A stretch of DNA of 64,000 bases from Bdellovibrionales bacterium (GTDB lineage Bacteria > Bdellovibrionota > Bdellovibrionia > Bdellovibrionales > UBA1609): contig JALZUR010000041.1 of the NCBI GenBank assembly GCA_023301025.1, forward strand, positions 1 to 64,000, given 5' to 3'. The notes below the pieces were generated by a model. It saw only the letters and a program-made list of their open reading frames with translations. It ran no database searches and was not told the origin of the DNA. Shown here in pieces: positions 1 to 64,000 of the stretch. The position numbers were made by a program, and so were the translations under genes. Position 1 is the first letter of the stretch. Every line of letters begins with the position of its first letter.

Positions 1-105
1 AGAGGGATATGTTTCTGAATAAAAAGTATTGAGCTTATCTACTAAATCTAAATTTATATCTAAAATCCCAACAGCTGATTTTTTTTTATAGGCAACATGG
101 ATCAT
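1..105 (-). CDS. possible 5' end of a gene leaving the left edge
   Basis: An ATG at 105 opens a minus-strand frame that stays open for 35 codons to the window edge (MIHVAYKKKSAVGILD...). No clear Shine-Dalgarno site precedes it and I do not recognise the product. It lies about 115 bases downstream of the actF stop on the same strand, so it could continue the respiratory operon, where oxidase or assembly genes often follow. It may also be a chance frame; only the neighbouring sequence would decide. Confidence 0.3.
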   Translation of the reverse strand, partial: MIHVAYKKKSAVGILDINLDLVDKLNTFYSETYPS

Positions 106-220
106 AATGCACACTCACAAAAGTTAAATACCACTAGTATCTAACTTTTGAAATAGCCTAATCGATTAATCTAAGCTTTTTAAGGACTTAAAATAAGCTT
201 AAATTCAAAAAAAGACTAAG

Positions 221-1417
221 TTAGTAAACAACCTCATGGCTTGCAGAATTTTTAATTCTTGGATCTTTAAGTGGGATCAAACTGTGTTTACTTAAAAAAC
301 TAAATACAGAAAACACATAAATACCAAAAAAACCAATAAGAGCTGTAATCTCAGGAATTGCAAAGTGAACATGATGCTCGTCAAAATTAGGGTAGATCAA
401 CCAAAAAAGATCAAGCACCTGTGTGAATATAATTAAGATTGATACTGCAGCAATATATTTTGGTGTTCGTTTGGCCCATCTTGGTAGTAGCAATAGAAAA
501 GGGACAATAAACTTAAATACAAGAAGAGACATTGAAACTACTGCCCAGGCCCCTTCGGACCTATGGTAAAAGAATATAGTCTCTTCGGGTATGTTGGCAT
601 ACCAGATAAGCATATATTGAGAGTAAGCAATGTAAGCCCAAAAAATTGTAAAGCCGAATAAAAACTTACCAACGTCATGTAGATGATCAATAGTCACCAT
701 GCCGTTGTACCAACCCTTTTTACAAATGTAGAGCATAAGTAAAACTGTTGCCGCAAACATAGCTTGCATAGATCCACTAAAAGTATAAATTCCAAAAATA
801 GTTGAAAACCAATGCGGCTCTAAACTCATAACTAAATCGACACTTAAAAATGAATAGCTAAGTGCAAAAAACATTATGAAAAACACAGAGTAAGGCACAA
901 GACTTTTAATGAGAGAGTCTTCACCTGTTTGATCTTGCTTCAATGAACCATCTGTAAGTTTTTTATAAAAGAAAAACCACCCTAAGAAAAAAACCAATGA
1001 ACGAATGATAAAAAACGTCATGTTTAAGTATGGAGCTTTGTGAGCGATCAAAGCATCATTAGCAACTAAATTTGGGTCAAGCCACTTATAGATTTCAGGG
1101 GCACCTATAATTAGAATCCCCATAAACAAAATAGAATAGGGAATGAATGCAGCTAAAGCTTCAAAGAGTCGTCTTATGTTTACAGACCACTGAGCGCTTG
1201 TTAAATGTTGCAATGATAAAAAGAATAGGCTTGATAGCGAAATACTTGTCACTAAGAAAAAAGCCATAAGGTAGGCCTGCCACGCTCTTTGAGCATCACC
1301 AAAAAGTGAGGCTATAAATCCAAATACACCGATAAGAAACATAACTAAGCATGTAACTTTACTTTTATTACTAAATTCAAAAGCATGAGGTTCTTTTAAA
1401 ACAATCTCTTTGTTCAT
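221..1417 (-). CDS. actF: Alternative Complex III membrane subunit ActF
   Basis: This is a 398-residue polytopic inner-membrane protein with about ten hydrophobic segments and no cofactor motif. It matches the second NrfD/PsrC-like integral subunit (ActF) of the ACIII quinol:cytochrome c oxidoreductase. Family assignment rests on size, membrane topology and its place as last gene of an actABCDEF order. The ATG is preceded by an AAAGGAA-like site and lies four bases after the actE stop, so the two are probably translationally linked. ActF is thought to pair with ActC in the membrane domain and contribute to quinol binding or proton movement, but its exact role is not settled. Confidence 0.88.
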   Translation of the reverse strand: MNKEIVLKEPHAFEFSNKSKVTCLVMFLIGVFGFIASLFGDAQRAWQAYLMAFFLVTSISLSSLFFLSLQHLTSAQWSVNIRRLFEALAAFIPYSILFMGILIIGAPEIYKWLDPNLVANDALIAHKAPYLNMTFFIIRSLVFFLGWFFFYKKLTDGSLKQDQTGEDSLIKSLVPYSVFFIMFFALSYSFLSVDLVMSLEPHWFSTIFGIYTFSGSMQAMFAATVLLMLYICKKGWYNGMVTIDHLHDVGKFLFGFTIFWAYIAYSQYMLIWYANIPEETIFFYHRSEGAWAVVSMSLLVFKFIVPFLLLLPRWAKRTPKYIAAVSILIIFTQVLDLFWLIYPNFDEHHVHFAIPEITALIGFFGIYVFSVFSFLSKHSLIPLKDPRIKNSASHEVVY

Positions 1418-1421
1418 GTTC

Positions 1422-1997
1422 TTATTTTCCTTTACCAGATGTTTTTTGTAGGCGTCTTACGTGTTTTACAATGGCCCATCTCTCATATTTATCAGGAACT
1501 TGAGATGCATAACCACCCATTAGACCCCAACCATTTGTTACAACATGAAAAAGGCGCCCATTTGAGTAGGACTTATATACACTTGTAACTAAACTTGGCG
1601 GGCGTTTTAGCATCTTATCTGCAATGCTTCCATTGCCTAATGCTTTATTGCCGTGGCAGATACCGCAGTAAATTTCATATTTGGTCTGGCCCACTTTTTC
1701 TAACTCTTTAAGACGCTCTTTTGTGAGTTCTTTACTTACACTGTACAAGGGACTTTTAAGTTTTTCAGCACTAGCCACATCAGATTTATCAAAAGGATAA
1801 GGCTCATGCTCTCTTGAAACAGATTTAACAGGAAGAGCTCTATTAAGCATTTCGCCATTTTTTCCACCTTCTTGAGGCTTTATTTGTGGGCCTTCCATCA
1901 TGTCTTGAATGAGTTCGATATTTGTTTGATCAGGGCCAGCCTGACAACCCAAAATAATAAGAGAAGATAAAACAACAACTGATTTAATTAAATTCAT
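1422..1997 (-). CDS. actE: Alternative Complex III monohaem cytochrome c lipoprotein ActE
   Basis: A 191-residue exported cytochrome. I start it at the ATG at 1997 (MNLIKSVVV...), nine residues into the ORF-track model, because GGAG lies upstream and this start gives a clean lipoprotein signal ending in the lipobox LIILGC. One haem motif, CGICH, lies in the C-terminal half, with a later Met-containing segment (NGWGLMGGY) as likely sixth ligand. In ACIII this subunit carries electrons from the iron-sulphur/pentahaem part toward the acceptor. It sits between actD and actF with very short gaps. Haem attachment would depend on the ResB/CcsA pair encoded next to this operon. Confidence 0.88.
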   Translation of the reverse strand: MNLIKSVVVLSSLIILGCQAGPDQTNIELIQDMMEGPQIKPQEGGKNGEMLNRALPVKSVSREHEPYPFDKSDVASAEKLKSPLYSVSKELTKERLKELEKVGQTKYEIYCGICHGNKALGNGSIADKMLKRPPSLVTSVYKSYSNGRLFHVVTNGWGLMGGYASQVPDKYERWAIVKHVRRLQKTSGKGK

Positions 1998-2001
1998 AAT
2001 T

Positions 2002-2538
2002 TTAATACTCCGAAACCTCATGGACTTCTACAGCACCCATTTCTTTCATCCAAGAAACAAGCTCTGAAGAAGAATAATTTTTATCTTTTTCAGAAACAAA
2101 AAGACCAAACTTATGAGATGTAAGATCAAGGTCAACAACAGGGGGGTCAATTTTTGGAAGCCCATTTGCTAAGATCATCGTCTTAACCGTAGCAAGAGCA
2201 GCAAATAAAATTGTAAGTTCAAAAATAATAGGGACAAAAGCAGGCAAAGACCACATCGGCTTACCACCTACGTTAATAGGCCAGCTCACAGCTGATGTCC
2301 ACCATGTAAACCAAAGACCTGCAGAACAACCTGCTGCTCCAGCAAAAAAAGTAACCCACGGAAGCCAAGATCTTTTGATGCCAACTGCCTCTTCCATACC
2401 ATGAACAGGATAAGGAGTGATTGCATCAAAATCTACAAAACCTTTTTCTCGTGTTTTATTTGCAGCATTTAAAATTTGAGACTCTTCTAAAAAGATTCCC
2501 ATAACTCCGCCTTTATTATTAGAATTTTGATCTGACAT
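2002..2538 (-). CDS. actD: Alternative Complex III subunit ActD (DUF3341)
   Basis: A 178-residue protein with two membrane helices in its middle (around the WVTFFAGAAGCSAGLWFTWW and LPAFVPIIFELTILFAAL segments) and soluble ends. This is the DUF3341 pattern of ACIII ActD. The start is placed at ATG 2538 (MSDQNSNN) because a GGGGG Shine-Dalgarno run lies just upstream; the GTG in the ORF track would overlap actC. With this start the gene begins one base past the actC stop, typical of tight coupling. ActD has no cofactor; it is a structural membrane subunit. Confidence 0.88.
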   Translation of the reverse strand: MSDQNSNNKGGVMGIFLEESQILNAANKTREKGFVDFDAITPYPVHGMEEAVGIKRSWLPWVTFFAGAAGCSAGLWFTWWTSAVSWPINVGGKPMWSLPAFVPIIFELTILFAALATVKTMILANGLPKIDPPVVDLDLTSHKFGLFVSEKDKNYSSSELVSWMKEMGAVEVHEVSEY

Positions 2539-2539
2539 C

Positions 2540-3907
2540 TTAGTGTCCCCCTTCTTTGCCAACACCTAAAACTGGTTTTACTTCAGCTATAGACACTGCA
2601 GGAACAAATTTTATGTAGAGTAGAAAAAGTGTAAAGAACATTCCAAAGCTACCAACAAGTGCACCAAAATCATAAAAAGTAAGATCAAAAATCCCCCAGT
2701 TCGCAGGTAAAAAATCTCTATGTAAAGATGTAACTGTAATAACATAGCGTTCAAACCACATCCCAATATTTACAAAAATAGAAATAACAAACATTACAGG
2801 GATTGATCTTCTTAAACGTCTCACCCAAAAAAGTTGAGGGATCACAACGTTACATGTAATCATAGTCCAATAAGCCCACCAGTAAGGTCCAAACGCTCTG
2901 TTAACAAAAGCATAGCCTTCATATTTTGAACCAGAGTACCAAGCAATAAAAAATTCTGAAGCATAAGCATAACCAACAAGCATTCCTGTGGTCATAATTA
3001 CTTTATTCATTAGCTCCATGTGATTGATGGTCACATAATCTTTAAAAACTGGCACAGCAATTCTTATAAGAGTCATTAATGTTACAACCATTGCAAAACC
3101 AGAGAAGATGGCCCCTGCAACGAAGTAAGGTGGAAAAATTGTAGTGTGCCAACCTGGAAGTTGGGCGACAGCAAAATCAAAGGATACAATACTGTGCACA
3201 GAAAGAACAAGTGGTGTCGATAAGCCTGCAAGTAGAAGGTATGTCATTTCATAATGACTCCAATGACGAGTGGCCCCTCTCCAACCAAGAGATAAAGCAC
3301 CATAGACTTTGTGTCTTATGTTTCTACCATCTTTTTTGGCCCTATCTCTTAGCGTTGCAAAATCTGGAACAAGTCCAATGTACCAAAAAACAATAGATAC
3401 AGTGGCATAAGTTGAAATCGCAAACACATCCCACAAAAGAGGAGATCTAAAGTTTACCCATAGAGGTCCACGCTGGTTGGGATAAGGAAACAGCCAAAAA
3501 GCTAGCCAAGGACGCCCCGTGTGTATAATTGGAAAAATACCTGCAGTAGCAACAGCAATAACAGTCATTGCTTCTGCAGAGCGTGCAATTGATGTTCTCC
3601 ACTTTTGCCTAAAGAGGTAAAGTACAGCTGAAATCAATGTTCCCGCATGTCCAATACCAACCCAAAAAACAAAAGTAACAATGTCAGTTCCCCAACCCAC
3701 AGGATGGTTAACACCCATTGTTCCCATACCAGTTGCGATAATAATACCAACAACAATCATATAAAATAAAAATAGCCCTTTGGCGCTTCCAAGCAGTGCA
3801 AACCACTTAGGGTGCGGGGCACTTTCGACTAAAGCCGAAATATCTTCCGTAACATCTTGAGAGGTTTTATCACCTTCAATCAGTGGCTTTTCAAGTAAAT
3901 CACTCAT
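2540..3907 (-). CDS. actC: Alternative Complex III NrfD-like membrane subunit ActC
   Basis: A 455-residue integral membrane protein of the NrfD/PsrC family, with about ten helices and a soluble N-terminal stretch of roughly 35 residues. NrfD proteins form the quinol-oxidising membrane anchor for an iron-sulphur partner; here that partner is ActB. The ATG overlaps the last four bases of actB (ATGA), so the two are coupled. Conserved-looking polar/aromatic segments such as [19 protein letters not shown] and the [11 protein letters not shown] region are typical of the family. It is the main candidate for the quinone site of the complex. Confidence 0.92.
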
Positions 3908-6900
3908 GAGTGAGCCTCCCCTTCATGACTAGTATTATCTTTATTGTGAGGAGATGGTTTTTTATGAGAGTTTTCACCTTCAGCATCACCATGTGGTTTT
4001 GCATGGTGACTGTCACCCGCAATAACCTTGTCTGTATTTATGATTTTTGTCATATACCTGACAGCAGGACCTACGTTTATCTCTTCTAAAAGAACATAAG
4101 TTCTTTTGTCTTTGAAGCGTTTTGAAACCTCTGATTCAGGATCATTCATATCTCCAAAGCTAATTGCGTTTGTTGGACATGTTTGTTGACAGGCTGTTTT
4201 TATTTCACCATCAAAAGGCTTTCTATCTTTAAGCTTAGCCTTACTTTTAACATCATTAATTTTTTGAATACAAAAAGTACACTTCTCCATCACCCCACGG
4301 GATCTAACTGTTACTTCAGGATTCAGAGCCATTTTTAAAGGTGATTCAATTTTTGAATAATTAAACCAATTGAAACGTCTAACCTTATAAGGGCAGTTGT
4401 TAGAACAGTAACGTGTTCCAACACAGCGGTTGTAAACCATATCATTTGTTCCTTCACTCCCATGAACAGTTGCTAAAACGGGACAAACCGTTTCACAAGG
4501 AGCATTATCACAATGCTGGCACATTACCGGTTGATGGACTGTTCTTGGGTTTTTAGGGTCTCCTTCAAAATAACGATCAATGCGAATCCAGTGCATTTCA
4601 CGTCCTTCTAAAGCGAGTTTTTTACCTACAACAGGAATATTGTTCTCAGCTTGGCAAGCCACAACACAAGCTGTGCAGCCCGTGCATGTAGAAAGATCAA
4701 CAGACATGCCCCACTTATGCCCTGGGTATTTGTGCTTAGACCAAAGAGAAATAACTTTGTGTCTGTGAATACCTGCAGAAGGGTCTTTTTTATACTCTTT
4801 AAATGAAGCTTCGTTTACAATGGCACGACCTTCCATTGAGTGATGACCTTGAACGTTGGCTAATGTATAATTTGTCCCAAGTTTTTTAACATTTAATTTA
4901 ACATCAGCGTGTTGCTCATCAAAAACTAAAGCGCATGCATTTTTTCCAACACCCTCACAAACTTTACCACCACCAACACGTCCGTAACCCATAGCTAAAG
5001 AAAATGTATTTAATTCTTGCCCCGGCTGAATGTGAACTGGAAGGCTAATGCTATAATCTTCTGATGAGTTTGATACTTTAACTTCAACTAAGTCACCTTC
5101 GCTTAGCTTCATTTCTTTAGCGTATTCAACAGATATAGAAAAGTAATTGTCCCAAACAATTTTTGTGACAGGGTCTGGCATCTCTTGAAGCCAAGACACA
5201 TTCGACAAACGACCATCTGCAAGGGCAGAAGATTTGTATACACTCAAAGTTGGGCCATCAGATTTTTTGTAAACTCCTTTAAAAGAGCCAACAAACGAAC
5301 GAACTGGACTTGTTTGATCAACAGAAGAGTTAAGACTTAAAACACCTTTCTGTAGGAGACCTATCCAAAACTCATCAAAAGTAGAGTAGCCAGACAGTGA
5401 GCCATAAGATTGATACCTGCTCTTCCATGTTTCTTTTACTAGATCATACCATGTGCTTTTTTCGCCCATCCATTGTAAAAGACTGTCCTCAAATGCTCTA
5501 GTGTCATAAAGAGGGCTAATAGTTGGTTGAGCCACAGTAAATATATTTTTAAGACTTTCAAACTCATTCCACTTTTCTAAAGCGTGATGATCAGGAAGAA
5601 CATAATGTGCGCGCATACCTGTTTCATCATTGCGATCACCTATGTAGACTACAGTTTTAACTTTATTGAAAATTTCTTTTAAAGCCTTGTGCGGATGATT
5701 GTAAAAAAGATTAGTGTCGTAGATAAAAAGAGTTTTTACTCTGTTTGCATTGATATCATTTATAAGGCTTTTTAAATCTTTGCTATCAGAATTGTAGGAA
5801 ACATAAGGAGCCTTTGTGTAATCAATAGTTTTACCATCATTACCTAAATACGAATTGATAAAATGAGTGGCTTTTTGAATCTCTAAAAAATCTTTGTTCT
5901 GACTGTCATGCCCAAAAGACATAACAATAGATTTGCCTCTTTTCTTTTTAAGTTCATCACTGACACTTCGTGCAAATTCAAGTTCTTCAGGACTTAATGA
6001 TTTAATTCCAGAAAATAAAGAGGCCGCTCTTGCATAAGAAGAAGAGTCTTTAAAATTAGAAATAACAGCACAAAGAAAAGATAAGTACTTTGAAGATGCT
6101 AAAGGAAGCCTTTCATCTGCGTTTGTACCTGTTAGAGTCATAGTTGACTCTACTTGATAAAGCCTTACTGGCTCACCAGCACTTGGATCACGTCTTTTTC
6201 CCCATGATTTTGATAAAGCTAAGCTTCCGTAAGCCTCATTTAAAAAGTCTGTACCTAGAGAAAATATAAATTCAGCATCTTCAACTTTATATCTAGGGAG
6301 TGACTCTGACTTTACACCATAAGCATCGCCAAAAGAGTCTTTAAACTTTGAAAAACCAGCACAACTCCACTTATAGTATTTGCCACCAAATTTACTAACA
6401 AAGCGAGTTATAAGATCACGCGAAGCTTTAGAAGGATTGTCACCTGATAAAACATAAGCGCCACCTTGAGAAAGCTTTTTAGAAAGCTCTCCATCCACTT
6501 TGCTCCAATCTGTTTTAACTGTGTCTCGGTTGTTTCTTTCTTCATTTAAAAGGTTTTGTAAAGGTGCTTTTAATCTGTCTGGGTCATATAAACTTAAGAG
6601 CTGAGCCTGGCCTCTTGCGCTTAAAGCTTCACCTACTGATGGGAAGAGGTCATTGCCTTCAAGTTTAATAGGTCTCCCCTCTCTAGTTTTAACAACTAAA
6701 GAGTAAACTTCACCAGCCTCAACAAGGCTTGAAGCATAGTGATTTGCAATACCATGAACTAGACCAACAGGTCTGTTTACAAAAGGAACAATTTTTTGAG
6801 CAGGTCGTCTAACACAACCAAAGGATCCAAGAGCTAAGCTTGCGCCCATAAGCTTTAGAAAATCTCGTCTAGCCCAACCCTCCTGTGACTCTTCCGATAG

Positions 6901-7008
6901 AGGGGAAGACATGAACTCTTTTTCAGCCAGGTCTTTAAACTCATCCGAGTTTGTCCACTGATCAAGGCTCTTCCAATATTTTTTGTTTTCGTTAATTGTT
7001 TTACTCAT
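3904..7008 (-). CDS. actB: Alternative Complex III molybdopterin-like/iron-sulphur subunit ActB
   Basis: About 1034 residues from ATG 7008 (MSKTINEN), preceded by AAGGG; the TTG three codons upstream is less likely. An N-terminal twin-arginine motif (RRDFLKLMG) sends the folded protein through Tat to the periplasm. Residues of roughly 60-700 resemble the molybdopterin oxidoreductase fold, but ActB proteins are known to lack the molybdenum cofactor, and I see no N-terminal 4Fe-4S cysteine set. The C-terminal third carries four ferredoxin-like cysteine groups ([41 protein letters not shown]...CQQTCP), matching three 4Fe-4S and one 3Fe-4S cluster. A His-rich tail ends the protein. Confidence 0.93.
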
Positions 7009-7097
7009 GTTAGGCAAACCCTTATTTTTTATCTTAACTACTTATTCTTTTTAAATTACTTTTTAATATTTTTTATTTACGCACAACTGCAACTTAT

Positions 7098-7682
7098 CTA
7101 ATAATGACAGGTTGAACAGTTGATCGGAGCTTGAGTATGCCCACCTTCTTTTAACTTTTTAAGATCTTCCTTTGAAATAGAATTGTCATAATCACCTCTG
7201 TGACAGTTCACACACCAACCCATTGAGAGATCTTGGTATTGATAAACCTTTTCCATCTCTTCGACTGGACCGTGACATGTATTACAATCTTTTTTTGCAT
7301 TTATATGAGCTGCGTGATTGAATTTCACATGATCTGGAAGTAGATGAACTTTTTGCCAAGCAATAGGTTTATTATCCGCATATTGTTTTTGTAGTTTTTG
7401 AATCCACTCTTTTCCAACACCTACAGACAAGTGGCAGTTCATACATATATTCATACTTGGGACTGATGAGTGTCTAGAAACTTCAACAGAAGTGTGACAG
7501 TACTTACAGTCAATACCGTATTGTCCAGCATGTTTTTTATGCGAAAAAGGTATTGGCTGAGTAGGCTCATAGCCTTTGTTGTAGCCAATGCTTAATTTAT
7601 TATTCGTAAGAAGGTATATAAAGACAACAAGTCCAAGGAGAAGACCTAGTCCTACAGCGCCACCGATTATTTTTTTAATCAT
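7098..7682 (-). CDS. actA: Alternative Complex III pentahaem cytochrome c ActA
   Basis: A 194-residue membrane-anchored cytochrome: one N-terminal helix (GGAVGLGLLLGLVVFIYLL), then a periplasmic domain with five CxxCH haem motifs (CKYCH, CMNCH, CNTCH, CVNCH, CSTCH), the last almost at the C-terminus. This is the ActA pattern of one helix plus five haems. The start is ATG 7682 (MIKKIIGG); the TTG in the ORF track only adds five residues. It is the first gene of the act operon, so the operon promoter should lie in 7683-8016. It wires electrons from ActB to the acceptor cytochrome. Confidence 0.92.
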   Translation of the reverse strand: MIKKIIGGAVGLGLLLGLVVFIYLLTNNKLSIGYNKGYEPTQPIPFSHKKHAGQYGIDCKYCHTSVEVSRHSSVPSMNICMNCHLSVGVGKEWIQKLQKQYADNKPIAWQKVHLLPDHVKFNHAAHINAKKDCNTCHGPVEEMEKVYQYQDLSMGWCVNCHRGDYDNSISKEDLKKLKEGGHTQAPINCSTCHY

Positions 7683-8016
7683 AACAAGTATATCCAATGT
7701 TGCAGTTTTAAGAAAAATTAAAATAGTTTTAATCTGTAATCAGATACTATCTATATTTTTTTTAAAGTGTTCGTAATATTATTAAACCTTTATCAATGAA
7801 CTATCAATACAAAGATTTATTATGGTCTATAATAAGAATGAGTTTCAAATTACAAAACCAACAACAAGAATAAAATGTATATCTGATTTTAAAAACGATA
7901 CAAAAATCGCTATAAGGCAGGCTCTAAAAGAAGATTGGAGCCTATAAAGATATATGCATTTTAAGTGAAAATAATTAACTATATTGCTTTATATTTTAGC
8001 ATTATTACTAGAGCTT
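7683..8016. other. 334-base intergenic region upstream of the act operon
   Basis: This A+T-rich stretch separates actA from the cytochrome maturation gene. It must contain the act promoter and probably the 3' end of the ccsA transcript. I see a 14-base dyad, ATCTG-TAAT-CAGAT, at 7732-7745, about 50 bases ahead of the actA start, and a plus-strand 41-codon ORF at 7822-7947 without a ribosome site. No convincing -35/-10 pair or terminator stood out among the many A/T runs. Confidence 0.5.
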
Positions 8017-9654
8017 CTATTTTTTTGCTTCGTTTTCTTTAATTTCCTTTTTAACGTTTTTATCCTGCTCTTTTAATTTTCTGTAAATGCCTACATAAAA
8101 AACAAATAAGATATGAATAGCTACAAAAACTGAAACATACTCAACTCCACCTGAACCAAAACCATAAGAGTGAAGTCCAGCACCTAACCAAAAATTTACC
8201 CCATACCAAGCCATAAGAACTAAACTAAAAGCAAGCACTGCACCTGCAGCCATTCCAAAAGACTTAACAAGTCCTACAAGCCTTGCATGAAGAAGTGCTA
8301 AATATCCCATCAAAGCAATAAAAGCCCATGTCTCTTTTGGATCCCAACCCCAAAACCTACCCCAAGAGTAATCCGCCCAAACACCACCTAAGACAGTTCC
8401 AACAGCAAGAAGAAAAATACCAATCTGTAAGCTTCTGTATATGGCTAAAGTCACCTCTTTAATCTGTGCCTTATACTTTTCTTCATTAAGAAAATAAAAC
8501 AAAGAGAAGTCGCCAAGAACAAAAGCTAAAAAGAAAGCAGAATATGAGATCACAATTGTGAGCACATGAATCATAAGCCAAAAATTACTGCGTAGAACTG
8601 CTTCTAAAGGTTGAATACTTGGATCAAGCATAACCGGGGCCATATCTGCAACAATCAAACAAAGAATAGCAACCACACAAGAGCTTATATATGGCAGCGG
8701 ACTTTTGCCCCACTTCCCTACTAATAAACCAAAAAGAATACTTCCAAAAGGCACCCACAAAACTGTTTCATACATATTTGAAACTGGTGGCCTTCCACTT
8801 ATATAAACCCTTAAAGCAAAACCAAAACAGTGAAGTAAAAACCCAAAGACCATAAAGCCATTGAAGCCAAAAACCAGTGGCTTCCAAGCTGTAAGCCAAT
8901 AAACAAACATTATTAATAAAGCTAAAACATAAAAAATCCAGGCGTATCTAAAAGGATGATAGTCATTGTAGAAAACCTCTGCCTTAATTTTTCTTGTAAG
9001 GCTTTTTTTATCACCCTCGTAATTTGCAAGTATTAAAGATGCAAGTTTTTCCGAAGACGCATCAAGAGAAGACGTGTCTGTGTTGTTTTCATCTTGAACG
9101 TATTTTGTAACCTCTGTGAGTAGATTTTTAAACTCTGCTTTATACTCTGGTCCAAACTCATTAACACTCTTCCAAGACTGTTCACCAGTTTGAGGCTCTA
9201 GCTTTAGTATATCACCAGATTGAAACATACCGAGTCTGAACAGCTGTCCCTGTAGCCGATCAAGAGCTTGATCAAAAGCATTAAGCTTTACCTCTTTGTC
9301 TTTTTTAACCTGCAAATTTTGAAACAAGGCTTCAATATTTGGGTTTCTTACTAGTTCTTTTTGACTGAAGTACTCTTTTTCAGAAGGCAAAGATAAAGCC
9401 TCTTTTATTTTTTTATTTTTTATTTGCATAAATTCTGTTTGCGCCCAAATCTCTGGAGCTAAGAGCCACGTAAGAACTAAAAGTACAGGCTCTTTATCTT
9501 TGTAAATGGCTTTTCCATAAACCAGACGAATAGACTCTGATGCTAAAGTGTCAAAAGGCTTAACTCGTCCACCATCTTGAACAGGAAGTTCTTTTAAGGA
9601 CATTGCAAAAAGAATTTGCGGAAAAATAAGAATTAAAAACAAAAACTTTTTCAT
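8017..9654 (-). CDS. ccsA: system II cytochrome c biogenesis protein CcsA/ResC (haem handling)
   Basis: A 545-residue membrane protein. The C-terminal half carries the haem-handling WWD-type motif (WGRFWGWDPKETWAFI) and several helices, as in CcsA/ResC of cytochrome c maturation system II. The N-terminal half, after a signal-like helix, has the periplasmic domain starting KELPVQDGGRVKPFDTLA that is seen in the fused or extended Ccs proteins of some proteobacteria. The ATG at 9654 overlaps the resB stop (ATGA) and has GGAG nine bases upstream, so I prefer it to the ATG five codons earlier. With ResB it exports haem and attaches it to CxxCH motifs, here most obviously those of ActA and ActE. 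Confidence 0.88.
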   Translation of the reverse strand: MKKFLFLILIFPQILFAMSLKELPVQDGGRVKPFDTLASESIRLVYGKAIYKDKEPVLLVLTWLLAPEIWAQTEFMQIKNKKIKEALSLPSEKEYFSQKELVRNPNIEALFQNLQVKKDKEVKLNAFDQALDRLQGQLFRLGMFQSGDILKLEPQTGEQSWKSVNEFGPEYKAEFKNLLTEVTKYVQDENNTDTSSLDASSEKLASLILANYEGDKKSLTRKIKAEVFYNDYHPFRYAWIFYVLALLIMFVYWLTAWKPLVFGFNGFMVFGFLLHCFGFALRVYISGRPPVSNMYETVLWVPFGSILFGLLVGKWGKSPLPYISSCVVAILCLIVADMAPVMLDPSIQPLEAVLRSNFWLMIHVLTIVISYSAFFLAFVLGDFSLFYFLNEEKYKAQIKEVTLAIYRSLQIGIFLLAVGTVLGGVWADYSWGRFWGWDPKETWAFIALMGYLALLHARLVGLVKSFGMAAGAVLAFSLVLMAWYGVNFWLGAGLHSYGFGSGGVEYVSVFVAIHILFVFYVGIYRKLKEQDKNVKKEIKENEAKK

Positions 9655-11042
9655 TTGAGGAATCTCCATTTATGACCTTTTTTCTTCATGTAAAACAAGG
9701 ATAGTGAACCAAGAGCGATTAATAAACAGCCAAGGTATTTTAAAAAACGACCAGGGTCTCTGTTAACAGAAAGAACCGAGTGTGTAGGCTTGCCCATTTC
9801 ATCTTCTTGAAAAGAACTTTGATAAAATGTTAATCCATTCTTTTTTAAAGGTTCATTCATTGATATTAGAGTCTCTTCACCTTCGACATCGACAAGACTT
9901 TCATATGAAGCAGCTCTCATAGTTCCTTGGTGTCTACCTACTTTAAAGTTTTTCAGCATCAGATCAAAACCAATATCAATCCTCTTTTTTCCGTAAGTAA
10001 GGATATAAACCCTATCTTCTTTAAAAACCTTTAAAGGTCTACCCACTCCTAACCAGTAGTTCTCACCCATAAAATCAACATTAACAGCCTCAGTACTTTG
10101 GGCATGAGGAGTTTTTATTTTGGTATAGCTAAGGCCTCTATAAGCATGTCTTTTGTAGTCTAGAAGTTTTATGTTAAAATCCATCCAACCAGAGTTAATA
10201 GTGTCTCCAGTACTCATACTGCCCTCAGATTTTTTGCCAGAACTGAAAAGCGTGTAATTAACTTTCTCTTTGCTACTTTCATTAGGATAAAAGTAGATTT
10301 GATTATCACCTTTTAATGCCTTTTCAGGAGCGCTTTCTAAAAGTGTTAACCTTGCAGGGCCTAAGACTCTATCATCTTCTTTAAAAACTTTATTGGCTAT
10401 TAACCAACCCGTCTCTTTTGCTCTAGAACCTTCAATAAAAAATCTTAAAGCTGGTCCATCAGATGTGTTTTCTGATGAGAGTGTTTTGTTTTTAGATTCT
10501 GCAAAAAGATAGTAATCTTTAATTTTAACTTCAGTGTAAGCACCCTGATTGTAAATTAGTTCTTTATCTTCGGGGTTATTTTTAAAAAAGTTAACAGGTT
10601 TTGCAAATAAAGTTTCAAACTTTGAACCATCTAAAGAGGAGTAAAGGCTTAGTTCTTTTTCATTAACTTTTACAAAACGATTTTTACCGCCAAGAGGAAA
10701 AACCATCATTCCATCTATTCCAAAAAAGTAGGTCTGAACAGAACCAACAAGGACTAATATTATACCAATGTGTGCAAGCAAAAAAGGAATATGCCTTTCT
10801 TTCCAAGGCCATCTATCAAACATAACAGCTGAAAGGTTTATCGCTAGTAGGATCTGTATACCCACCATCCAAAAAGACTGATAGACTACAAGTTTTGCGT
10901 ACTCAGCGTTGTACAAAGACTCATAGAATGTACCAACAGCACTGATAATACCCATAGAGATTAAAACAAAGACTGCTAATTTTAAAGAGGCGAGGGGTTT
11001 TAACCACCTCTGAAGTTTTTTTATCACAGCCTTTATAATCAA
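9651..11042 (-). CDS. resB: system II cytochrome c biogenesis protein ResB/Ccs1
   Basis: A 463-residue ResB-family protein: three N-terminal helices (residues about 18-110), a large periplasmic domain, and a final helix near the C-terminus (FLKYLGCLLIALGSLSLFY). This is the usual ResB topology. ResB binds or presents apocytochrome and works as a complex with CcsA, whose start overlaps the resB stop. The start is uncertain: the frame opens with TTG at 11042 and a GTG lies five codons in, neither with a good ribosome site. The gene follows a dyad at 11116-11135 and probably starts the two-gene operon. Confidence 0.85.
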   Translation of the reverse strand: MIIKAVIKKLQRWLKPLASLKLAVFVLISMGIISAVGTFYESLYNAEYAKLVVYQSFWMVGIQILLAINLSAVMFDRWPWKERHIPFLLAHIGIILVLVGSVQTYFFGIDGMMVFPLGGKNRFVKVNEKELSLYSSLDGSKFETLFAKPVNFFKNNPEDKELIYNQGAYTEVKIKDYYLFAESKNKTLSSENTSDGPALRFFIEGSRAKETGWLIANKVFKEDDRVLGPARLTLLESAPEKALKGDNQIYFYPNESSKEKVNYTLFSSGKKSEGSMSTGDTINSGWMDFNIKLLDYKRHAYRGLSYTKIKTPHAQSTEAVNVDFMGENYWLGVGRPLKVFKEDRVYILTYGKKRIDIGFDLMLKNFKVGRHQGTMRAASYESLVDVEGEETLISMNEPLKKNGLTFYQSSFQEDEMGKPTHSVLSVNRDPGRFLKYLGCLLIALGSLSLFYMKKKGHKWRFLK

Positions 11043-11115
11043 AGATTTTTAATTAAAGGTCAAAGCAGGCTTAGTAAAAGGTTCAAGAGTAAAAAACTCC
11101 TGACCTAAAGACTTG

Positions 11116-11135
11116 CAGTTTCAAAGTTGAAACTG
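11116..11135. repeat. 20-base near-perfect dyad between gspG and resB
   Basis: The sequence CAGTTTCAAAGTTGAAACTG reads as an inverted repeat with nine paired positions and two unpaired central bases. No T-run follows on either strand, so it is not a textbook terminator. It lies 20 bases past the gspG stop and about 75 bases ahead of resB, so it could end the gsp transcript or act as an operator for resB-ccsA. Confidence 0.45.
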
Positions 11136-11155
11136 AGTATCAAAATAATTTCAAA

Positions 11156-11599
11156 TCAATCTTCGTGTTCAACATCTTTATCATAGCCTTCACCACCCTC
11201 TGAACCATCAGCACCAAGACTTATAAGTTTAAAACCTGAACCCGTATTTTCATAAAGAATATCACCTTTCCAAGGATCCATAAGTTCTTTTTCTTTTGCA
11301 TAAGCATCCGGTCCCCAAGACTCACACACATCTTCACCTGGATCTTCTAAAAGATTGTCTAAAGCATCAGGAAGTTGATCGCAATCTGCATAAAATGAGT
11401 TTACAGCTCCAGCAACTTTAGCTAACTGAATCTTAGCTGTTTTTTGTGCTGCTTTTTGCTTGTTAGAAAAAATTCTTGGAGCTAAAAGTGTTGTAATTCC
11501 ACCAATGATGGCAAGCACAACGATAATCTCAATCAAACTAAAGCCTTTCTGCCTAGACTTTAAACATTTATAAACTTCTACACTATTATTTACCTTCAC
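11156..11599 (-). CDS. gspG: type II secretion major pseudopilin GspG
   Basis: A 147-residue type IV pilin-like protein. The short leader ends at KG and is followed by FSLIEIIVVLAIIGG: the prepilin peptidase site, with Glu at +5 and the hydrophobic assembly helix. The C-terminal part has the GspG features, including the WGPDAY and DPWKGDILYE segments and the acidic metal-binding region near ISLGADGSEGGEG. The GTG start is well supported by AAGGAG seven bases upstream. GspG is the main subunit of the pseudopilus that pushes substrates through the GspD channel. It ends the minus-strand gspCDEFG block; no prepilin peptidase gene is in this window. Confidence 0.93.
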   Translation of the reverse strand: MKVNNSVEVYKCLKSRQKGFSLIEIIVVLAIIGGITTLLAPRIFSNKQKAAQKTAKIQLAKVAGAVNSFYADCDQLPDALDNLLEDPGEDVCESWGPDAYAKEKELMDPWKGDILYENTGSGFKLISLGADGSEGGEGYDKDVEHED

Positions 11600-11701
11600 C
11601 TAAAAACTCCTTTTTTGTAAACATACAGTATACTAATAAGACTTAATGAAATTAACAAATAAAAGTTTTTAAATTGGTCCCGAAACTTTAAAAAGTATTT
11701 T

Positions 11702-12910
11702 TTAAACACCACTTTGCATAGCCATCATTGGAAGAACTACAGCAAAAACTATTACAGCTACAACAACACCCATAAAGATAAGCATCACCGGCTCTAAAAC
11801 AGATGTGAATCCATCAATTTTATTTTTTACCTGAAAGTCATAAGAGTCACTCACCTGATTGAGCATGTACTCTAAGTCCCCAGTTTTTTCACCAACATTA
11901 ACCATGTGAATCAGTATAGGTGGAAACTCTCCTGATTTTTTTAAAGGGCCCGCAATTGATTCCCCTTCACTTATATTGTCCCTTGCTTCATCAATTGCTT
12001 TCGCTAATGTTTCATTATCAACAACGTTTCTCACTATAGACATTGCTGTAAGCATCGGGACCCCACCATTCAAAAGAGTTGCAAGCGTTCTTGAAAAACG
12101 AGCAACAGCAACCATTCGTATTAAACTTCCAAACACTGGAAACTTTAGCTTTACAGCGTCCCACTGATCAGAGCCTGCAGGAGACTTTTTCCAAACTAAG
12201 AACATAGCTATAAGTGTTGCAAAAGTTATTAAAAGAAGAATCCAATAGTCTAGAATAAAATCTGAAGTGTTAAAAACAATCTCTGAAAGAAGTGGGAGCT
12301 CAAGCTCTTCATTGTCATCAAAAATTTCTTTCATCTTTGGAATCATAAATACAAAAAGACCAGTTATCAAAATAAGCATAAAGCTAAACATAATAACCGG
12401 ATAGGTCATTGCAGATTTTAGTTTTGAACGAAGTTCACTTTGACTCTCTGTAAACTCAGACAGCCTTATTAAAATAACATCTAAAGTTCCTGACATCTCC
12501 CCTGCTTCACACATAGAAACATAGATCTTATCAAAAATCTTTGGGTATTTAGCAAGTGACTTATGTAGTGTAGCACCTTCATTAACTTGCCCTTTTATTT
12601 CAGAAAAAGACATTTTTAAAGATGCATTCTCTGTTTGCTCAGAAGCAATACCTAAAGCATCTACTAAAGGAATACTTGCCTTAAGAAGAGTAGCAAGCTG
12701 TCTTGTGATAAGTGCTAAATCTTCAACACCAACTTTTGATCCACCAGAAGAAGATGTTTTTGATTTATTTTTAGCTTTATTATTAACCTCTGTGACATAG
12801 ATACCTTTTTTTTTGAGTCGTACTCTAACAGCTTTAGTACTCTCAGCATCAAGACTTCCCTTAACTTTACGACCTTGTCTGTTTAGTCCTTTATATTCAT
12901 AAATTGGCAT
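11702..12910 (-). CDS. gspF: type II secretion inner-membrane platform protein GspF
   Basis: A 402-residue protein of the GspF/PilC family. It starts MPIYEYKGLNRQGRK, as the family does, has two repeated cytoplasmic GspF domains (residues about 65-190 and 270-395) and three membrane helices (around 165-190, 215-240 and the C-terminus). It forms the membrane base that connects the GspE ATPase to the pseudopilus. It lies between gspE and gspG, with 44 bases to gspE. Confidence 0.94.
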   Translation of the reverse strand: MPIYEYKGLNRQGRKVKGSLDAESTKAVRVRLKKKGIYVTEVNNKAKNKSKTSSSGGSKVGVEDLALITRQLATLLKASIPLVDALGIASEQTENASLKMSFSEIKGQVNEGATLHKSLAKYPKIFDKIYVSMCEAGEMSGTLDVILIRLSEFTESQSELRSKLKSAMTYPVIMFSFMLILITGLFVFMIPKMKEIFDDNEELELPLLSEIVFNTSDFILDYWILLLITFATLIAMFLVWKKSPAGSDQWDAVKLKFPVFGSLIRMVAVARFSRTLATLLNGGVPMLTAMSIVRNVVDNETLAKAIDEARDNISEGESIAGPLKKSGEFPPILIHMVNVGEKTGDLEYMLNQVSDSYDFQVKNKIDGFTSVLEPVMLIFMGVVVAVIVFAVVLPMMAMQSGV

Positions 12911-12954
12911 ACTCGTATTCTCTTTTAGCTTACTCTTCTAGCTTCTAACAAAGT

Positions 12955-14649
12955 TTAGGCGTCTACTTGTGTGTTGGTTAAGACCTCTTCAATCGAAGTG
13001 ATTCCATCTAAAACCTTTTGAATGCCATGATCTCTAAATGTAACCATTCCATTAGCTTCTGCGGCTTTTTTAATTTGTGATCCATCAGCTCTTTTCATAA
13101 TAAGTGAACGAAGGTTATCATCCATTTCTAAAAATTCTTGAATAAGTGTTCTACCAGCATAGCCTTTTTGAGCGCATTCATTACAGCCAACAGGTTTATG
13201 AATGTTAGCTCCTTTAATACGCGAAGGATCAAGCTCTAGAGTTTTTAACTCTAACTCTGTTGGTGTGTAAGGCACTTTACAGTGAGGGCATAAAACCCTA
13301 ACAAGTCTTTGCGCGATCACTCCCACTAAAGAGGTGGCAATTAAGAAAGGCTCACATCCCATGTCTATCAACCTTGGAAAAACCCCAGGAGAGTCATTAG
13401 TGTGAATGGTTGAGAGCACTAAGTGACCTGTTAAAGAAGCGTTGATTGCAATCTCTGCCGTTTCTAAATCTCTGATCTCCCCAATCATAACAACATTAGG
13501 ATCTTGCCTAAGAATCGCTCTTAAGGCTGATGAAAAAGTTAAGCCTATTTTTTCATTTGTTTGGATTTGCCCAATTCCGTGTATCCGTTGCTCCACTGGG
13601 TTCTCAACTGTAACAATATTTCTATCAATAGTGTTTATCTTAGACAAACACGAATATAAGGTTGTAGACTTACCACTACCTGTTGGACCCGTAACCAAAA
13701 GAATCCCATAAGTCTTTTTCATGACTTCATCAATTTGTACTAAAGATGGTTTTGAAAAACCCAACTGATCCAAATCAAGAATAACATTTGATCTATCCTG
13801 AAGGCGCATCACAATACGCTCTCCAAAGGCTGTAGGCACTGTACTTAAACGCACATCTATATCTTTACCCGCAAGCTTCAAAGGAATTCTTCCGTCTTGT
13901 GGAAGTCGTTTTTCAGCTATATTTAAATTTGCCATTACTTTTATTCTTGAAGTGATGGCATTTTGAAGTTTTTTAGGTGGTCTAAAAATATCAAACAGCA
14001 CCCCATCAATTCTAAACCGAACCATCATATCTTTTTCAAAAGGCTCAATGTGTATGTCTGATGCTTTTTCTTTAACAGCTCTGAAAAGCAAACTGTTGAC
14101 TAATTTAATTACAGGAGCATCGTCATCCCCCGCTTCTAGTAGATCAATTACAGGATCTTCAAGGTCATACTCTTCACCATCAACCTCATCAAAACCATCA
14201 AGACCCGATGTGCTTTTTTCGTAAACTTTATTTATAGCTTCCTGGATCTTTGGACTTGTTGTCATCACAGGACTTACTGTTTTAGAAAATATAGCTCTGA
14301 TGTCATCAAGAACATGAAAGCTTAAAGGGTTTGAAACAAAAACCTTAAGCTCCCCTGACTCTTCTTTATAGGGTAGGACTTCATAGTTTTTAGCATAATT
14401 GATAGGGATATCTCTTACCATGTCTCCAGAAATTTCACCCCAAGGAATTTCTTTAACAAACTCAATACCAATGAGTGAGGCAAGTTTACCAACGGCCTGG
14501 TCTGCACTATTAAAGATTTCATCTCTCATAAGCTGGCCAATTGTCTCCCCTGAAGATACAGGTGTTGCAAACAAAGAGCCAAGCTCTTTGTCACTCATGC
14601 CTGTAGCTTTAATTAAAATAGAATCAATACTTGATCGTCCAACTGCCAT
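12955..14649 (-). CDS. gspE: type II secretion ATPase GspE
   Basis: A 564-residue cytoplasmic ATPase. The N-terminal part (1-150) is the GspE/PilB N-domain that binds GspL. Next come the catalytic motifs: Walker A GPTGSGKSTT, the Asp/Glu-rich box near VTVENPVEQ, Walker B-type DPNVVMIGEIRD, and the His box LVLSTIHTND. The tetracysteine zinc site (CPHC...CNEC) is present. It drives pseudopilus growth. Its start lies two bases beyond the gspD stop, so translation is likely coupled. Confidence 0.95.
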   Translation of the reverse strand: MAVGRSSIDSILIKATGMSDKELGSLFATPVSSGETIGQLMRDEIFNSADQAVGKLASLIGIEFVKEIPWGEISGDMVRDIPINYAKNYEVLPYKEESGELKVFVSNPLSFHVLDDIRAIFSKTVSPVMTTSPKIQEAINKVYEKSTSGLDGFDEVDGEEYDLEDPVIDLLEAGDDDAPVIKLVNSLLFRAVKEKASDIHIEPFEKDMMVRFRIDGVLFDIFRPPKKLQNAITSRIKVMANLNIAEKRLPQDGRIPLKLAGKDIDVRLSTVPTAFGERIVMRLQDRSNVILDLDQLGFSKPSLVQIDEVMKKTYGILLVTGPTGSGKSTTLYSCLSKINTIDRNIVTVENPVEQRIHGIGQIQTNEKIGLTFSSALRAILRQDPNVVMIGEIRDLETAEIAINASLTGHLVLSTIHTNDSPGVFPRLIDMGCEPFLIATSLVGVIAQRLVRVLCPHCKVPYTPTELELKTLELDPSRIKGANIHKPVGCNECAQKGYAGRTLIQEFLEMDDNLRSLIMKRADGSQIKKAAEANGMVTFRDHGIQKVLDGITSIEEVLTNTQVDA

Positions 14650-14651
14650 AG

Positions 14652-17138
14652 TTACTCAGACTCCACAGCAGGAGACTCTTTTAACTCTATAGGAGTTTCA
14701 TCTAGCCAAGTGTCATCACCTTCAAGCTCAATATCGTCATCATCGTCAAAACCTGCGTCATCAAAATCACCACTGGCATCAGTAAACTCTTCTGAATCTT
14801 CTGAGAAGTCTTCATCATCGTCATCAAAGCCAGTGTCTGCAAAATCATCATCACCAAAAGCTTCATCTTCTTCATCTTCAAACGCAGAGTCAGAGTCATT
14901 AAACTCATCATCCTCTGTCTTAGGATTATTCCCTTCAAAATCCTCAAAACCTTTTGAAATTTCATCAGCAGCTTCGCCGTGGGGATCAACGCCCTTCATG
15001 TTCTTTTTAACAAACTTAAGTCTTTTATCCATTTGATCTTTAAGTAAAGCTTTTTGATGAGCAGGGTTTCTTAAAATCTTAGGTGTTATAAAAAGCATAA
15101 GGTTTGTTTTATCAACAGTCTTACCAGTAGATCTAAACAACCATCCAAGAATTGGTATATCACCAAGAAGCGGAATTTTTGTAACAGATTTACTTGTTTG
15201 CTCGTTAACAAGTCCACCAAGAACAGCGGTATCTCCGTCAGGCACAACTAAGTTAGTTTGAAGAAGCTTTTCATTAATATCAGGGTTTGGGCTACTACGA
15301 TTAGGAACATCATTTATAGTTTGTTTTATCTTTAAACGAACAGAATTTGTAGCTGGGCTTATAGAAGGTGTGATTTCTAAAGCCGTTTTAATCTTTTGTC
15401 GAAGTGGAGAGCTAATAGTGTTTTGCCCTGGTGTTTGATTTAGAGTTTGTCCAATTGAGATATCTTGCCCAATCTCAATAATAGCCTCTTCATTATCAAG
15501 AGCTGTAACTTTTGGTGTAGATAAAACATTACCAATATCATACTGCTGAATAAGCCTAACGAGTCCAATCACTGAGTTAATAGCAACCACTCCACCTGCA
15601 CCTGTAGCTCCGGGAACTTGAACGTACTTTTCTTCACCAAAACCAAAAGATAAAATACCACCAGCAAGTAAACTTGCAGGATTTGTTAAAAGGTTAACTA
15701 TACCATTTTCATTTCCAAAAAACCCTTGAGGCGCAAAACTTTGCGCAGGGTTTGACTGCGTTGCCTCACCTGGGGTGTTCACCTGTCCAATATCTAAACC
15801 AACATCTCTGTTGTTTCTAGCATTAAGCTCCATAATAACAGTCTCAACAAAAACCTGATCTCTGGGGATATCAATTTTTTCTAAAATTGAAAGAACTCTT
15901 TGATAGTCTTGTGCACTTGCAGTAACAACAATTGAATTTGTGTTCTTATCAGCTTGAACAGACACCTGGCTTCCAAAAACTTGACCTGCAGTCTTTGGAG
16001 CAACATCTGAAGCAGAAACAGCTGCAGCTTGACTTACACCACTTTTCTTTTGGGATTCATCTTGTGCTTTTTTAGATTCATCAGCAATTCCACCAAGAGT
16101 TTTAGCAATCTCTTCAGCGTTATTGTACTTTGCATAGTATACAAAAACTCCACCTTGCTCATCACCTTCTAATCTAAAATCAAGAGTCTTAACTAGCTCT
16201 TTTGCCTTTGTAATACCGCGTTTATTTCCCAAAACAATAACTGAATTTGTACGATCATCTGCAGTTACATATGACAAGCTCACAGCGCCTTTTGCCTCTT
16301 TGTCACTTTCACGCCTTCTAAATCTTGGGACTTTAGAGTTATCATCACCCTTGTTAATGATTTTATTAATAAGCTCTGCTATGTCTTTTGCCTGAGCGTA
16401 CTTAATCTTAATCACCTGCATCTTTTCTTCAAAACCAGGAACATCAAGCTCGCCAATAATACCTAAGATTTTTTCAACATTAGAACCATAATCAGAAATA
16501 ATAATTGAATTTGTAGGTTCATAAAGCTGAAGATCACCGTCTTTGGATCTAAGATTTCTTAAAGATTTATCAAGCTCTCCAACAGGAATGTATTTAAGCT
16601 TTATTATTTTCGTAATCATCTGATCAGCATCGGGAAAGTAATCACCTGTGTAAGTTTCAATACTGTCTTTTATAGCATCTCTTGTTCCAATGATTTTTAA
16701 AAATTTACCTGATGGCACAACTGTTAGGTTGTTCATTTGAAGAGCCGACAAAAAAGCTTTATAAGCTTCAGCAACTGTTATTGGTCCAGGTGCAATGATT
16801 GAAATTTTACCAGAAACTTTATCAGATAGAATAAATCTTTTACCCGTGAGTTCTGACATAACAGATACTAGATCTTTAATATCTACATCCGGATAATCAA
16901 AGGTGTCTAAGACATCTGGATAATTTTTAGAGTTAATTTCTTCTAAGTAAGCTTCAGAAAAAGCTACACCATCTTTTGATTTAGGACTTTGAATCTCTTC
17001 AGTTTTAAATCCACCTGCACCCTCTAACTCATAGGTTTTTTGATTTTCAAGCTGTTGTGAAAAAGCCTTATTTAAAACTAAAAACTCTGGAGCTAATACG
17101 TGTAAGCAAACAGCCATCAAAATAAAAATTCTAAACAT
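14652..17138 (-). CDS. gspD: type II secretion outer-membrane secretin GspD with acidic tail
   Basis: Start set at ATG 17138 (MFRIFILMAVCL), with AAGGAA upstream and a proper signal peptide; the ORF-track GTG lies inside gspC. The mature protein has N0 and N1-N3 periplasmic repeats (residues about 60-430), then the secretin channel, with hallmark VLSTPKVTALDNEEA and PLLGDIPILGWLFRS. Normal GspD ends soon after the LMLFITPKIL strand, but this one adds roughly 120 residues, the last 100 dominated by Asp and Glu. The product is about 828 residues, long for the family (commonly 650-750). The tail would lie at the C-terminal end of the channel and may bind cations, a pilotin-like partner or cell-wall components; that is inference. 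Confidence 0.94.
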   Translation of the reverse strand: MFRIFILMAVCLHVLAPEFLVLNKAFSQQLENQKTYELEGAGGFKTEEIQSPKSKDGVAFSEAYLEEINSKNYPDVLDTFDYPDVDIKDLVSVMSELTGKRFILSDKVSGKISIIAPGPITVAEAYKAFLSALQMNNLTVVPSGKFLKIIGTRDAIKDSIETYTGDYFPDADQMITKIIKLKYIPVGELDKSLRNLRSKDGDLQLYEPTNSIIISDYGSNVEKILGIIGELDVPGFEEKMQVIKIKYAQAKDIAELINKIINKGDDNSKVPRFRRRESDKEAKGAVSLSYVTADDRTNSVIVLGNKRGITKAKELVKTLDFRLEGDEQGGVFVYYAKYNNAEEIAKTLGGIADESKKAQDESQKKSGVSQAAAVSASDVAPKTAGQVFGSQVSVQADKNTNSIVVTASAQDYQRVLSILEKIDIPRDQVFVETVIMELNARNNRDVGLDIGQVNTPGEATQSNPAQSFAPQGFFGNENGIVNLLTNPASLLAGGILSFGFGEEKYVQVPGATGAGGVVAINSVIGLVRLIQQYDIGNVLSTPKVTALDNEEAIIEIGQDISIGQTLNQTPGQNTISSPLRQKIKTALEITPSISPATNSVRLKIKQTINDVPNRSSPNPDINEKLLQTNLVVPDGDTAVLGGLVNEQTSKSVTKIPLLGDIPILGWLFRSTGKTVDKTNLMLFITPKILRNPAHQKALLKDQMDKRLKFVKKNMKGVDPHGEAADEISKGFEDFEGNNPKTEDDEFNDSDSAFEDEEDEAFGDDDFADTGFDDDDEDFSEDSEEFTDASGDFDDAGFDDDDDIELEGDDTWLDETPIELKESPAVESE

Positions 17139-17160
17139 TTTAAATTCCTTAATATATTTT

Positions 17161-18111
17161 TTAATCGATTTGATACTGAAGCTCCTCTGTGCGTCCACCT
17201 CTATTTATTGAGATTTTTATCTCATTGGCAGATTTAAGTTCATTAAAAAGACTCAAGGCCTTTCCCTGATCCGTAACAGACTGACCGTTTACACTGTCAA
17301 TAATGTCACCATTTTCTAAACCTAGTTGATCAAAAATTCCTCCAGGTTTGATAGCAAAAACTTCAAAGCCTAAAATGTCTCCAGTAGCAGGATCTTTTAC
17401 AGCTTTTGTATTGGCTTGAGTTAAAAGACTTTTATAATCTTTTAAGTACTTATCAACCTCACCCCTGCTAGCTTTAAAGCGGTTTCCATCTCTTAAGATT
17501 GCACCAGAACTTTCTGGTTTTAACGCAGACACTTTTTTCTTTGGCCCTTTTGCTTTTACCGAGTTTCTGTCAATTTCAACAAACTCAAGCTTTCTATTTT
17601 CTAAATTTCTAAAGATAACTTTTTTTCTTAAGATAGATACAAGCTCAGCAACATTTTCAATCTGATCTCCAACAGTGTAGGTCAAAGTTTCTTTTGAGCC
17701 TTGAATTGTAGATATAGATTTAAAAGGATTTCTGTGAACAGCTGTGCCCTCTAAAGTGAGCGAAAGAGCTGTCTTAACTGGAACATTGTCTTCTAACTCA
17801 TCTGTTGGTTCATCAGAATTAAGACTTGCAATAGGTAGGGGCATCTTGCCAATGTTAAAAATATTTCTTTTAAGAGTTGGACCCACTAAAGCATTTTTAG
17901 AACCGATGTCAGATGAAGATAGGGCTCCAGTGTACTCTTCACTAGAAATGTTCAAGCCCGTTAAATCTTTAGCCGTGATTTCAGGAATAAAATTTGGCCT
18001 TACAAATTTTAACAAGACAAGGTCTGCCACCATGAATGAAACAAACACTAAAAAAAAGTAAATCATTATAGTTTTCACTAATTTAGATTTTTTAAAATCT
18101 TTGGCACTCAC
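17161..18111 (-). CDS. gspC: type II secretion protein GspC
   Basis: A 316-residue bitopic inner-membrane protein: one N-terminal helix (IMIYFFLVFVSFMVADLVLL), a periplasmic homology region around residues 85-160, and a C-terminal PDZ domain (GFEVFAIKPGGIFDQLGLENG...). GspC links the inner-membrane platform to the GspD secretin and helps choose substrates. The GTG start is preceded by GGGGAGTG. It is the first recognised gene of the minus-strand gsp block, so the promoter should lie in 18112-18289. Confidence 0.9.
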   Translation of the reverse strand: MSAKDFKKSKLVKTIMIYFFLVFVSFMVADLVLLKFVRPNFIPEITAKDLTGLNISSEEYTGALSSSDIGSKNALVGPTLKRNIFNIGKMPLPIASLNSDEPTDELEDNVPVKTALSLTLEGTAVHRNPFKSISTIQGSKETLTYTVGDQIENVAELVSILRKKVIFRNLENRKLEFVEIDRNSVKAKGPKKKVSALKPESSGAILRDGNRFKASRGEVDKYLKDYKSLLTQANTKAVKDPATGDILGFEVFAIKPGGIFDQLGLENGDIIDSVNGQSVTDQGKALSLFNELKSANEIKISINRGGRTEELQYQID

Positions 18112-18158
18112 TTAAGACTTCACTCCCCGTCAAAGGTAAGTGTCCCAATTTGTCAACT

Positions 18159-18174
18159 TTTCTGCAAGCAGAAA
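18159..18174. repeat. inverted repeat with adjacent TTGACA ahead of gspC
   Basis: TTTCTGC-AA-GCAGAAA forms a perfect 7+7 dyad 48-63 bases upstream of the gspC start. Two bases beyond it on the minus strand is a consensus -35 hexamer, TTGACA (18151-18156), though no clear -10 follows. This could be an operator or activator site for the gspCDEFG block. It also lies inside a possible 43-codon ORF (18130-18261), so the call is tentative. Confidence 0.35.
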
Positions 18175-18289
18175 GGATAAACGTTTAGTTTTTAAGCTAA
18201 AGAACTTTATGTGAGCTTTTTCAAGACTTTGATCCAGCAAAAGAAGAATTAGCCTATACATTTAAAACGCGTCGAAATCAAAAAATTTT

Positions 18290-19369
18290 CTAAAAGATAC
18301 TGTGTAAATCAATATCAATATGAGGTGTAAAGTAATTAGGCTTTAGCAAAGGTGATGGCGGAGCATCTGGCTTTTGCATGAGATAAAGGTCTGCAGGGAA
18401 ATTTGAGTAAAAGATTGACGGTGATGGAGTTAGTTTTAACTCGCCTTTATATTGAGGGTAAATAAATACAGGCTTTTCTTTTTGCGTCTGATCCAACCAC
18501 CAGCACATAAGAGAGTAAAATATATCTTTATTATTACAGTAAATATGAGAAAAAAATCTAAAGTTTAAGTTCTTTGAAGATTCAACAGGTCTGATTTTTT
18601 TTGAAAAAATGGAGCCAAACTTTAAAAACGACTGTGTCACAAAAAAGATAGAATCTTTAACTTCATCTAAATCCAAACATGTTTTTAAATGCTCCATGGG
18701 GTTAAAAACACCTAAAAGCCCCACAATCTTTTGCTCATGACTTTCTGCAACTGCGATATTAGAAAAATCAGATGAGCCAAGAAGTGACATTTCTTTTTGA
18801 AGTTCTTCTTCACCAACAACTCTTTTAATGGCCATTTCTGTTGAGGCTCTTTTAATGTAACCAGATATTGCACTAACATCAGAGGGTACAGCTCGCCTCA
18901 CATGAACATGCTTTAAAGGTTTATCAGCTAAAAACCCTCTGCCTTGAATCATCTGAATGTCTAAAGATCTTATGTGGTTAAAACGAAGCTGATCTCTTTT
19001 GTTACGTCTAGGTAAAATAAATCCCTTAAACCTATTTTGAACATGTCTGGAGAGAAGAAATAGTACATAAGACGCCTTTGTTTTTTCCTTGATCTCCATG
19101 ACTTGAGATAAAAGCTTATCCGACCATGAAACAAAAGCTTGTCTGGATTCATCACTTTTCATATTAGTTATAATTATAAATTTTACAGGACCATTTGCCT
19201 CTTCTAGGTAAAAGTCTTTAACAATATAATCAAGGGAAGCCACACACTCCCCTTCGTCATTGAAATCTTCAAGAAGCCCTGAATCTTGATCCGTAAACTT
19301 TTTATAATAAACAGCGCTATTTTTTAGATACTCTAACTTTAAAAATCCAGAAGAAAAACTAGTGTTCAC
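18290..19369 (-). CDS. uncharacterised protein with a GNAT-like segment
   Basis: A 359-residue soluble protein I cannot name. Residues about 155-230 (VHVRRAVPSDVSAISGYIKR... IVGLLGVFNP) resemble the start of a GNAT acetyltransferase fold, but the acetyl-CoA loop (R/QxxGxG/A) is not evident, so activity is doubtful. No signal peptide or membrane helix is seen. The GTG start has an AGAGG site five bases upstream. It sits just upstream of gspC on the same strand and follows the terminator of the corrinoid adenosyltransferase gene. Its place between the two T2SS blocks is suggestive, no more. Confidence 0.7.
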   Translation of the reverse strand: MNTSFSSGFLKLEYLKNSAVYYKKFTDQDSGLLEDFNDEGECVASLDYIVKDFYLEEANGPVKFIIITNMKSDESRQAFVSWSDKLLSQVMEIKEKTKASYVLFLLSRHVQNRFKGFILPRRNKRDQLRFNHIRSLDIQMIQGRGFLADKPLKHVHVRRAVPSDVSAISGYIKRASTEMAIKRVVGEEELQKEMSLLGSSDFSNIAVAESHEQKIVGLLGVFNPMEHLKTCLDLDEVKDSIFFVTQSFLKFGSIFSKKIRPVESSKNLNFRFFSHIYCNNKDIFYSLMCWWLDQTQKEKPVFIYPQYKGELKLTPSPSIFYSNFPADLYLMQKPDAPPSPLLKPNYFTPHIDIDLHSIF

Positions 19370-19389
19370 AAGACCTCTTTTAAAATGCT

Positions 19390-19411
19390 AAAAAGTCCTT
19401 TTTGTAGGACT
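19390..19411 (-). terminator. rho-independent terminator after the adenosyltransferase gene
   Basis: On the minus strand AGTCCT-ACAAAA-AGGACT is followed by TTTT. It lies about 35 bases past the stop of the 19445-19999 gene and ahead of the GNAT-like gene. Confidence 0.6.
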
Positions 19412-19444
19412 ATCAAAAACAAACTATACGTCAAAAAAATAAAA

Positions 19445-19999
19445 TCAAACCTCTGATGACCAAATGACATCTTCGTTGTCTAACTTTAAATTTATATAGC
19501 GAGCTAAGACAAAAAAGTAATCAGAAAGTCTATTAAGATAAGACAAACTTTGTAAAGCCTCAACAAATCCACTTTCTACAACGTCTCGCTCTACAAGTCT
19601 TGCCTGAACTCTAACTTGGTGAGCCAAAGCAGACTCAAAACTCCCACCTGGTAGAATAAAATTTTTCAAGGGCTTAAGCGAAGACTCCCACTCATCCATT
19701 AGATGCTCAAGTCTTAATACCCAATCTAGTAGCTGTGCTATGTGTTCTTTTTTTTGACCTTCACTTGCATAGTAAGATCCAACTGAAAAAATTTGGCACT
19801 GATTTTTTTTAAGCTCGATGCATATAGAACTAAAGTCTTTTGAAGTGTTCTGCTCTAGCTTTGCGCAAAGAAGACCTATCGAAGAGTTTAGTTGATCAAG
19901 ACCACCATAAAGTTTCACCCAAACATTTGATTTCAAAACACGCTTACCTGTAAAAAGACTTGTCTCACCCTCATCGCCTGTTTTTGTATAGATCTTCAT
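19445..19999 (-). CDS. PduO-type ATP:cob(I)alamin adenosyltransferase
   Basis: A 184-residue trimeric PduO/MMAB-type enzyme that moves the adenosyl group of ATP to cob(I)alamin to make coenzyme B12. The N-terminal ATP-binding stretch (MKIYTKTGDEGETSLFTGKR) and the C-terminal LNRLSDYFFVLARYIN helix are typical. In between, the family pattern GGSFESALAHQVRVQARLVER is intact. No other cobalamin gene is in view, so the cell probably salvages corrinoids or uses this enzyme for a B12-dependent mutase or reductase elsewhere. It is transcribed away from the N-formylglutamate amidohydrolase gene across a 108-base gap. Confidence 0.9.
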   Translation of the reverse strand: MKIYTKTGDEGETSLFTGKRVLKSNVWVKLYGGLDQLNSSIGLLCAKLEQNTSKDFSSICIELKKNQCQIFSVGSYYASEGQKKEHIAQLLDWVLRLEHLMDEWESSLKPLKNFILPGGSFESALAHQVRVQARLVERDVVESGFVEALQSLSYLNRLSDYFFVLARYINLKLDNEDVIWSSEV

Positions 20000-20107
20000 A
20001 GTGACAAGACTACATTAAGCCTTACAAATTTTCTTAAACTTTGGCGCTGCGTTAAAGCAGATGAAACAAAAGTTTCAAAGAAAAAGAGAATACATTAATA
20101 TTTATAT

Positions 20108-20944
20108 ATGTATGAACACACTGGATCAGACCTTCCACTTATTTTATCATGCCCTCACTCAGGTGAGAAAATTCCTTTAGAAGCTAATTGGCTTAATGAT
20201 ATTGAAAGTGAAGTGACACTAAAAAGAGACTTAGACCTTTATGTAGATCAATTCTACCGACCACTAGCTAGAGCAGAAGGGCTTCCCTTTATTTTTTCCC
20301 CCTGGAGTAGATACGCTATAGACTTAAACCGTCTTCCAACAGATGTTGATAAACAAAGTGTTTTAAACTCAAGCAACAAGGCCGGCACATTTACAACAGG
20401 TCTTCATTGGGTGAAAACTAGTCACGATGAGCCTTTACTAAAAAAACCAATTTCTAAAGATCTGCACGACATACTGGTTGCTAGTTACTATGAGCCTTTT
20501 CACAGGGCTATAGTTGCAAATTTTGAACATCTAAAACTACAAGGTCATAAAAGAGTCTTTCACTTGGATCTTCACAGCATGCCCTCGAAAGGCACAAACA
20601 TTCATAGAGATTCTGGAGAAAACAGAGCTGAAATTGTTATAAGTGATCAAGATGGAAACAGCTGTGACTCAAAATTTAAAGACTTAGTTGTAAACTCATA
20701 TAAAGAAGTAGGCTTTGAAGTAAAAGAAAACTGGCCTTACAAAGGCGGACGTATAACTCAAACCTATGGAAACCCTTCTAAAGGTCGGCACACCTTACAG
20801 ATTGAAATGAACAGATCAATTTATATGAATGAAGCAACAAAAGAACGCGATGAAGGACTTTTTAAAGACACTAATATTAAAATTGAGAAAGCTTTTAAAC
20901 TCATTGTCGATCAATTAAAATCACACGTCGTCCTACTCAATTAA
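20108..20944 (+). CDS. N-formylglutamate amidohydrolase family protein
   Basis: A 278-residue protein of the N-formylglutamate amidohydrolase (HutG/FGase, PF05013) family. Family landmarks are visible: LPLILSCPHSGEKIP near the N-terminus, FSPWSRYAIDLNR, the HLDLHSMPS metal-ligand segment and a C-terminal LQIEMNRSIYMNE. The known reaction releases formate and glutamate in histidine breakdown, but no other hut gene is nearby and many homologues act on other amides. It begins the plus-strand block and ends four bases before gspH, so it is probably co-transcribed with the T2SS pseudopilin genes. Confidence 0.85.
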   Translation: MYEHTGSDLPLILSCPHSGEKIPLEANWLNDIESEVTLKRDLDLYVDQFYRPLARAEGLPFIFSPWSRYAIDLNRLPTDVDKQSVLNSSNKAGTFTTGLHWVKTSHDEPLLKKPISKDLHDILVASYYEPFHRAIVANFEHLKLQGHKRVFHLDLHSMPSKGTNIHRDSGENRAEIVISDQDGNSCDSKFKDLVVNSYKEVGFEVKENWPYKGGRITQTYGNPSKGRHTLQIEMNRSIYMNEATKERDEGLFKDTNIKIEKAFKLIVDQLKSHVVLLN

Positions 20945-20948
20945 ATCT

Positions 20949-21668
20949 ATGAGCGTCATTAACTGTAAATCTATGGAAATAAAAAATCAAAAACACAAAG
21001 AAAACATACTTAAACGAAACTTAAAAGGTTTTACATTAATTGAAATTCTAATTGTTCTTAGTATTATTGCCGTTCTTGTTGTCACTTTTGCGACACCAAA
21101 AAGAAGCCCACAAAAGTTATACAAAGACTATTTTAGGCAGCTATCTCTTATGTCTAAAAAGATAAAAAATAGAGCTCAAATAGAAAGGTCAACGTATCGA
21201 ATGATTTTTTATATGAGCGAAGGCACTACAACTGAAATTACTGTTGAAAAAACAGAAGAAGCTTTTTTATTAGGAACAGAAAAAGAGAGCAAAGAACTTT
21301 TTGAAGATCTTTACAAAGATAAAAAAGAATTTTCAAAACGAAAACAAGAACTTAAAAAAGAGAAAAATAAAACAGACACTGAAACATCAAGCCTTTTTAA
21401 AGTTTCGGAACGATTTAAACCAGATAATTTAAAAAAACCACAAGATTTAAATATTATTCAAATTGAAATCTCTGGTATTGATGAAATTTTCGAACCTGAG
21501 GGCTTGGCTATGTTTCATTACTTTTCTAACGGATTAGTTGAAGAAGCAGCAATTCAAGTTCAGAATAAAGATGAAACACTAAAATGGACCCTAATAACAG
21601 ACCCTATTACTGGACAAATTTATGCTAAACCAGGTCATAAAACACTAAAGGAGATTAAAGAGCTTTGA
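20949..21668 (+). CDS. gspH: type II secretion minor pseudopilin GspH
   Basis: A 239-residue pilin-like protein with a 26-residue basic leader and prepilin cleavage site KG|FTLIEILIVLSIIAVL, Glu at +5. Position before gspI and general form fit GspH. The middle (residues about 110-165) is a highly charged Lys/Glu stretch not usual in GspH, which makes the protein longer than the common 160-200 residues. gspI begins within its last codons (overlap of four bases). Confidence 0.85.
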   Translation: MSVINCKSMEIKNQKHKENILKRNLKGFTLIEILIVLSIIAVLVVTFATPKRSPQKLYKDYFRQLSLMSKKIKNRAQIERSTYRMIFYMSEGTTTEITVEKTEEAFLLGTEKESKELFEDLYKDKKEFSKRKQELKKEKNKTDTETSSLFKVSERFKPDNLKKPQDLNIIQIEISGIDEIFEPEGLAMFHYFSNGLVEEAAIQVQNKDETLKWTLITDPITGQIYAKPGHKTLKEIKEL

Positions 21669-22174
21669 AAGAAGAAAAAGGATTTACACTTCTTGAAGTT
21701 GTACTGGCACTCTCTATTCTAGCAACGGTGATGATTCTTTTAACTAGTTCATGGCGTGGTAACTATCAGCGCATGACTAAGATAAAGTTTAGAACACAGG
21801 CGGCATATCTTCTACAAATGAAAATGACTGAATTTGAAAGTTTATACAAAGCCAACCCAGCCACTCTTCCAACAGAGATAGAAAAAGGAGAATTTAAAGA
21901 CCCTGCTTTTAAAAACTACACGTGGGAGCTTGAATCACAACCCTTTAAAATGCCTGATCTAAAAAAACTCTTAGCTTTAGAAAACGATAAAACAGATCAA
22001 ATCACTGAAAACGTAATTGGTCAGGTGCAAACGCACTTTGAAAGCACCATTTATGAAGTTAAGGTCACACTTTTATACAGATCTGCTCTGGCTAAAAAAC
22101 CTTTTAAAACCTCTATTTCAACTCTATTTGTTGACTACAATAGACCACTGCAACTGGGACTACCACCACTTTAA
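21665..22174 (+). CDS. gspI: type II secretion minor pseudopilin GspI
   Basis: A 169-residue pseudopilin with a very short leader and processing site KG|FTLLEVVLALSILATVMIL. Order H-I-J-K and size support GspI, which with GspJ and GspK forms the pseudopilus tip. The TTG start overlaps the gspH stop, so it is likely made by translational coupling. The gspJ ATG lies four bases past its stop. Confidence 0.88.
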   Translation: MKEEKGFTLLEVVLALSILATVMILLTSSWRGNYQRMTKIKFRTQAAYLLQMKMTEFESLYKANPATLPTEIEKGEFKDPAFKNYTWELESQPFKMPDLKKLLALENDKTDQITENVIGQVQTHFESTIYEVKVTLLYRSALAKKPFKTSISTLFVDYNRPLQLGLPPL

Positions 22175-22178
22175 GCCT

Positions 22179-23201
22179 ATGACTAAACACAAGAATACAA
22201 CCACTGGAAAAAGAAAATTTCTGAAAAACTCAAAAGGCTTTACACTACTAGAATTGATAATTGCAATCTCTTTAATGGCCGTCTTAAGCATTACAACAAC
22301 ACAAATCTTGAGAAGTACTACAACAAAAACAAAAAAAATAACAAGTGGCTTAGAAGAACTTAACAGATTGAGATCAGTGCTATCAATAATGAGAGCAGAC
22401 TTTTTAAAAGCTATAAACCACCGTGATATAAATATTTTTCTATACAATCAAGCTCAAAAAGAGCGTGTTGCCTCTTATGACAAAAGACTGTCTGAATGGG
22501 TTGTAAAAATAAATAAAGCAGAAAAAAGAACACCTCCTTTAACTCTTACAACACTTACACCTCAAGACAAAACTAAAGCTGAAAAAGAGTTAGGCAAAAA
22601 GCCTCAGCCAGTTCCCGATAGAAAAGAATTAATAGTTACTCAATTTATTGGTGACAAAGAAAAAGTTTATTTTACAACGGCTTCGGGTTTTAGATTTAGA
22701 AAAGAGAATAAAATCTCTGAACTCATGGAAGTTGGCTACTATATTAAGAGCTGTAGAAGTAAGCGTTATGAAGAGCAAGAATTTGACTGTTTATGGAGAG
22801 CTGTATCTTATAATTTAGATGGTGAAGTTACTGATGATTTAGAGGGCTCTGTCATACTAGAAAATGTTAAAGAGTTTGAATTAGAGTATTTAGGCTACAG
22901 TCAGACAGAAGGTGAAGTGGAGTGGTTAGAGAACTGGGATAGTAGAAATACACTAGATCAAAGGTTTGGTGAGCGTTTCCCTCAAGGGGTTAGACTTAAA
23001 CTAAAAGCAGAGTTTGTAAAATCAAGAGACGGCAAACGAAAACGAAGTCGCTCTATCACTGGTTTTTTCCCAGTAGCTTTTCCAAACAATAAGCCTTTTG
23101 ATCAAATTAAATTTCCAGAAACAACTACAACAACACAGCCTCAAACGCCAGTTACACCGGCCCCGCCCCAAGCACCTGATGGAGGTACAGCCCCGCTATG
23201 A
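22179..23201 (+). CDS. gspJ: type II secretion minor pseudopilin GspJ
   Basis: A 340-residue pseudopilin. I start it at ATG 22179 (MTKHKNTTTGKRKF), not at the ORF-track start that runs through gspI in another frame. The leader ends KG and is followed by FTLLELIIAISLMAVLSI, with Glu at +5. The body has the GspJ-like LLEVKEFELEYLG-type strand (here VKEFELEYLGYSQ). A Thr/Pro/Ala-rich tail of about 30 residues ends it. It overlaps gspK by four bases (ATGA). Confidence 0.88.
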   Translation: MTKHKNTTTGKRKFLKNSKGFTLLELIIAISLMAVLSITTTQILRSTTTKTKKITSGLEELNRLRSVLSIMRADFLKAINHRDINIFLYNQAQKERVASYDKRLSEWVVKINKAEKRTPPLTLTTLTPQDKTKAEKELGKKPQPVPDRKELIVTQFIGDKEKVYFTTASGFRFRKENKISELMEVGYYIKSCRSKRYEEQEFDCLWRAVSYNLDGEVTDDLEGSVILENVKEFELEYLGYSQTEGEVEWLENWDSRNTLDQRFGERFPQGVRLKLKAEFVKSRDGKRKRSRSITGFFPVAFPNNKPFDQIKFPETTTTTQPQTPVTPAPPQAPDGGTAPL

Positions 23202-24523
23202 CTTTTTTTTGGAAAAATATTTTAAAACTGAACTTAAAACAGAATAAAAAGGTAACCGTCAAAAATCCAAACGATTTTTATGCGAGTCACCTAAATAAAA
23301 ATCAAAATGGCTCAGCTATTATTATGGCTATGTTTTTTTTCACTGTTGCAAGCTTTGTAGTTTTTCAACTTTCGCAAGAAACACTTACTGAATCTACACT
23401 TGCAAATCAAGAGATCAAAAAACTTAAGTCCTACTATTCAGCTCAAGCTGGCGTTGAAATGGCACTCCTTAGAATCAAATCCTACCAAGAGGCAAAAGTT
23501 AACTTAAGTCAGTTGGGTGAGGCTGCCGCAAACCAGTTTAGCAGTAAGCTTGATTTAATTTGGCAATTCCCCCTACCTTGGCCACTCCCCTTTACGGATG
23601 ATTCTCTAAGTACAATTACAAAACAAGATGGAGAAGAGGTTACTGAAGAGTCTTTAATTAAAAACCTAACTTTTTATCATGAGATCAGAGATAGTGGTTC
23701 AAAACTTGATTTAAACTCTTTAGGCTCTTCTGTTGAAAGCATTTCAGAAGTGACAATGGAGAGCTTAATGAGAAGCTTTAAAAATCTTCTTTTAACAGAT
23801 GAGAACTTCAACGACACACACTCCGAGCAGAGCATTCAAGAGGTTTTAAACAATGTTGCTGACTGGGTCGATCCAGACAGTGAATCCAGAAACAGAGGTG
23901 CTGAGAATCAATTTTATGACTCTGAGACACAAAGAGGGTATCCGAGAAATCAATCATTTCTTGCTCTGTCTGAATTGCTACTAGTTGCGAAGATGGATGA
24001 TCTTATTTATGAAAAACTTAGGACCCTTGGAACCGTTTATGGCACTTTTGGGGTAAATGTTAACACCGCTGATAGGGATACGCTTTTTAGCATTGATGAA
24101 CAGTTTACCGAATACACCGTTGAAGAGTTTATCAAACTCAGAGAAGAATACAAAGAGCGGTCGGGTCAGGATTTAAACAAAGATCAATTTGATAGTATAC
24201 TTGATCAAATCGGCTTTAGAAACATTGAAGAGGTTCATGCCACAGGAATTCCGATTCTCTTCTCTCCACTTTCATCCTTCACAATAGAGTCTTCTGGCAT
24301 AAGTGGTGAGATTGAAACCATTATTAAAGCTGATGTTTTAGATGCAATTGCTTTAAAAGAAATTTTTGTAACTCAATTAGATAAATCTGCAAAACCTGAA
24401 ACAGATGAAGACGAAACACCTCAAAATCCAGAAGACGCACAAAAACAAAATACTCAACAGAAAAAAACAAAAATTGCACCAAAAGGACGCCCTTTTGTTG
24501 TGCATATAGAAATCACTAATTAA
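23198..24523 (+). CDS. gspK: type II secretion tip pseudopilin GspK
   Basis: A 441-residue GspK: a long 40-residue leader, then NG|SAIIMAMFFFTVASFVV with no Glu at +5, which is usual for GspK as the terminal subunit. The large alpha domain (residues about 130-340) includes the SAM/HhH-like part with KLDLNSLG, NVADWVDPD and FGVNVNTADRDTLFSID, all recognisable GspK segments. GspK caps the pseudopilus. A Gln/Lys-rich segment near the C-terminus is extra. The DUF2007 gene follows 11 bases later. Confidence 0.9.
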   Translation: MTFFWKNILKLNLKQNKKVTVKNPNDFYASHLNKNQNGSAIIMAMFFFTVASFVVFQLSQETLTESTLANQEIKKLKSYYSAQAGVEMALLRIKSYQEAKVNLSQLGEAAANQFSSKLDLIWQFPLPWPLPFTDDSLSTITKQDGEEVTEESLIKNLTFYHEIRDSGSKLDLNSLGSSVESISEVTMESLMRSFKNLLLTDENFNDTHSEQSIQEVLNNVADWVDPDSESRNRGAENQFYDSETQRGYPRNQSFLALSELLLVAKMDDLIYEKLRTLGTVYGTFGVNVNTADRDTLFSIDEQFTEYTVEEFIKLREEYKERSGQDLNKDQFDSILDQIGFRNIEEVHATGIPILFSPLSSFTIESSGISGEIETIIKADVLDAIALKEIFVTQLDKSAKPETDEDETPQNPEDAQKQNTQQKKTKIAPKGRPFVVHIEITN

Positions 24524-24534
24524 GGAGTACAAAC

Positions 24535-24750
24535 GTGCTTGTTAGACTAAAATCCTACTCTACACTCTCTGAAGCTCTTGAAGACCAAGCCTATTTAAAC
24601 TCAAATGGCATAGATGCAAACATTGAAAACAGCCAGGATATTCACCCAACACTATTAGGCCAAGTTTATTTAAGTGTTCCCTCTGAATACTTAGACAAAT
24701 CAGCAAAACTCCTGATAGCAAAAACAGCAGATAATGAGGAGCCTCTTTAA
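24535..24750 (+). CDS. small DUF2007-like protein inside the gsp operon
   Basis: A 71-residue protein starting at GTG with AAGGAG upstream. The pattern (LVRLKSYSTLSEALEDQAYLNSNGIDANIEN...VYLSVPSEYLDKSAKLL) matches the DUF2007 'putative signal-transducing protein' fold, a small ferredoxin-like domain that often sits beside other genes without known role. No export signal is seen. Its place between gspK and gspL suggests it may be made together with the secretion system. Function unknown. Confidence 0.75.
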   Translation: MLVRLKSYSTLSEALEDQAYLNSNGIDANIENSQDIHPTLLGQVYLSVPSEYLDKSAKLLIAKTADNEEPL

Positions 24751-24898
24751 GAACTCAACTTTAAATGAAACCTAAAAAAGCATAAACTTTTATAAATCGC
24801 TAATTTTAAGCTTTAAGTGCACTAGCAGTAAAAACAAAACTAGACAGTTTGCAATTATTTTAAGACAATCTTAACTGAGCAATGAAGGGGTTTTTGTT

Positions 24899-26602
24899 TT
24901 GAAGAGTTTAGGAATAGATATTGGACCCACGGCAATTAAAATTGCTGAGATGGAGATCACTGGAAAGTCCCTAAGACTTCTCCAGACACATAACTATCCT
25001 CTTACTTCAAATACACAATCTGACAGAGATCTTGAGCTTATCACGACACTTAAAGAAGCTTTAAGTTTAATAAAAATAACTGAGAAAACAAAAGTGGTGA
25101 TGAGCCTTCCACAAAATAAGGCAAGCTTAAGGCGCCTCTCTTTTCCTTTTAAAGAAAAATATAAAATACTAAAGAGTCTTCCCTTCGAGATGGAAGACTT
25201 AACACCTTTTTCTGTTGAAGACAGTCTGTGTGAAGCAAAAGTGCTTAAGCGCATAGGAATAATGACAGAAGTCTTAGCTGTCTCAATACCAAAAGAAACC
25301 ATCCAAAATACCTTAGATCGATCAAAAGATTTTGGTTTAGATCCGGACATACTTTCTTTAGAAGGGCTTGCCTTAAATAACCTTTTTGAAGATCTTTTCG
25401 AAGGACCAAGAGTTGAAGCTCCAGATTCAAGTGCTGATGACTTTATTGAAAATGAAGAAAGTGAAGCAAGTCCTAAAAAAAACAAAATTATTGAGCCTAA
25501 ATCTTTTATAAAAGGAGAGGCTGTTCTTTATGTTGGCGCTAGCTCTTCTTTATTGATTGTTAGAGCTGACAAACAGCTTCAGTATTTAAGACAGATAAAC
25601 TGGGGATCACAACTAATTGTTCAAGAGGTTGCTAAAAGTTTTAATATTCAATTAAAAGAAGCAGAAAATTTTTTAAATTCATCAAAAGGCGTACTGCTTA
25701 GATCTCAAGGTATAGAGCCAAAAGATATTAAAATCTCAGAGATTATAACAAGCTGCTTAGAAAAACTTTCAAGAAATTTAAACCTCACACTTTTAGAGGT
25801 TAAAGGCCAGCACAATGTGAATGTCTCTGGTATTGGCCTTGTTGGGGGATTTAGTGCTTTGAAAAATGTAGGAGCACGTTTAACACAACAGATAGATATG
25901 CCTTGCAACAGGATTTTAAAACTAAAAAATCATCCTGAAATTTCAATACACACAAAAGCTGAATCAGAGTGCGCAATTGCCATTGGTCTTGCAATGGAAG
26001 CTGCAAAACGTCCAACACAGCCCGCTGTAAACTTTAGACGACATGAATTTTCAAAAGAGAACTCTCATCTTAAAAAGATTTGGAAGACTTGGGACTTTCA
26101 CATAAAACTAGCTGGTGTTTCACTGGTTTTATTTTTTGTGTATGCCCAAATGCGCTCAACATTGAGTGAAGACTTAGCCTTATCAGCCCGAAGATCAATG
26201 AAAAATACAGCTGAAAAGGTCTTAAAGATCAAAAAGTCTGTTGCAACTGAAAGAAAACTAAAAACTCTTTTAAAAGATCTCGAAAAAAGAGAGCAAATAA
26301 AAGTTAAAATTGCAAAATACAACAAAGATTCTTCTTCTCCTTTAAAGATATTAAAAACTATTTCGGAGAAAGCACCCTCAAGAAGACAACTTCCCATGGG
26401 CATTAAGAACTTAAGCGTTGATTCTGATAAAGTTTCTTTAACAGGCCGAACAAACAGACCAAGTGAAATAAAAAGATTCTCTAAAAGTTTAGAATCTCTA
26501 GCTAAGGGACCTATAAGCACCACTTCAAAGAAAATAACCATTGATGATAAAAGATTTACTGAATTTAGCATAAGCTTTACTCCTAAAAAAGGAGTTATGT
26601 GA
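24899..26602 (+). CDS. gspL: type II secretion protein GspL (PilM/actin-like cytoplasmic domain)
   Basis: A 567-residue protein. Residues 1-370 form a PilM/GspL actin-like domain (MKSLGIDIGPTAIKIAEME start, GGFSALKNVG nucleotide-binding-like loop). One membrane helix (about 395-415, LAGVSLVLFFVYAQM) is followed by a coiled coil and a small periplasmic ferredoxin-like domain. GspL couples the GspE ATPase to the pseudopilus machine. The TTG start has AAGGGG upstream. A low-complexity acidic insert (SADDFIENEESEAS) lies within the actin-like domain. The gene overlaps gspM. Confidence 0.85.
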   Translation: MKSLGIDIGPTAIKIAEMEITGKSLRLLQTHNYPLTSNTQSDRDLELITTLKEALSLIKITEKTKVVMSLPQNKASLRRLSFPFKEKYKILKSLPFEMEDLTPFSVEDSLCEAKVLKRIGIMTEVLAVSIPKETIQNTLDRSKDFGLDPDILSLEGLALNNLFEDLFEGPRVEAPDSSADDFIENEESEASPKKNKIIEPKSFIKGEAVLYVGASSSLLIVRADKQLQYLRQINWGSQLIVQEVAKSFNIQLKEAENFLNSSKGVLLRSQGIEPKDIKISEIITSCLEKLSRNLNLTLLEVKGQHNVNVSGIGLVGGFSALKNVGARLTQQIDMPCNRILKLKNHPEISIHTKAESECAIAIGLAMEAAKRPTQPAVNFRRHEFSKENSHLKKIWKTWDFHIKLAGVSLVLFFVYAQMRSTLSEDLALSARRSMKNTAEKVLKIKKSVATERKLKTLLKDLEKREQIKVKIAKYNKDSSSPLKILKTISEKAPSRRQLPMGIKNLSVDSDKVSLTGRTNRPSEIKRFSKSLESLAKGPISTTSKKITIDDKRFTEFSISFTPKKGVM

Positions 26603-27279
26603 TGTTTGAAGATCAACTCGATCAGTTAAAAGAGATCTTTCAAGGCCTAGCAGAGCGTATTCAAGAAAGCAGCTTATATTCAAGCCTTCACGAGCGCTAC
26701 TTGATGCTCTCCCCAAAGATGCAAAAGGTTTTACTTATAGCTATAGCTATTTTTGCTGTGTTTATTGTAATCTCACCGCCTCTTGCAAAGTACCATACAT
26801 CTAATGAAAATATTTCTGACTTTAAGAGTAGAAAAGATATTGCTCAAAAGATTATTCAGTTTTCTAAGAGTGGAAGCTCTAAGTTAAAAACCCCAAAACA
26901 AATAACAAATTATGATTTAGAGCGAACAGTTAAAGATTTTTCTAAGTCTCCTGTTATAAATCTAAATGAAGGTCAAGCAACAGTCAGAACTAGACAGTCC
27001 TCAAAAGGCCTACTTGGCGCTGATCAAAACTCGTTTACATTGGTTGGAACTGAGCTTAATGCAGAACAATCTTTAAATTTGGCTTACAGTCTAAAAAGAT
27101 ACAATGCTTCTTTGATTGTGACAAAACTTACATTTTTTGAAAATTTAAAAAGACCTGGCTACTTTGATACAGAAATACACTTAGACAATTTGTATACACA
27201 ACCTATTTCATCTGTGCTTCCAAAGCCTGATGTCTCTTCAAACTCAAACAACAAACGCAGAAACAGCAGAAGACGGTAA
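26602..27279 (+). CDS. gspM: type II secretion protein GspM-like
   Basis: A 225-residue bitopic membrane protein with a cytoplasmic N-terminus of about 45 residues, one helix (VLLIAIAIFAVFIVISPPL) and a periplasmic coiled coil plus ferredoxin-like domain. That is the GspM layout. Sequence similarity of GspM proteins is always weak, so the call relies on topology and the L-M-N position. The ATG at 26602 overlaps the gspL stop (TGATG) and has AAGGAG seven bases upstream; it is preferred to the GTG one codon before. A Lys/Arg-rich tail ends it. Confidence 0.78.
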   Translation: MFEDQLDQLKEIFQGLAERIQESSLYSSLHERYLMLSPKMQKVLLIAIAIFAVFIVISPPLAKYHTSNENISDFKSRKDIAQKIIQFSKSGSSKLKTPKQITNYDLERTVKDFSKSPVINLNEGQATVRTRQSSKGLLGADQNSFTLVGTELNAEQSLNLAYSLKRYNASLIVTKLTFFENLKRPGYFDTEIHLDNLYTQPISSVLPKPDVSSNSNNKRRNSRRR

Positions 27280-27283
27280 TTTT

Positions 27284-28297
27284 ATGCAAGTGAATTCATT
27301 AAGCGACATACTTCAGCTCATTTTAATTCCTATTAAAAGCGTGCTCTTTCATCACAAAAAAAAAGTTTTATTTTTCACAGTTACAACATTCTTAATGCTT
27401 GTGGTTCTTTTTCCGTACAGTGATTTAAGCTTTTTTGCACAAAACAAAATCAATGGGCTTATCAGAAACACGGGAAGCCATGTTTCTTTTTCTGATTTAA
27501 ATTTTAGTTTTCTCCCCATAGGGATGAAAACAAAAGAGCTAAACCTCTCTCTACAAGGCAAAAACCCCATAAAAGTAGATGAATTCACAGTCTCTCCAAG
27601 TTTTTTTTCACTTCTAAAACTTCAACCAGGTGGAAGCTTACAGGCTGAAGGTATTTTTGGAGGAATGATTGATTTAAGTGTAGGCTTTAGCGGGACCAAC
27701 GATGAAGATCAAAAAGAATTTGATCTAGATTTAGACATTTCAAGGATTGCACTTGTGCAAATTTTTAACTTTTTAGATTTTCCTGTAAAACTAAACGGTC
27801 TTGCAAAAGGCAACTTAAATGCAGAGGGTGAAGAAAGCTTTAGAAAACAACCAGAAGGAGATTTTAACTTTGGTTTTAAGGACGTTATGGTCCCACAAGA
27901 GCTTAACACTCCAGTTGGTCCGATAAGTCTTCCCAAAAAAATAAAATGGTCAAACTCTATTTTAAAGGGCAACTTTGAGAACGGAAGAATTGTTATTGAA
28001 AATGGAACACTTGGGACAAAATCTTCACCGGTAAATGGTCGCTATAAGGGACAGTTAGACTGCCCTGTAACACGCTCCCCTGCAGGCTTGAAGACATCTT
28101 GTAAACGCTATGACATTAAAGTTGAACTTGAGCTTGATAGAGATTTTGAAACAAAACTTGCAAAAAATTTTAGTCTTATGATCAACCCCAAAGAGATCAA
28201 CAAACAGCTTACCCCCAACGGTGGTGCGAAGTACTTGTTTACTGTATCAGGTGGAGCCTTTAAACGACCAAGTTTAAAAAGTCTAAAAAGCTTTTAA
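27284..28297 (+). CDS. gspN: type II secretion protein GspN
   Basis: A 337-residue protein with a single N-terminal membrane helix (VLFFTVTTFLMLVVLFPYSDL) and a periplasmic beta-rich domain related to AsmA-like GspN of deltaproteobacteria and leptospires. The start is ATG 27284 (MQVNSLSDIL), five bases after the gspM stop; the ORF-track start lies within gspM. Repeated strand motifs such as GMKTKELNLSLQGKNP and INGLIRNTGSHVSFSDLNFS support the AsmA-like call. It closes the plus-strand gsp block. Confidence 0.75.
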   Translation: MQVNSLSDILQLILIPIKSVLFHHKKKVLFFTVTTFLMLVVLFPYSDLSFFAQNKINGLIRNTGSHVSFSDLNFSFLPIGMKTKELNLSLQGKNPIKVDEFTVSPSFFSLLKLQPGGSLQAEGIFGGMIDLSVGFSGTNDEDQKEFDLDLDISRIALVQIFNFLDFPVKLNGLAKGNLNAEGEESFRKQPEGDFNFGFKDVMVPQELNTPVGPISLPKKIKWSNSILKGNFENGRIVIENGTLGTKSSPVNGRYKGQLDCPVTRSPAGLKTSCKRYDIKVELELDRDFETKLAKNFSLMINPKEINKQLTPNGGAKYLFTVSGGAFKRPSLKSLKSF

Positions 28298-28439
28298 GTT
28301 TACACACATCTGAAGTTTTAAAAACTCAACTCAAATCATTGCTTAAAACTCTCCATTCTGGCTTAGAAATGCTATTCGAAAAATATAAAGTGTCCGTATT
28401 TTAAGCATATTGAAAAGCGCAGTGTGAGATTTAAGACTT

Positions 28440-28467
28440 TTGATTGTCAGCCTCACTTGCTTAATAT
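28440..28467 (+). promoter_or_regulatory. candidate sigma-70-type promoter for ssb
   Basis: TTGATT, a 16-base spacer and TAATAT lie 26 bases ahead of the ssb ATG, and an AAAGGAG ribosome site follows. The 195-base gap after gspN with no gene fits a fresh promoter here. Confidence 0.4.
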
Positions 28468-28492
28468 TAGGCTACTTAAAAAAGGAGATTAA

Positions 28493-28939
28493 ATGTCAGT
28501 AAACAAAGTCATGATTATAGGGCGCCTGGGAGCAGATCCCGAAGTTAAAACACTAAGTTCAGGTAACTCTTTAACAACCTTTAGTCTAGCTACTAGCGAA
28601 AACTGGAAAGACAAAGAGGGGCAAAAACAAGAAAAAACCGAGTGGCATAGAATCGTCGTTTGGGGTAAATTAGCTGAAATCTGTGGCAAATATTTAGCTA
28701 AAGGACGAGAAGCTTTTATAGAAGGAAAACTTCAAACAAGGTCATGGGAAGATCAACAAGGTCAAAAGCGCTACACTACAGAAGTGGTTGCAAGCAACGT
28801 ACAGTTTATTGGTGGACAATCCTCTCAATCAAACTACCAGCCTAACTTTGAACCTAACAACCAGGCTCAAAAAGATCCCTTTTCTGACTTCTCACCAGAA
28901 CCAGATTTTAACAACACAGGTGACGAAATTCCATTTTAA
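28493..28939 (+). CDS. ssb: single-stranded DNA-binding protein
   Basis: A 148-residue SSB: one OB fold in residues 1-110 (MSVNKVMIIGRLGADPEVK, WHRIVVWGKLAEICGKYLAKG), a Gln/Asn/Pro-rich linker and the acidic tip ending DEIPF that binds partner proteins in replication and repair. Size and tip are normal. The ATG has AAAGGAG upstream. It follows the gsp block but has its own candidate promoter and a hairpin terminator after it. Confidence 0.96.
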   Translation: MSVNKVMIIGRLGADPEVKTLSSGNSLTTFSLATSENWKDKEGQKQEKTEWHRIVVWGKLAEICGKYLAKGREAFIEGKLQTRSWEDQQGQKRYTTEVVASNVQFIGGQSSQSNYQPNFEPNNQAQKDPFSDFSPEPDFNNTGDEIPF

Positions 28940-28996
28940 GGAGTTTAAATTTTAAACTCTAATCATTAATTTTATAAAAAATTAAATACTTCTAAA

Positions 28997-29034
28997 ATCC
29001 CAAAAACATAGATCGTTTTTTGGGATCAATTTTT
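28997..29034 (+). terminator. terminator after ssb
   Basis: ATCCCAAAAA and TTTTTGGGAT pair around a ten-base loop, followed by a short T-run (TTTTT). It lies about 60 bases past the ssb stop. Confidence 0.65.
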
Positions 29035-29158
29035 AAAATCACAATAAAATTTTGTAATCAATAAAATTTATTTTCAAAAAACAAAAAAAATACAAGACCT
29101 TGAACTCACTTTCTTATACAATATCATTATAATGAATGTGCACACGGGGGTCTCTTAA

Positions 29159-30097
29159 ATGAAATTTTCATTACTCATAGCAATATTTTTTTCTTTTTTC
29201 TTAGGTACAAATGGCTTTGCAGCAGCAATGGTTGCAAAAGTTAAGGGACGCGCTGTACTCATCAAAAGTTCTAAAAAAATGAAAGTCGGACAACTCTACT
29301 ACATGGTCACTAAAAGTGGTAAAAAAACAGGTATAGTTAGAATTATGAAGTCTAAGCCTGGTAAGTCCGTAGCCAAGCTACTAAAAGGTAAAGCTAAGCC
29401 TAGCTTAAAACTTGTTAAAAGAAAAAAAGGCAAGTCTTCTAAATCTGTCGCTAAAACTAGTAAAAAGAAGTCATCAAGAAGAAAAAATCCCTCAAAAGGG
29501 GGCTCTGTCAGCGGCGAAAGCTATCTATCCTTAAAAAGAATTAGAAACGTTGGCTTCATGGGTGGCTTTAACCTAAACAATGCAACAGTACAGTTTAATG
29601 ATGAACTAGGTAATGGTCTAAGAGAAGATACGTATTCAGGTTCAAGCATCTCTTTTAAACTCTTTTTTGATTATTTAATAAGTGACAAACTTAGTTTTCG
29701 TGCCGGACTTGGCCAACAAAACTTTAACGCTGGCGGCGACGAATCAAATACTAATTGTGCTGATGCCAGTGGAGCAAGCGCTGTTTGTCTAGTTGATTTA
29801 AGTTATATCAGCTTAGATGGGTGGGTTCAGTACTACTTTCTTAAAACATCTAAAATGCACATCTGGGGTGGTGTCGGTATCTCAGGGCTTATCGCTCCTT
29901 CGGAAAACGAAACTACAGCACTACAAATAGATGAGCTAGGCAGTTCATTTTTATTCGCAATTGGAGCAGGACTTGACTTTAATGTGACTGATAAGCTTTT
30001 TATTCCAGCTAGAGCCAATTACTCTTTGTACGCTCCATCAGACACTGTAAACTTTAACTCGATTAGTGGCTATCTAGGTTTAGGTTACAGACTATAG
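29159..30097 (+). CDS. exported small beta-barrel protein with Lys-rich linker
   Basis: A 312-residue exported protein: signal peptide (FSLLIAIFFSFFLGTNGFAA), a small domain (residues 24-75) resembling the SH3-like or 'regulatory' modules seen in such proteins, an extremely Lys/Ser-rich linker (about 80-118), then an outer-membrane beta-barrel-like domain whose alternating strands end YLGLGYRL. No enzyme motif. It shares this three-part layout with the 40968-41897 gene. It has its own region upstream and no operon partner in view. Function unknown. Confidence 0.8.
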   Translation: MKFSLLIAIFFSFFLGTNGFAAAMVAKVKGRAVLIKSSKKMKVGQLYYMVTKSGKKTGIVRIMKSKPGKSVAKLLKGKAKPSLKLVKRKKGKSSKSVAKTSKKKSSRRKNPSKGGSVSGESYLSLKRIRNVGFMGGFNLNNATVQFNDELGNGLREDTYSGSSISFKLFFDYLISDKLSFRAGLGQQNFNAGGDESNTNCADASGASAVCLVDLSYISLDGWVQYYFLKTSKMHIWGGVGISGLIAPSENETTALQIDELGSSFLFAIGAGLDFNVTDKLFIPARANYSLYAPSDTVNFNSISGYLGLGYRL

Positions 30098-30198
30098 ACA
30101 CTAAAATTACTCGTGCTAATATTTCGGCACCAAGCCTTGATTGAAAACTCCAAACTATGTACTTTTTCATTTCTAATAGTATATAAGGAGTTTTTAAC

Positions 30199-30729
30199 AT
30201 GTTAGGTGTAGGTAAAAAGTTTCCAGAATTTAATTTAAAAGCCACTGTTGGCACAAATCTAGACACAGCTTTTACACAGGTCTCTAACGACACTGTAAAA
30301 GGTAAATGGATGTGTATGTTCTTTTACCCAAAAGACTTTACTTTTGTTTGTCCTACAGAAATCGTAGCTTTTAGCGATCTAAGTGGCGCGTTTAAGGAAA
30401 GAAACTGCGAGTTGTATGGAGCAAGCATTGATTCTGAGTTTGTACACATGGGCTGGATGCAAAACAACGAAGAGCTTAAAGATCTTAAGATCCCACTGGT
30501 TTCAGATATTAAAAGAGAGCTTTCAGAAGATTTAGATATTTTAGATGAGCAAGAAGGCGTAACTTATAGAGCCACTTACATTGTTGATCCTGAAGGTGTG
30601 GTTAGATATGCATCATCTAATGACCTTGCAGTCGGACGTAGCCCTTCAGAGGTTTTAAGAGTACTAGATGCTCTACAAACAGGCTCACTTTGCCCAGTAA
30701 ATTGGAAAAAAGGCGAAGCCACACTTTAA
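30199..30729 (+). CDS. ahpC: AhpC/Prx1-type two-cysteine peroxiredoxin
   Basis: A 176-residue peroxiredoxin that reduces hydrogen peroxide and organic peroxides. The peroxidatic Cys is in FYPKDFTFVCPTEI and the resolving Cys in the C-terminal SLCPVNWKKG, both in the usual places; the conserved Arg segment near SNDLAVGRSP is present. The ATG has AAGGAG upstream. No AhpF or dedicated reductase is adjacent, so reduction probably comes from thioredoxin or another donor. A hairpin follows the gene. Confidence 0.92.
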   Translation: MLGVGKKFPEFNLKATVGTNLDTAFTQVSNDTVKGKWMCMFFYPKDFTFVCPTEIVAFSDLSGAFKERNCELYGASIDSEFVHMGWMQNNEELKDLKIPLVSDIKRELSEDLDILDEQEGVTYRATYIVDPEGVVRYASSNDLAVGRSPSEVLRVLDALQTGSLCPVNWKKGEATL

Positions 30730-30745
30730 AATTTATATTTGCAGC

Positions 30746-30775
30746 AAGAGTTTTAATGTAAGTATTAAAACTCTT
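30746..30775 (+). terminator. hairpin after the peroxiredoxin gene
   Basis: AAGAGTTTTAAT and ATTAAAACTCTT form a perfect 12-base stem with loop GTAAGT, 17 bases past the stop. The following T-run is weak, so this may be a terminator or a transcript-end stabiliser. Confidence 0.55.
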
Positions 30776-30910
30776 ATTAACCTTAAGCCAATACAGTAAT
30801 TGTCTTAGTCCTAGTTTTTACAATAAACTATTGGCAACACTAGAAAGTTAACTTTAACTTTTAATACGGTTCTAGATAAAATACAGCACTTGATCAAGGG
30901 GGTTCAAACT

Positions 30911-32845
30911 GTGTCTCGTTCAAAATTATTTCTTAAAATTATTCTATCGCTTATAATATGTATTTTTTCAGCCAACACACAAGCTTCTAAAGTTACTAAA
31001 GAACTTTCCAAAACAAGCTTAGAAGAGACTAAAAGTGCTGAAAAAAACTTGAAGGTTAGCTCAAAAAATACAGAGAAAGAACCTACAGAATCAGAAAAAA
31101 TAAACACCTTTTTTGAGCAAAATTATCAAAATAATTTAAAAAACTATCCAGAAACATTAACTTACTTAGGGTCAAAAGAACACTATGATCAATTAAACGA
31201 TCCAAGCTATGAATTTTATAAAAAGGTAAGTCAAAAAAAAACTAAAGCATCTTTAAAAAAACTAAAAGATTTTGATTATAAGAAACTAGATAATCAAACA
31301 AAGCTTAGCTACAGACTATTTAAAAATTCAAATTTAGAGCAGTTAGATTTTAAGACTTTTTATTTTAATTCATATTTTCTTAACCAAATGCACAGCCCTC
31401 ACGCAGGCAAACCTGGTTTTATGATTAACATGCATCAAATAGCAGACGAAGCAGATGCAAAGGCTTATATAAAAAGACTGTGGGCTTTTAAAACCTACTT
31501 TAGAAAAATTTTAGAAAACATGAATAAACAAAAAAAGGTCACTTATCCTTTCTTTATATTTGATAAGGTTATAAGTGACTCAAAAAATATTACTAAAGGT
31601 TACCCCTTTGAAAAAAGTAAAAAAGACCTATCTCCACTTTATAAGGACTTTCAAAATAAAATCTCAAAACTAAAATTAAGCTCAGTTAAGAGAAAAATTC
31701 TTAACAAAAACTTAGAAAATGCTCTACTCAATAGTGTTGGTCCTGCCTATGAGGCCATAATTCAAAAAATGACTAACATGAAAAAGAAAAATCCGGATAG
31801 AGCTTACGGAGTTTGGGCACAAAAGAATGGTAAAAAATTCTATAAAAAACTATTGAAGCATTACACAAGCACTGATTTTTCTGCAAAAGAAATTCATACG
31901 CTTGGCTTAAAGGAAGTGTCAAGAATTCAAAAAGAAATGCTAGTGCTTGGAAAAACAATTTTGTCACAAAATAAGTCTTCAAAAGACAAAACTTTAGAGG
32001 GCATTGATACAGATTTACAATCACTTTTCACCCACATTAAAGAAAACAAAACTCTTTTTTACCCAGAAACTAAAAAAGGTAGACAAGCTTACTTAAAAGA
32101 TACAAATAAAATATTAACTAAAATTAAGCCACGTTTGAGTGATTTATTTTTAACACTTCCAAAGGCAAAACTAAAAGTTAAAGCTGTAGAGCCCTACAGA
32201 GAAAAATCTTCAGGTATAGCTTTTTATCAGCGACCTGCCTTAAATGGTTCAAGACCCGGTATTTATTATGTGAATCTTTATGATATGTCGGCAGTACCTA
32301 AATTTGATATGGAAGCACTTATTTATCATGAAGCCCTTCCCGGACATCATATGCAGCTGAGTCTTGCACAAGAACTGACAAGTACACTACCAACATTTAG
32401 ACGACGTGGAGACTACACTTCATTTATCGAAGGTTGGGGACTTTATGCAGAGTATATTCCAAAAGAGATGGGACTTTACGAAGATCCATACTCTGACTTT
32501 GGCCGCCTTGCAATGGAACTTTGGAGAGCCGCTCGTCTTGTTGTAGATACAGGAATTCATTATAAAAAGTGGTCTTATGACAAAACAATTACTTATCTTT
32601 TAGAAAACACACCAAATTCAAAAAGTGATGTGACTAAAGCTGTTCAGCGCTACTTTGTAAACCCGGGTCAAGCTACAGCTTATAAGATTGGACAACTTGC
32701 TATACTAAAACTTAGAGAAGATCTTAAGAGTAATAAAAAAGTTAATTTTGATATTAAAAGATTTCACGATGCAGTTCTTAGAAACGGATCTATTCCTATA
32801 TTTGAAATGGAGCGAGAAGTTAAAAAAGAATTTGGACTGCTTTAA
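30911..32845 (+). CDS. exported DUF885 zinc peptidase-like protein
   Basis: About 644 residues. I start it at GTG 30911 (SRSKLFLKIILSL) because AAGGGGG lies eight bases upstream; the ORF-track TTG is seven codons earlier and sits before that site. A signal peptide ends near ANTQAS. The C-terminal half has the DUF885 metal motif HEALPGHHMQ and further family segments (GWGLYAEYIPKEMG, NPGQATAYKIGQL). DUF885 proteins are thought to be metallopeptidases related to M3/M32 folds; the substrate is unknown. An exported enzyme of this kind could degrade peptides in the periplasm. Confidence 0.88.
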   Translation: MSRSKLFLKIILSLIICIFSANTQASKVTKELSKTSLEETKSAEKNLKVSSKNTEKEPTESEKINTFFEQNYQNNLKNYPETLTYLGSKEHYDQLNDPSYEFYKKVSQKKTKASLKKLKDFDYKKLDNQTKLSYRLFKNSNLEQLDFKTFYFNSYFLNQMHSPHAGKPGFMINMHQIADEADAKAYIKRLWAFKTYFRKILENMNKQKKVTYPFFIFDKVISDSKNITKGYPFEKSKKDLSPLYKDFQNKISKLKLSSVKRKILNKNLENALLNSVGPAYEAIIQKMTNMKKKNPDRAYGVWAQKNGKKFYKKLLKHYTSTDFSAKEIHTLGLKEVSRIQKEMLVLGKTILSQNKSSKDKTLEGIDTDLQSLFTHIKENKTLFYPETKKGRQAYLKDTNKILTKIKPRLSDLFLTLPKAKLKVKAVEPYREKSSGIAFYQRPALNGSRPGIYYVNLYDMSAVPKFDMEALIYHEALPGHHMQLSLAQELTSTLPTFRRRGDYTSFIEGWGLYAEYIPKEMGLYEDPYSDFGRLAMELWRAARLVVDTGIHYKKWSYDKTITYLLENTPNSKSDVTKAVQRYFVNPGQATAYKIGQLAILKLREDLKSNKKVNFDIKRFHDAVLRNGSIPIFEMEREVKKEFGLL

Positions 32846-32873
32846 CTAGAAAATCGGTTCAAAAACTTAAATT

Positions 32874-32904
32874 TAGTACTTCTGAAGTTAATAGCAAAGT
32901 ACTA
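32874..32904. repeat. inverted repeat between convergent genes
   Basis: TAGTACTT and AAGTACTA (8+8, 15-base loop) lie in the 73-base gap between the DUF885 gene and rel, which face each other. It may serve as a shared transcript end, but neither strand has a T-run beyond it. Confidence 0.35.
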
Positions 32905-32918
32905 TCAGGCTTCTTAAA

Positions 32919-35123
32919 TTAAAGTCTTTTGATATCGATCACATCATGTATTTTTTTGATTTCTAAAATAAGCAGTGAGAGCTGCTTTTTATCTCTTATA
33001 AAAATATCAAAGTAAGCAACCCCTCGCTCACCTTTAATCACCTTGATCTGCGCGTTTTGAATATCAATGCCCTTAAGGTTTAAAAGCTCCGTGATCCTAT
33101 TTAAAACACCAAGCTGATTATTGATTAAGATATAGAGTTTTACAATGCGTGAAGAATCTTGTTTAACAACACCCCATTGAACATCAAGCTCTCTTTGAGA
33201 GTCTAGATCATAAACTTTTACACAGTCAGCTCTATGAACGATTATTCCACGGCCTCTTGTTATAAAGCCCACAATGTCATCTCCCGGTATTGGATGACAG
33301 CACTTTGCATAATGAACAAGTACATCACTCATACCATCAACTGTTACAAGTGAGGATTTTTTATTTTTTGAATTTAAAACAGTTTTAAAAGCTTTTGAAA
33401 TTATGCCTTCTGATTTATTCTCATCATCAGAACTATCATAATCTTTAAGAATTTTTTCTGTCACTTGGTTAGGGTAGATTTTCCCGTAGCCTAGTAAGAT
33501 TTGTAGCTCTTCAATGGACTGACAACCAAAGTCTTTAAGTGCCTCTTCAAAGACTTGAGGATTTTTCTTTTTAAAATTTTGAGGTGTAAGTCCAGTTTTT
33601 TTAAAAACTTTATCTAAAACACCCTCACCTATCTCCATTGCTCGTTTCCGCTGCTCTGTTTTTACATAGTGACGAATTTTAGAGCGAGCTTTTGAAGTCA
33701 CACAAAAGTTTAGCCAATCTTTAGAAGGAGTTTGAGTTTTAGATGTTACAACTTCAACATAGTCTCCATTTTTAAGCTTATGCTTAATGGTTACCATTTT
33801 GCCATTAACTCTAGCTCCTGTACATTTTGAACCTAAGTCTGTATGTATGGAATATGCAAAATCAATGGGAGTAGCATTTTCAGGTAGCTCTTTTACCTCT
33901 CCCTTTGGAGTAAAAACATAAATCTCTTGATCGAAAAGATCATGCTTAACGCCATCTAAAAACTCTTTAGAGTCTTCCAACTGCTGATGCATACTTACAA
34001 GTTCTCTTAACCAATTAAACTTATCTATGGCGTTTTTATCGGCACCACCTTGTTTGTATGACCAATGAGCAGCAATACCTTGCTCTGCTATTAAATGCAT
34101 TTCAGAAGTTCTTATTTGAATCTCAACACGATCCCCATTAGTCATCACAACAGTAGTGTGCAAGGACTGATAGTTGTTGTTCTTGGGCATTGCAATAAAA
34201 TCTTTGAATCTTCCTGGAACGGGCCTAAAGTGAGCGTGCACCAATCCTAGTATCTCATAGCATTGAGCTACATTGTCTACTAAAACTCTGAAGGCTAAAA
34301 CATCATAGATTTTATCGTAGTCTACACCACCAAGCATTTTTTTGTGTATGGAGTATAAGTGCTTTGACCTTCCAGCAACCTCAAAATCACTTTGAAAACT
34401 TTTAGAAATTTCATCTATTAAAGTTTCTCTAAAGTCTTTAATAAAAAGCTCACGCTCTTTTTTCTTTTTTTGAACCTTTTCAACAAGATCATAGTAGGCT
34501 GTGGGATTCGAAAATCTAAAAGACAAATCCTCTAATTCAATCTTTAACCAATTGATCCCTAAACGACTTGCAAGTGGAGCATAAATATCTAAAGTTTCCA
34601 TAGCAATGCGCTCTTGTTTTTCAGGCTTCATGTGCTTCATGGTTCTCATGTTATGTAGCCTGTCGCATAGCTTTACTAAAATCACACGAACGTCTCTTCC
34701 CATCGAGACAATCATTTTTCTAATGTTTTCGCCTTGTTTTTCTTGAGTGTTTCTAAAACTCATTTGCGAAATTTTTGTTACACCATCAACTAAAAAGGAA
34801 ACATCTTCACCAAACTTTTCAGACACATCAACCAAGGTAACATCTGTATCTTCAACTGTGTCGTGAAGAAGTCCTGTAGCAACTGATGAAAAATCCAAAC
34901 GTAAGGAGGCAAGGATACCTGAAACGGCTAAAGGGTGCGTAATATATGGCTCACCGCTTTTTCTAGTCTGCCCCTCATGGGCAGCTTTTGAAAAACTGTA
35001 AGCTTCACTGATAAGTGTAACTTCATCAGGAGACATGTATGTTGAAACAACGTTCAACAGTTCATCAATTGTTTTTATTTCTTTTTCAAAAAGGATTTTA
35101 TTTTTATCCAAAAGCTCTTCCAA
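32919..35123 (-). CDS. rel: bifunctional (p)ppGpp synthetase/hydrolase Rel
   Basis: A 734-residue RelA/SpoT homologue controlling the stringent response. Domains in order: HD hydrolase (HPLAVSGILA...TGLLHDTVEDTD, intact HD pair), synthetase (GRSKHLYSIHKKM, YQSLHTTV), TGS (EIYVFTPKGEVKELPE), a conserved-Cys region (HYAKCCHPIPGDDIVG) and a C-terminal ACT domain. The G-loop carries the RFKD form of the RXKD motif, linked to bifunctional Rel/SpoT enzymes, not the EXDD of RelA. The start is unsure: a TTG at 35123 or another at 35111 with GGAAGAG ahead. It is the last gene of gmk-rpoZ-rel. Confidence 0.94.
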   Translation of the reverse strand: MEELLDKNKILFEKEIKTIDELLNVVSTYMSPDEVTLISEAYSFSKAAHEGQTRKSGEPYITHPLAVSGILASLRLDFSSVATGLLHDTVEDTDVTLVDVSEKFGEDVSFLVDGVTKISQMSFRNTQEKQGENIRKMIVSMGRDVRVILVKLCDRLHNMRTMKHMKPEKQERIAMETLDIYAPLASRLGINWLKIELEDLSFRFSNPTAYYDLVEKVQKKKKERELFIKDFRETLIDEISKSFQSDFEVAGRSKHLYSIHKKMLGGVDYDKIYDVLAFRVLVDNVAQCYEILGLVHAHFRPVPGRFKDFIAMPKNNNYQSLHTTVVMTNGDRVEIQIRTSEMHLIAEQGIAAHWSYKQGGADKNAIDKFNWLRELVSMHQQLEDSKEFLDGVKHDLFDQEIYVFTPKGEVKELPENATPIDFAYSIHTDLGSKCTGARVNGKMVTIKHKLKNGDYVEVVTSKTQTPSKDWLNFCVTSKARSKIRHYVKTEQRKRAMEIGEGVLDKVFKKTGLTPQNFKKKNPQVFEEALKDFGCQSIEELQILLGYGKIYPNQVTEKILKDYDSSDDENKSEGIISKAFKTVLNSKNKKSSLVTVDGMSDVLVHYAKCCHPIPGDDIVGFITRGRGIIVHRADCVKVYDLDSQRELDVQWGVVKQDSSRIVKLYILINNQLGVLNRITELLNLKGIDIQNAQIKVIKGERGVAYFDIFIRDKKQLSLLILEIKKIHDVIDIKRL

Positions 35124-35161
35124 TACCTAATGTTAAAGTATCGGCCATCCATGCATAAAAG

Positions 35162-35407
35162 TTAAAGTACTCGCGATAAGTCTCTTTCAACCTGCTCTTT
35201 TAGTGTGCCATCCCAGCTGCTTTTATCAAAAGAGACTTTACCAGCAGCAACCTCTCTTAAAGCCGTAACAACAAATTTGTTGGTTTTAGGATCAAGTGAC
35301 GGTCTAGAACCTTTTAAAAGCTGTTTAGAGCGTTTAGAAACCAAAAGTACTAAACCAAATCTATTATCGACCTTCTCTAAACAATCTTCAACCGTAACTC
35401 TAGCCAT
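35162..35407 (-). CDS. rpoZ: RNA polymerase omega subunit
   Basis: An 81-residue omega subunit. [30 protein letters not shown] is the conserved N-terminal helix region. It helps assemble RNA polymerase and, in many bacteria, forms one side of a ppGpp site, which fits its place directly upstream of rel. The ATG is preceded by AAGGAG. gmk lies upstream on the same strand. Confidence 0.95.
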
Positions 35408-35467
35408 AAATGCTCCTTGGAGTGCCTTTTTATCATTTTAAAGGCAATTGCAATGTAAGGTGTTATA

Positions 35468-36031
35468 CTAAGAAGTTAGGTACTTTTCAACTATAATTAG
35501 AAATTCTTTGAACGAGGTATCGAAGTCATCATTGACCACGATTTCATCAGCATTTTTGGCCCAACTCATCTCTTTTTGAGCATTTTCCATGCGTAAATCA
35601 AAGTCTTTAGGCAAAGTGCCACCACCACGCTTTAGGAGTCTGTCTTTTAAAGCCTCTAAATTAGGAGGGTTAATAAAAACCACCAAAGACTCCGGAAATT
35701 TAGATTTAAAGGTAATAGCACCTTGAATGTCCACATCCATAATAGGCACGTAACCATCTAGCCAGTAGTTTCTGATCTGCTCCATAGAAGTTCCGTAGTA
35801 TGAGGAGTGAACGTTTGCCCATTCGACAAAAAAATGGTTTTTAATCTTTTCTTTAAAATCTTCTTCACTTATAAAAAAGTAAGGGTTGCCTTCAGATTCA
35901 GACGAGCGCATATCTCTTGTGGTGAACGTTATCGTGTCTTTTAAGCCCAAAATTTTAAGCTTAATAACTTCATCAATAAAAGTGGATTTACCAGCTCCAC
36001 TAGGAGCAACCACAATAACCATTTTACTCAT
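35468..36031 (-). CDS. gmk: guanylate kinase
   Basis: About 187 residues. It phosphorylates GMP to GDP with ATP. The P-loop APSGAGKST is at residues 9-17 from my start; GMP-binding segments TTRDMRSSESEGNPYFFISE and VDIQGA follow, as in the family. I prefer ATG 36031 (MSKMVIVVAPSG), which matches the usual guanylate kinase N-terminus, over the GTG six codons upstream; neither has a strong ribosome site. The gmk-rpoZ-rel order is common and ties GTP supply to the (p)ppGpp enzyme. Confidence 0.93.
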   Translation of the reverse strand: MSKMVIVVAPSGAGKSTFIDEVIKLKILGLKDTITFTTRDMRSSESEGNPYFFISEEDFKEKIKNHFFVEWANVHSSYYGTSMEQIRNYWLDGYVPIMDVDIQGAITFKSKFPESLVVFINPPNLEALKDRLLKRGGGTLPKDFDLRMENAQKEMSWAKNADEIVVNDDFDTSFKEFLIIVEKYLTS

Positions 36032-36238
36032 ATTATCACTATCATGCACATCTTAACCACTGCGCTCAAGTACATATCTAATTTTTAGCCTGAAGTTTGG
36101 ATAAGAAAAAAATCATAGCTAAACAACTTCTAATCTTTAGGCAAAACTTTAATATTTTACACAGATGATCTTAAGAACCCTAAATCATTGTAAATTTGTA
36201 ATATTTAGTTGTATGTATAAGAAAAATTTGAGGCACCT

Positions 36239-37210
36239 ATGAATATAAAACACAAATTTACCTTTATAGACTCATCATTTAATACATTTTTATTAAAAAT
36301 CTTTCTTACCAAAGTTCAGTATGTCTTTGTTAAAAACAAAACTCTTTTTTTAAGACCTATTTCGCTATTTCTATCAATTTTTTTATTTTCGACAGCAGCA
36401 AGCACGAATACATACTCAAATGAGCAACTCTGTGAAGAAGTCTTAAACCCGGGACTTTATAAAGACTACAACACAGAACTTTTCCCCTTTCCGTTGGCTC
36501 TAGCATTCACTAACAAATCACACAGAATAAGTTTTATCCCAAAATCAGACAATGAAGTTCATATATACCCGCTAAAATCTGTTAATGATGAAATACAAAA
36601 TAAAAGTGAGCAAACGAATGAGCAAAACTCACATACAGTCACAGAAAAAGAACTTTTAGCACTAAAACAGTTTTTAAGTTCTCAAGAGTTCTTAAAAGAC
36701 TGGAGTAAGCCATTTAAAAAACTTTTTGTTCACTTTAAAATAAACGGTCACAGTTTAAAAAGAATTTTGTCAGCTGTAGAGAGCCATCAACTTGACCTTA
36801 ACAATATTAATTACAGAGAACTTATTAAAAACAGTATTGCTCACACCAAGGCTTTAAATCTCGAACAGCAGCCTCAATTAAAAAGACAAATTTATTTAAG
36901 CTTTGAATCAGAATTTGGAACACTCACCACACAAGAAAATCACCCTGTAAATGTTTTTAAAATTGAAACTGACAATCAAATCTTAAAAAGCTTAAAGCAA
37001 AATAATCCAGAGTATGCCGACAAACATCCAGAAAAGATTTCTTTAGTTATCGATGAAGATCATAGTTTTTATCAAATAAGTCTTCATACGGGATTTGAAA
37101 GTTCAATAAGTTTTGAAACTTTGGAGCTTATTAACTTTATTAGCACTGTTATTATTCCAATACTTATTGAAGAAGAGCAAAGAGAGCGAAGCTTTCAACC
37201 AAAAAACTAA
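36239..37210 (+). CDS. uncharacterised protein, probably exported
   Basis: A 323-residue protein that I do not recognise. A GAGG site lies six bases ahead of the ATG. Residues 1-40 are basic and hydrophobic by turns, followed by a helix (RPISLFLSIFLFSTAASTNT) that could be a late signal sequence or anchor. The rest is hydrophilic, rich in Lys, Gln and Asn, with no cysteine cluster or known motif. The gene is divergent from gmk and convergent with yicC, so it stands alone. Confidence 0.65.
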   Translation: MNIKHKFTFIDSSFNTFLLKIFLTKVQYVFVKNKTLFLRPISLFLSIFLFSTAASTNTYSNEQLCEEVLNPGLYKDYNTELFPFPLALAFTNKSHRISFIPKSDNEVHIYPLKSVNDEIQNKSEQTNEQNSHTVTEKELLALKQFLSSQEFLKDWSKPFKKLFVHFKINGHSLKRILSAVESHQLDLNNINYRELIKNSIAHTKALNLEQQPQLKRQIYLSFESEFGTLTTQENHPVNVFKIETDNQILKSLKQNNPEYADKHPEKISLVIDEDHSFYQISLHTGFESSISFETLELINFISTVIIPILIEEEQRERSFQPKN

Positions 37211-37256
37211 TCTTATGAAATAAAGCCCTTAATACACTAAAAATAGCATCTAGGGT

Positions 37257-38105
37257 CTACTGAATGTTTTGAACCTGTTCTCTAAGAACTTCAAAATTTG
37301 ATTTTAAATCAACCAAAAGTTTTGTAACAGATGAGTCTTTTGCCTTAGATCCAATTGTATTAGCTTCACGGTTAAGCTCTTGACAGTAAAAATCAAGTTT
37401 TTTCCCCTTCAAATTTTTTTTAGAACTTATAATTTTTAAAAACTCATTAAAATGTATTTTTAATCGATCAAGCTCTTCAGAAACATCTGCTTTTTCTAGA
37501 AACAAAGCTACTTCAAATGAAAGCCTTTCTTCTGAAACCTCACTCTTAATCAGTTTAATTTTTTTAATCCATTTAGACTTTAGACCTTTTTTATAAAGAA
37601 ATATTTTTTTCTCAATTTTTTCAAATATACTTTTGGCTTGGTTGATATTTTCACACATCGATATTTTAAGTTCACTGCCTTCTTTAAGGCGCTCGGTTTT
37701 TAACGATATTATTGATTTCTCAATGCAATCTAGAACTTCCTTTTCTAAGCTTTTACTTAAATTTAGAAATCCATGTTGGCTAGATTTTTTCAAGACTTTT
37801 TCTAAGTCCAGGTGATCTTCTACCCCAAGTTTAATAGAAGTTTTTTTGTAACTGTTAACCCATTCTTTTAAACCTTTGGTGTCAGAAGTTAGATCAAATG
37901 GTATATACGACACATTTAACTCAACAAAGCCCCTAGTAATATGCTTTTTAACAAGGATTCTAATCTTCTTTTCTAAACTCAAAATATGACTTGAGCAGTT
38001 AAGTTTAAGATCAAGATATCTGGAATTTAGAGATTTTACACTTACCGTAAGTGAATACTTATTGTTTTCTAAGATTCTGTTTGAAAAACCTGTCATACTC
38101 TCCAT
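37257..38105 (-). CDS. yicC: YicC/YloC family endoribonuclease
   Basis: A 282-residue YicC family protein. It has the typical start ESMTGFSNR, the NSRYLDLKL segment and the C-terminal FYCQELNREANTIGSKAKD signature, ending VREQVQNIQ-like (LREQVQNIQ here). YicC of E. coli was shown to be an endoribonuclease with a role in small-RNA turnover. The ATG overlaps the last 13 bases of miaA. In many bacteria yicC is next to gmk; here gmk is nearby but on the far side of an unrelated gene, in the same orientation. Confidence 0.93.
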   Translation of the reverse strand: MESMTGFSNRILENNKYSLTVSVKSLNSRYLDLKLNCSSHILSLEKKIRILVKKHITRGFVELNVSYIPFDLTSDTKGLKEWVNSYKKTSIKLGVEDHLDLEKVLKKSSQHGFLNLSKSLEKEVLDCIEKSIISLKTERLKEGSELKISMCENINQAKSIFEKIEKKIFLYKKGLKSKWIKKIKLIKSEVSEERLSFEVALFLEKADVSEELDRLKIHFNEFLKIISSKKNLKGKKLDFYCQELNREANTIGSKAKDSSVTKLLVDLKSNFEVLREQVQNIQ

Positions 38106-39010
38106 GAGTCACTCTCCATAGTCTTAATTATAAAATTTTTAATGACCTTGTTATCTTTTTTAGATTCAAACCAAACAACACTTTTATCTTTTTTAAACCA
38201 AGTTTTTTGCCTTTTAGCTAGCTGCATAGTTTTTAAGACTATCTCGTCCATTAAATCCTGAATACTGTCGTACTCACCTTCTAAATAATCTAGAGCTTGC
38301 TTGTAACCAACACTTTTAAGAGGCTTCCAATTTTTTAGTTCTCTATCTTCACTGTGAACTAAAATGGCTTTAACTTCGTCAATAAGGCCATCTTTTATCA
38401 TTTGCTCAGTTCTTAATTTTACTCTTTTTAAGAGGTCATCTTTTTCAATATGAATAGCGACTTTTTTAACTTTTGATTTTAACGGAAACTCTGTTTTCCA
38501 AACACTTAAGGGCTTACCTGTTTGATAGAAAACCTGTAAAGCTCTTTTAACTCTGTACACATCTTCTTTTGCAATGACATTTAATGTTTCAGGGTCAACA
38601 GTCAGAAGCACTTCAACAGGATTTTGGATTTCAGATACTTTATTAATGATTTCATCAGAGGTTTGAGGAAGAGGCAGTAAACCTTTATCTAACGAGTCTA
38701 TATAAAACCCACTACCTCCCACACATAAATAGGCTTTAGAGTCTTCACCTTTATCACTTAAAATTTTTTTTGCTTTTACTGAATAGCTAGAAGCATTTAG
38801 ATCTTCACCAATCTCACAAGTATTTATCATGTGGTGTTTGACTCTTGAAAGCTCTTTTTTTGTAGGTTTGGCACAACCAATATCAAGTCCTTTGTAAAAT
38901 AAAAGACTATCTGTATTTACAACTTCAGCATTTAGAGTTTCACATAGGTCTAATGACAAACCTGTTTTTCCACTTGCGGTTTGCCCAACAATGTAGATAT
39001 GAGGGGACAA
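38093..39010 (-). CDS. miaA: tRNA dimethylallyltransferase
   Basis: About 305 residues. It adds a dimethylallyl group to A37 of tRNAs that read UNN codons. The P-loop VGQTASGKTGL, the DSLLFYKGLDIGCAKPT acceptor region and the RVKRALQVFYQTGKPLS segment are typical. I start it at TTG 39010 (SPHIYIVGQTASG): this gives the family N-terminus and lies just past the mutL stop. The ORF-track ATG at 39109 would overlap mutL by about 95 bases and add 33 residues not seen in the family. The overlap with yicC suggests coupled translation. Confidence 0.9.
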   Translation of the reverse strand: MSPHIYIVGQTASGKTGLSLDLCETLNAEVVNTDSLLFYKGLDIGCAKPTKKELSRVKHHMINTCEIGEDLNASSYSVKAKKILSDKGEDSKAYLCVGGSGFYIDSLDKGLLPLPQTSDEIINKVSEIQNPVEVLLTVDPETLNVIAKEDVYRVKRALQVFYQTGKPLSVWKTEFPLKSKVKKVAIHIEKDDLLKRVKLRTEQMIKDGLIDEVKAILVHSEDRELKNWKPLKSVGYKQALDYLEGEYDSIQDLMDEIVLKTMQLAKRQKTWFKKDKSVVWFESKKDNKVIKNFIIKTMESDSWRV

Positions 39011-39014
39011 AACT

Positions 39015-40967
39015 CTAGACCACTCTTCCAAAATCTTGATCAAGTGAGTGAAAAGATATCTTTTTATAAACAGGTCTTCCGTGCGGACAATATCTTGATT
39101 TGTACTCATCCATACTTAATAAAAGAAGTTTCATTTCATCGTCACTCATGGCATGTCCAGCCCTGATAACTGAATGACAAGCCAACGTTGCAAAAAAAAG
39201 CTCAAAAACATCATCAACAGATGAGCCACCACCTTGATCTAAAGAATCTTTTGCAAGTTTTCTTAAACCTTTTGCAATGGACTCTTCTTTTAAGAACGAA
39301 GGAATACTGTTTACAGCTATTGTCTCAGGCCCAGAAGATTCAATTTCAATACCCAATTGAAAAAGCTCTTGATTTAACTTTAGGAGTTCTTCAGTTAAAG
39401 TTTCATCTAAATCTAGATACAAAGGTATCAAAAGGTTTTGTATATCACACTTACCTTTTGACTCTTTTCTTTTTTCCCACTGTGTTTTTAATCTTTCAAA
39501 AGCAACTCTTTCATGAGCTGCGTGTTGATCAATAAAATAAACTGCATCTTGCCCTTGAGCCATTATGTACGTAAGATTTATCTGTCCCACTATCATTAAT
39601 TTTGACCAGTAAGGCTCAAACCCTTCTTTTTTTATAAGTTTATTTTCAACAGTTGTAGAGTTTAAACTTCCGTACGTCTTTTTATACAAAACTTCTGGTT
39701 CTGAAATTTTAAAATTATTTTGTGAGTATTGGTTAACCCCATCGTCACTGTTACTAATTTTAGCTTGAGAACTAAACGCTACACCATTTGCAGTTGGATT
39801 TTGAATCTCAAAAGCAATCTTTTTTTCTTGATAACTTGAATTCTCTCTAATCGGTCTATTTAAAGAATTCGGAGTATTATTAAAAGAACTATGATTTTTG
39901 TAACTGCCTAGAGTACTATCACTTATCACTTCATTTTTCCAAGGAGCTTGATAAGCCCAATCACTTACAGCTCTTCGTACACTTTTGTAAATGTATGAGG
40001 AATTTTCAAAGCGCACTTCAGACTTCATTGGATGAACATTAACATCAATAGAATCTTTTCTAAGCTTTAGATCTATTAAACCTTTTGGAAATGTTCCATG
40101 CATAAGATAGGTGTTTAAGCCATCCCTTGTTGCTGCTGCTACAGTTTTATCTTGCACAGACCTATCCTGAATATAAACCCACAAACTTTGTCCTGTTTTC
40201 GACTGAATAGAGGGTTCTTCTAAATACAGACACGAACCTTTTAAAATTGTATCACAAGGTTTAAGTTCAATTTTGTAAACCTTCGAATCTTTAAATACTT
40301 CAGTATATCTTTTTTGAATCGTATCTACAGAAGGGTAAAAAAAGCTAATTTTTCTATCCAGAAGCAGTTTAAAAGACGTATTGTAATGCTTTAAAGAAAA
40401 ATCTTTTAGCACTTTCTTAATAAGTGTAAGCTCATGTCTATTAGATTTTAAAAACTTTTTTCTAGCAGGCGTAGAATCAAAAAGTTTTGTTATACTTATT
40501 TTTGTTCCAAATTCTCGCTCAGAGTCTTCTAATGCAACTTCTGAACCGTTTTCATAAATATAAAAACTTCCAGATGACTCACCTTTTCTTCTGGTCTCTA
40601 CCTGAACCTTCGAAATAGAGCCAATCGCAGACAAGGCTTCTCCTCTAAAACCAAAACTTGAAAGCTTCATAAGATCTTCAGTCTCTATTAGTTTGGATGT
40701 AGAGTGTCTTAAAAAAGCTTTTGAAAGTTCTCTTCTTTTTATACCAAAACCATCATCATCAACAGAAATAAAAGAAAGGTCAGATGACACAGAAACTTCA
40801 ATTTTTAAAGCACCAGCATCCAGACTGTTTTCAATTAGTTCTTTTAGCAGTTGAGAAGGTCGTTCAATAACCTCACCTGCTGCGATTTGATCTACAACAT
40901 GGTTTTTTAATACCTTTATTTCATCAGCTGATTCTTGATTGATATTATTGTTGAATTGATCACTCAC
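39015..40967 (-). CDS. mutL: DNA mismatch repair protein MutL (endonuclease type)
   Basis: A 650-residue MutL. The N-terminal GHKL ATPase motifs are intact (ELIENSLDAGA, DDGFGIKRREL, SFGFRGEALSAI). The C-terminal dimerisation domain has DQHAAHERVAFE, which satisfies the DQHA(X)2E(X)4E nicking motif, plus ACHSVIRAGH and CPHGRP. So this is an endonuclease-type MutL, as in bacteria without MutH. The linker (residues about 340-450) is Asn/Ser-rich and likely disordered. The GTG start has AGAGG upstream and touches the stop of the previous gene. Confidence 0.95.
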   Translation of the reverse strand: MSDQFNNNINQESADEIKVLKNHVVDQIAAGEVIERPSQLLKELIENSLDAGALKIEVSVSSDLSFISVDDDGFGIKRRELSKAFLRHSTSKLIETEDLMKLSSFGFRGEALSAIGSISKVQVETRRKGESSGSFYIYENGSEVALEDSEREFGTKISITKLFDSTPARKKFLKSNRHELTLIKKVLKDFSLKHYNTSFKLLLDRKISFFYPSVDTIQKRYTEVFKDSKVYKIELKPCDTILKGSCLYLEEPSIQSKTGQSLWVYIQDRSVQDKTVAAATRDGLNTYLMHGTFPKGLIDLKLRKDSIDVNVHPMKSEVRFENSSYIYKSVRRAVSDWAYQAPWKNEVISDSTLGSYKNHSSFNNTPNSLNRPIRENSSYQEKKIAFEIQNPTANGVAFSSQAKISNSDDGVNQYSQNNFKISEPEVLYKKTYGSLNSTTVENKLIKKEGFEPYWSKLMIVGQINLTYIMAQGQDAVYFIDQHAAHERVAFERLKTQWEKRKESKGKCDIQNLLIPLYLDLDETLTEELLKLNQELFQLGIEIESSGPETIAVNSIPSFLKEESIAKGLRKLAKDSLDQGGGSSVDDVFELFFATLACHSVIRAGHAMSDDEMKLLLLSMDEYKSRYCPHGRPVYKKISFHSLDQDFGRVV

Positions 40968-41897
40968 TTAAAAAAACCTCTGTAATGATAAAATAGCCAT
41001 AAGTTGTGAATCATGATCCTTAAAATACCTTGCCTCTGTTCTTAAAATGAAACTATTAATATTAAAAGCAACACCAAGTCCTGCAACATAACCTATACTT
41101 GTTTTTGAACTCTCACGAGCTTGAGTGTCACCAATAAGATTAAAATTAAAACTATAGTAAGACGCAAGACCCCCTAAATTTAGGTAAGCCATATAAGACT
41201 TAGCTTTGTAAAGAGTAAAGAAAGTTGTCAAATCCATGAGAAGAACAAAACCAGATGATTCAAAAGCTACACTTTTAAAAAGATCAGAAGCATTAGAGCT
41301 GTACATTAAACTTACATCAATGGGGAATTTGTTATTCCACAAACCCGTATACTTTAAACCGTAAAATGAGGCTCTAGTTTTAAGCTCTTGATTTGAAGTT
41401 TTTAATTTGTAATTACTAAGAGCATAACTTAAACCAATGGACCTAGGAGCCTTAGACGATCTAGATTTTTCACTGCGTGCTCTTTTTGAGAAGAAATCTT
41501 TTCTTTTAGTTTTTTGAGGTTTATTAAAAAGTCCATCAGCCTTAAATCCAGCAAAGCTTGTATCAATAACATAGCCGTAAACACCTTTTTTAAGCCTAAC
41601 TTTATGAAACAAACCAAAACCATCGGTTCCTGCTGTTTTCTTAACGGCACCTAAAATCTTTGATCCTTTACTGAATTTTGCAATAACCTCTGAATCAAAG
41701 TTTGGGCGGCCATATACTATGGCGCTTTTTGAGAAAACAAATACTTTTGTGCTCTTATTTCTTTTACTTGAGTTTTTTTTTCTCACACTTCTTGTTTGAG
41801 AACTAAACTTTTTAGGCTTACTTTGAGCATTAAATGAAAAAAGTGTAAGCGGTAAAAAAAAGTAAATTAAGGGATAAAGGAGTTTTTTGGTCTTCAA
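40968..41897 (-). CDS. exported SH3-like/beta-barrel protein
   Basis: A 309-residue exported protein: signal peptide (LLYPLIYFFLPLTLFSFNAQS), a basic linker, a bacterial SH3-like domain (residues about 50-115, SAIVYGRPNFDSEVIAKFSKGSK), a second Lys/Arg/Ser-rich linker and a C-terminal beta-barrel-like domain ending LSLQRFF, with the terminal Phe usual for outer-membrane barrels. The TTG start is preceded by AGGAG. SH3-like domains often bind peptidoglycan, so it may bridge wall and outer membrane. It sits between dut and mutL and is presumably co-transcribed. Confidence 0.8.
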   Translation of the reverse strand: MKTKKLLYPLIYFFLPLTLFSFNAQSKPKKFSSQTRSVRKKNSSKRNKSTKVFVFSKSAIVYGRPNFDSEVIAKFSKGSKILGAVKKTAGTDGFGLFHKVRLKKGVYGYVIDTSFAGFKADGLFNKPQKTKRKDFFSKRARSEKSRSSKAPRSIGLSYALSNYKLKTSNQELKTRASFYGLKYTGLWNNKFPIDVSLMYSSNASDLFKSVAFESSGFVLLMDLTTFFTLYKAKSYMAYLNLGGLASYYSFNFNLIGDTQARESSKTSIGYVAGLGVAFNINSFILRTEARYFKDHDSQLMAILSLQRFF

Positions 41898-41900
41898 GAG

Positions 41901-42506
41901 CTAAACTCCTGTGCTTCCAAACCCACCATCACCTCTATCTGTTTCATCCAAATCATCAGTCAAAACGACATTAGCTTTAACAACTGGAGCAACTACAAGT
42001 TGTGAGACACGCTCTCCATCTTTTAGCGTTATTGGTTTTTCGCCTAAATTTATAAGAATAAGTTGAATTTCACCACGGTAATCTGAATCAATAGTTCCAG
42101 GGGTATTTACAAGTGTAAGACCCTTTTTTAAAGCCAAACCACTTCTAGGTCGAGCCTGTATTTCATAGCCCTCAGAAACTTTCATTGCAAGCCCAGTTGG
42201 AACAAGTCCGCGTTCTAGAGGTTTTAATGTAAGAGAGTCTCCCTCTTTTTCAAAACAAGCTCTTACATCCATACCACTTGAGCCAGATGTTTTGTATTGT
42301 GGTAGGTCCCCTCTAAAGTTATCAAGACGCTTAACTTTTAACTCTACTTCTTTAGTGAATCCAGCTGTTTCTAAAATCTGACTTCCAATAAGCTCTATAC
42401 CAAGTTCAAGATACTGTTTAACTGGTAGATTTTCACTTTTTTCTTGAAGATTTTTGAAAAGGCCTTCTGCAATACCTGCAACATTTTTAATCTTATCTCT
42501 TACCAT
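41901..42506 (-). CDS. dut: dUTPase with N-terminal extension
   Basis: About 201 residues from ATG 42506 (GGGG site upstream). The last 145 residues are a normal trimeric dUTPase, which cleaves dUTP to dUMP and pyrophosphate and keeps uracil out of DNA. All five motifs can be found: SSGMDVRA, RPRSGLALK, LVNTPGTIDSDYRGE, ERVSQLVV and RGDGGFGSTG. The first 52 residues are an added helical stretch (KNVAGIAEGLFKNLQEK...) absent from usual dUTPases of 140-155 residues. Its role is unknown. Confidence 0.92.
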   Translation of the reverse strand: MVRDKIKNVAGIAEGLFKNLQEKSENLPVKQYLELGIELIGSQILETAGFTKEVELKVKRLDNFRGDLPQYKTSGSSGMDVRACFEKEGDSLTLKPLERGLVPTGLAMKVSEGYEIQARPRSGLALKKGLTLVNTPGTIDSDYRGEIQLILINLGEKPITLKDGERVSQLVVAPVVKANVVLTDDLDETDRGDGGFGSTGV

Positions 42507-42555
42507 CAATAACCCCAATTTTTAGCTTATGGTTAAGCATTGTTTTTAAAAAATT

Positions 42556-43851
42556 TTATTTCGCACCAAGCATAACAATGCCTGGCTCTTTGTCCATATA
42601 GGTTTTTAAATAGTTATTAACATCTTGAAGACTTAAAGCTTCCACTTCTTTAACAATTTGATCTGTTGATCTTATCTCTCTGTAGACAAGTTCATTGACT
42701 GCCAAAGACTGCATTCTGTGATCTAAGTCATCTTCAGCCATTAAAACCTCACTTAAGAGTTGAGTTTTATAAAGCTTAAACTCATCTTTAGTTAAGCCCA
42801 TTTTTACAAGATTTTCTAACAGACCTAGAACCTCCGTTAGTGCTAAGAGTGTCTTTTCAGGTTTTGTCGCTAAGTAAATAGACATAACCCCTTCTTTTAA
42901 AAAACACTGAAGCATTGAATAGATTGTATAACCTAGACCTAAGTCTTCTCTTATCTTTTGAAAAAGCAAAGAGGACATGCCTCCACCAATAGCATTGTTT
43001 ACAAGGTGAGCCGACATTCTGTTGTCAGCATTGTACTTGGGAGCTGGAAAGTTCACAAGTATATGTGACTGTTCAGAGTCTTTTTGAAAAACACTTTGAA
43101 AAGCCAAAAACTTTGCTTCAGAAACAGCTTTAGTGGTGCTAGCTAAGTTGTTGTTATTTAAAGTTTTTTCTAATTCCAGAAAAGCTTTAATTTCTTCATG
43201 ATCCACATCACCTGCAGCAGTTACAACAAAATTTTCAGGTGTGTACATATCTTTATAAAGTTTAGTAAGGCTTTGAATAGACATAGAATTTACTGAATCT
43301 TCTGTGCCTGTTATTGGTCTAGCTAAGGCATGCCCCTTAAAAAGCTCTTCAAAAGCAAAATCAAAGACTGACTCTTCTAGATTTTCTCTACCCATAGCAA
43401 TTTCAGAAAGCACGACTTCTTTTTCTTTGATGAGCTCCTCAGGATCAAACTCTGCTGAAAAACAAAGGTCCAGTAGAACATCAACACATAAAGGGAGATC
43501 TTTTTTTAATGATTGAGTAGAGTATGAAGTCATCTCTCTACCCGTTGATGCAGAAATTTCTGCACCCACAGACTCTATGTCTTTTACAATATCAAAGGCT
43601 GTTCTTTTTTTTGTGCCTTTAAAAACCATATGCTCTATTAAATGGGCAGCTCCAGCCATATCATTTGGCTCGTGACGAGACCCCCACAAGGTGTGAAAGC
43701 CCAAATGAACTGACCTTCTCCCCTTAATAGACTCTGTTACTAAAGTAAGGCCCGATGATAATTTGGATTTTTTAAAGCGGCTATCCTCAAAGACTAAAGC
43801 ATTTGTTTTAGTCTTTGGGTCCTCTACATTTGAAAGATTTGAATCAGACAA
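42556..43851 (-). CDS. M16 family zinc peptidase
   Basis: A 431-residue peptidase of the M16 (pitrilysin/mitochondrial processing peptidase) family. The inverted zinc motif HLIEH is in AAHLIEHMVFKGT, with the downstream Glu in EKEVVLSEI. The second half is the inactive-type M16C domain (ANNAIGGGMSSLLFQKIREDLGLGY form). No signal peptide is seen, so it is probably cytoplasmic, as the pnp-adjacent YmxG-type M16 proteins are. The TTG start is weakly supported. It lies four bases after pnp, a common arrangement. Confidence 0.92.
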   Translation of the reverse strand: MSDSNLSNVEDPKTKTNALVFEDSRFKKSKLSSGLTLVTESIKGRRSVHLGFHTLWGSRHEPNDMAGAAHLIEHMVFKGTKKRTAFDIVKDIESVGAEISASTGREMTSYSTQSLKKDLPLCVDVLLDLCFSAEFDPEELIKEKEVVLSEIAMGRENLEESVFDFAFEELFKGHALARPITGTEDSVNSMSIQSLTKLYKDMYTPENFVVTAAGDVDHEEIKAFLELEKTLNNNNLASTTKAVSEAKFLAFQSVFQKDSEQSHILVNFPAPKYNADNRMSAHLVNNAIGGGMSSLLFQKIREDLGLGYTIYSMLQCFLKEGVMSIYLATKPEKTLLALTEVLGLLENLVKMGLTKDEFKLYKTQLLSEVLMAEDDLDHRMQSLAVNELVYREIRSTDQIVKEVEALSLQDVNNYLKTYMDKEPGIVMLGAK

Positions 43852-43854
43852 ATT

Positions 43855-45969
43855 TTAATGTGCTCCATCTTGAGGTGCTAAAGTTGCTTTTCTACTAAGC
43901 TTTATTCTGCCTGAACGATCAACATCTAGAACCTTAACATCAAGCTTATCACCCTCAGAAACATAGTCCGATACAGTTCTTACCCTTTCATGAGCAATCT
44001 CTGAAATATGAAGAAGCCCTGTAATGTTCGGTAAAACTTCAACCACTGCACCAAAATCAAGAATTTTAACAACCTTGCCACTATAAACCTTACCTACTTC
44101 TGCTTCTGCACAAATAGACTCAATCATTTCAATAGCTCTTTTTGCCTTCTCAGGATCCGTTGATGCTACATTAATGTTTCCACTGTCTTCGATATCGATC
44201 TTAACACCTGTTTCTTCGATAATAGATTTGATCATTTTTCCACCAGGTCCAATCACATCTTTAACTTTTTCCGAAGGAACTTTTACAGTTTGAATTCTTG
44301 GTGCATAATCAGAGATTTGATTTCTAGGAGTTTTAATCACTTCTTCCATTTTTGAAAGAATATGAAGTCTTCCATCTTTAGCTTGAGCCAAAGCTTTTTC
44401 CATAACATCAAAGCCAATAGAATCAATTTTTATGTCCATTTGTAGAGCTGTAATACCCTCACTAGTTCCAGCAACTTTAAAGTCCATATCACCTAGATGA
44501 TCTTCATCACCTAAAATATCGGTTAAAACTGCATGACGGTCACCATCACTAATAAGACCCATAGCAATACCTGCAACATTAGCTTTTATAGGAACACCCG
44601 CATCTAAAAGAGCAAGAGTACCAGCACAAACTGTTCCCATAGAGCTTGAACCATTTGATTCTAAAACTTCACTCACAATTCTAACTGTATACGGAAACTT
44701 TTTTTGGTCAGGTAAAATAGATTCAAGTGCTTTTTCTGCTAAAAATCCATGTCCAATTTCACGTCTTGATGTACCACCTAAACGACCCGTTTCCCCTACA
44801 CAATAAGGAGGAAAGTTGTAATGAAGTAAAAAATTCTTTTTCATAGGCCCGTCTAATGTTTCAATAGTCTGTTCATCATCAGATGTTCCTAAAGTTACAG
44901 TTCCTAAAACCTGAGTTTCACCTCTTGTAAAAAGACCTGAACCATGAGTTCTTGGTAAAAGTTCAACTTCACAATCAATTCTTCTAACATCAGTTGTAGA
45001 TCTGCCATCAATTCTAGTTCCAGAATCTAATACACCAGATCTGGCCAAGCTATATTTAACATCGTCAATTACAATAGAAAGATCTTTAGACCAAGACGCT
45101 TGCTCATCAGAATCTGTTAAAACTTCAATAAATTTTTCTTTAGCTTTTTTCTTGGTCTCGTCATAAGAGGCATAACGATCCATTTTATCTTTTATTGCTA
45201 AGCCTTCTTTTATAAGAGGCTCAACAAAATCTTTTATTTCTCGTGCACGCACTTCATTTGGAGCGTAAGGTGCAAACTCTCTTTTTTCTTTACCAGCAAG
45301 TTTTCTTAATTCATCTTGTCCTTCAAAAACAGGCTTCATTTCATTGTGTGACCACTTAAGTAGATCCAAAGCCTGAGCTTCGGTTAAAAGCTCCCCTGCA
45401 CCTTCAACCATTAATAAACCTTTTTTAGTTCCAGCAACAGTAAAGTGGCAATCTGATTTCTCTAAATCATCTTTTGATGGGTTCGCTACCCATTTGCCAT
45501 CAATTCTACTAACACTAATAGCACAGGTTGGTCCATTAAAAGGAACATCACTGACGTGAAGGGCTGCCGATGCCCCAATGCTTGCTAAAATTTCTAAAGG
45601 AAACTGACCATCATAACTTAAAGTTGTAGCAACAACCTGAGTGTCGTGCTTATAGCCCTCAGGAAAACAAGGTCTAATGGGACGATCAATCATACGTGAT
45701 GTAAGTGTAGTAAGTGAAGTCGGTCTACCTTCTCTTTTAAAGTAACCGCCAGGAATCTGACCTGCAGAGTACATCTTTTCAGAAAACTCAACAGTCAGTG
45801 GAAAAAAAGGCATGCTAGACTCTTGCTTAGAAGATACAGCAGTTACTAAAACAGCATTGCCTCCAGAGCGCACAAGCACTGAACCATCAGCTTGTTTTGC
45901 AAGCCAACCGGTTTCTATTGATATTTTTTTTCCACCAAAATCTATTTCAACTGTCTTTCTTAAATCCAT
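43855..45969 (-). CDS. pnp: polyribonucleotide nucleotidyltransferase (PNPase)
   Basis: A 704-residue PNPase, the 3'-5' phosphorolytic exoribonuclease of mRNA decay. Two RNase PH domains (residues about 10-230 and 310-540) flank a helical linker; the active part includes FFPLTVEFSEKMYSAGQIPGG-like and DILGDEDHLGDMDFKVAGT segments. A KH domain (VKDVIGPGGKMIKSIIEETG) and an S1 domain (GKVVKILDFGAVVEVLP) complete it. Lengths and order are standard. It lies after rpsO, past a terminator hairpin that may reduce or separate its transcription. Confidence 0.96.
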   Translation of the reverse strand: MDLRKTVEIDFGGKKISIETGWLAKQADGSVLVRSGGNAVLVTAVSSKQESSMPFFPLTVEFSEKMYSAGQIPGGYFKREGRPTSLTTLTSRMIDRPIRPCFPEGYKHDTQVVATTLSYDGQFPLEILASIGASAALHVSDVPFNGPTCAISVSRIDGKWVANPSKDDLEKSDCHFTVAGTKKGLLMVEGAGELLTEAQALDLLKWSHNEMKPVFEGQDELRKLAGKEKREFAPYAPNEVRAREIKDFVEPLIKEGLAIKDKMDRYASYDETKKKAKEKFIEVLTDSDEQASWSKDLSIVIDDVKYSLARSGVLDSGTRIDGRSTTDVRRIDCEVELLPRTHGSGLFTRGETQVLGTVTLGTSDDEQTIETLDGPMKKNFLLHYNFPPYCVGETGRLGGTSRREIGHGFLAEKALESILPDQKKFPYTVRIVSEVLESNGSSSMGTVCAGTLALLDAGVPIKANVAGIAMGLISDGDRHAVLTDILGDEDHLGDMDFKVAGTSEGITALQMDIKIDSIGFDVMEKALAQAKDGRLHILSKMEEVIKTPRNQISDYAPRIQTVKVPSEKVKDVIGPGGKMIKSIIEETGVKIDIEDSGNINVASTDPEKAKRAIEMIESICAEAEVGKVYSGKVVKILDFGAVVEVLPNITGLLHISEIAHERVRTVSDYVSEGDKLDVKVLDVDRSGRIKLSRKATLAPQDGAH

Positions 45970-46160
45970 ATTTTAATCCTAATCTTATTTGTGATCTTAA
46001 TTATTTTTTTATTTATATCTAATTATTTATACGTTTATATTCTGGTCACTGTTAGTTATCTTTTTATTAAGTCAGTTTTTAAATCCATACTTTAAGACTT
46101 AAAAATATAAAAATGAGATTTACTCATCGCTTTTAAAAATAAACAACAAAGACCAAAATG

Positions 46161-46184
46161 AAAAAGAGGCTCTTTTGTAGAGCC
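46161..46184 (-). terminator. terminator after rpsO
   Basis: On the minus strand GGCTCT-ACAAA-AGAGCC is followed by TCTTTTT, about 22 bases past the rpsO stop. The rpsO-pnp gap of about 237 bases thus ends one transcript and may start another; partial read-through into pnp is known in other bacteria. Confidence 0.7.
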
Positions 46185-46206
46185 CCTTTAAATCCCAAAA
46201 ATGATC

Positions 46207-46476
46207 TTATTTTCTCAAACCTAAAATTTTGATCAATTCTCGGTACTGATCGATGTCAGTTTTTCTTAAGTGGTCTAAAAGTTTACGTCTTTTAGAAACC
46301 ATTTTCAAAAGGCCTCGTCTTGAGTGATTGTCTTGCTTATTTGCTTTAAAATGATCTTGAAGACCTTCAATTCTTGCTGTTAAAAGAGCTGCTTGAACTC
46401 TTGAGCTACCGGTATCAAGCTCTGAAAGTTTAAATTGGTTTACAATTTGTTTTTTCTCTTCTGAAGTTAATGCCAT
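46207..46476 (-). CDS. rpsO: 30S ribosomal protein S15
   Basis: 89 residues, the exact family length, from ATG 46476 ([12 protein letters not shown]), with a perfect AGGAGG upstream. The 15 extra N-terminal residues of the ORF-track model are spurious because they include the ribosome site. The 16S-binding features ([42 protein letters not shown]) are intact. S15 is an early binder in 30S assembly. Confidence 0.97.
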
Positions 46477-46612
46477 AAATCCTCCTGCTTTTATTTCAAG
46501 CGGTAAAAGGTAAAACCCCATAAAAACGTCGGCATCGGCGCATTTTGGAGCGTTAAATGAATTAACCTAAATAATGTACTCTGGTCAAGATTTTAAGCCT
46601 CAAAATCAGAAA

Positions 46613-47581
46613 TCAACTGTTGAAAACTCGGGATATTTTAACTTGTCCGCTTGAAGCTAATGAGACAAGCCCTAAAAGATTTGATTTTTTATTAAAAATT
46701 CGCACCACATGGTCTTTTTGAGCTTTTATAGACTCTCTAAGCATAGGATGAAGCCTTGGTCGTACCTTATGAGGAAGCTGACCATTTATAAAAAGCTTAG
46801 ATTCACTGTCAGATAAATATAAAATTTCAGCGTAACTTAGGGCTTTCTCAAAGGGGACAAAGCCTCTATTACTAGAAAGTAATGATGCTTTATCCGTAAC
46901 ATCTAGCTCTGAAAGCTCATCTATTTGCTTAAAACTTATCGCACTCTCTAACTTAAAAGAACCAACAGTTTCTCTTTTTAGAGATTTTAAATGAGCCCCA
47001 GACTCTAAACACTCACCAAGACGCTCTGACCAAGACCTAATGTAAGAGCCTTTTGAACAGTGAACGTAAAAATGAGCATCAATACCTTCAGAAACTTCAA
47101 AAACTTTAGAATCAAAGAAATTCATAATTTTCAGAGGGGCTAAAAAATCAACACCAGCTCTAGCTTTATTATAAAGTTTCTCACCGTCAATTTTCACAGC
47201 TGAATACTTTGGAACTCTTAACTCATTAAGACCCTTTAAAGATATGGCTGCATCTTGAACTTCTGAAAGACTGAAATATCTGTTAGGAAATTTTTTTAAT
47301 ACAGAGCCTTCAAAATCACCAGTTGTTGTAGTCTCTCCAAGTTTAGCAACACCTGTATAAATTTTATCTTCAGACATAATCCAAGGAGAAAGCTTTGTGG
47401 CCTTTTCAATAAGTAAAACCATCAACCCCTCAGCCATAGGGTCAAGAGTTCCTGTGTGTCCAACAGCCTTTGTTCCCAAAGCTCTTCTAACTTTTGAAAC
47501 AACATCATGGCTTGTGACACCAGACTCTTTATTTACCAAAAGAAGTCCTGAAAGTGGGAATGGTGTTTTGTTTTTTTTCAA
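46613..47581 (-). CDS. truB: tRNA pseudouridine(55) synthase
   Basis: A 322-residue TruB, which makes pseudouridine 55 in the T-loop of tRNA. The catalytic Asp is in GHTGTLDPMAEG; other markers are KESGVTSHD, KYSAVKIDGEKLYNKAR and CSKGSYIRSWSERLG. The start is a TTG with a weak AGG site. It follows rbfA by 23 bases in the rimP-nusA-infB-rbfA-truB-rpsO order. Confidence 0.95.
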   Translation of the reverse strand: MKKNKTPFPLSGLLLVNKESGVTSHDVVSKVRRALGTKAVGHTGTLDPMAEGLMVLLIEKATKLSPWIMSEDKIYTGVAKLGETTTTGDFEGSVLKKFPNRYFSLSEVQDAAISLKGLNELRVPKYSAVKIDGEKLYNKARAGVDFLAPLKIMNFFDSKVFEVSEGIDAHFYVHCSKGSYIRSWSERLGECLESGAHLKSLKRETVGSFKLESAISFKQIDELSELDVTDKASLLSSNRGFVPFEKALSYAEILYLSDSESKLFINGQLPHKVRPRLHPMLRESIKAQKDHVVRIFNKKSNLLGLVSLASSGQVKISRVFNS

Positions 47582-47604
47582 TGCTTTAACCTAATTAACT
47601 TTTT

Positions 47605-47955
47605 TTAAGAGTCTTGATTTTTATTTAAAACATCTGAAACTTGAACAAGTTTATCTATCGAACCATCTTTAATAAACTTGATCCTAGGACAAAATTTCAT
47701 TCTAACTTTTTTAGAAATTTCATGCTGAAGTTGAACTCTTCTGTCTTCAAGCTGTTCAAAAACCTCAGACTCACAATCTGATTCATCGGAACAAAAAACA
47801 CTTAAAAAAACTTGAGCATTTTTAAGATCAGGGGAGCAGCTTACACGAACTAAAGTAACTAGTGCACCACTAAAAAGTGAACTGTAAGAAGCAAGCTTTG
47901 CTGCAATAACTTCTTTTAAAGTTTGCTCTACACGATCTATTCTTGAATGACTCAT
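47605..47955 (-). CDS. rbfA: ribosome-binding factor A
   Basis: A 116-residue RbfA, a KH-fold factor for 30S maturation and cold adaptation. Start SHSRIDRVEQTLKEVIA, the VTLVRVSCSPDLKNAQVFLSVF strand pair and the RMKFCPRIKFIKDGSID end are typical. It lies between infB and truB, as in most bacteria. Confidence 0.94.
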   Translation of the reverse strand: MSHSRIDRVEQTLKEVIAAKLASYSSLFSGALVTLVRVSCSPDLKNAQVFLSVFCSDESDCESEVFEQLEDRRVQLQHEISKKVRMKFCPRIKFIKDGSIDKLVQVSDVLNKNQDS

Positions 47956-47990
47956 AACTTATACCCAAGTGCCTTTACTTAAAACTCTAC

Positions 47991-50687
47991 TTAGAGCTGT
48001 CTTGAAACTTCTTCTTTTCTGTAAGCTTCAATAATATCACCAGATTTAAGATCGTTGTAATTTTCAATGCCAATACCACATTCGTAACCAGAAGCCACCT
48101 CTTTTGCATCATCTTTAAAACGCTTTAAGCTGCCAATTTTGCCTTCAAAAAGGATACGCCCCTGTCTGACCAAACGAACTAAATCACTTCTGTGAATATT
48201 ACCTTCTGTAACAAGAGAACCCGCAATAACACCCATCTTAGGAACAGAAAATGTTTCCCTAACCTCTGCCTTACCAGTACCTTTTTCAACAATATCTGGA
48301 TCTAATAAGCCTGACATAATAGCTTTTATGTCATCTACAAGCTCGTAAATTATTCTATAACTTTTAATCTCAACACTTTTTTCTTTAGCTCTGGAGCTTG
48401 CCTGAGAGTCAGGTCTTACATTAAAACCAACAACTACTCCGCCAGCCGTAGAAGCAAGTAAAACGTCTGACTCAGTTACACCACCTACAGCTGTATGTAT
48501 AAACTTAACTTTAACTTCATCAGTTTCAATCTTTTTAACCATACCTTTGATAGCTTCAATTGAACCAGCAACATCGGCTTTTAAAACAACAGCCAGTTCT
48601 TTAGCACCATCATCTTTTACGCGTAGCAAAAGCTCTTCGACAGAAACTTTTTTACTAGCTTCTTCAATGGCAATAAGTTCAGCCTCTTTTTTTCTAGTTT
48701 GCGCTAGTTCATTTGCTTTTTGATCACTTTCACAAATATCAAAACGATCTCCAGCTTTTGGGGTCTCAGGAAGCCCCATCACTTCGACTGGTACACCAGG
48801 ACCTGCCTCTTTTACGACTTTTCCTGTGTCAGACATAAGTCGTCTTATTTTACCTGCTACTAATCCTGCACAAATAGACTGACCTGTTTTTAATGTTCCA
48901 TCTTTTATGAGAAGAGTAGCAACATTACCTTTACCTTTTTCAACTTTACTTTCAATTACAACACCAGTTGCAGATTTTTTAGGATTAGATTTTAACTCCA
49001 AGAGCTCTGTATGAAGCCAAATACTTTCTAAAAGTTCTGTGATACCTGTTTTATTTAAGGCTGATACTTCATGAAATACAGTATCTCCACCCCAATCTTC
49101 AGGTACGAGTTCTTTATCAGAAAGCTGCTGTTTAATCTTATCAGGATTTGCACCCTCTTTATCAATCTTATTAACAGCAACAACTATTGGAACACCTGCA
49201 GCTTTTGAGTGACTTATAGCTTCTTCGGTCTGAGGCATCATACCGTCATCTGCGGCAACTACTAAAATAACAATATCAGTAATATTTGCGCCTCTGGCTC
49301 TCATTTCAGTAAAAGCTGCGTGACCCGGAGTATCTATAAAAGTGATTGGTTTATCATCTTCTACAAAGACCTGATATGCACCAATGTGCTGAGTAATTCC
49401 ACCAGCCTCACCACCTGCAACGTTTGCTTTTCTTATAGAATCAAGAAGAGTTGTTTTACCGTGGTCAACATGACCCATAACAGTTACAACTGGCGGGCGT
49501 ACCACAGGTTCTGCAGTGAGATCACCAAAAGCAACTGTGTCAGTAAAGTCTTCAGAAGTAACTAAAACATTTTCAGCCTCCCACTTAAATTCAGGAAGGA
49601 TTAAAGAAATTGTATCAAAATCCAATTCAGAATTCATGTTAACCATAGATCCTTGAGCCATAAGTGACTTCATTAGAAGTGGGGCTTTTACACCAATCTC
49701 TTGTGCTAGAGCACTTAAAGTCATTGTACCACTAACCTTAACGACTCGTTTATGAGCGGCAGGAGTAGTGATAGATGTCTTTTTTCCTGGAAGAGCAGAA
49801 AACTTTTTCTTTTTTGGTTGGAAAACCATTTCGCGCTTTCTAAAGTCAGCGGCCTTAAAGGCAGTGGGCTGGTTGAGTTGTTCTTTTCCAGTGTTTGCGC
49901 CCACCTTTTTCTTAGGAGCTTTATCATCTTTGCGATTCTTATCTGCATTAGGCATATCCACAGGAAAAACTGGAGATGGAGCAACATAGCCTGACCTTAA
50001 ACCTCTCTGTGCTGATTTAAGTCCTGGGGTCCTTGAACCATCAGGTTTTCTAACACCACCACTAACTTTTTTTAGGTCAATCTTACCAACAATATTTTTA
50101 CCAAAGACTCTTGCTTTTTTGACAGCAGGAGCAGGACTTGCAACCTTTTCATCTTTATCACCAGCTGTTTTTTCTTGAACTTCTGTTGTTTGATCAGCTG
50201 AAATCACTTCTTGGTCGGCTATCTGCGCCTCTTCTTGAAGCTTCGCAGCTATAGCTTCTTCAGCTTGCTTTTCTTTAGCTTCCTGAACATCAGAAGCTTT
50301 TCTTCTAATTACACCAGTTGAAGTAGCAGCTTTTTTTACTACAGCTTTCTTTTTTACTGCAGTTTCTGTGGGACTTTCTTTTGTAACACCAGATGAGACT
50401 TTTTTAACAGTAGTAGTTACTTTTTTCTTTGTGACTTTTTTCGTAGCTTTTTTCGTAGTCTTTTTCTTAGCTGTTTTCTTAGTAGCAGCTTTCTTCTTAG
50501 TCGTCTTCTTCTTCGTAACTTTTTTTACAGAAGAACCTTCGTCGCTAATCTTTGTTTTGATTAAAGACATTGTATCCTCATCCAAGGCAGACATATGACT
50601 CTTAACTGGTAAGTCCCACTTTTTTATCTTATCCATAAGAGCGATCGTCTCTAAGTTTAACTCTTTTGCAAACTGGTATACTTTCAT
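47991..50687 (-). CDS. infB: translation initiation factor IF-2
   Basis: An 898-residue IF-2, the GTPase that brings initiator tRNA to the 30S subunit. An IF2_N module starts it (MKVYQFAKELNLETIALMDKIK). Residues about 55-125 are a Lys/Thr/Ala-rich run resembling histone H1 tails. A long charged linker precedes the second IF2_N-like module, then the G domain: GHVDHGKTTLLDS, DTPGHAAF, NKIDK. Domains II, III and IV follow, ending in the tRNA-binding C2. The core is standard; only the Lys-rich linker is unusual. Confidence 0.97.
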   Translation of the reverse strand: MKVYQFAKELNLETIALMDKIKKWDLPVKSHMSALDEDTMSLIKTKISDEGSSVKKVTKKKTTKKKAATKKTAKKKTTKKATKKVTKKKVTTTVKKVSSGVTKESPTETAVKKKAVVKKAATSTGVIRRKASDVQEAKEKQAEEAIAAKLQEEAQIADQEVISADQTTEVQEKTAGDKDEKVASPAPAVKKARVFGKNIVGKIDLKKVSGGVRKPDGSRTPGLKSAQRGLRSGYVAPSPVFPVDMPNADKNRKDDKAPKKKVGANTGKEQLNQPTAFKAADFRKREMVFQPKKKKFSALPGKKTSITTPAAHKRVVKVSGTMTLSALAQEIGVKAPLLMKSLMAQGSMVNMNSELDFDTISLILPEFKWEAENVLVTSEDFTDTVAFGDLTAEPVVRPPVVTVMGHVDHGKTTLLDSIRKANVAGGEAGGITQHIGAYQVFVEDDKPITFIDTPGHAAFTEMRARGANITDIVILVVAADDGMMPQTEEAISHSKAAGVPIVVAVNKIDKEGANPDKIKQQLSDKELVPEDWGGDTVFHEVSALNKTGITELLESIWLHTELLELKSNPKKSATGVVIESKVEKGKGNVATLLIKDGTLKTGQSICAGLVAGKIRRLMSDTGKVVKEAGPGVPVEVMGLPETPKAGDRFDICESDQKANELAQTRKKEAELIAIEEASKKVSVEELLLRVKDDGAKELAVVLKADVAGSIEAIKGMVKKIETDEVKVKFIHTAVGGVTESDVLLASTAGGVVVGFNVRPDSQASSRAKEKSVEIKSYRIIYELVDDIKAIMSGLLDPDIVEKGTGKAEVRETFSVPKMGVIAGSLVTEGNIHRSDLVRLVRQGRILFEGKIGSLKRFKDDAKEVASGYECGIGIENYNDLKSGDIIEAYRKEEVSRQL

Positions 50688-50763
50688 CTAGATTACTTTC
50701 CTTAAATTTTTATCCAAAATTCTAAACATAACTTTTTTGTTCTTAAACTAACGGCAAAAAAAA

Positions 50764-52329
50764 CTAAGCCTCATCAACCGTAGCATCTTTGGATGTCTCG
50801 TCAGTTGCTATAACCTTAACGTCTGTACCATTATCATCTGAATCAACAGCAGATTCTGAATCTTTAGATTCAGCCACCAAAGCGTCTTCAGTACTAGCAC
50901 TGCCCTTATCCACTGAATCTTCAGAATCTTCTTCAAGACTAGCAAGTTCAGCTTTTAAACGCTCATCGGCATTTGCTTTTGCACTCTTATTAAATGAAGG
51001 AGTAGCAGCTACATCAATTGGTGCTGCAGCTGAAACATCTTCTTTTGGTTTCTCAGCTTCTTCTTTTAACCATGCTTCATAAGCAACTTTAGCTTTTCCA
51101 ATAAGCTCTTCTGCTTTATCAGGATCTTCAAAACCAGGAGCAAGCATGACAACTTGCGCTTCTGATTGTGATAGAAGTTCTAATGAACCAAAACCTGATT
51201 GAAATAAAGACTGAGCCATAGTCTCTGACATACCTTCTATTCTCATCAGGTTAAATATACTGTTTGCTGTTCGTGCCGCTGCATCTGATTCAGATAAAAT
51301 ATCAAGCTTCCAACCCGTAAGTTTTGAAGCAAGCCTTACATTCATTCCACGTTTTCCAATAGCTAAACTTAATTGATCATCTGGAACAACCACTTCCATC
51401 TCATGATTCTCTTCATCCATGAAAACTTTTGAAATTTCTGCCGGTTGAAGTGCATTACAAACAAAAAGAGCAATGTCTTCTTGGTAAGGAACAATATCAA
51501 TCTTTTCACCAGACAACTCTTGCACCACATTTTGCACACGGCTTCCCTTAACACCAACACAGGCACCCACAGGATCTACAGTTGGATCTAAACCTCTTAC
51601 TGACATTTTTGCTCTTTGTCCGGGCTCTCGTGCAGCATTAACTAACTCGACTATTCCATCTTCAATTTCTGGAACTTCACTTTCAAAAAGCTTAAGAAGA
51701 TAATTAGAATCAGCTCTAGACATAATTATCTGGGGACCTCGTGTTGTTTGCCTCACTTCAGAAATATAGCCTTGAATCCTATCTCCTGGCTTATAAAGCT
51801 CTCCAGGAATCTGTTCTCTGTAAGGAATGAAAGCCTCTGTTCGTCCTAAATCAACAACAATAGCATTTCTCTCAACACGCCTTGCAATACCAGAAGCAAT
51901 CTCACCTTTTCTTTGTTCAAACTCAGCAAAAATAATATCACGTTCGGCATCTCTAACATTTTGTGTGATGATCTGTTTTGCAACCTGAGCAGAAATCCTA
52001 CCAAGATCACTCATATCTAATTTTATACCAATAGCATCACCAACTTGAGCCTCAGGATCAAGCGTTAGTGCTTCCGTCATTTTGATTTCAACCTCTTCAT
52101 CAATAAAATCGTCATCTAAAACCACTTCTTTGAATTCATAAAGCTCAACTTCACCACTTTCTTCATTAAACTGAGCTTCAATCTCACGGTAAGTTCCATA
52201 TTTTTTTCTTGCAGCAGCAAGAAGACCCTGCTGAACAGCGTTGATAACAACCTCTTTTTCAATGCCCTTGTCTTTGCCCAAGGCATCCATGATTTTGCTT
52301 ATGTTAGAAAATAGATTTTCAACAGCCAT
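50764..52329 (-). CDS. nusA: transcription termination/antitermination protein NusA
   Basis: A 521-residue NusA: N-terminal RNA polymerase-binding domain (1-130), S1 (about 130-200), then KH1 and KH2 (VDPVGACVGVKGSRVQNVVQEL, LSLAIGKRGMNVRLASKLTGW). A helix-hairpin-helix repeat (MSETMAQSLFQSGFGSLELL) follows, and a C-terminal tail of about 80 Asp/Glu/Ser/Ala-rich residues ends it. The tail is longer and more acidic than in most NusA and may mimic RNA or regulate binding. It lies between rimP and infB in the usual order. Confidence 0.96.
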   Translation of the reverse strand: MAVENLFSNISKIMDALGKDKGIEKEVVINAVQQGLLAAARKKYGTYREIEAQFNEESGEVELYEFKEVVLDDDFIDEEVEIKMTEALTLDPEAQVGDAIGIKLDMSDLGRISAQVAKQIITQNVRDAERDIIFAEFEQRKGEIASGIARRVERNAIVVDLGRTEAFIPYREQIPGELYKPGDRIQGYISEVRQTTRGPQIIMSRADSNYLLKLFESEVPEIEDGIVELVNAAREPGQRAKMSVRGLDPTVDPVGACVGVKGSRVQNVVQELSGEKIDIVPYQEDIALFVCNALQPAEISKVFMDEENHEMEVVVPDDQLSLAIGKRGMNVRLASKLTGWKLDILSESDAAARTANSIFNLMRIEGMSETMAQSLFQSGFGSLELLSQSEAQVVMLAPGFEDPDKAEELIGKAKVAYEAWLKEEAEKPKEDVSAAAPIDVAATPSFNKSAKANADERLKAELASLEEDSEDSVDKGSASTEDALVAESKDSESAVDSDDNGTDVKVIATDETSKDATVDEA

Positions 52330-52434
52330 AATTTAAAATTCCTTTCTTAATACTTTACTCAAAGGTTTCTACCTTTAGTTAAGTTAATGTTTTTTTAACC
52401 ATCAGTTAAATTTAAATAATTCTATGCATATTAA

Positions 52435-52466
52435 TAAAATAGCTTTTAGTCTTTCCAAAAAGCTAT
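52435..52466 (-). terminator. terminator-like hairpin overlapping the rimP stop
   Basis: On the minus strand ATAGCTTTT and AAAAGCTAT form a 9-base stem around a ten-base loop, followed by TTTATTAA. The first arm includes the rimP stop codon and the hairpin stands ahead of nusA, inside the operon. It may act as an attenuator lowering or controlling nusA expression. Confidence 0.4.
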
Positions 52467-52933
52467 GCCCCCTCAAAAACAACATTGCATTTGTGAATAT
52501 CACAAAACGGGAGCGTTAAAGTTTCACTGTCTAAAGTTCTGATATCAAAAGCCAACTCATCAACTTTTAACAGAAAGCCTTCAAGATTTTTTTTACCTAA
52601 TTTTTGTGAGGTCTCAGTTCTTGCTTTGACCACAACTTTTATCTTTTTTTGTATTTGTTTTTCAAAATGCCAACGCTCATTAAGAACTCTTTCAAGGCCA
52701 GGACTAGAAACTTCTAAATTATAAGCTGTCTCGATAGGATCTTCTGAATCTAGTAAAAAGTTTAATCCTTTTGAGAACATGGTGCAGTCTTCAAGATCAA
52801 CACCATCTTCTTTATCAATGTAAACACGAAGAATGTTTTGACCTTTTACAAACTCAATATCGTATAAAGAGTAGCCTTCACGTGAGCATATCTCAAGTGC
52901 AAGAGGTTTAACTGTATCTACTATTTCACTCAT
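52463..52933 (-). CDS. rimP: ribosome maturation factor RimP
   Basis: A 156-residue RimP, needed for 30S subunit maturation. The N-terminal domain has the usual GYSLYDIEFVKGQNILRVYIDKEDGVDLEDC and SPGLERVL elements, and the C-terminal SH3-like domain follows. It is the first gene of rimP-nusA-infB; a terminator and about 150 bases separate it from the acetyltransferase gene upstream, so the operon promoter should be in 52934-53162. Confidence 0.94.
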   Translation of the reverse strand: MSEIVDTVKPLALEICSREGYSLYDIEFVKGQNILRVYIDKEDGVDLEDCTMFSKGLNFLLDSEDPIETAYNLEVSSPGLERVLNERWHFEKQIQKKIKVVVKARTETSQKLGKKNLEGFLLKVDELAFDIRTLDSETLTLPFCDIHKCNVVFEGA

Positions 52934-52983
52934 TATCTAAAAAGACTCCTGTAGTCTGATGATGTTAGGCTTCGTTTAAGCAT

Positions 52984-53014
52984 AAAAAAAGGGCTCCGCT
53001 AAGGTGCCCTTTGA
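52984..53014 (-). terminator. terminator ahead of the rimP operon
   Basis: On the minus strand AAAGGGC and GCCCTTT pair around the loop ACCTTAGCGGA, with TTTTT after it. It lies 149 bases past the acetyltransferase stop and 51 bases ahead of rimP. It could end the upstream transcript or be an attenuator in the rimP leader. Confidence 0.7.
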
Positions 53015-53162
53015 TACGATCTCTCACAAAGAATAAGTAGGTATTAGCATTAAAAAGGTGCGGTATCAAGAGCTAAATCAAAGCCTAAATCAAGACAGAG
53101 TTCATAACTAAAGTAATACGGTTTAAAGGTGTATGTTTAAATTAAGCTGTCATGAAGCATTT

Positions 53163-53564
53163 TTAAGACTTTTTTTCCATTAAAAGTGCAGTTTTTAACC
53201 CGTAGTACATAGGTCTTTTTCCAACAATATAAAAGCCTGCTTTTCTATAAAAAGATAAAGCTTTGTAGTTGTCTTCATGCACATCAAGCCAAATTTTTTG
53301 TGTTAGATGGTTGATCATTTTTTTAGCCAACCCCTGTCGTCTAAAAGAGCTTCCTACAGCCAGAAAATCAAGTTCGCTATGGCCTTTTTCAATACTTCTA
53401 AAAAGCATCACCGAACAAACTGAATTGTGTTCATCAAAGATAAACATATTTTTAGAGTCTTTAAATAACGGAAAACTATTAACAAAGGACTCTTTTAATT
53501 CATCTACAAAGTGTAAATTGAGAAGACTTTGACAAAGTCTTCTATCAAGCTCTTTTAAAACCAT
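53163..53564 (-). CDS. GNAT acetyltransferase, RimI-like
   Basis: A 133-residue GNAT protein. Motif A is FLAVGSSFRRQGLAKKMI, followed by VHEDNYKALSFYRKAGF and an end YYGLKTALLMEK, which recalls RimI, the S18 N-terminal acetyltransferase. It is a bit shorter than RimI (about 148-160) and has a divergent N-terminus, so another N-acetyltransferase is possible. It stands alone between two terminators. Confidence 0.8.
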   Translation of the reverse strand: MVLKELDRRLCQSLLNLHFVDELKESFVNSFPLFKDSKNMFIFDEHNSVCSVMLFRSIEKGHSELDFLAVGSSFRRQGLAKKMINHLTQKIWLDVHEDNYKALSFYRKAGFYIVGKRPMYYGLKTALLMEKKS

Positions 53565-53585
53565 CTTAGTACTGCCCCCTTTAAA

Positions 53586-53620
53586 CTAAAAATGCCCTAG
53601 TTCTAATAAGAACTAAGGCA
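53586..53620 (-). terminator. terminator after the 53652-54761 gene
   Basis: On the minus strand TGCCTTAGTTCT and AGAACTAGGGCA pair (one mismatch) around TATT and are followed by TTTTTAG. It lies about 30 bases past the stop. Confidence 0.75.
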
Positions 53621-53651
53621 TCTGTTGTTTTTAATACTCATATTTTGCGGC

Positions 53652-54761
53652 TTAGAACTCTAGTTTTAAACCTACGCCTGTTACAAAATAGTTTGCAACT
53701 TCAATTGATACAATGTCTTTTTGTCTTACTTCAAAAACATTATTGTCTAGATTTACATAATAATCAAAAGCACCAGTTAGGTATAAATTTTTGGCAACTT
53801 TAAAATCAACTGAGGCGCCAATAACTGCATCTAATGCATCTGAACTACGCTTACTGTAGCCACTAGTCGTAGCAGACTCAGAGTCTCTTTGTACATATGA
53901 AAGACCTACTCTAAGTGCAGTGTTCATTTGCTCTGTGCTGTAAAAATCATATCCCACTACACCAGAGAAGTTTCTTTGATTCATATCTCTTAGGTTGCTG
54001 TTTTCAAAAACTTGACTGTTGTGTGAGTACTCATAATTTCCTAAAGGGTCATTTATTCTAAAGTTTGAATTTATAAAGTTAAACTCTGCGTGAAGACGAT
54101 CATAAAACTTAATACCAGCTCCTAAAATAAAACCATGAGACACGTCAGTGTTTTCATAGTTGTAAAAACCAGCTCCATACTGTCCTTTAAAGTAAATGCT
54201 TGTTAAAAGAGACGATCTACTAGACTGATACTTTTGAGCAGATGTAGCATGAGCTTTGTTAACATGCACTTCTCGCACTTTAACGTGTGGAGTGTGTGTC
54301 GGAGCAGATTCTTTTTTATTGTACTGACTCACTTTAAAAAGCCTATCTAATCTTGATTTTTCATCTTTAACTCTTGAAGCCTCTAACTTTTCCATAAGAG
54401 CTTGCTCGTTTTTAGCTTCAGTTCTCATACGGTATTCCCTAACAGCATCTAAAGATTCACCAGTACCCCAGCTTGAACGTGCAGAACTTCTCGTTTTTTG
54501 AGTGTTTGTTTGCTCTTGTGAATTACTTGGACTGTTGTTTAAGATTACTACTTGAGTAGGAGAATTTGTTTTATCCCTGCTTGCTTCAATACCTTTGATA
54601 TCAGATAAGCTGTTGCTACCACTTTTTGTAGCTTCATCTGGAGTTTCAACTTCAAACTCTTTTGGATCAAAACCTTCTGGATCAAAACTTTGTGCAAATA
54701 CTTGCACTGAAGACAGGCAAAAAACTGCTGATATTAGACTTGTAGTTAAAACTTTAAACAT
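53652..54761 (-). CDS. exported beta-barrel protein with long N-terminal linker
   Basis: A 369-residue protein with signal peptide (ending VQVFAQ), an acidic then Ser/Thr-rich linker, a predicted coiled coil (residues about 105-145, EYRMRTEAKNEQALMEKLEAS) and a C-terminal beta-barrel-like domain of alternating strands ending TGVGLKLEF, with the terminal Phe used by the outer-membrane insertion machine. AAAAGGAG precedes the ATG. No known family recognised. It resembles the 29159 and 40968 genes in general plan (export signal, flexible linker, barrel), but with a coiled coil instead of an SH3 part. Confidence 0.78.
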   Translation of the reverse strand: MFKVLTTSLISAVFCLSSVQVFAQSFDPEGFDPKEFEVETPDEATKSGSNSLSDIKGIEASRDKTNSPTQVVILNNSPSNSQEQTNTQKTRSSARSSWGTGESLDAVREYRMRTEAKNEQALMEKLEASRVKDEKSRLDRLFKVSQYNKKESAPTHTPHVKVREVHVNKAHATSAQKYQSSRSSLLTSIYFKGQYGAGFYNYENTDVSHGFILGAGIKFYDRLHAEFNFINSNFRINDPLGNYEYSHNSQVFENSNLRDMNQRNFSGVVGYDFYSTEQMNTALRVGLSYVQRDSESATTSGYSKRSSDALDAVIGASVDFKVAKNLYLTGAFDYYVNLDNNVFEVRQKDIVSIEVANYFVTGVGLKLEF

Positions 54762-54900
54762 AGAAAACTCCTTTTATGCTTAAATCTAATATAACAGACT
54801 TAGATCATATTTTGCCATTTTAAGTGACATTTTTTGTAAGGAGTATACATATTACATGGAGTGAAAAAAAACTGTACGCTTCAATTGCCCTAGGTGTCAG

Positions 54901-54925
54901 TAGAGTTTTTAATTAAAAAACTCTA
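54901..54925. terminator. A/T-rich hairpin after the DUF393 gene
   Basis: TAGAGTTTTT and AAAAACTCTA form a perfect 10-base stem with loop AATTA, about 50 bases past the stop of the minus-strand DUF393 gene. The T-run is inside the stem, so it may act on both strands. Confidence 0.45.
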
Positions 54926-54974
54926 AATCAGATAGCCGGTACAAGTACAGTTTTGCTAACGCAATCAATCTTAT

Positions 54975-55367
54975 TTAACCTACAGAACAGTTGTCTCTTT
55001 TGGGCAAAAAAGGTCTTATATTTACAAAAACATTGTAACCAACGTCTAAAAAAGGTCTTAGGATTTTTGCCCCACCAATTTTATGCCACTTTTCAAAGCC
55101 CTCTAAACTTTTCCATATTTTAATAAAAGCATCCACACCTATAATAACATCACCATTCTCATCAATTAAGTGGAAGTACTTGTTCACGTCATCAAAATTT
55201 AGATTGTAATCTTTTGCTTTAAAGTCATCTGTACTGATATCGATGACATCAAGAACATTATTTATATCATTTTTTTTGTAGTATGAGATCTCTTTATGGC
55301 AAACCAAACAAGTTCCATCATACAAAAGCTTTAGTTTCTTTATCTGCTTATCTTTTACATTACTCAT
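54975..55367 (-). CDS. DCC family thiol-disulfide oxidoreductase-like protein (DUF393)
   Basis: A 130-residue DUF393 protein. The N-terminal signature LLYDGTCLVCHKEISYY has the DxxCxxC thioredoxin-like pair. The fold and the C-terminal LDVGYNVFVNIRPFLPKR segment agree with the DCC family, whose name comes from the Asp-Cys-Cys motif. The partner and substrate are unknown. It is divergent from the membrane protein gene across 59 bases, so a shared regulatory region is possible. Confidence 0.88.
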   Translation of the reverse strand: MSNVKDKQIKKLKLLYDGTCLVCHKEISYYKKNDINNVLDVIDISTDDFKAKDYNLNFDDVNKYFHLIDENGDVIIGVDAFIKIWKSLEGFEKWHKIGGAKILRPFLDVGYNVFVNIRPFLPKRDNCSVG

Positions 55368-55426
55368 AAGTTATCATACAATGACTCTATCAATAGCAGT
55401 AGCCTTAAGTGCGATAAGGACCCATT

Positions 55427-55882
55427 ATGCCAATAGAACAACTTTTAAATGCTGATTTTGTCTTAATCATACATTTTATGTTTACAGCATTTATGACAGG
55501 TCTAATTTTAACTATACAACTAGTCCACTACCCGTCTTTCCATTACATAAACCTTGGGACCTACACCAAGTTTCATGAGTTTCATATGAAACGTATAAGC
55601 TTAATTGTTATTCCAATAATGACCTTGGAGCTCCTAACAGGTCTACTACTAGTTGTCTTAAATACTGAACGCTTAACCATAATAAACTTGATATTACTGA
55701 TTTTTATTTGGCTATCCACAGCACTTTTAAGCGTTCCAAGTCATAGCAAACTAGAAAAAGCCTACAGCTTTAACGAAGTGGCAAAACTTGTAAAAACAAA
55801 CTGGCCAAGAACTATTCTATGGTCACTTAGATCAGGACTGCTTTTATACTCTATACTCTTTACAATTATCTTTAGTCTTTAA
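55427..55882 (+). CDS. small integral membrane protein
   Basis: A 151-residue inner-membrane protein with four predicted helices (around residues 10-32, 56-75, 80-100 and 128-150). Helix 1 is followed by a YPSFHYINLGTYTKFHEFHMKRIS loop whose His and Tyr residues look conserved in kind with a poorly described membrane family. Function unknown. Divergent from the DUF393 gene. Confidence 0.72.
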   Translation: MPIEQLLNADFVLIIHFMFTAFMTGLILTIQLVHYPSFHYINLGTYTKFHEFHMKRISLIVIPIMTLELLTGLLLVVLNTERLTIINLILLIFIWLSTALLSVPSHSKLEKAYSFNEVAKLVKTNWPRTILWSLRSGLLLYSILFTIIFSL

Positions 55883-56045
55883 ATAAATTTGATCTTTTGT
55901 ATAAAACCTTACTAAAACAGCTTTATAAATAATTGAGTAAAAAAAACCTATGATCTTTTCTGTACAACTCCTTTACACACTAAAAAAACTTTACATAAGA
56001 AAAGCTTAAAGCTGCCTTTTATCTTAATCATTAGTAACTAAACTT

Positions 56046-58052
56046 ATGATTTTTTATAAATTCACTGTATTTTTAACTAAAGCCTATAATAAAGTTTTAA
56101 CTTCTAGAACAGACAAAAAAATACGATTGGGACAAAACAACTTACTTAGAAGTATTACAGTCTTTTGTTTTATTAATCTAAATTTATTTTCAAGCCTTGC
56201 AAAAGCCTCTGAGGATTCATGTTTAAAACTACTAGCAAAACAAAAAGCGACAAATGTAATGGCTTTTCCTATAAAAAAACAACTGACCAGAAAGGAACAG
56301 CTCCTTGCAAAAGCAGCTGAATTAAGAGAAATCAACGAGTCAGGAGCTAATATCGCTTTGGTATCTCCTGATGTTTTAACTGATACAATTGCAGCGTTAG
56401 AACAGATGGCTAGGGAACCCGGTGTAAATGAAAAGCATCAAAAACAACTAGATGTAGCACCTTTAGTAGCAGCGAGTAAAGCTGGGGACTTAGCCGTAGT
56501 TAGAAGCATTATTGAAGCTGGTGAAATCAATATCAATCAAGAAAATACAGAAAAAGTTAACGCTCTTTATGCAGCTGCTGCAGAAGGTCACATACATATC
56601 GTTAGCTTTTTATTAGAGCAAGATTTAGTAAATGCAAGTTTAATCGAGACTTCTATTGATCCATTAGTTATGGCTTTAGAAAATGACCATATAGATGTTT
56701 TTAAGCTTCTTTTAAACCACAAAACTTCACGCTTAATTGTGTCCAACAGTAAAAACAATAACGTTTTAATGATCGCATTAGAAAAAAATCTTATAGATGT
56801 TGCATATCTAATTCTAGATCAAAAAGATAAAGGCTTAGATCTAAACCTAGTGAGCAGAGATGGTGATACAGCTTTAACACTTGCAATAAAAGGCAGGCAT
56901 TTTGAGTTTGCAGAAGAGCTCATTAAAAACGAAGACATTCAAATCAACCCACAAAATTTTTCAGAAAAATCAGCATTAGTCACTGCGGTTGAATTAGGGA
57001 AATATGAATTTGCAAAAAAACTTATTTTAGAAAAACAAGCTGATATCAATGCTAAGCACCTCGGTAATAAGACAGTTTTACTTGCGGCAGCAGAAAATGG
57101 TGACTTGCTATTTGTAAATTTCCTTTTAAATCGAGGTGAAATACAAATAAATGAGCAATCCCATAAAGGCTATACAGCACTTATACAAGCCCTAGAAAGT
57201 GGTTTTACTGATGTCTCTAAAGTACTACTCGAACACGCTAATTTAAATGTATTGCCAGCAAAAATAAATTCAAAAAATGCTTTGGTTATAGCATTAAAGA
57301 ATAGAGACTGGAATCTTGTAGATCTTATATTAAATAAACAAACAGAATTAAAATCTCAAGTTTTAGGACATGCTTTGGTCAATGCAAGTGCTACAGGAGA
57401 GTTAACAGCTCTAAAGTTTATCTTAAATCAAACTGAAACAGATGTTAACTTTAAAAGTTTTAGAGAAAAGACTGCTTTACTTGAAGCTAGCTATAATTTG
57501 CATTTAGATATTATTAAAATTTTAATGGCCAAAGAAAAAATACAAGTAAACCTTGCCGGTGAAGGTGGGCATCCCGCACTTCATCATGTAATTTATGGAA
57601 AGTCTAAAGCCTCTTTTTTAGACACATTTAATATAGAACTTGGAACCGCTAAAATTGATACTGCAGATAAGATTGTAGCACTTTTACTTTCTAACAATGA
57701 CATTGATGTAAACATCTTTGATCAAGAAAAAGGATCTATGAGAACAGCACTTATGATTGCTACTGAACAAAACTATGTAGATACAGTAAGGCTTCTCTTA
57801 GAACATCAAAAAACCAACGTAAATCTACAAAGTATAGAAGAACAGTGGTCTCCACTAATGATGGCAATTATTAACGACAACCTTGAACTTGTTAAACTTT
57901 TTTTAGACCATAGAGACATTGATCTAGATCTTAAGGATGCAGACGATAACAGTGTTTTAGATTTAGTTCATGAAATTTCACAAGATAATGAATATTCATC
58001 ACCAGTACTTAAAGAGATACGAAGATTAATATTTCTTAAGATGAATGAATAA
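56046..58052 (+). CDS. exported ankyrin-repeat protein, about 14 repeats
   Basis: A 668-residue protein. A hydrophobic segment at about residues 35-53 (ITVFCFINLNLFSSLAKA) looks like a signal sequence with an unusually long basic N-region, so the repeats are probably outside the cytoplasm. From about residue 135 to the end there are some 14 ankyrin repeats of 33-36 residues, each with a TALxxAxxxG-type helix and an I/VN-rich loop (for example YTALIQALESGFTDVSKVLL). No catalytic domain. Ankyrins bind protein partners; which one is unknown. It ends two bases from the PP2C gene on the other strand. No ribosome site is seen at its ATG, so the start is unsure. Confidence 0.82.
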   Translation: MIFYKFTVFLTKAYNKVLTSRTDKKIRLGQNNLLRSITVFCFINLNLFSSLAKASEDSCLKLLAKQKATNVMAFPIKKQLTRKEQLLAKAAELREINESGANIALVSPDVLTDTIAALEQMAREPGVNEKHQKQLDVAPLVAASKAGDLAVVRSIIEAGEININQENTEKVNALYAAAAEGHIHIVSFLLEQDLVNASLIETSIDPLVMALENDHIDVFKLLLNHKTSRLIVSNSKNNNVLMIALEKNLIDVAYLILDQKDKGLDLNLVSRDGDTALTLAIKGRHFEFAEELIKNEDIQINPQNFSEKSALVTAVELGKYEFAKKLILEKQADINAKHLGNKTVLLAAAENGDLLFVNFLLNRGEIQINEQSHKGYTALIQALESGFTDVSKVLLEHANLNVLPAKINSKNALVIALKNRDWNLVDLILNKQTELKSQVLGHALVNASATGELTALKFILNQTETDVNFKSFREKTALLEASYNLHLDIIKILMAKEKIQVNLAGEGGHPALHHVIYGKSKASFLDTFNIELGTAKIDTADKIVALLLSNNDIDVNIFDQEKGSMRTALMIATEQNYVDTVRLLLEHQKTNVNLQSIEEQWSPLMMAIINDNLELVKLFLDHRDIDLDLKDADDNSVLDLVHEISQDNEYSSPVLKEIRRLIFLKMNE

Positions 58053-58054
58053 AC

Positions 58055-58750
58055 CTATGAAGACTTTAAATAAATCATAGAAAAATCATCAAAGTTTTTT
58101 ACAGGAAGCTCAAACTTTTCTTTATCCATAAGTATTCTATCCACGAATTCAAATAGTTTTTTAGGGCTTGCTATGTACTGTAAAGCGCCATCAGAAAAGC
58201 TTAAGATTTCAAACTTCTCTGGAAGTGGAACATTAAAGCTTGTTTCATACTTGCATGAACCGTGTCCTAAACAATTGATCAACATGTGCTCTAAACCGCT
58301 TGGTTCTTCAAAAACACCTTCTGAAGAGTGCTTTAAATTATAAATGTTGTTGTAAAAACAAAGGTTTCTATTTTCATCAAAAATTAAGAGTGCAGAGTCT
58401 CCTGATGACACGATAAGATTTTGATTTTTATCTTTACTAAACATGCAAAGCGTTGTGCTTAAATTCTTTTTTAAAAGCGTAGCATTTAAACCATCTAGTT
58501 TTGGAAAAAGATCTTTTATTAGGGAGCTTATATTTCTTTTTGATTTAATAAACTTAGAGAGCGTTTTAACGGCAGTGTTAGAGGATTCAAAATCAGACTC
58601 TGAAGAACTCACACCATCACACAAAACAAAACTAAATATATCTTTGTTTTTGCCCTCAAACCAAAAGGCATCTCCAGAAGCTTGGTCTTCTTTTTTTTCT
58701 TTTAAAAACTGAAAACCACTTAAGTCTTTTAATTCTATTGCTTTATACAT
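58055..58750 (-). CDS. PP2C-type serine/threonine phosphatase
   Basis: A 231-residue protein of the PP2C/SpoIIE metal-dependent phosphatase fold. Metal-binding acids and signature parts can be seen: QASGDAFWF, LCDGVSSSESDFESS, LIVSSGDSALL, LSFSDGALQYI and a terminal NFDDFSMIYL. The ATG at 58750 (MYKAIELK) with AAGTGGG ahead is preferred to the GTG ten codons upstream. It is 44 bases downstream of the kinase gene on the same strand, so the pair is likely one operon with opposing activities. Confidence 0.8.
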   Translation of the reverse strand: MYKAIELKDLSGFQFLKEKKEDQASGDAFWFEGKNKDIFSFVLCDGVSSSESDFESSNTAVKTLSKFIKSKRNISSLIKDLFPKLDGLNATLLKKNLSTTLCMFSKDKNQNLIVSSGDSALLIFDENRNLCFYNNIYNLKHSSEGVFEEPSGLEHMLINCLGHGSCKYETSFNVPLPEKFEILSFSDGALQYIASPKKLFEFVDRILMDKEKFELPVKNFDDFSMIYLKSS

Positions 58751-58794
58751 TATGGCCCACTTAGAAAACCCCCTAAACACCTTATTTTAAAATC

Positions 58795-59517
58795 TTACAA
58801 GGTCCAGTCAAGATTTTCAATATGCGCTCTAAGTGATGATATTTTAGGAAACTTTTTAAGGATTAGATCTGATCTTCTGCCAGAAATTATAGATCTAGCT
58901 ATAGGGGGTAGGCTTTGGTACTTCTTTCGACCACCCAAAAGATCCGCAAAAATACACACAAGCTCTACTATATCACTTTTTTTGTATTCAGCTTTCTTTT
59001 CCTTAAGAAGTAAAAAATCTATGAGTTTAATCTTAAAACCTACACCTCTTCTGCTAATAAGTATATTGTCCGAGTGTAAATCCCCATGACATTCACCTTT
59101 TGCATGAATCTTTTCTATGCCTTTTGAAAGCTCATATAAAATATGAAGAGCCTCAAAAAGACTCACCTTATTTTTTAATTCTCTTTTAACAAACTGATCT
59201 AGGGTTTTACCGTTAACGTACTCAGAAACAAGATAGCCAATCTCAGTATCCTTATAATTTAGTTTTTCTTGAGTGATATATTTAATAATAACGGGAACAT
59301 CACTCAAAGTGTTTAGTTTTTTTGCATAACCAACAAGTGTCTTATTTTTGGGGTTTCTTACAGGATAAAAGAATTTAGCAGCTCTTTTTATACCTGTACT
59401 GATCTCTTCAACAGAGTAAACCTGCCCCTCCCAGCCCTGCCCAAGCTTTGAATGAATAATATATTTTTCATTTAAGATCTCACCATAGTGAAACCTAAAA
59501 GACCTAATTTTAGACAA
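58795..59517 (-). CDS. atypical serine/threonine protein kinase
   Basis: A 240-residue protein kinase-like protein. It has the glycine loop LGQGWEGQVY (residues 25-34), the lysine in RAAKFF (K48), the catalytic loop HGDLHSDN (144-151) and a DFL (167-169) in place of DFG. The HGD form and short C-lobe are like small bacterial kinases and APH-like enzymes. The start is TTG 59517, with GAGG upstream; the ORF-track start at 59769 would cross the divergent gene at 59642. No membrane helix, so cytoplasmic. The adjacent PP2C gene suggests a reversible phosphorylation switch. Confidence 0.8.
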   Translation of the reverse strand: MSKIRSFRFHYGEILNEKYIIHSKLGQGWEGQVYSVEEISTGIKRAAKFFYPVRNPKNKTLVGYAKKLNTLSDVPVIIKYITQEKLNYKDTEIGYLVSEYVNGKTLDQFVKRELKNKVSLFEALHILYELSKGIEKIHAKGECHGDLHSDNILISRRGVGFKIKLIDFLLLKEKKAEYKKSDIVELVCIFADLLGGRKKYQSLPPIARSIISGRRSDLILKKFPKISSLRAHIENLDWTL

Positions 59518-59641
59518 AACACGTACCTCACAGCAAACACCTAAAGTAAAACTATAGTCAGCTAATTTTAAGCTATCAATATTCTTCTTTTTTTGTGAAA
59601 CTTTTGTAAAGTTGACGGGTTTTATTAAAAAGGAGACTAAC

Positions 59642-60220
59642 ATGTCAAAACTAATAGCTTTATCAGGATTTATCGCCCTTAACATGCTTGCAACAGCCGC
59701 CTGTGCTAATGAGCTTGGTGTAGAAAACCGCAGTATCAGCCAAGAGATTAATCTTTTTGAATGCAGCATCAGTACAAATGATGTTTTTCAAGAGCTTCAT
59801 CTTAAAGAGGTAACCAAAGAAAGCCTAACTCAAAGACCTATCACTTATTTTGCTCTTGATCACGTTTTAGGAGAAATAGATAGTTTTGAGACAGATCTTT
59901 TTGGAGTGTATGAACAGGTTAGAGACCGAATATTCACTTCTAGAGTTGCAGAAATTGATAGCTTTACAGGTGACATCCATAACGACTATCAAGTTGTGTC
60001 AGAATTTAGAGACTCAACTCTTATATTTAACATGAACTATCAAGGACTTAATCAAGAGGGTTTAGAAACTTTTGAGTTAGAATTAGATGGCGACGGTGAA
60101 GTTTACGAACTTGTTCAAGAAAAGCTTGATGAAATCTTAGATCAATCAGACCATTACTATGCAGGTGATTATCCACTATGCACTACAAGTTTTAATTTAG
60201 AGGATTTTATCGACCAATAA
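59642..60220 (+). CDS. acidic exported protein of unknown function
   Basis: A 192-residue protein starting at ATG 59642 with AAGGAG upstream. A signal peptide ends near ATAACA|NELG. The mature part is very rich in Glu and Asp and has two Cys (FECS, LCTT) that might form a disulfide. No family recognised. It is divergent from the kinase gene and followed by a strong hairpin terminator before the Arg-rich lipoprotein gene. The opposite charge of these two neighbours is notable. Confidence 0.72.
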   Translation: MSKLIALSGFIALNMLATAACANELGVENRSISQEINLFECSISTNDVFQELHLKEVTKESLTQRPITYFALDHVLGEIDSFETDLFGVYEQVRDRIFTSRVAEIDSFTGDIHNDYQVVSEFRDSTLIFNMNYQGLNQEGLETFELELDGDGEVYELVQEKLDEILDQSDHYYAGDYPLCTTSFNLEDFIDQ

Positions 60221-60234
60221 ATAAAAACTTAAAT

Positions 60235-60265
60235 GTGTTGCGCTCTTGAGCTGTAACACTTTTTT
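60235..60265 (+). terminator. terminator after the acidic protein gene
   Basis: GTGTTGCG and TGTAACAC pair (two G-T wobbles), with loop CTCTTGAGC, and are followed by six T. It lies 14 bases past the stop. Confidence 0.7.
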
Positions 60266-60339
60266 AGGTGACTCAACATAAGTTGATCTACCTACTAAAT
60301 GACAAAAAAAAGAATGAAGATCAAATAACGGAGATCAAA

Positions 60340-61227
60340 ATGAAAAATTTAATTTTAATATTTACACTGCTTATTGTCTCAGGTTGTGTTCTTACACCGA
60401 CAAATCAAATACCCATAGACATCGAAGGGTCGATCGAACCAAGACTTTATAGAGGTTCAAGATCAAGTGTAAGAGTTTGGCTTCACCCTCAATATGCTTT
60501 AGAGGATGCCTACTTTATTGCCCAAGGTCACTGTGCTAGATGGGATCTGTGGGCTAACCCTTACAATAGCAACTGGGCCATCAACAGTCCGGATCCAAGG
60601 TTTTTAAATTATCACTGTGTAAGAAACCGTCCGATACTCGCCTACCCTCACATAAGAAGACCAGGTGTTAGAAGACCTATTCAAAGAAGAGGAACTTTTA
60701 GTCCTAGAAATCAAAGACCGAGAATAAACAATCGAAACAGAATTCGAACACCTAGAGTTACTCCAAGAACACAACCTAGAGCAATACCAAAAAGACGATC
60801 AACATTTGGAACATCAAACACCAGACGACCAACCTTTGGCACAACTAGCCCTACGATTGCAAACCGTAGACCAGTAAGACCACCATCAATCACTACTCGC
60901 CCTTCGGTTAATCGTCCCGGACGCCCAACGCTAACGACACGACCTAAATACTCTCAAAGACATCCGACTCTAAGACCTAATATTAGACGTGAAGCAAATA
61001 GAGATTATAGACCAAAAAGAAGATCTGTCTTAAAAACTCCGACACGTACTAAAAAGGGCTATAGCCAAACTCAAAGAACTAATAAACTAACAAAGCGTCT
61101 GTCTAAGCGACCTGTAATAAAAACAAGAGGAAAGCTTAAGACTAAAACTAAAAATAGAAGATCGACTAACAAAAAAAGATCTAAAAAAGAAAGTAGAAAC
61201 TCAAAAAGAAAGCTTATTAGCATCTAA
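60340..61227 (+). CDS. Arg/Pro/Thr-rich lipoprotein
   Basis: A 295-residue lipoprotein. Start ATG 60340 (GGAG upstream; the ORF-track start lacks a signal) gives a signal with lipobox LIVSGC. A short folded-looking part (residues about 35-110) contains two Cys and several Trp. From about 110 to the end it is extremely rich in Arg, Pro, Thr, then Lys, with no Asp and few Glu, and is surely disordered. Such a chain could bind lipopolysaccharide, nucleic acid or the acidic neighbour; this is inference. Its stop abuts the stop of the convergent DUF1552 gene with no gap and no terminator. Confidence 0.75.
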   Translation: MKNLILIFTLLIVSGCVLTPTNQIPIDIEGSIEPRLYRGSRSSVRVWLHPQYALEDAYFIAQGHCARWDLWANPYNSNWAINSPDPRFLNYHCVRNRPILAYPHIRRPGVRRPIQRRGTFSPRNQRPRINNRNRIRTPRVTPRTQPRAIPKRRSTFGTSNTRRPTFGTTSPTIANRRPVRPPSITTRPSVNRPGRPTLTTRPKYSQRHPTLRPNIRREANRDYRPKRRSVLKTPTRTKKGYSQTQRTNKLTKRLSKRPVIKTRGKLKTKTKNRRSTNKKRSKKESRNSKRKLISI

Positions 61228-61824
61228 TTATGTAATAATTGGTAGCCTATCACTCAAACTGTTCATAAGAGCGTTTGAGTAGGAGCTTGTGAACTGATTA
61301 AGACTAGAGTCACTGTAGCCTGGTCTATTGTTTCTTTCATACTCAGCTCTTGTATAACCATAACCTTGTAACATATTAGCCCAAAATCTTTGAATCGGCA
61401 CACCAGGCCTTCTACCTGGAAAAGCGTTACTTCTTAAACCCATATTTGCAAGATTTCTATAGTCAACATAGTTGCCTGTATTAAAAAATCCTGACAAAGA
61501 TCCAAAAGTTATAAGTGCAGCATTGTCATGTTGATGTGTTTGAGGTCCACACTCAAAGGTCCAAGTCACTAAAGAGTTGTCTAAAATAGAACCTGTTTGT
61601 CCATTCACAGTAACTGCGTTGAGCTTTGAAACTAAATTCGCAACAACTCTTTGTGCATTAATTCTATAACCTGTATTTTGAAACAACAATGCACTTGCAG
61701 TTGAATCAGCTCTGTGTGCAATTTGCTCATGATAATTCCCACTATAACCCTGAGGCGCAGGATCTAAAAGCATTGTTGCAATACGAGTTGCACCACAAGA
61801 AAATGCAGCGACAGTTAAATCCAC
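61228..61824 (-). CDS. C-terminal DUF1552 fragment, GTG-initiated ORF
   Basis: The distal part of the same frame as listed in the ORF track, 198 residues from an internal GTG. No ribosome site is seen at that GTG, and family sequence continues upstream of it (NIEASELLVDLTVAAFSCG), so independent translation is unlikely. Confidence 0.35.
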   Translation of the reverse strand: MDLTVAAFSCGATRIATMLLDPAPQGYSGNYHEQIAHRADSTASALLFQNTGYRINAQRVVANLVSKLNAVTVNGQTGSILDNSLVTWTFECGPQTHQHDNAALITFGSLSGFFNTGNYVDYRNLANMGLRSNAFPGRRPGVPIQRFWANMLQGYGYTRAEYERNNRPGYSDSSLNQFTSSYSNALMNSLSDRLPIIT

Positions 61825-62103
61825 TAGAAGCTCCGAAGCTTCTATGTTTCCAGCTTTTCCTATGTCAGCAGGATGCGAACTGTAAATAACATTTGCAGTA
61901 TTTGGGCCTGTTACATCAGAACATGAATTTACAACATTTTTATATTTATTCTGTATATCGAAAAGGTTTTGTACCGTTTCTTCAACTCTTTTTTTATCTT
62001 CACTAGAAATCCTTCTAGACTCTGTAGAGTTACCATTTAAAAGCCTATTGTAATCTTCATAAACACGATCTACGAGAAAGAACTTTTTATTTCGAGCTTC
62101 GTT

Positions 62104-62811
62104 TTAAGCATTGTTTGATTGATTTTCAAATTTGCTAAATACCGCATTGTAAATGCGGTCAATACGGTCTCCAGTTCTAGGTAAAAAAGAACCATTAGCA
62201 GCGTTAGTCATAAGAAAATTTGAATTGTTAATTGTTCTAACAGAATTATCTTCAGGGTTAGGATAAAACTTAGAAGAGTTTCCTAAAAATTGATCTATGG
62301 TAGGCCACTGGCGATTAGCCAAAGCTGTTCGAGATGGAGCACTTGCAATAGCAACTTTAGCTAAGTTTCCGGCATAAACACCATTGTTATGACCTGAGTA
62401 AAAGGTTCCAAGATCAATACCTTCAAAAAGGTTCATCTTGGGAAGAAGAGGATTCATAAAAGAACCCAGAATATAAGATAGTCTGGCTTGGTTGTTATCG
62501 ACATTTCCACCAGGGTGATTAGGCTGAGTAGAGAGTAAAGTATTTAAGCTTGCATGTCTTATAGCGTGTCCATTAAGTAAAGTGGCATTTGTTAATAGAG
62601 CATTGTTATTTGGATTAAGAATAGTTTGAGGGGCAAGATCCCCTTCTCTTCTGTATCCACCATGGGGAGAACCAAACATAACAAGGTATTGTAGCTTCGG
62701 AAGAGTCTGAGCATGAGCTTTTGATAAAAGTGAAGGCAAAATTGGAAGAGAGAGTAAACTTCCTCCAAGCCCCTGCAAAAAATATCGACGGTTTAATTTA
62801 TCATATTTCAT
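62104..62811 (-). CDS. N-terminal DUF1552 fragment (235 residues)
   Basis: The part of the broken DUF1552 gene that can be translated as it stands: Tat signal, then the domain start (LPKLQYLVMFGSPHGGYRRE). It ends after NQSNNA at the TAA. Without the C-terminal half, the domain would be incomplete. Confidence 0.6.
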   Translation of the reverse strand: MKYDKLNRRYFLQGLGGSLLSLPILPSLLSKAHAQTLPKLQYLVMFGSPHGGYRREGDLAPQTILNPNNNALLTNATLLNGHAIRHASLNTLLSTQPNHPGGNVDNNQARLSYILGSFMNPLLPKMNLFEGIDLGTFYSGHNNGVYAGNLAKVAIASAPSRTALANRQWPTIDQFLGNSSKFYPNPEDNSVRTINNSNFLMTNAANGSFLPRTGDRIDRIYNAVFSKFENQSNNA

Positions 62812-62830
62812 CTCATCTATCCTTTTAAGC

Positions 62831-64000
62831 TTATAGTTTTCTTTTAAAGAATTCTGGTTGTGTAGGTATATATTTTATAGTTTCAACAATACTACCTGTT
62901 GAGATCATCTGTTTATAAAGATTTCTAGTAGCACAATCATTTTGCCCAATTCTATACAATTGCTTGTTTGCAAAACTCCAAAGATTTGAATTAAAACAAG
63001 CAACTGCTCTTGGGCTTACTGCTAAGTTTAAATTTAACTCACGACTTCCGCTCAAAGTAGCGTTTATAATTTCATCCCCTAGGAAAGCTTGTGTGTTTGA
63101 CCTAACAGGCTTTACTGTTAAAATTTGGCCACTATTGTCACTCTCTTCAGGATAGTAAATATCCTCTTCCAATCGGTATCTGCCTAAAGGGTCAAAACCT
63201 TCGAATACAAAACCAAAAGGATTAATTAAACTCTTGTGACAACCAATACAGCTTGTGCCAGGAATTTCAGTAATACTTTCTACATACTCACGACCACTAT
63301 GAGTGTCCAAAATTACTGCATCATCAGGTGCACCTGTATCTGCGGGTGCAGGCAAAGACCCACATAAAAAATCATTGTAAACCTTAACACCTCTGTGAAT
63401 AAGAGATGTAGATCCGTAACCGCTAATAAGCTGTTGGGCTCTAGTTAAGATTCCTGTACGTTCTGCAGATGGTGATCGTACTAGACTTGCTTGCGCAAAG
63501 CTTCCATTCCAAATCTGTGTCCCATAAATTTCAGCTAAATCTGTAGTTCTTGGAAAAACATAATCAAGGGTCATGAGTTCTTCATAGCCACCATTAATCT
63601 CCCACATAACATAATGCAAATAATCATAAACCTCTTGAATCATACTTTGCTTTAAATTTGCAGGACTTGTTAAATTGCCAAGCTCTGCAAACATGCTATT
63701 TAGTGAGTTTACATCATCTCTAAAATCATGAGTGTGAGATGTTTTAAAAATCTGATTAGCCAAAGCTATAGTGAGTCTACTTTTTGTTAATGGCAAATTA
63801 ATAAGACGTTCTGTTTGGTCTTTAATCTCTTGATCAGTCAAAGCACCATCACTTTCAGCTGCAAGCAGCAGATCATTATCAGAAGTGCTTTGAGTTAAAA
63901 AATATGACAGTCGTGAGGCTTTTTCAAACGACGTTAATAAAACTTCTCCATTATTAAGATCAGAACTTCCGACTTCTAGATGATAGATAAATTTTGGAGA
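62831..64000 (-). CDS. DUF1592/DUF1588/DUF1585 protein, 5' end outside the window
   Basis: The frame is open to the right edge, so the ORF-track start (TTG 63841) is internal. The upstream codons encode EKASRLSYFLTQSTSDNDLL, typical of the DUF1592 domain. Next come a DUF1588 domain with the haem-like CIGCH motif in GTSCIGCHKSLINPFGFVFE, and a DUF1585-like end (PRAVACFNSNLWSFANKQLYR). Full-length relatives carry an N-terminal DUF1587/cytochrome-like part, presumably beyond 64000. These exported proteins usually stand next to a DUF1552 gene, as here (19 bases apart). The CIGCH could bind haem c, but function is not known. Confidence 0.85.
   Translation of the reverse strand, partial: SPKFIYHLEVGSSDLNNGEVLLTSFEKASRLSYFLTQSTSDNDLLLAAESDGALTDQEIKDQTERLINLPLTKSRLTIALANQIFKTSHTHDFRDDVNSLNSMFAELGNLTSPANLKQSMIQEVYDYLHYVMWEINGGYEELMTLDYVFPRTTDLAEIYGTQIWNGSFAQASLVRSPSAERTGILTRAQQLISGYGSTSLIHRGVKVYNDFLCGSLPAPADTGAPDDAVILDTHSGREYVESITEIPGTSCIGCHKSLINPFGFVFEGFDPLGRYRLEEDIYYPEESDNSGQILTVKPVRSNTQAFLGDEIINATLSGSRELNLNLAVSPRAVACFNSNLWSFANKQLYRIGQNDCATRNLYKQMISTGSIVETIKYIPTQPEFFKRKL

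Follow-up and report, generated by a model that had tools for sequence, protein, structure and literature searches.

The window analysed here (the whole stretch of 64,000 nucleotides) carries near its end a DUF1552 gene that is interrupted by a single internal stop codon, together with the DUF1592/DUF1588 gene that precedes it on the same strand (Table 1). The initial annotation had described two open reading frames lying in one frame without giving the strand of the gene, which is minus. Reading the minus strand of 62811–61228 confirmed the shared frame: it begins at 62811 with ATG and runs through 235 sense codons to TAA (62106–62104); another 291 sense codons lead from there to the terminal TAA (61230–61228). 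The stretch between the two listed frames (61825–62103) is open and family-coding as described, but is 279 and not 278 bases long; it is absent from the list of open reading frames because it contains no ATG, GTG or TTG. No further stop or indel was found across the 1,581 bases of the joined frame, in agreement with the claim that the internal TAA is the only defect. The same TAA is seen in the source genome assembly, which constitutes the same data and not an independent confirmation.

Table 1. Features of the interrupted DUF1552 gene and its partner.
Feature	Position	Strand	Basis
DUF1552 (HXXSHH, PF07586) gene with a single internal stop	61228–62811	-	527-codon frame and Pfam match
Internal TAA (residue 236 in the joined frame), within the family's variable linker	62104–62106	-	Frame reading and family alignment
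Upstream part, 235 codons: twin-arginine signal (NRRYFLQGLGG...AHAQ) and family-invariant histidine H141	62107–62811	-	
Downstream part, 291 codons: family-conserved C297, C339, H361, H366 and H426	61231–62103	-	
Partner DUF1592/DUF1588 gene (PF07631 = PSD4, PF07627 = PSCyt3)	62831–64000, continuing past the window end	-	Pfam match

To both sides of the TAA the sequence has the properties of one coding region. The chance of finding 291 open codons at this composition is P ~2e-9, the codon log-odds are equal before and after the stop (0.155 and 0.165 per codon, respectively), and GC content by codon position as well as codon usage are alike on either side. When searched against PF07586 (curated cut-off 30 bits), the joined frame matched with 1.3e-10 and 41.8 bits over residues 123–371, a match that spans residue 236, the position of the stop. 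The downstream part alone matched the later half of the profile (positions 168–289; 9.2e-8, 32.5 bits), while the upstream part alone stayed below the PF07586 threshold in the Pfam search. The two parts are collinear along the family alignment, and the search of the 527-codon frame proposed in the initial annotation thus placed both halves, in order, in one family. The four family-invariant histidines H141, H361, H366 and H426, whose columns hold histidine in 31–32 of 32 aligned proteins, are all in place, three of them beyond the stop together with two conserved cysteines. Agreement with the family-conserved columns (25 of 29 before the stop, 27 of 34 after it) is inside the range of intact relatives. 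The two listed open reading frames are parts of one DUF1552 gene, and they should be recorded in the annotation as one interrupted gene rather than as two short ones. NCBIfam searches gave no match for the DUF1552 gene or for its DUF1592/DUF1588 partner, and a PDB sequence search found nothing. A structure predicted for the read-through protein together with two homologues reached a pLDDT of 30 and was set aside.

Residue 236 lies between conserved blocks, in a linker whose length ranges between a handful of residues and over 60 and which is the most variable and indel-rich part of the family. A changed or wrong residue here would have little consequence. The closest DUF1552 proteins by sequence are encoded by an Archangium sp. 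MAG (L032, 34% identity) and a Myxococcales MAG (L033, 31% identity; its linker is proline-rich), and these DUF1552/HXXSHH relatives share with the present gene the twin-arginine start, the invariant histidines and cysteines, the length class and an adjacent DUF1592 gene. They differ from it in lacking a stop in the linker, as do all other PF07586 matches of the relatives: among 108 PF07586 copies in the comparison with 148 related genomes, ours is the only one with an internal stop.

The partner gene, which had been described as intact as far as seen, is complete at 599 aa when read beyond the window on contig C41 (L034:6832–8631), and its start appears lipoprotein-like. It ends 19 nt upstream of the DUF1552 start on the same strand, and the two genes probably form an operon. 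Both families were present in 41 of the 148 related genomes; a same-strand PF07631 match was found within 3 kb of 98 of the 108 PF07586 matches and was located upstream, as here, in 93. This conserved adjacency marks the DUF1592–DUF1552 pair as an old unit. PF07586 itself is patchily distributed (43 of 148 relatives) and hence dispensable, and the source genome (2.03 Mb) holds a single copy. PSCyt3 genes are reported usually to adjoin a family of genes of unknown function (PMC5615132). Compared with the planctomycete-specific cytochrome c gene pairs, in which PSCyt3/PSD4 (DUF1588/DUF1592) genes stand beside such a neighbour, the partner here likewise has PSD4 and PSCyt3, but the pair appears to lie outside the Planctomycetes/Verrucomicrobia group and one of its genes is interrupted. 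On the other side of the DUF1552 gene, a convergent lipoprotein-like gene (60268–61227) with a low-complexity C-terminal region rich in Arg, Lys, Thr and Pro has a stop codon that abuts the DUF1552 stop codon (61227/61228).

The best explanation of the interruption, to which we give a probability of about two in three, is that an ordinary chromosomal gene, encoding a DUF1552 protein exported by the Tat route, has very recently acquired a nonsense mutation. A lone stop with equal coding signal on either side counts toward recent loss. Given this sequence, 3–4% of random substitutions create a stop, and a further stop would be expected (95%) if the lesion were older than ~0.04–0.06 substitutions per site, a bound that falls to ~0.014 when indels are counted at an assumed 0.1 per substitution. 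If the TAA is a real mutation, it is therefore young, since neither a second stop nor an indel is present. Its age and any relaxed selection are not directly measurable, as the nearest homologue is only ~31–34% identical: no genome of the same genus was among the 148 relatives searched, and the contig scan for homologues returned two relatives and no close strain.

The same data would be produced by a base-call, consensus or assembly error in an intact gene. We regard such an error as possible but clearly less probable than a mutation. It would fit an isolated defect in a draft assembly that consists of 55 contigs and the lack of any other sign of decay in coding signal or conserved columns, and a single wrong base would suffice, with 155 of the 526 codons of the joined frame one substitution away from a stop. 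The assembly, however, is not visibly error-rich. In a survey covering 116 kb of contig C41, this gene was the only place where a stop without a nearby start divides two long coding segments of the same frame. Three other positions in the survey (40968, 43855 and 68767) turned out to be ordinary neighbouring genes sharing one frame. The survey also listed short candidates at 86172, at 100141 and at 48721, the last on the plus strand inside a gene annotated on the minus strand.

A second argument against a sequence error comes from two relatives in which the gene pair has been damaged independently, showing that real loss also occurs, if these copies are not themselves errors. In L022, from a one-contig genome (G084), the DUF1552 gene is split between frames 1 and 2 by a single frameshift (2763–2765), and both of its parts are well conserved, with 35–40% identity to homologues. 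A second damaged pair is found in L070 (G031:C18, 3251–6367), where DUF1592 contains one TAA at 4364. The DUF1552-like partner begins in frame 3 with a Tat-like sequence but carries on in frame 2, apparently through a frameshift close to the gene start. PF07586 does not detect this partner, and its similarity to DUF1552 is weak (best BLAST 0.005), its position and Tat-like start being the main indications that it may be a DUF1552 gene; the same genome has 14 other PF07586 matches. Assembly errors could also account for the damage in L022 and L070. Repeated damage to the gene pair in relatives nevertheless favours ordinary loss. Among the three explanations offered in the initial annotation, recent loss and base-call error thus both stand, the former favoured by these damaged copies, while the third, rare stop read-through, found no support.

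Read-through at a useful level, yielding some full-length protein with a functional or regulatory role, would account for the preserved frame downstream of the TAA, and it is reported that prokaryotic genes commonly contain in-frame stops that appear to be under purifying selection (PMC7918605), which counts in its favour. Several results make it very unlikely. TAA is the main terminator: of 31 genes counted in the window, 20 end with it. Neither class I release factor gene is missing or interrupted (PF00472 matches two genes of 359 codons, presumably RF1 and RF2), and the 33 tRNA genes detected include no anticodon that reads TAA. An Rfam search detected no element, folding of the 123 nt that begin at the stop is no more stable than that of shuffled sequences (z +0.96), and the other 107 PF07586 matches in the 148 relatives have no internal stop, at this site or elsewhere. 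A more elaborate version, in which the TAA is tolerated or used, with low-level read-through in the flexible linker maintaining a small amount of full-length protein, a secreted N-terminal fragment as the main product and dosage control of the DUF1592/DUF1552 pair, is if anything even harder to credit. Codon reassignment was ruled out by the use of TAA as the usual terminator and by the release factor genes, and frameshifting was rejected because no change of frame separates the two parts.

Least probable of all is that the gene is now two, its downstream part being made separately by reinitiation as half of a split protein. The stop does fall between two conserved blocks, in the variable linker, where a split would be least harmful, but it is followed by 93 codons without ATG, GTG or TTG. 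The first standard start, a GTG at 61824, lies beyond the conserved DRV.DY...DK block and C297, the downstream part would lack a Tat signal, and no relative is split at this site.

Under the favoured reading of a recent nonsense mutation, translation would terminate at codon 236 and release an N-terminal fragment. Without most of the invariant histidines and cysteines this fragment is predicted to be inactive, while the upstream DUF1592 protein would still be produced, and the time elapsed since the mutation would have been too short for the remaining frame to decay. The event is ordinary, and nothing points to a special decoding mechanism: like other recent single-lesion bacterial pseudogenes, the gene combines one nonsense mutation with a preserved frame, and no difference from them was found; the damaged copies in L022 and L070 are comparable. 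If the loss is real, it represents a small natural case in which a tight pair of uncharacterised genes has lost one member while the other is still intact, and it could help in asking whether DUF1592 and DUF1552 proteins need each other.

Elsewhere in the window, inspection by eye pointed to a long ankyrin-repeat-like protein of 668 aa (56046–58052) and to a cluster resembling an alternative complex III (Act) respiratory operon (221–7697).
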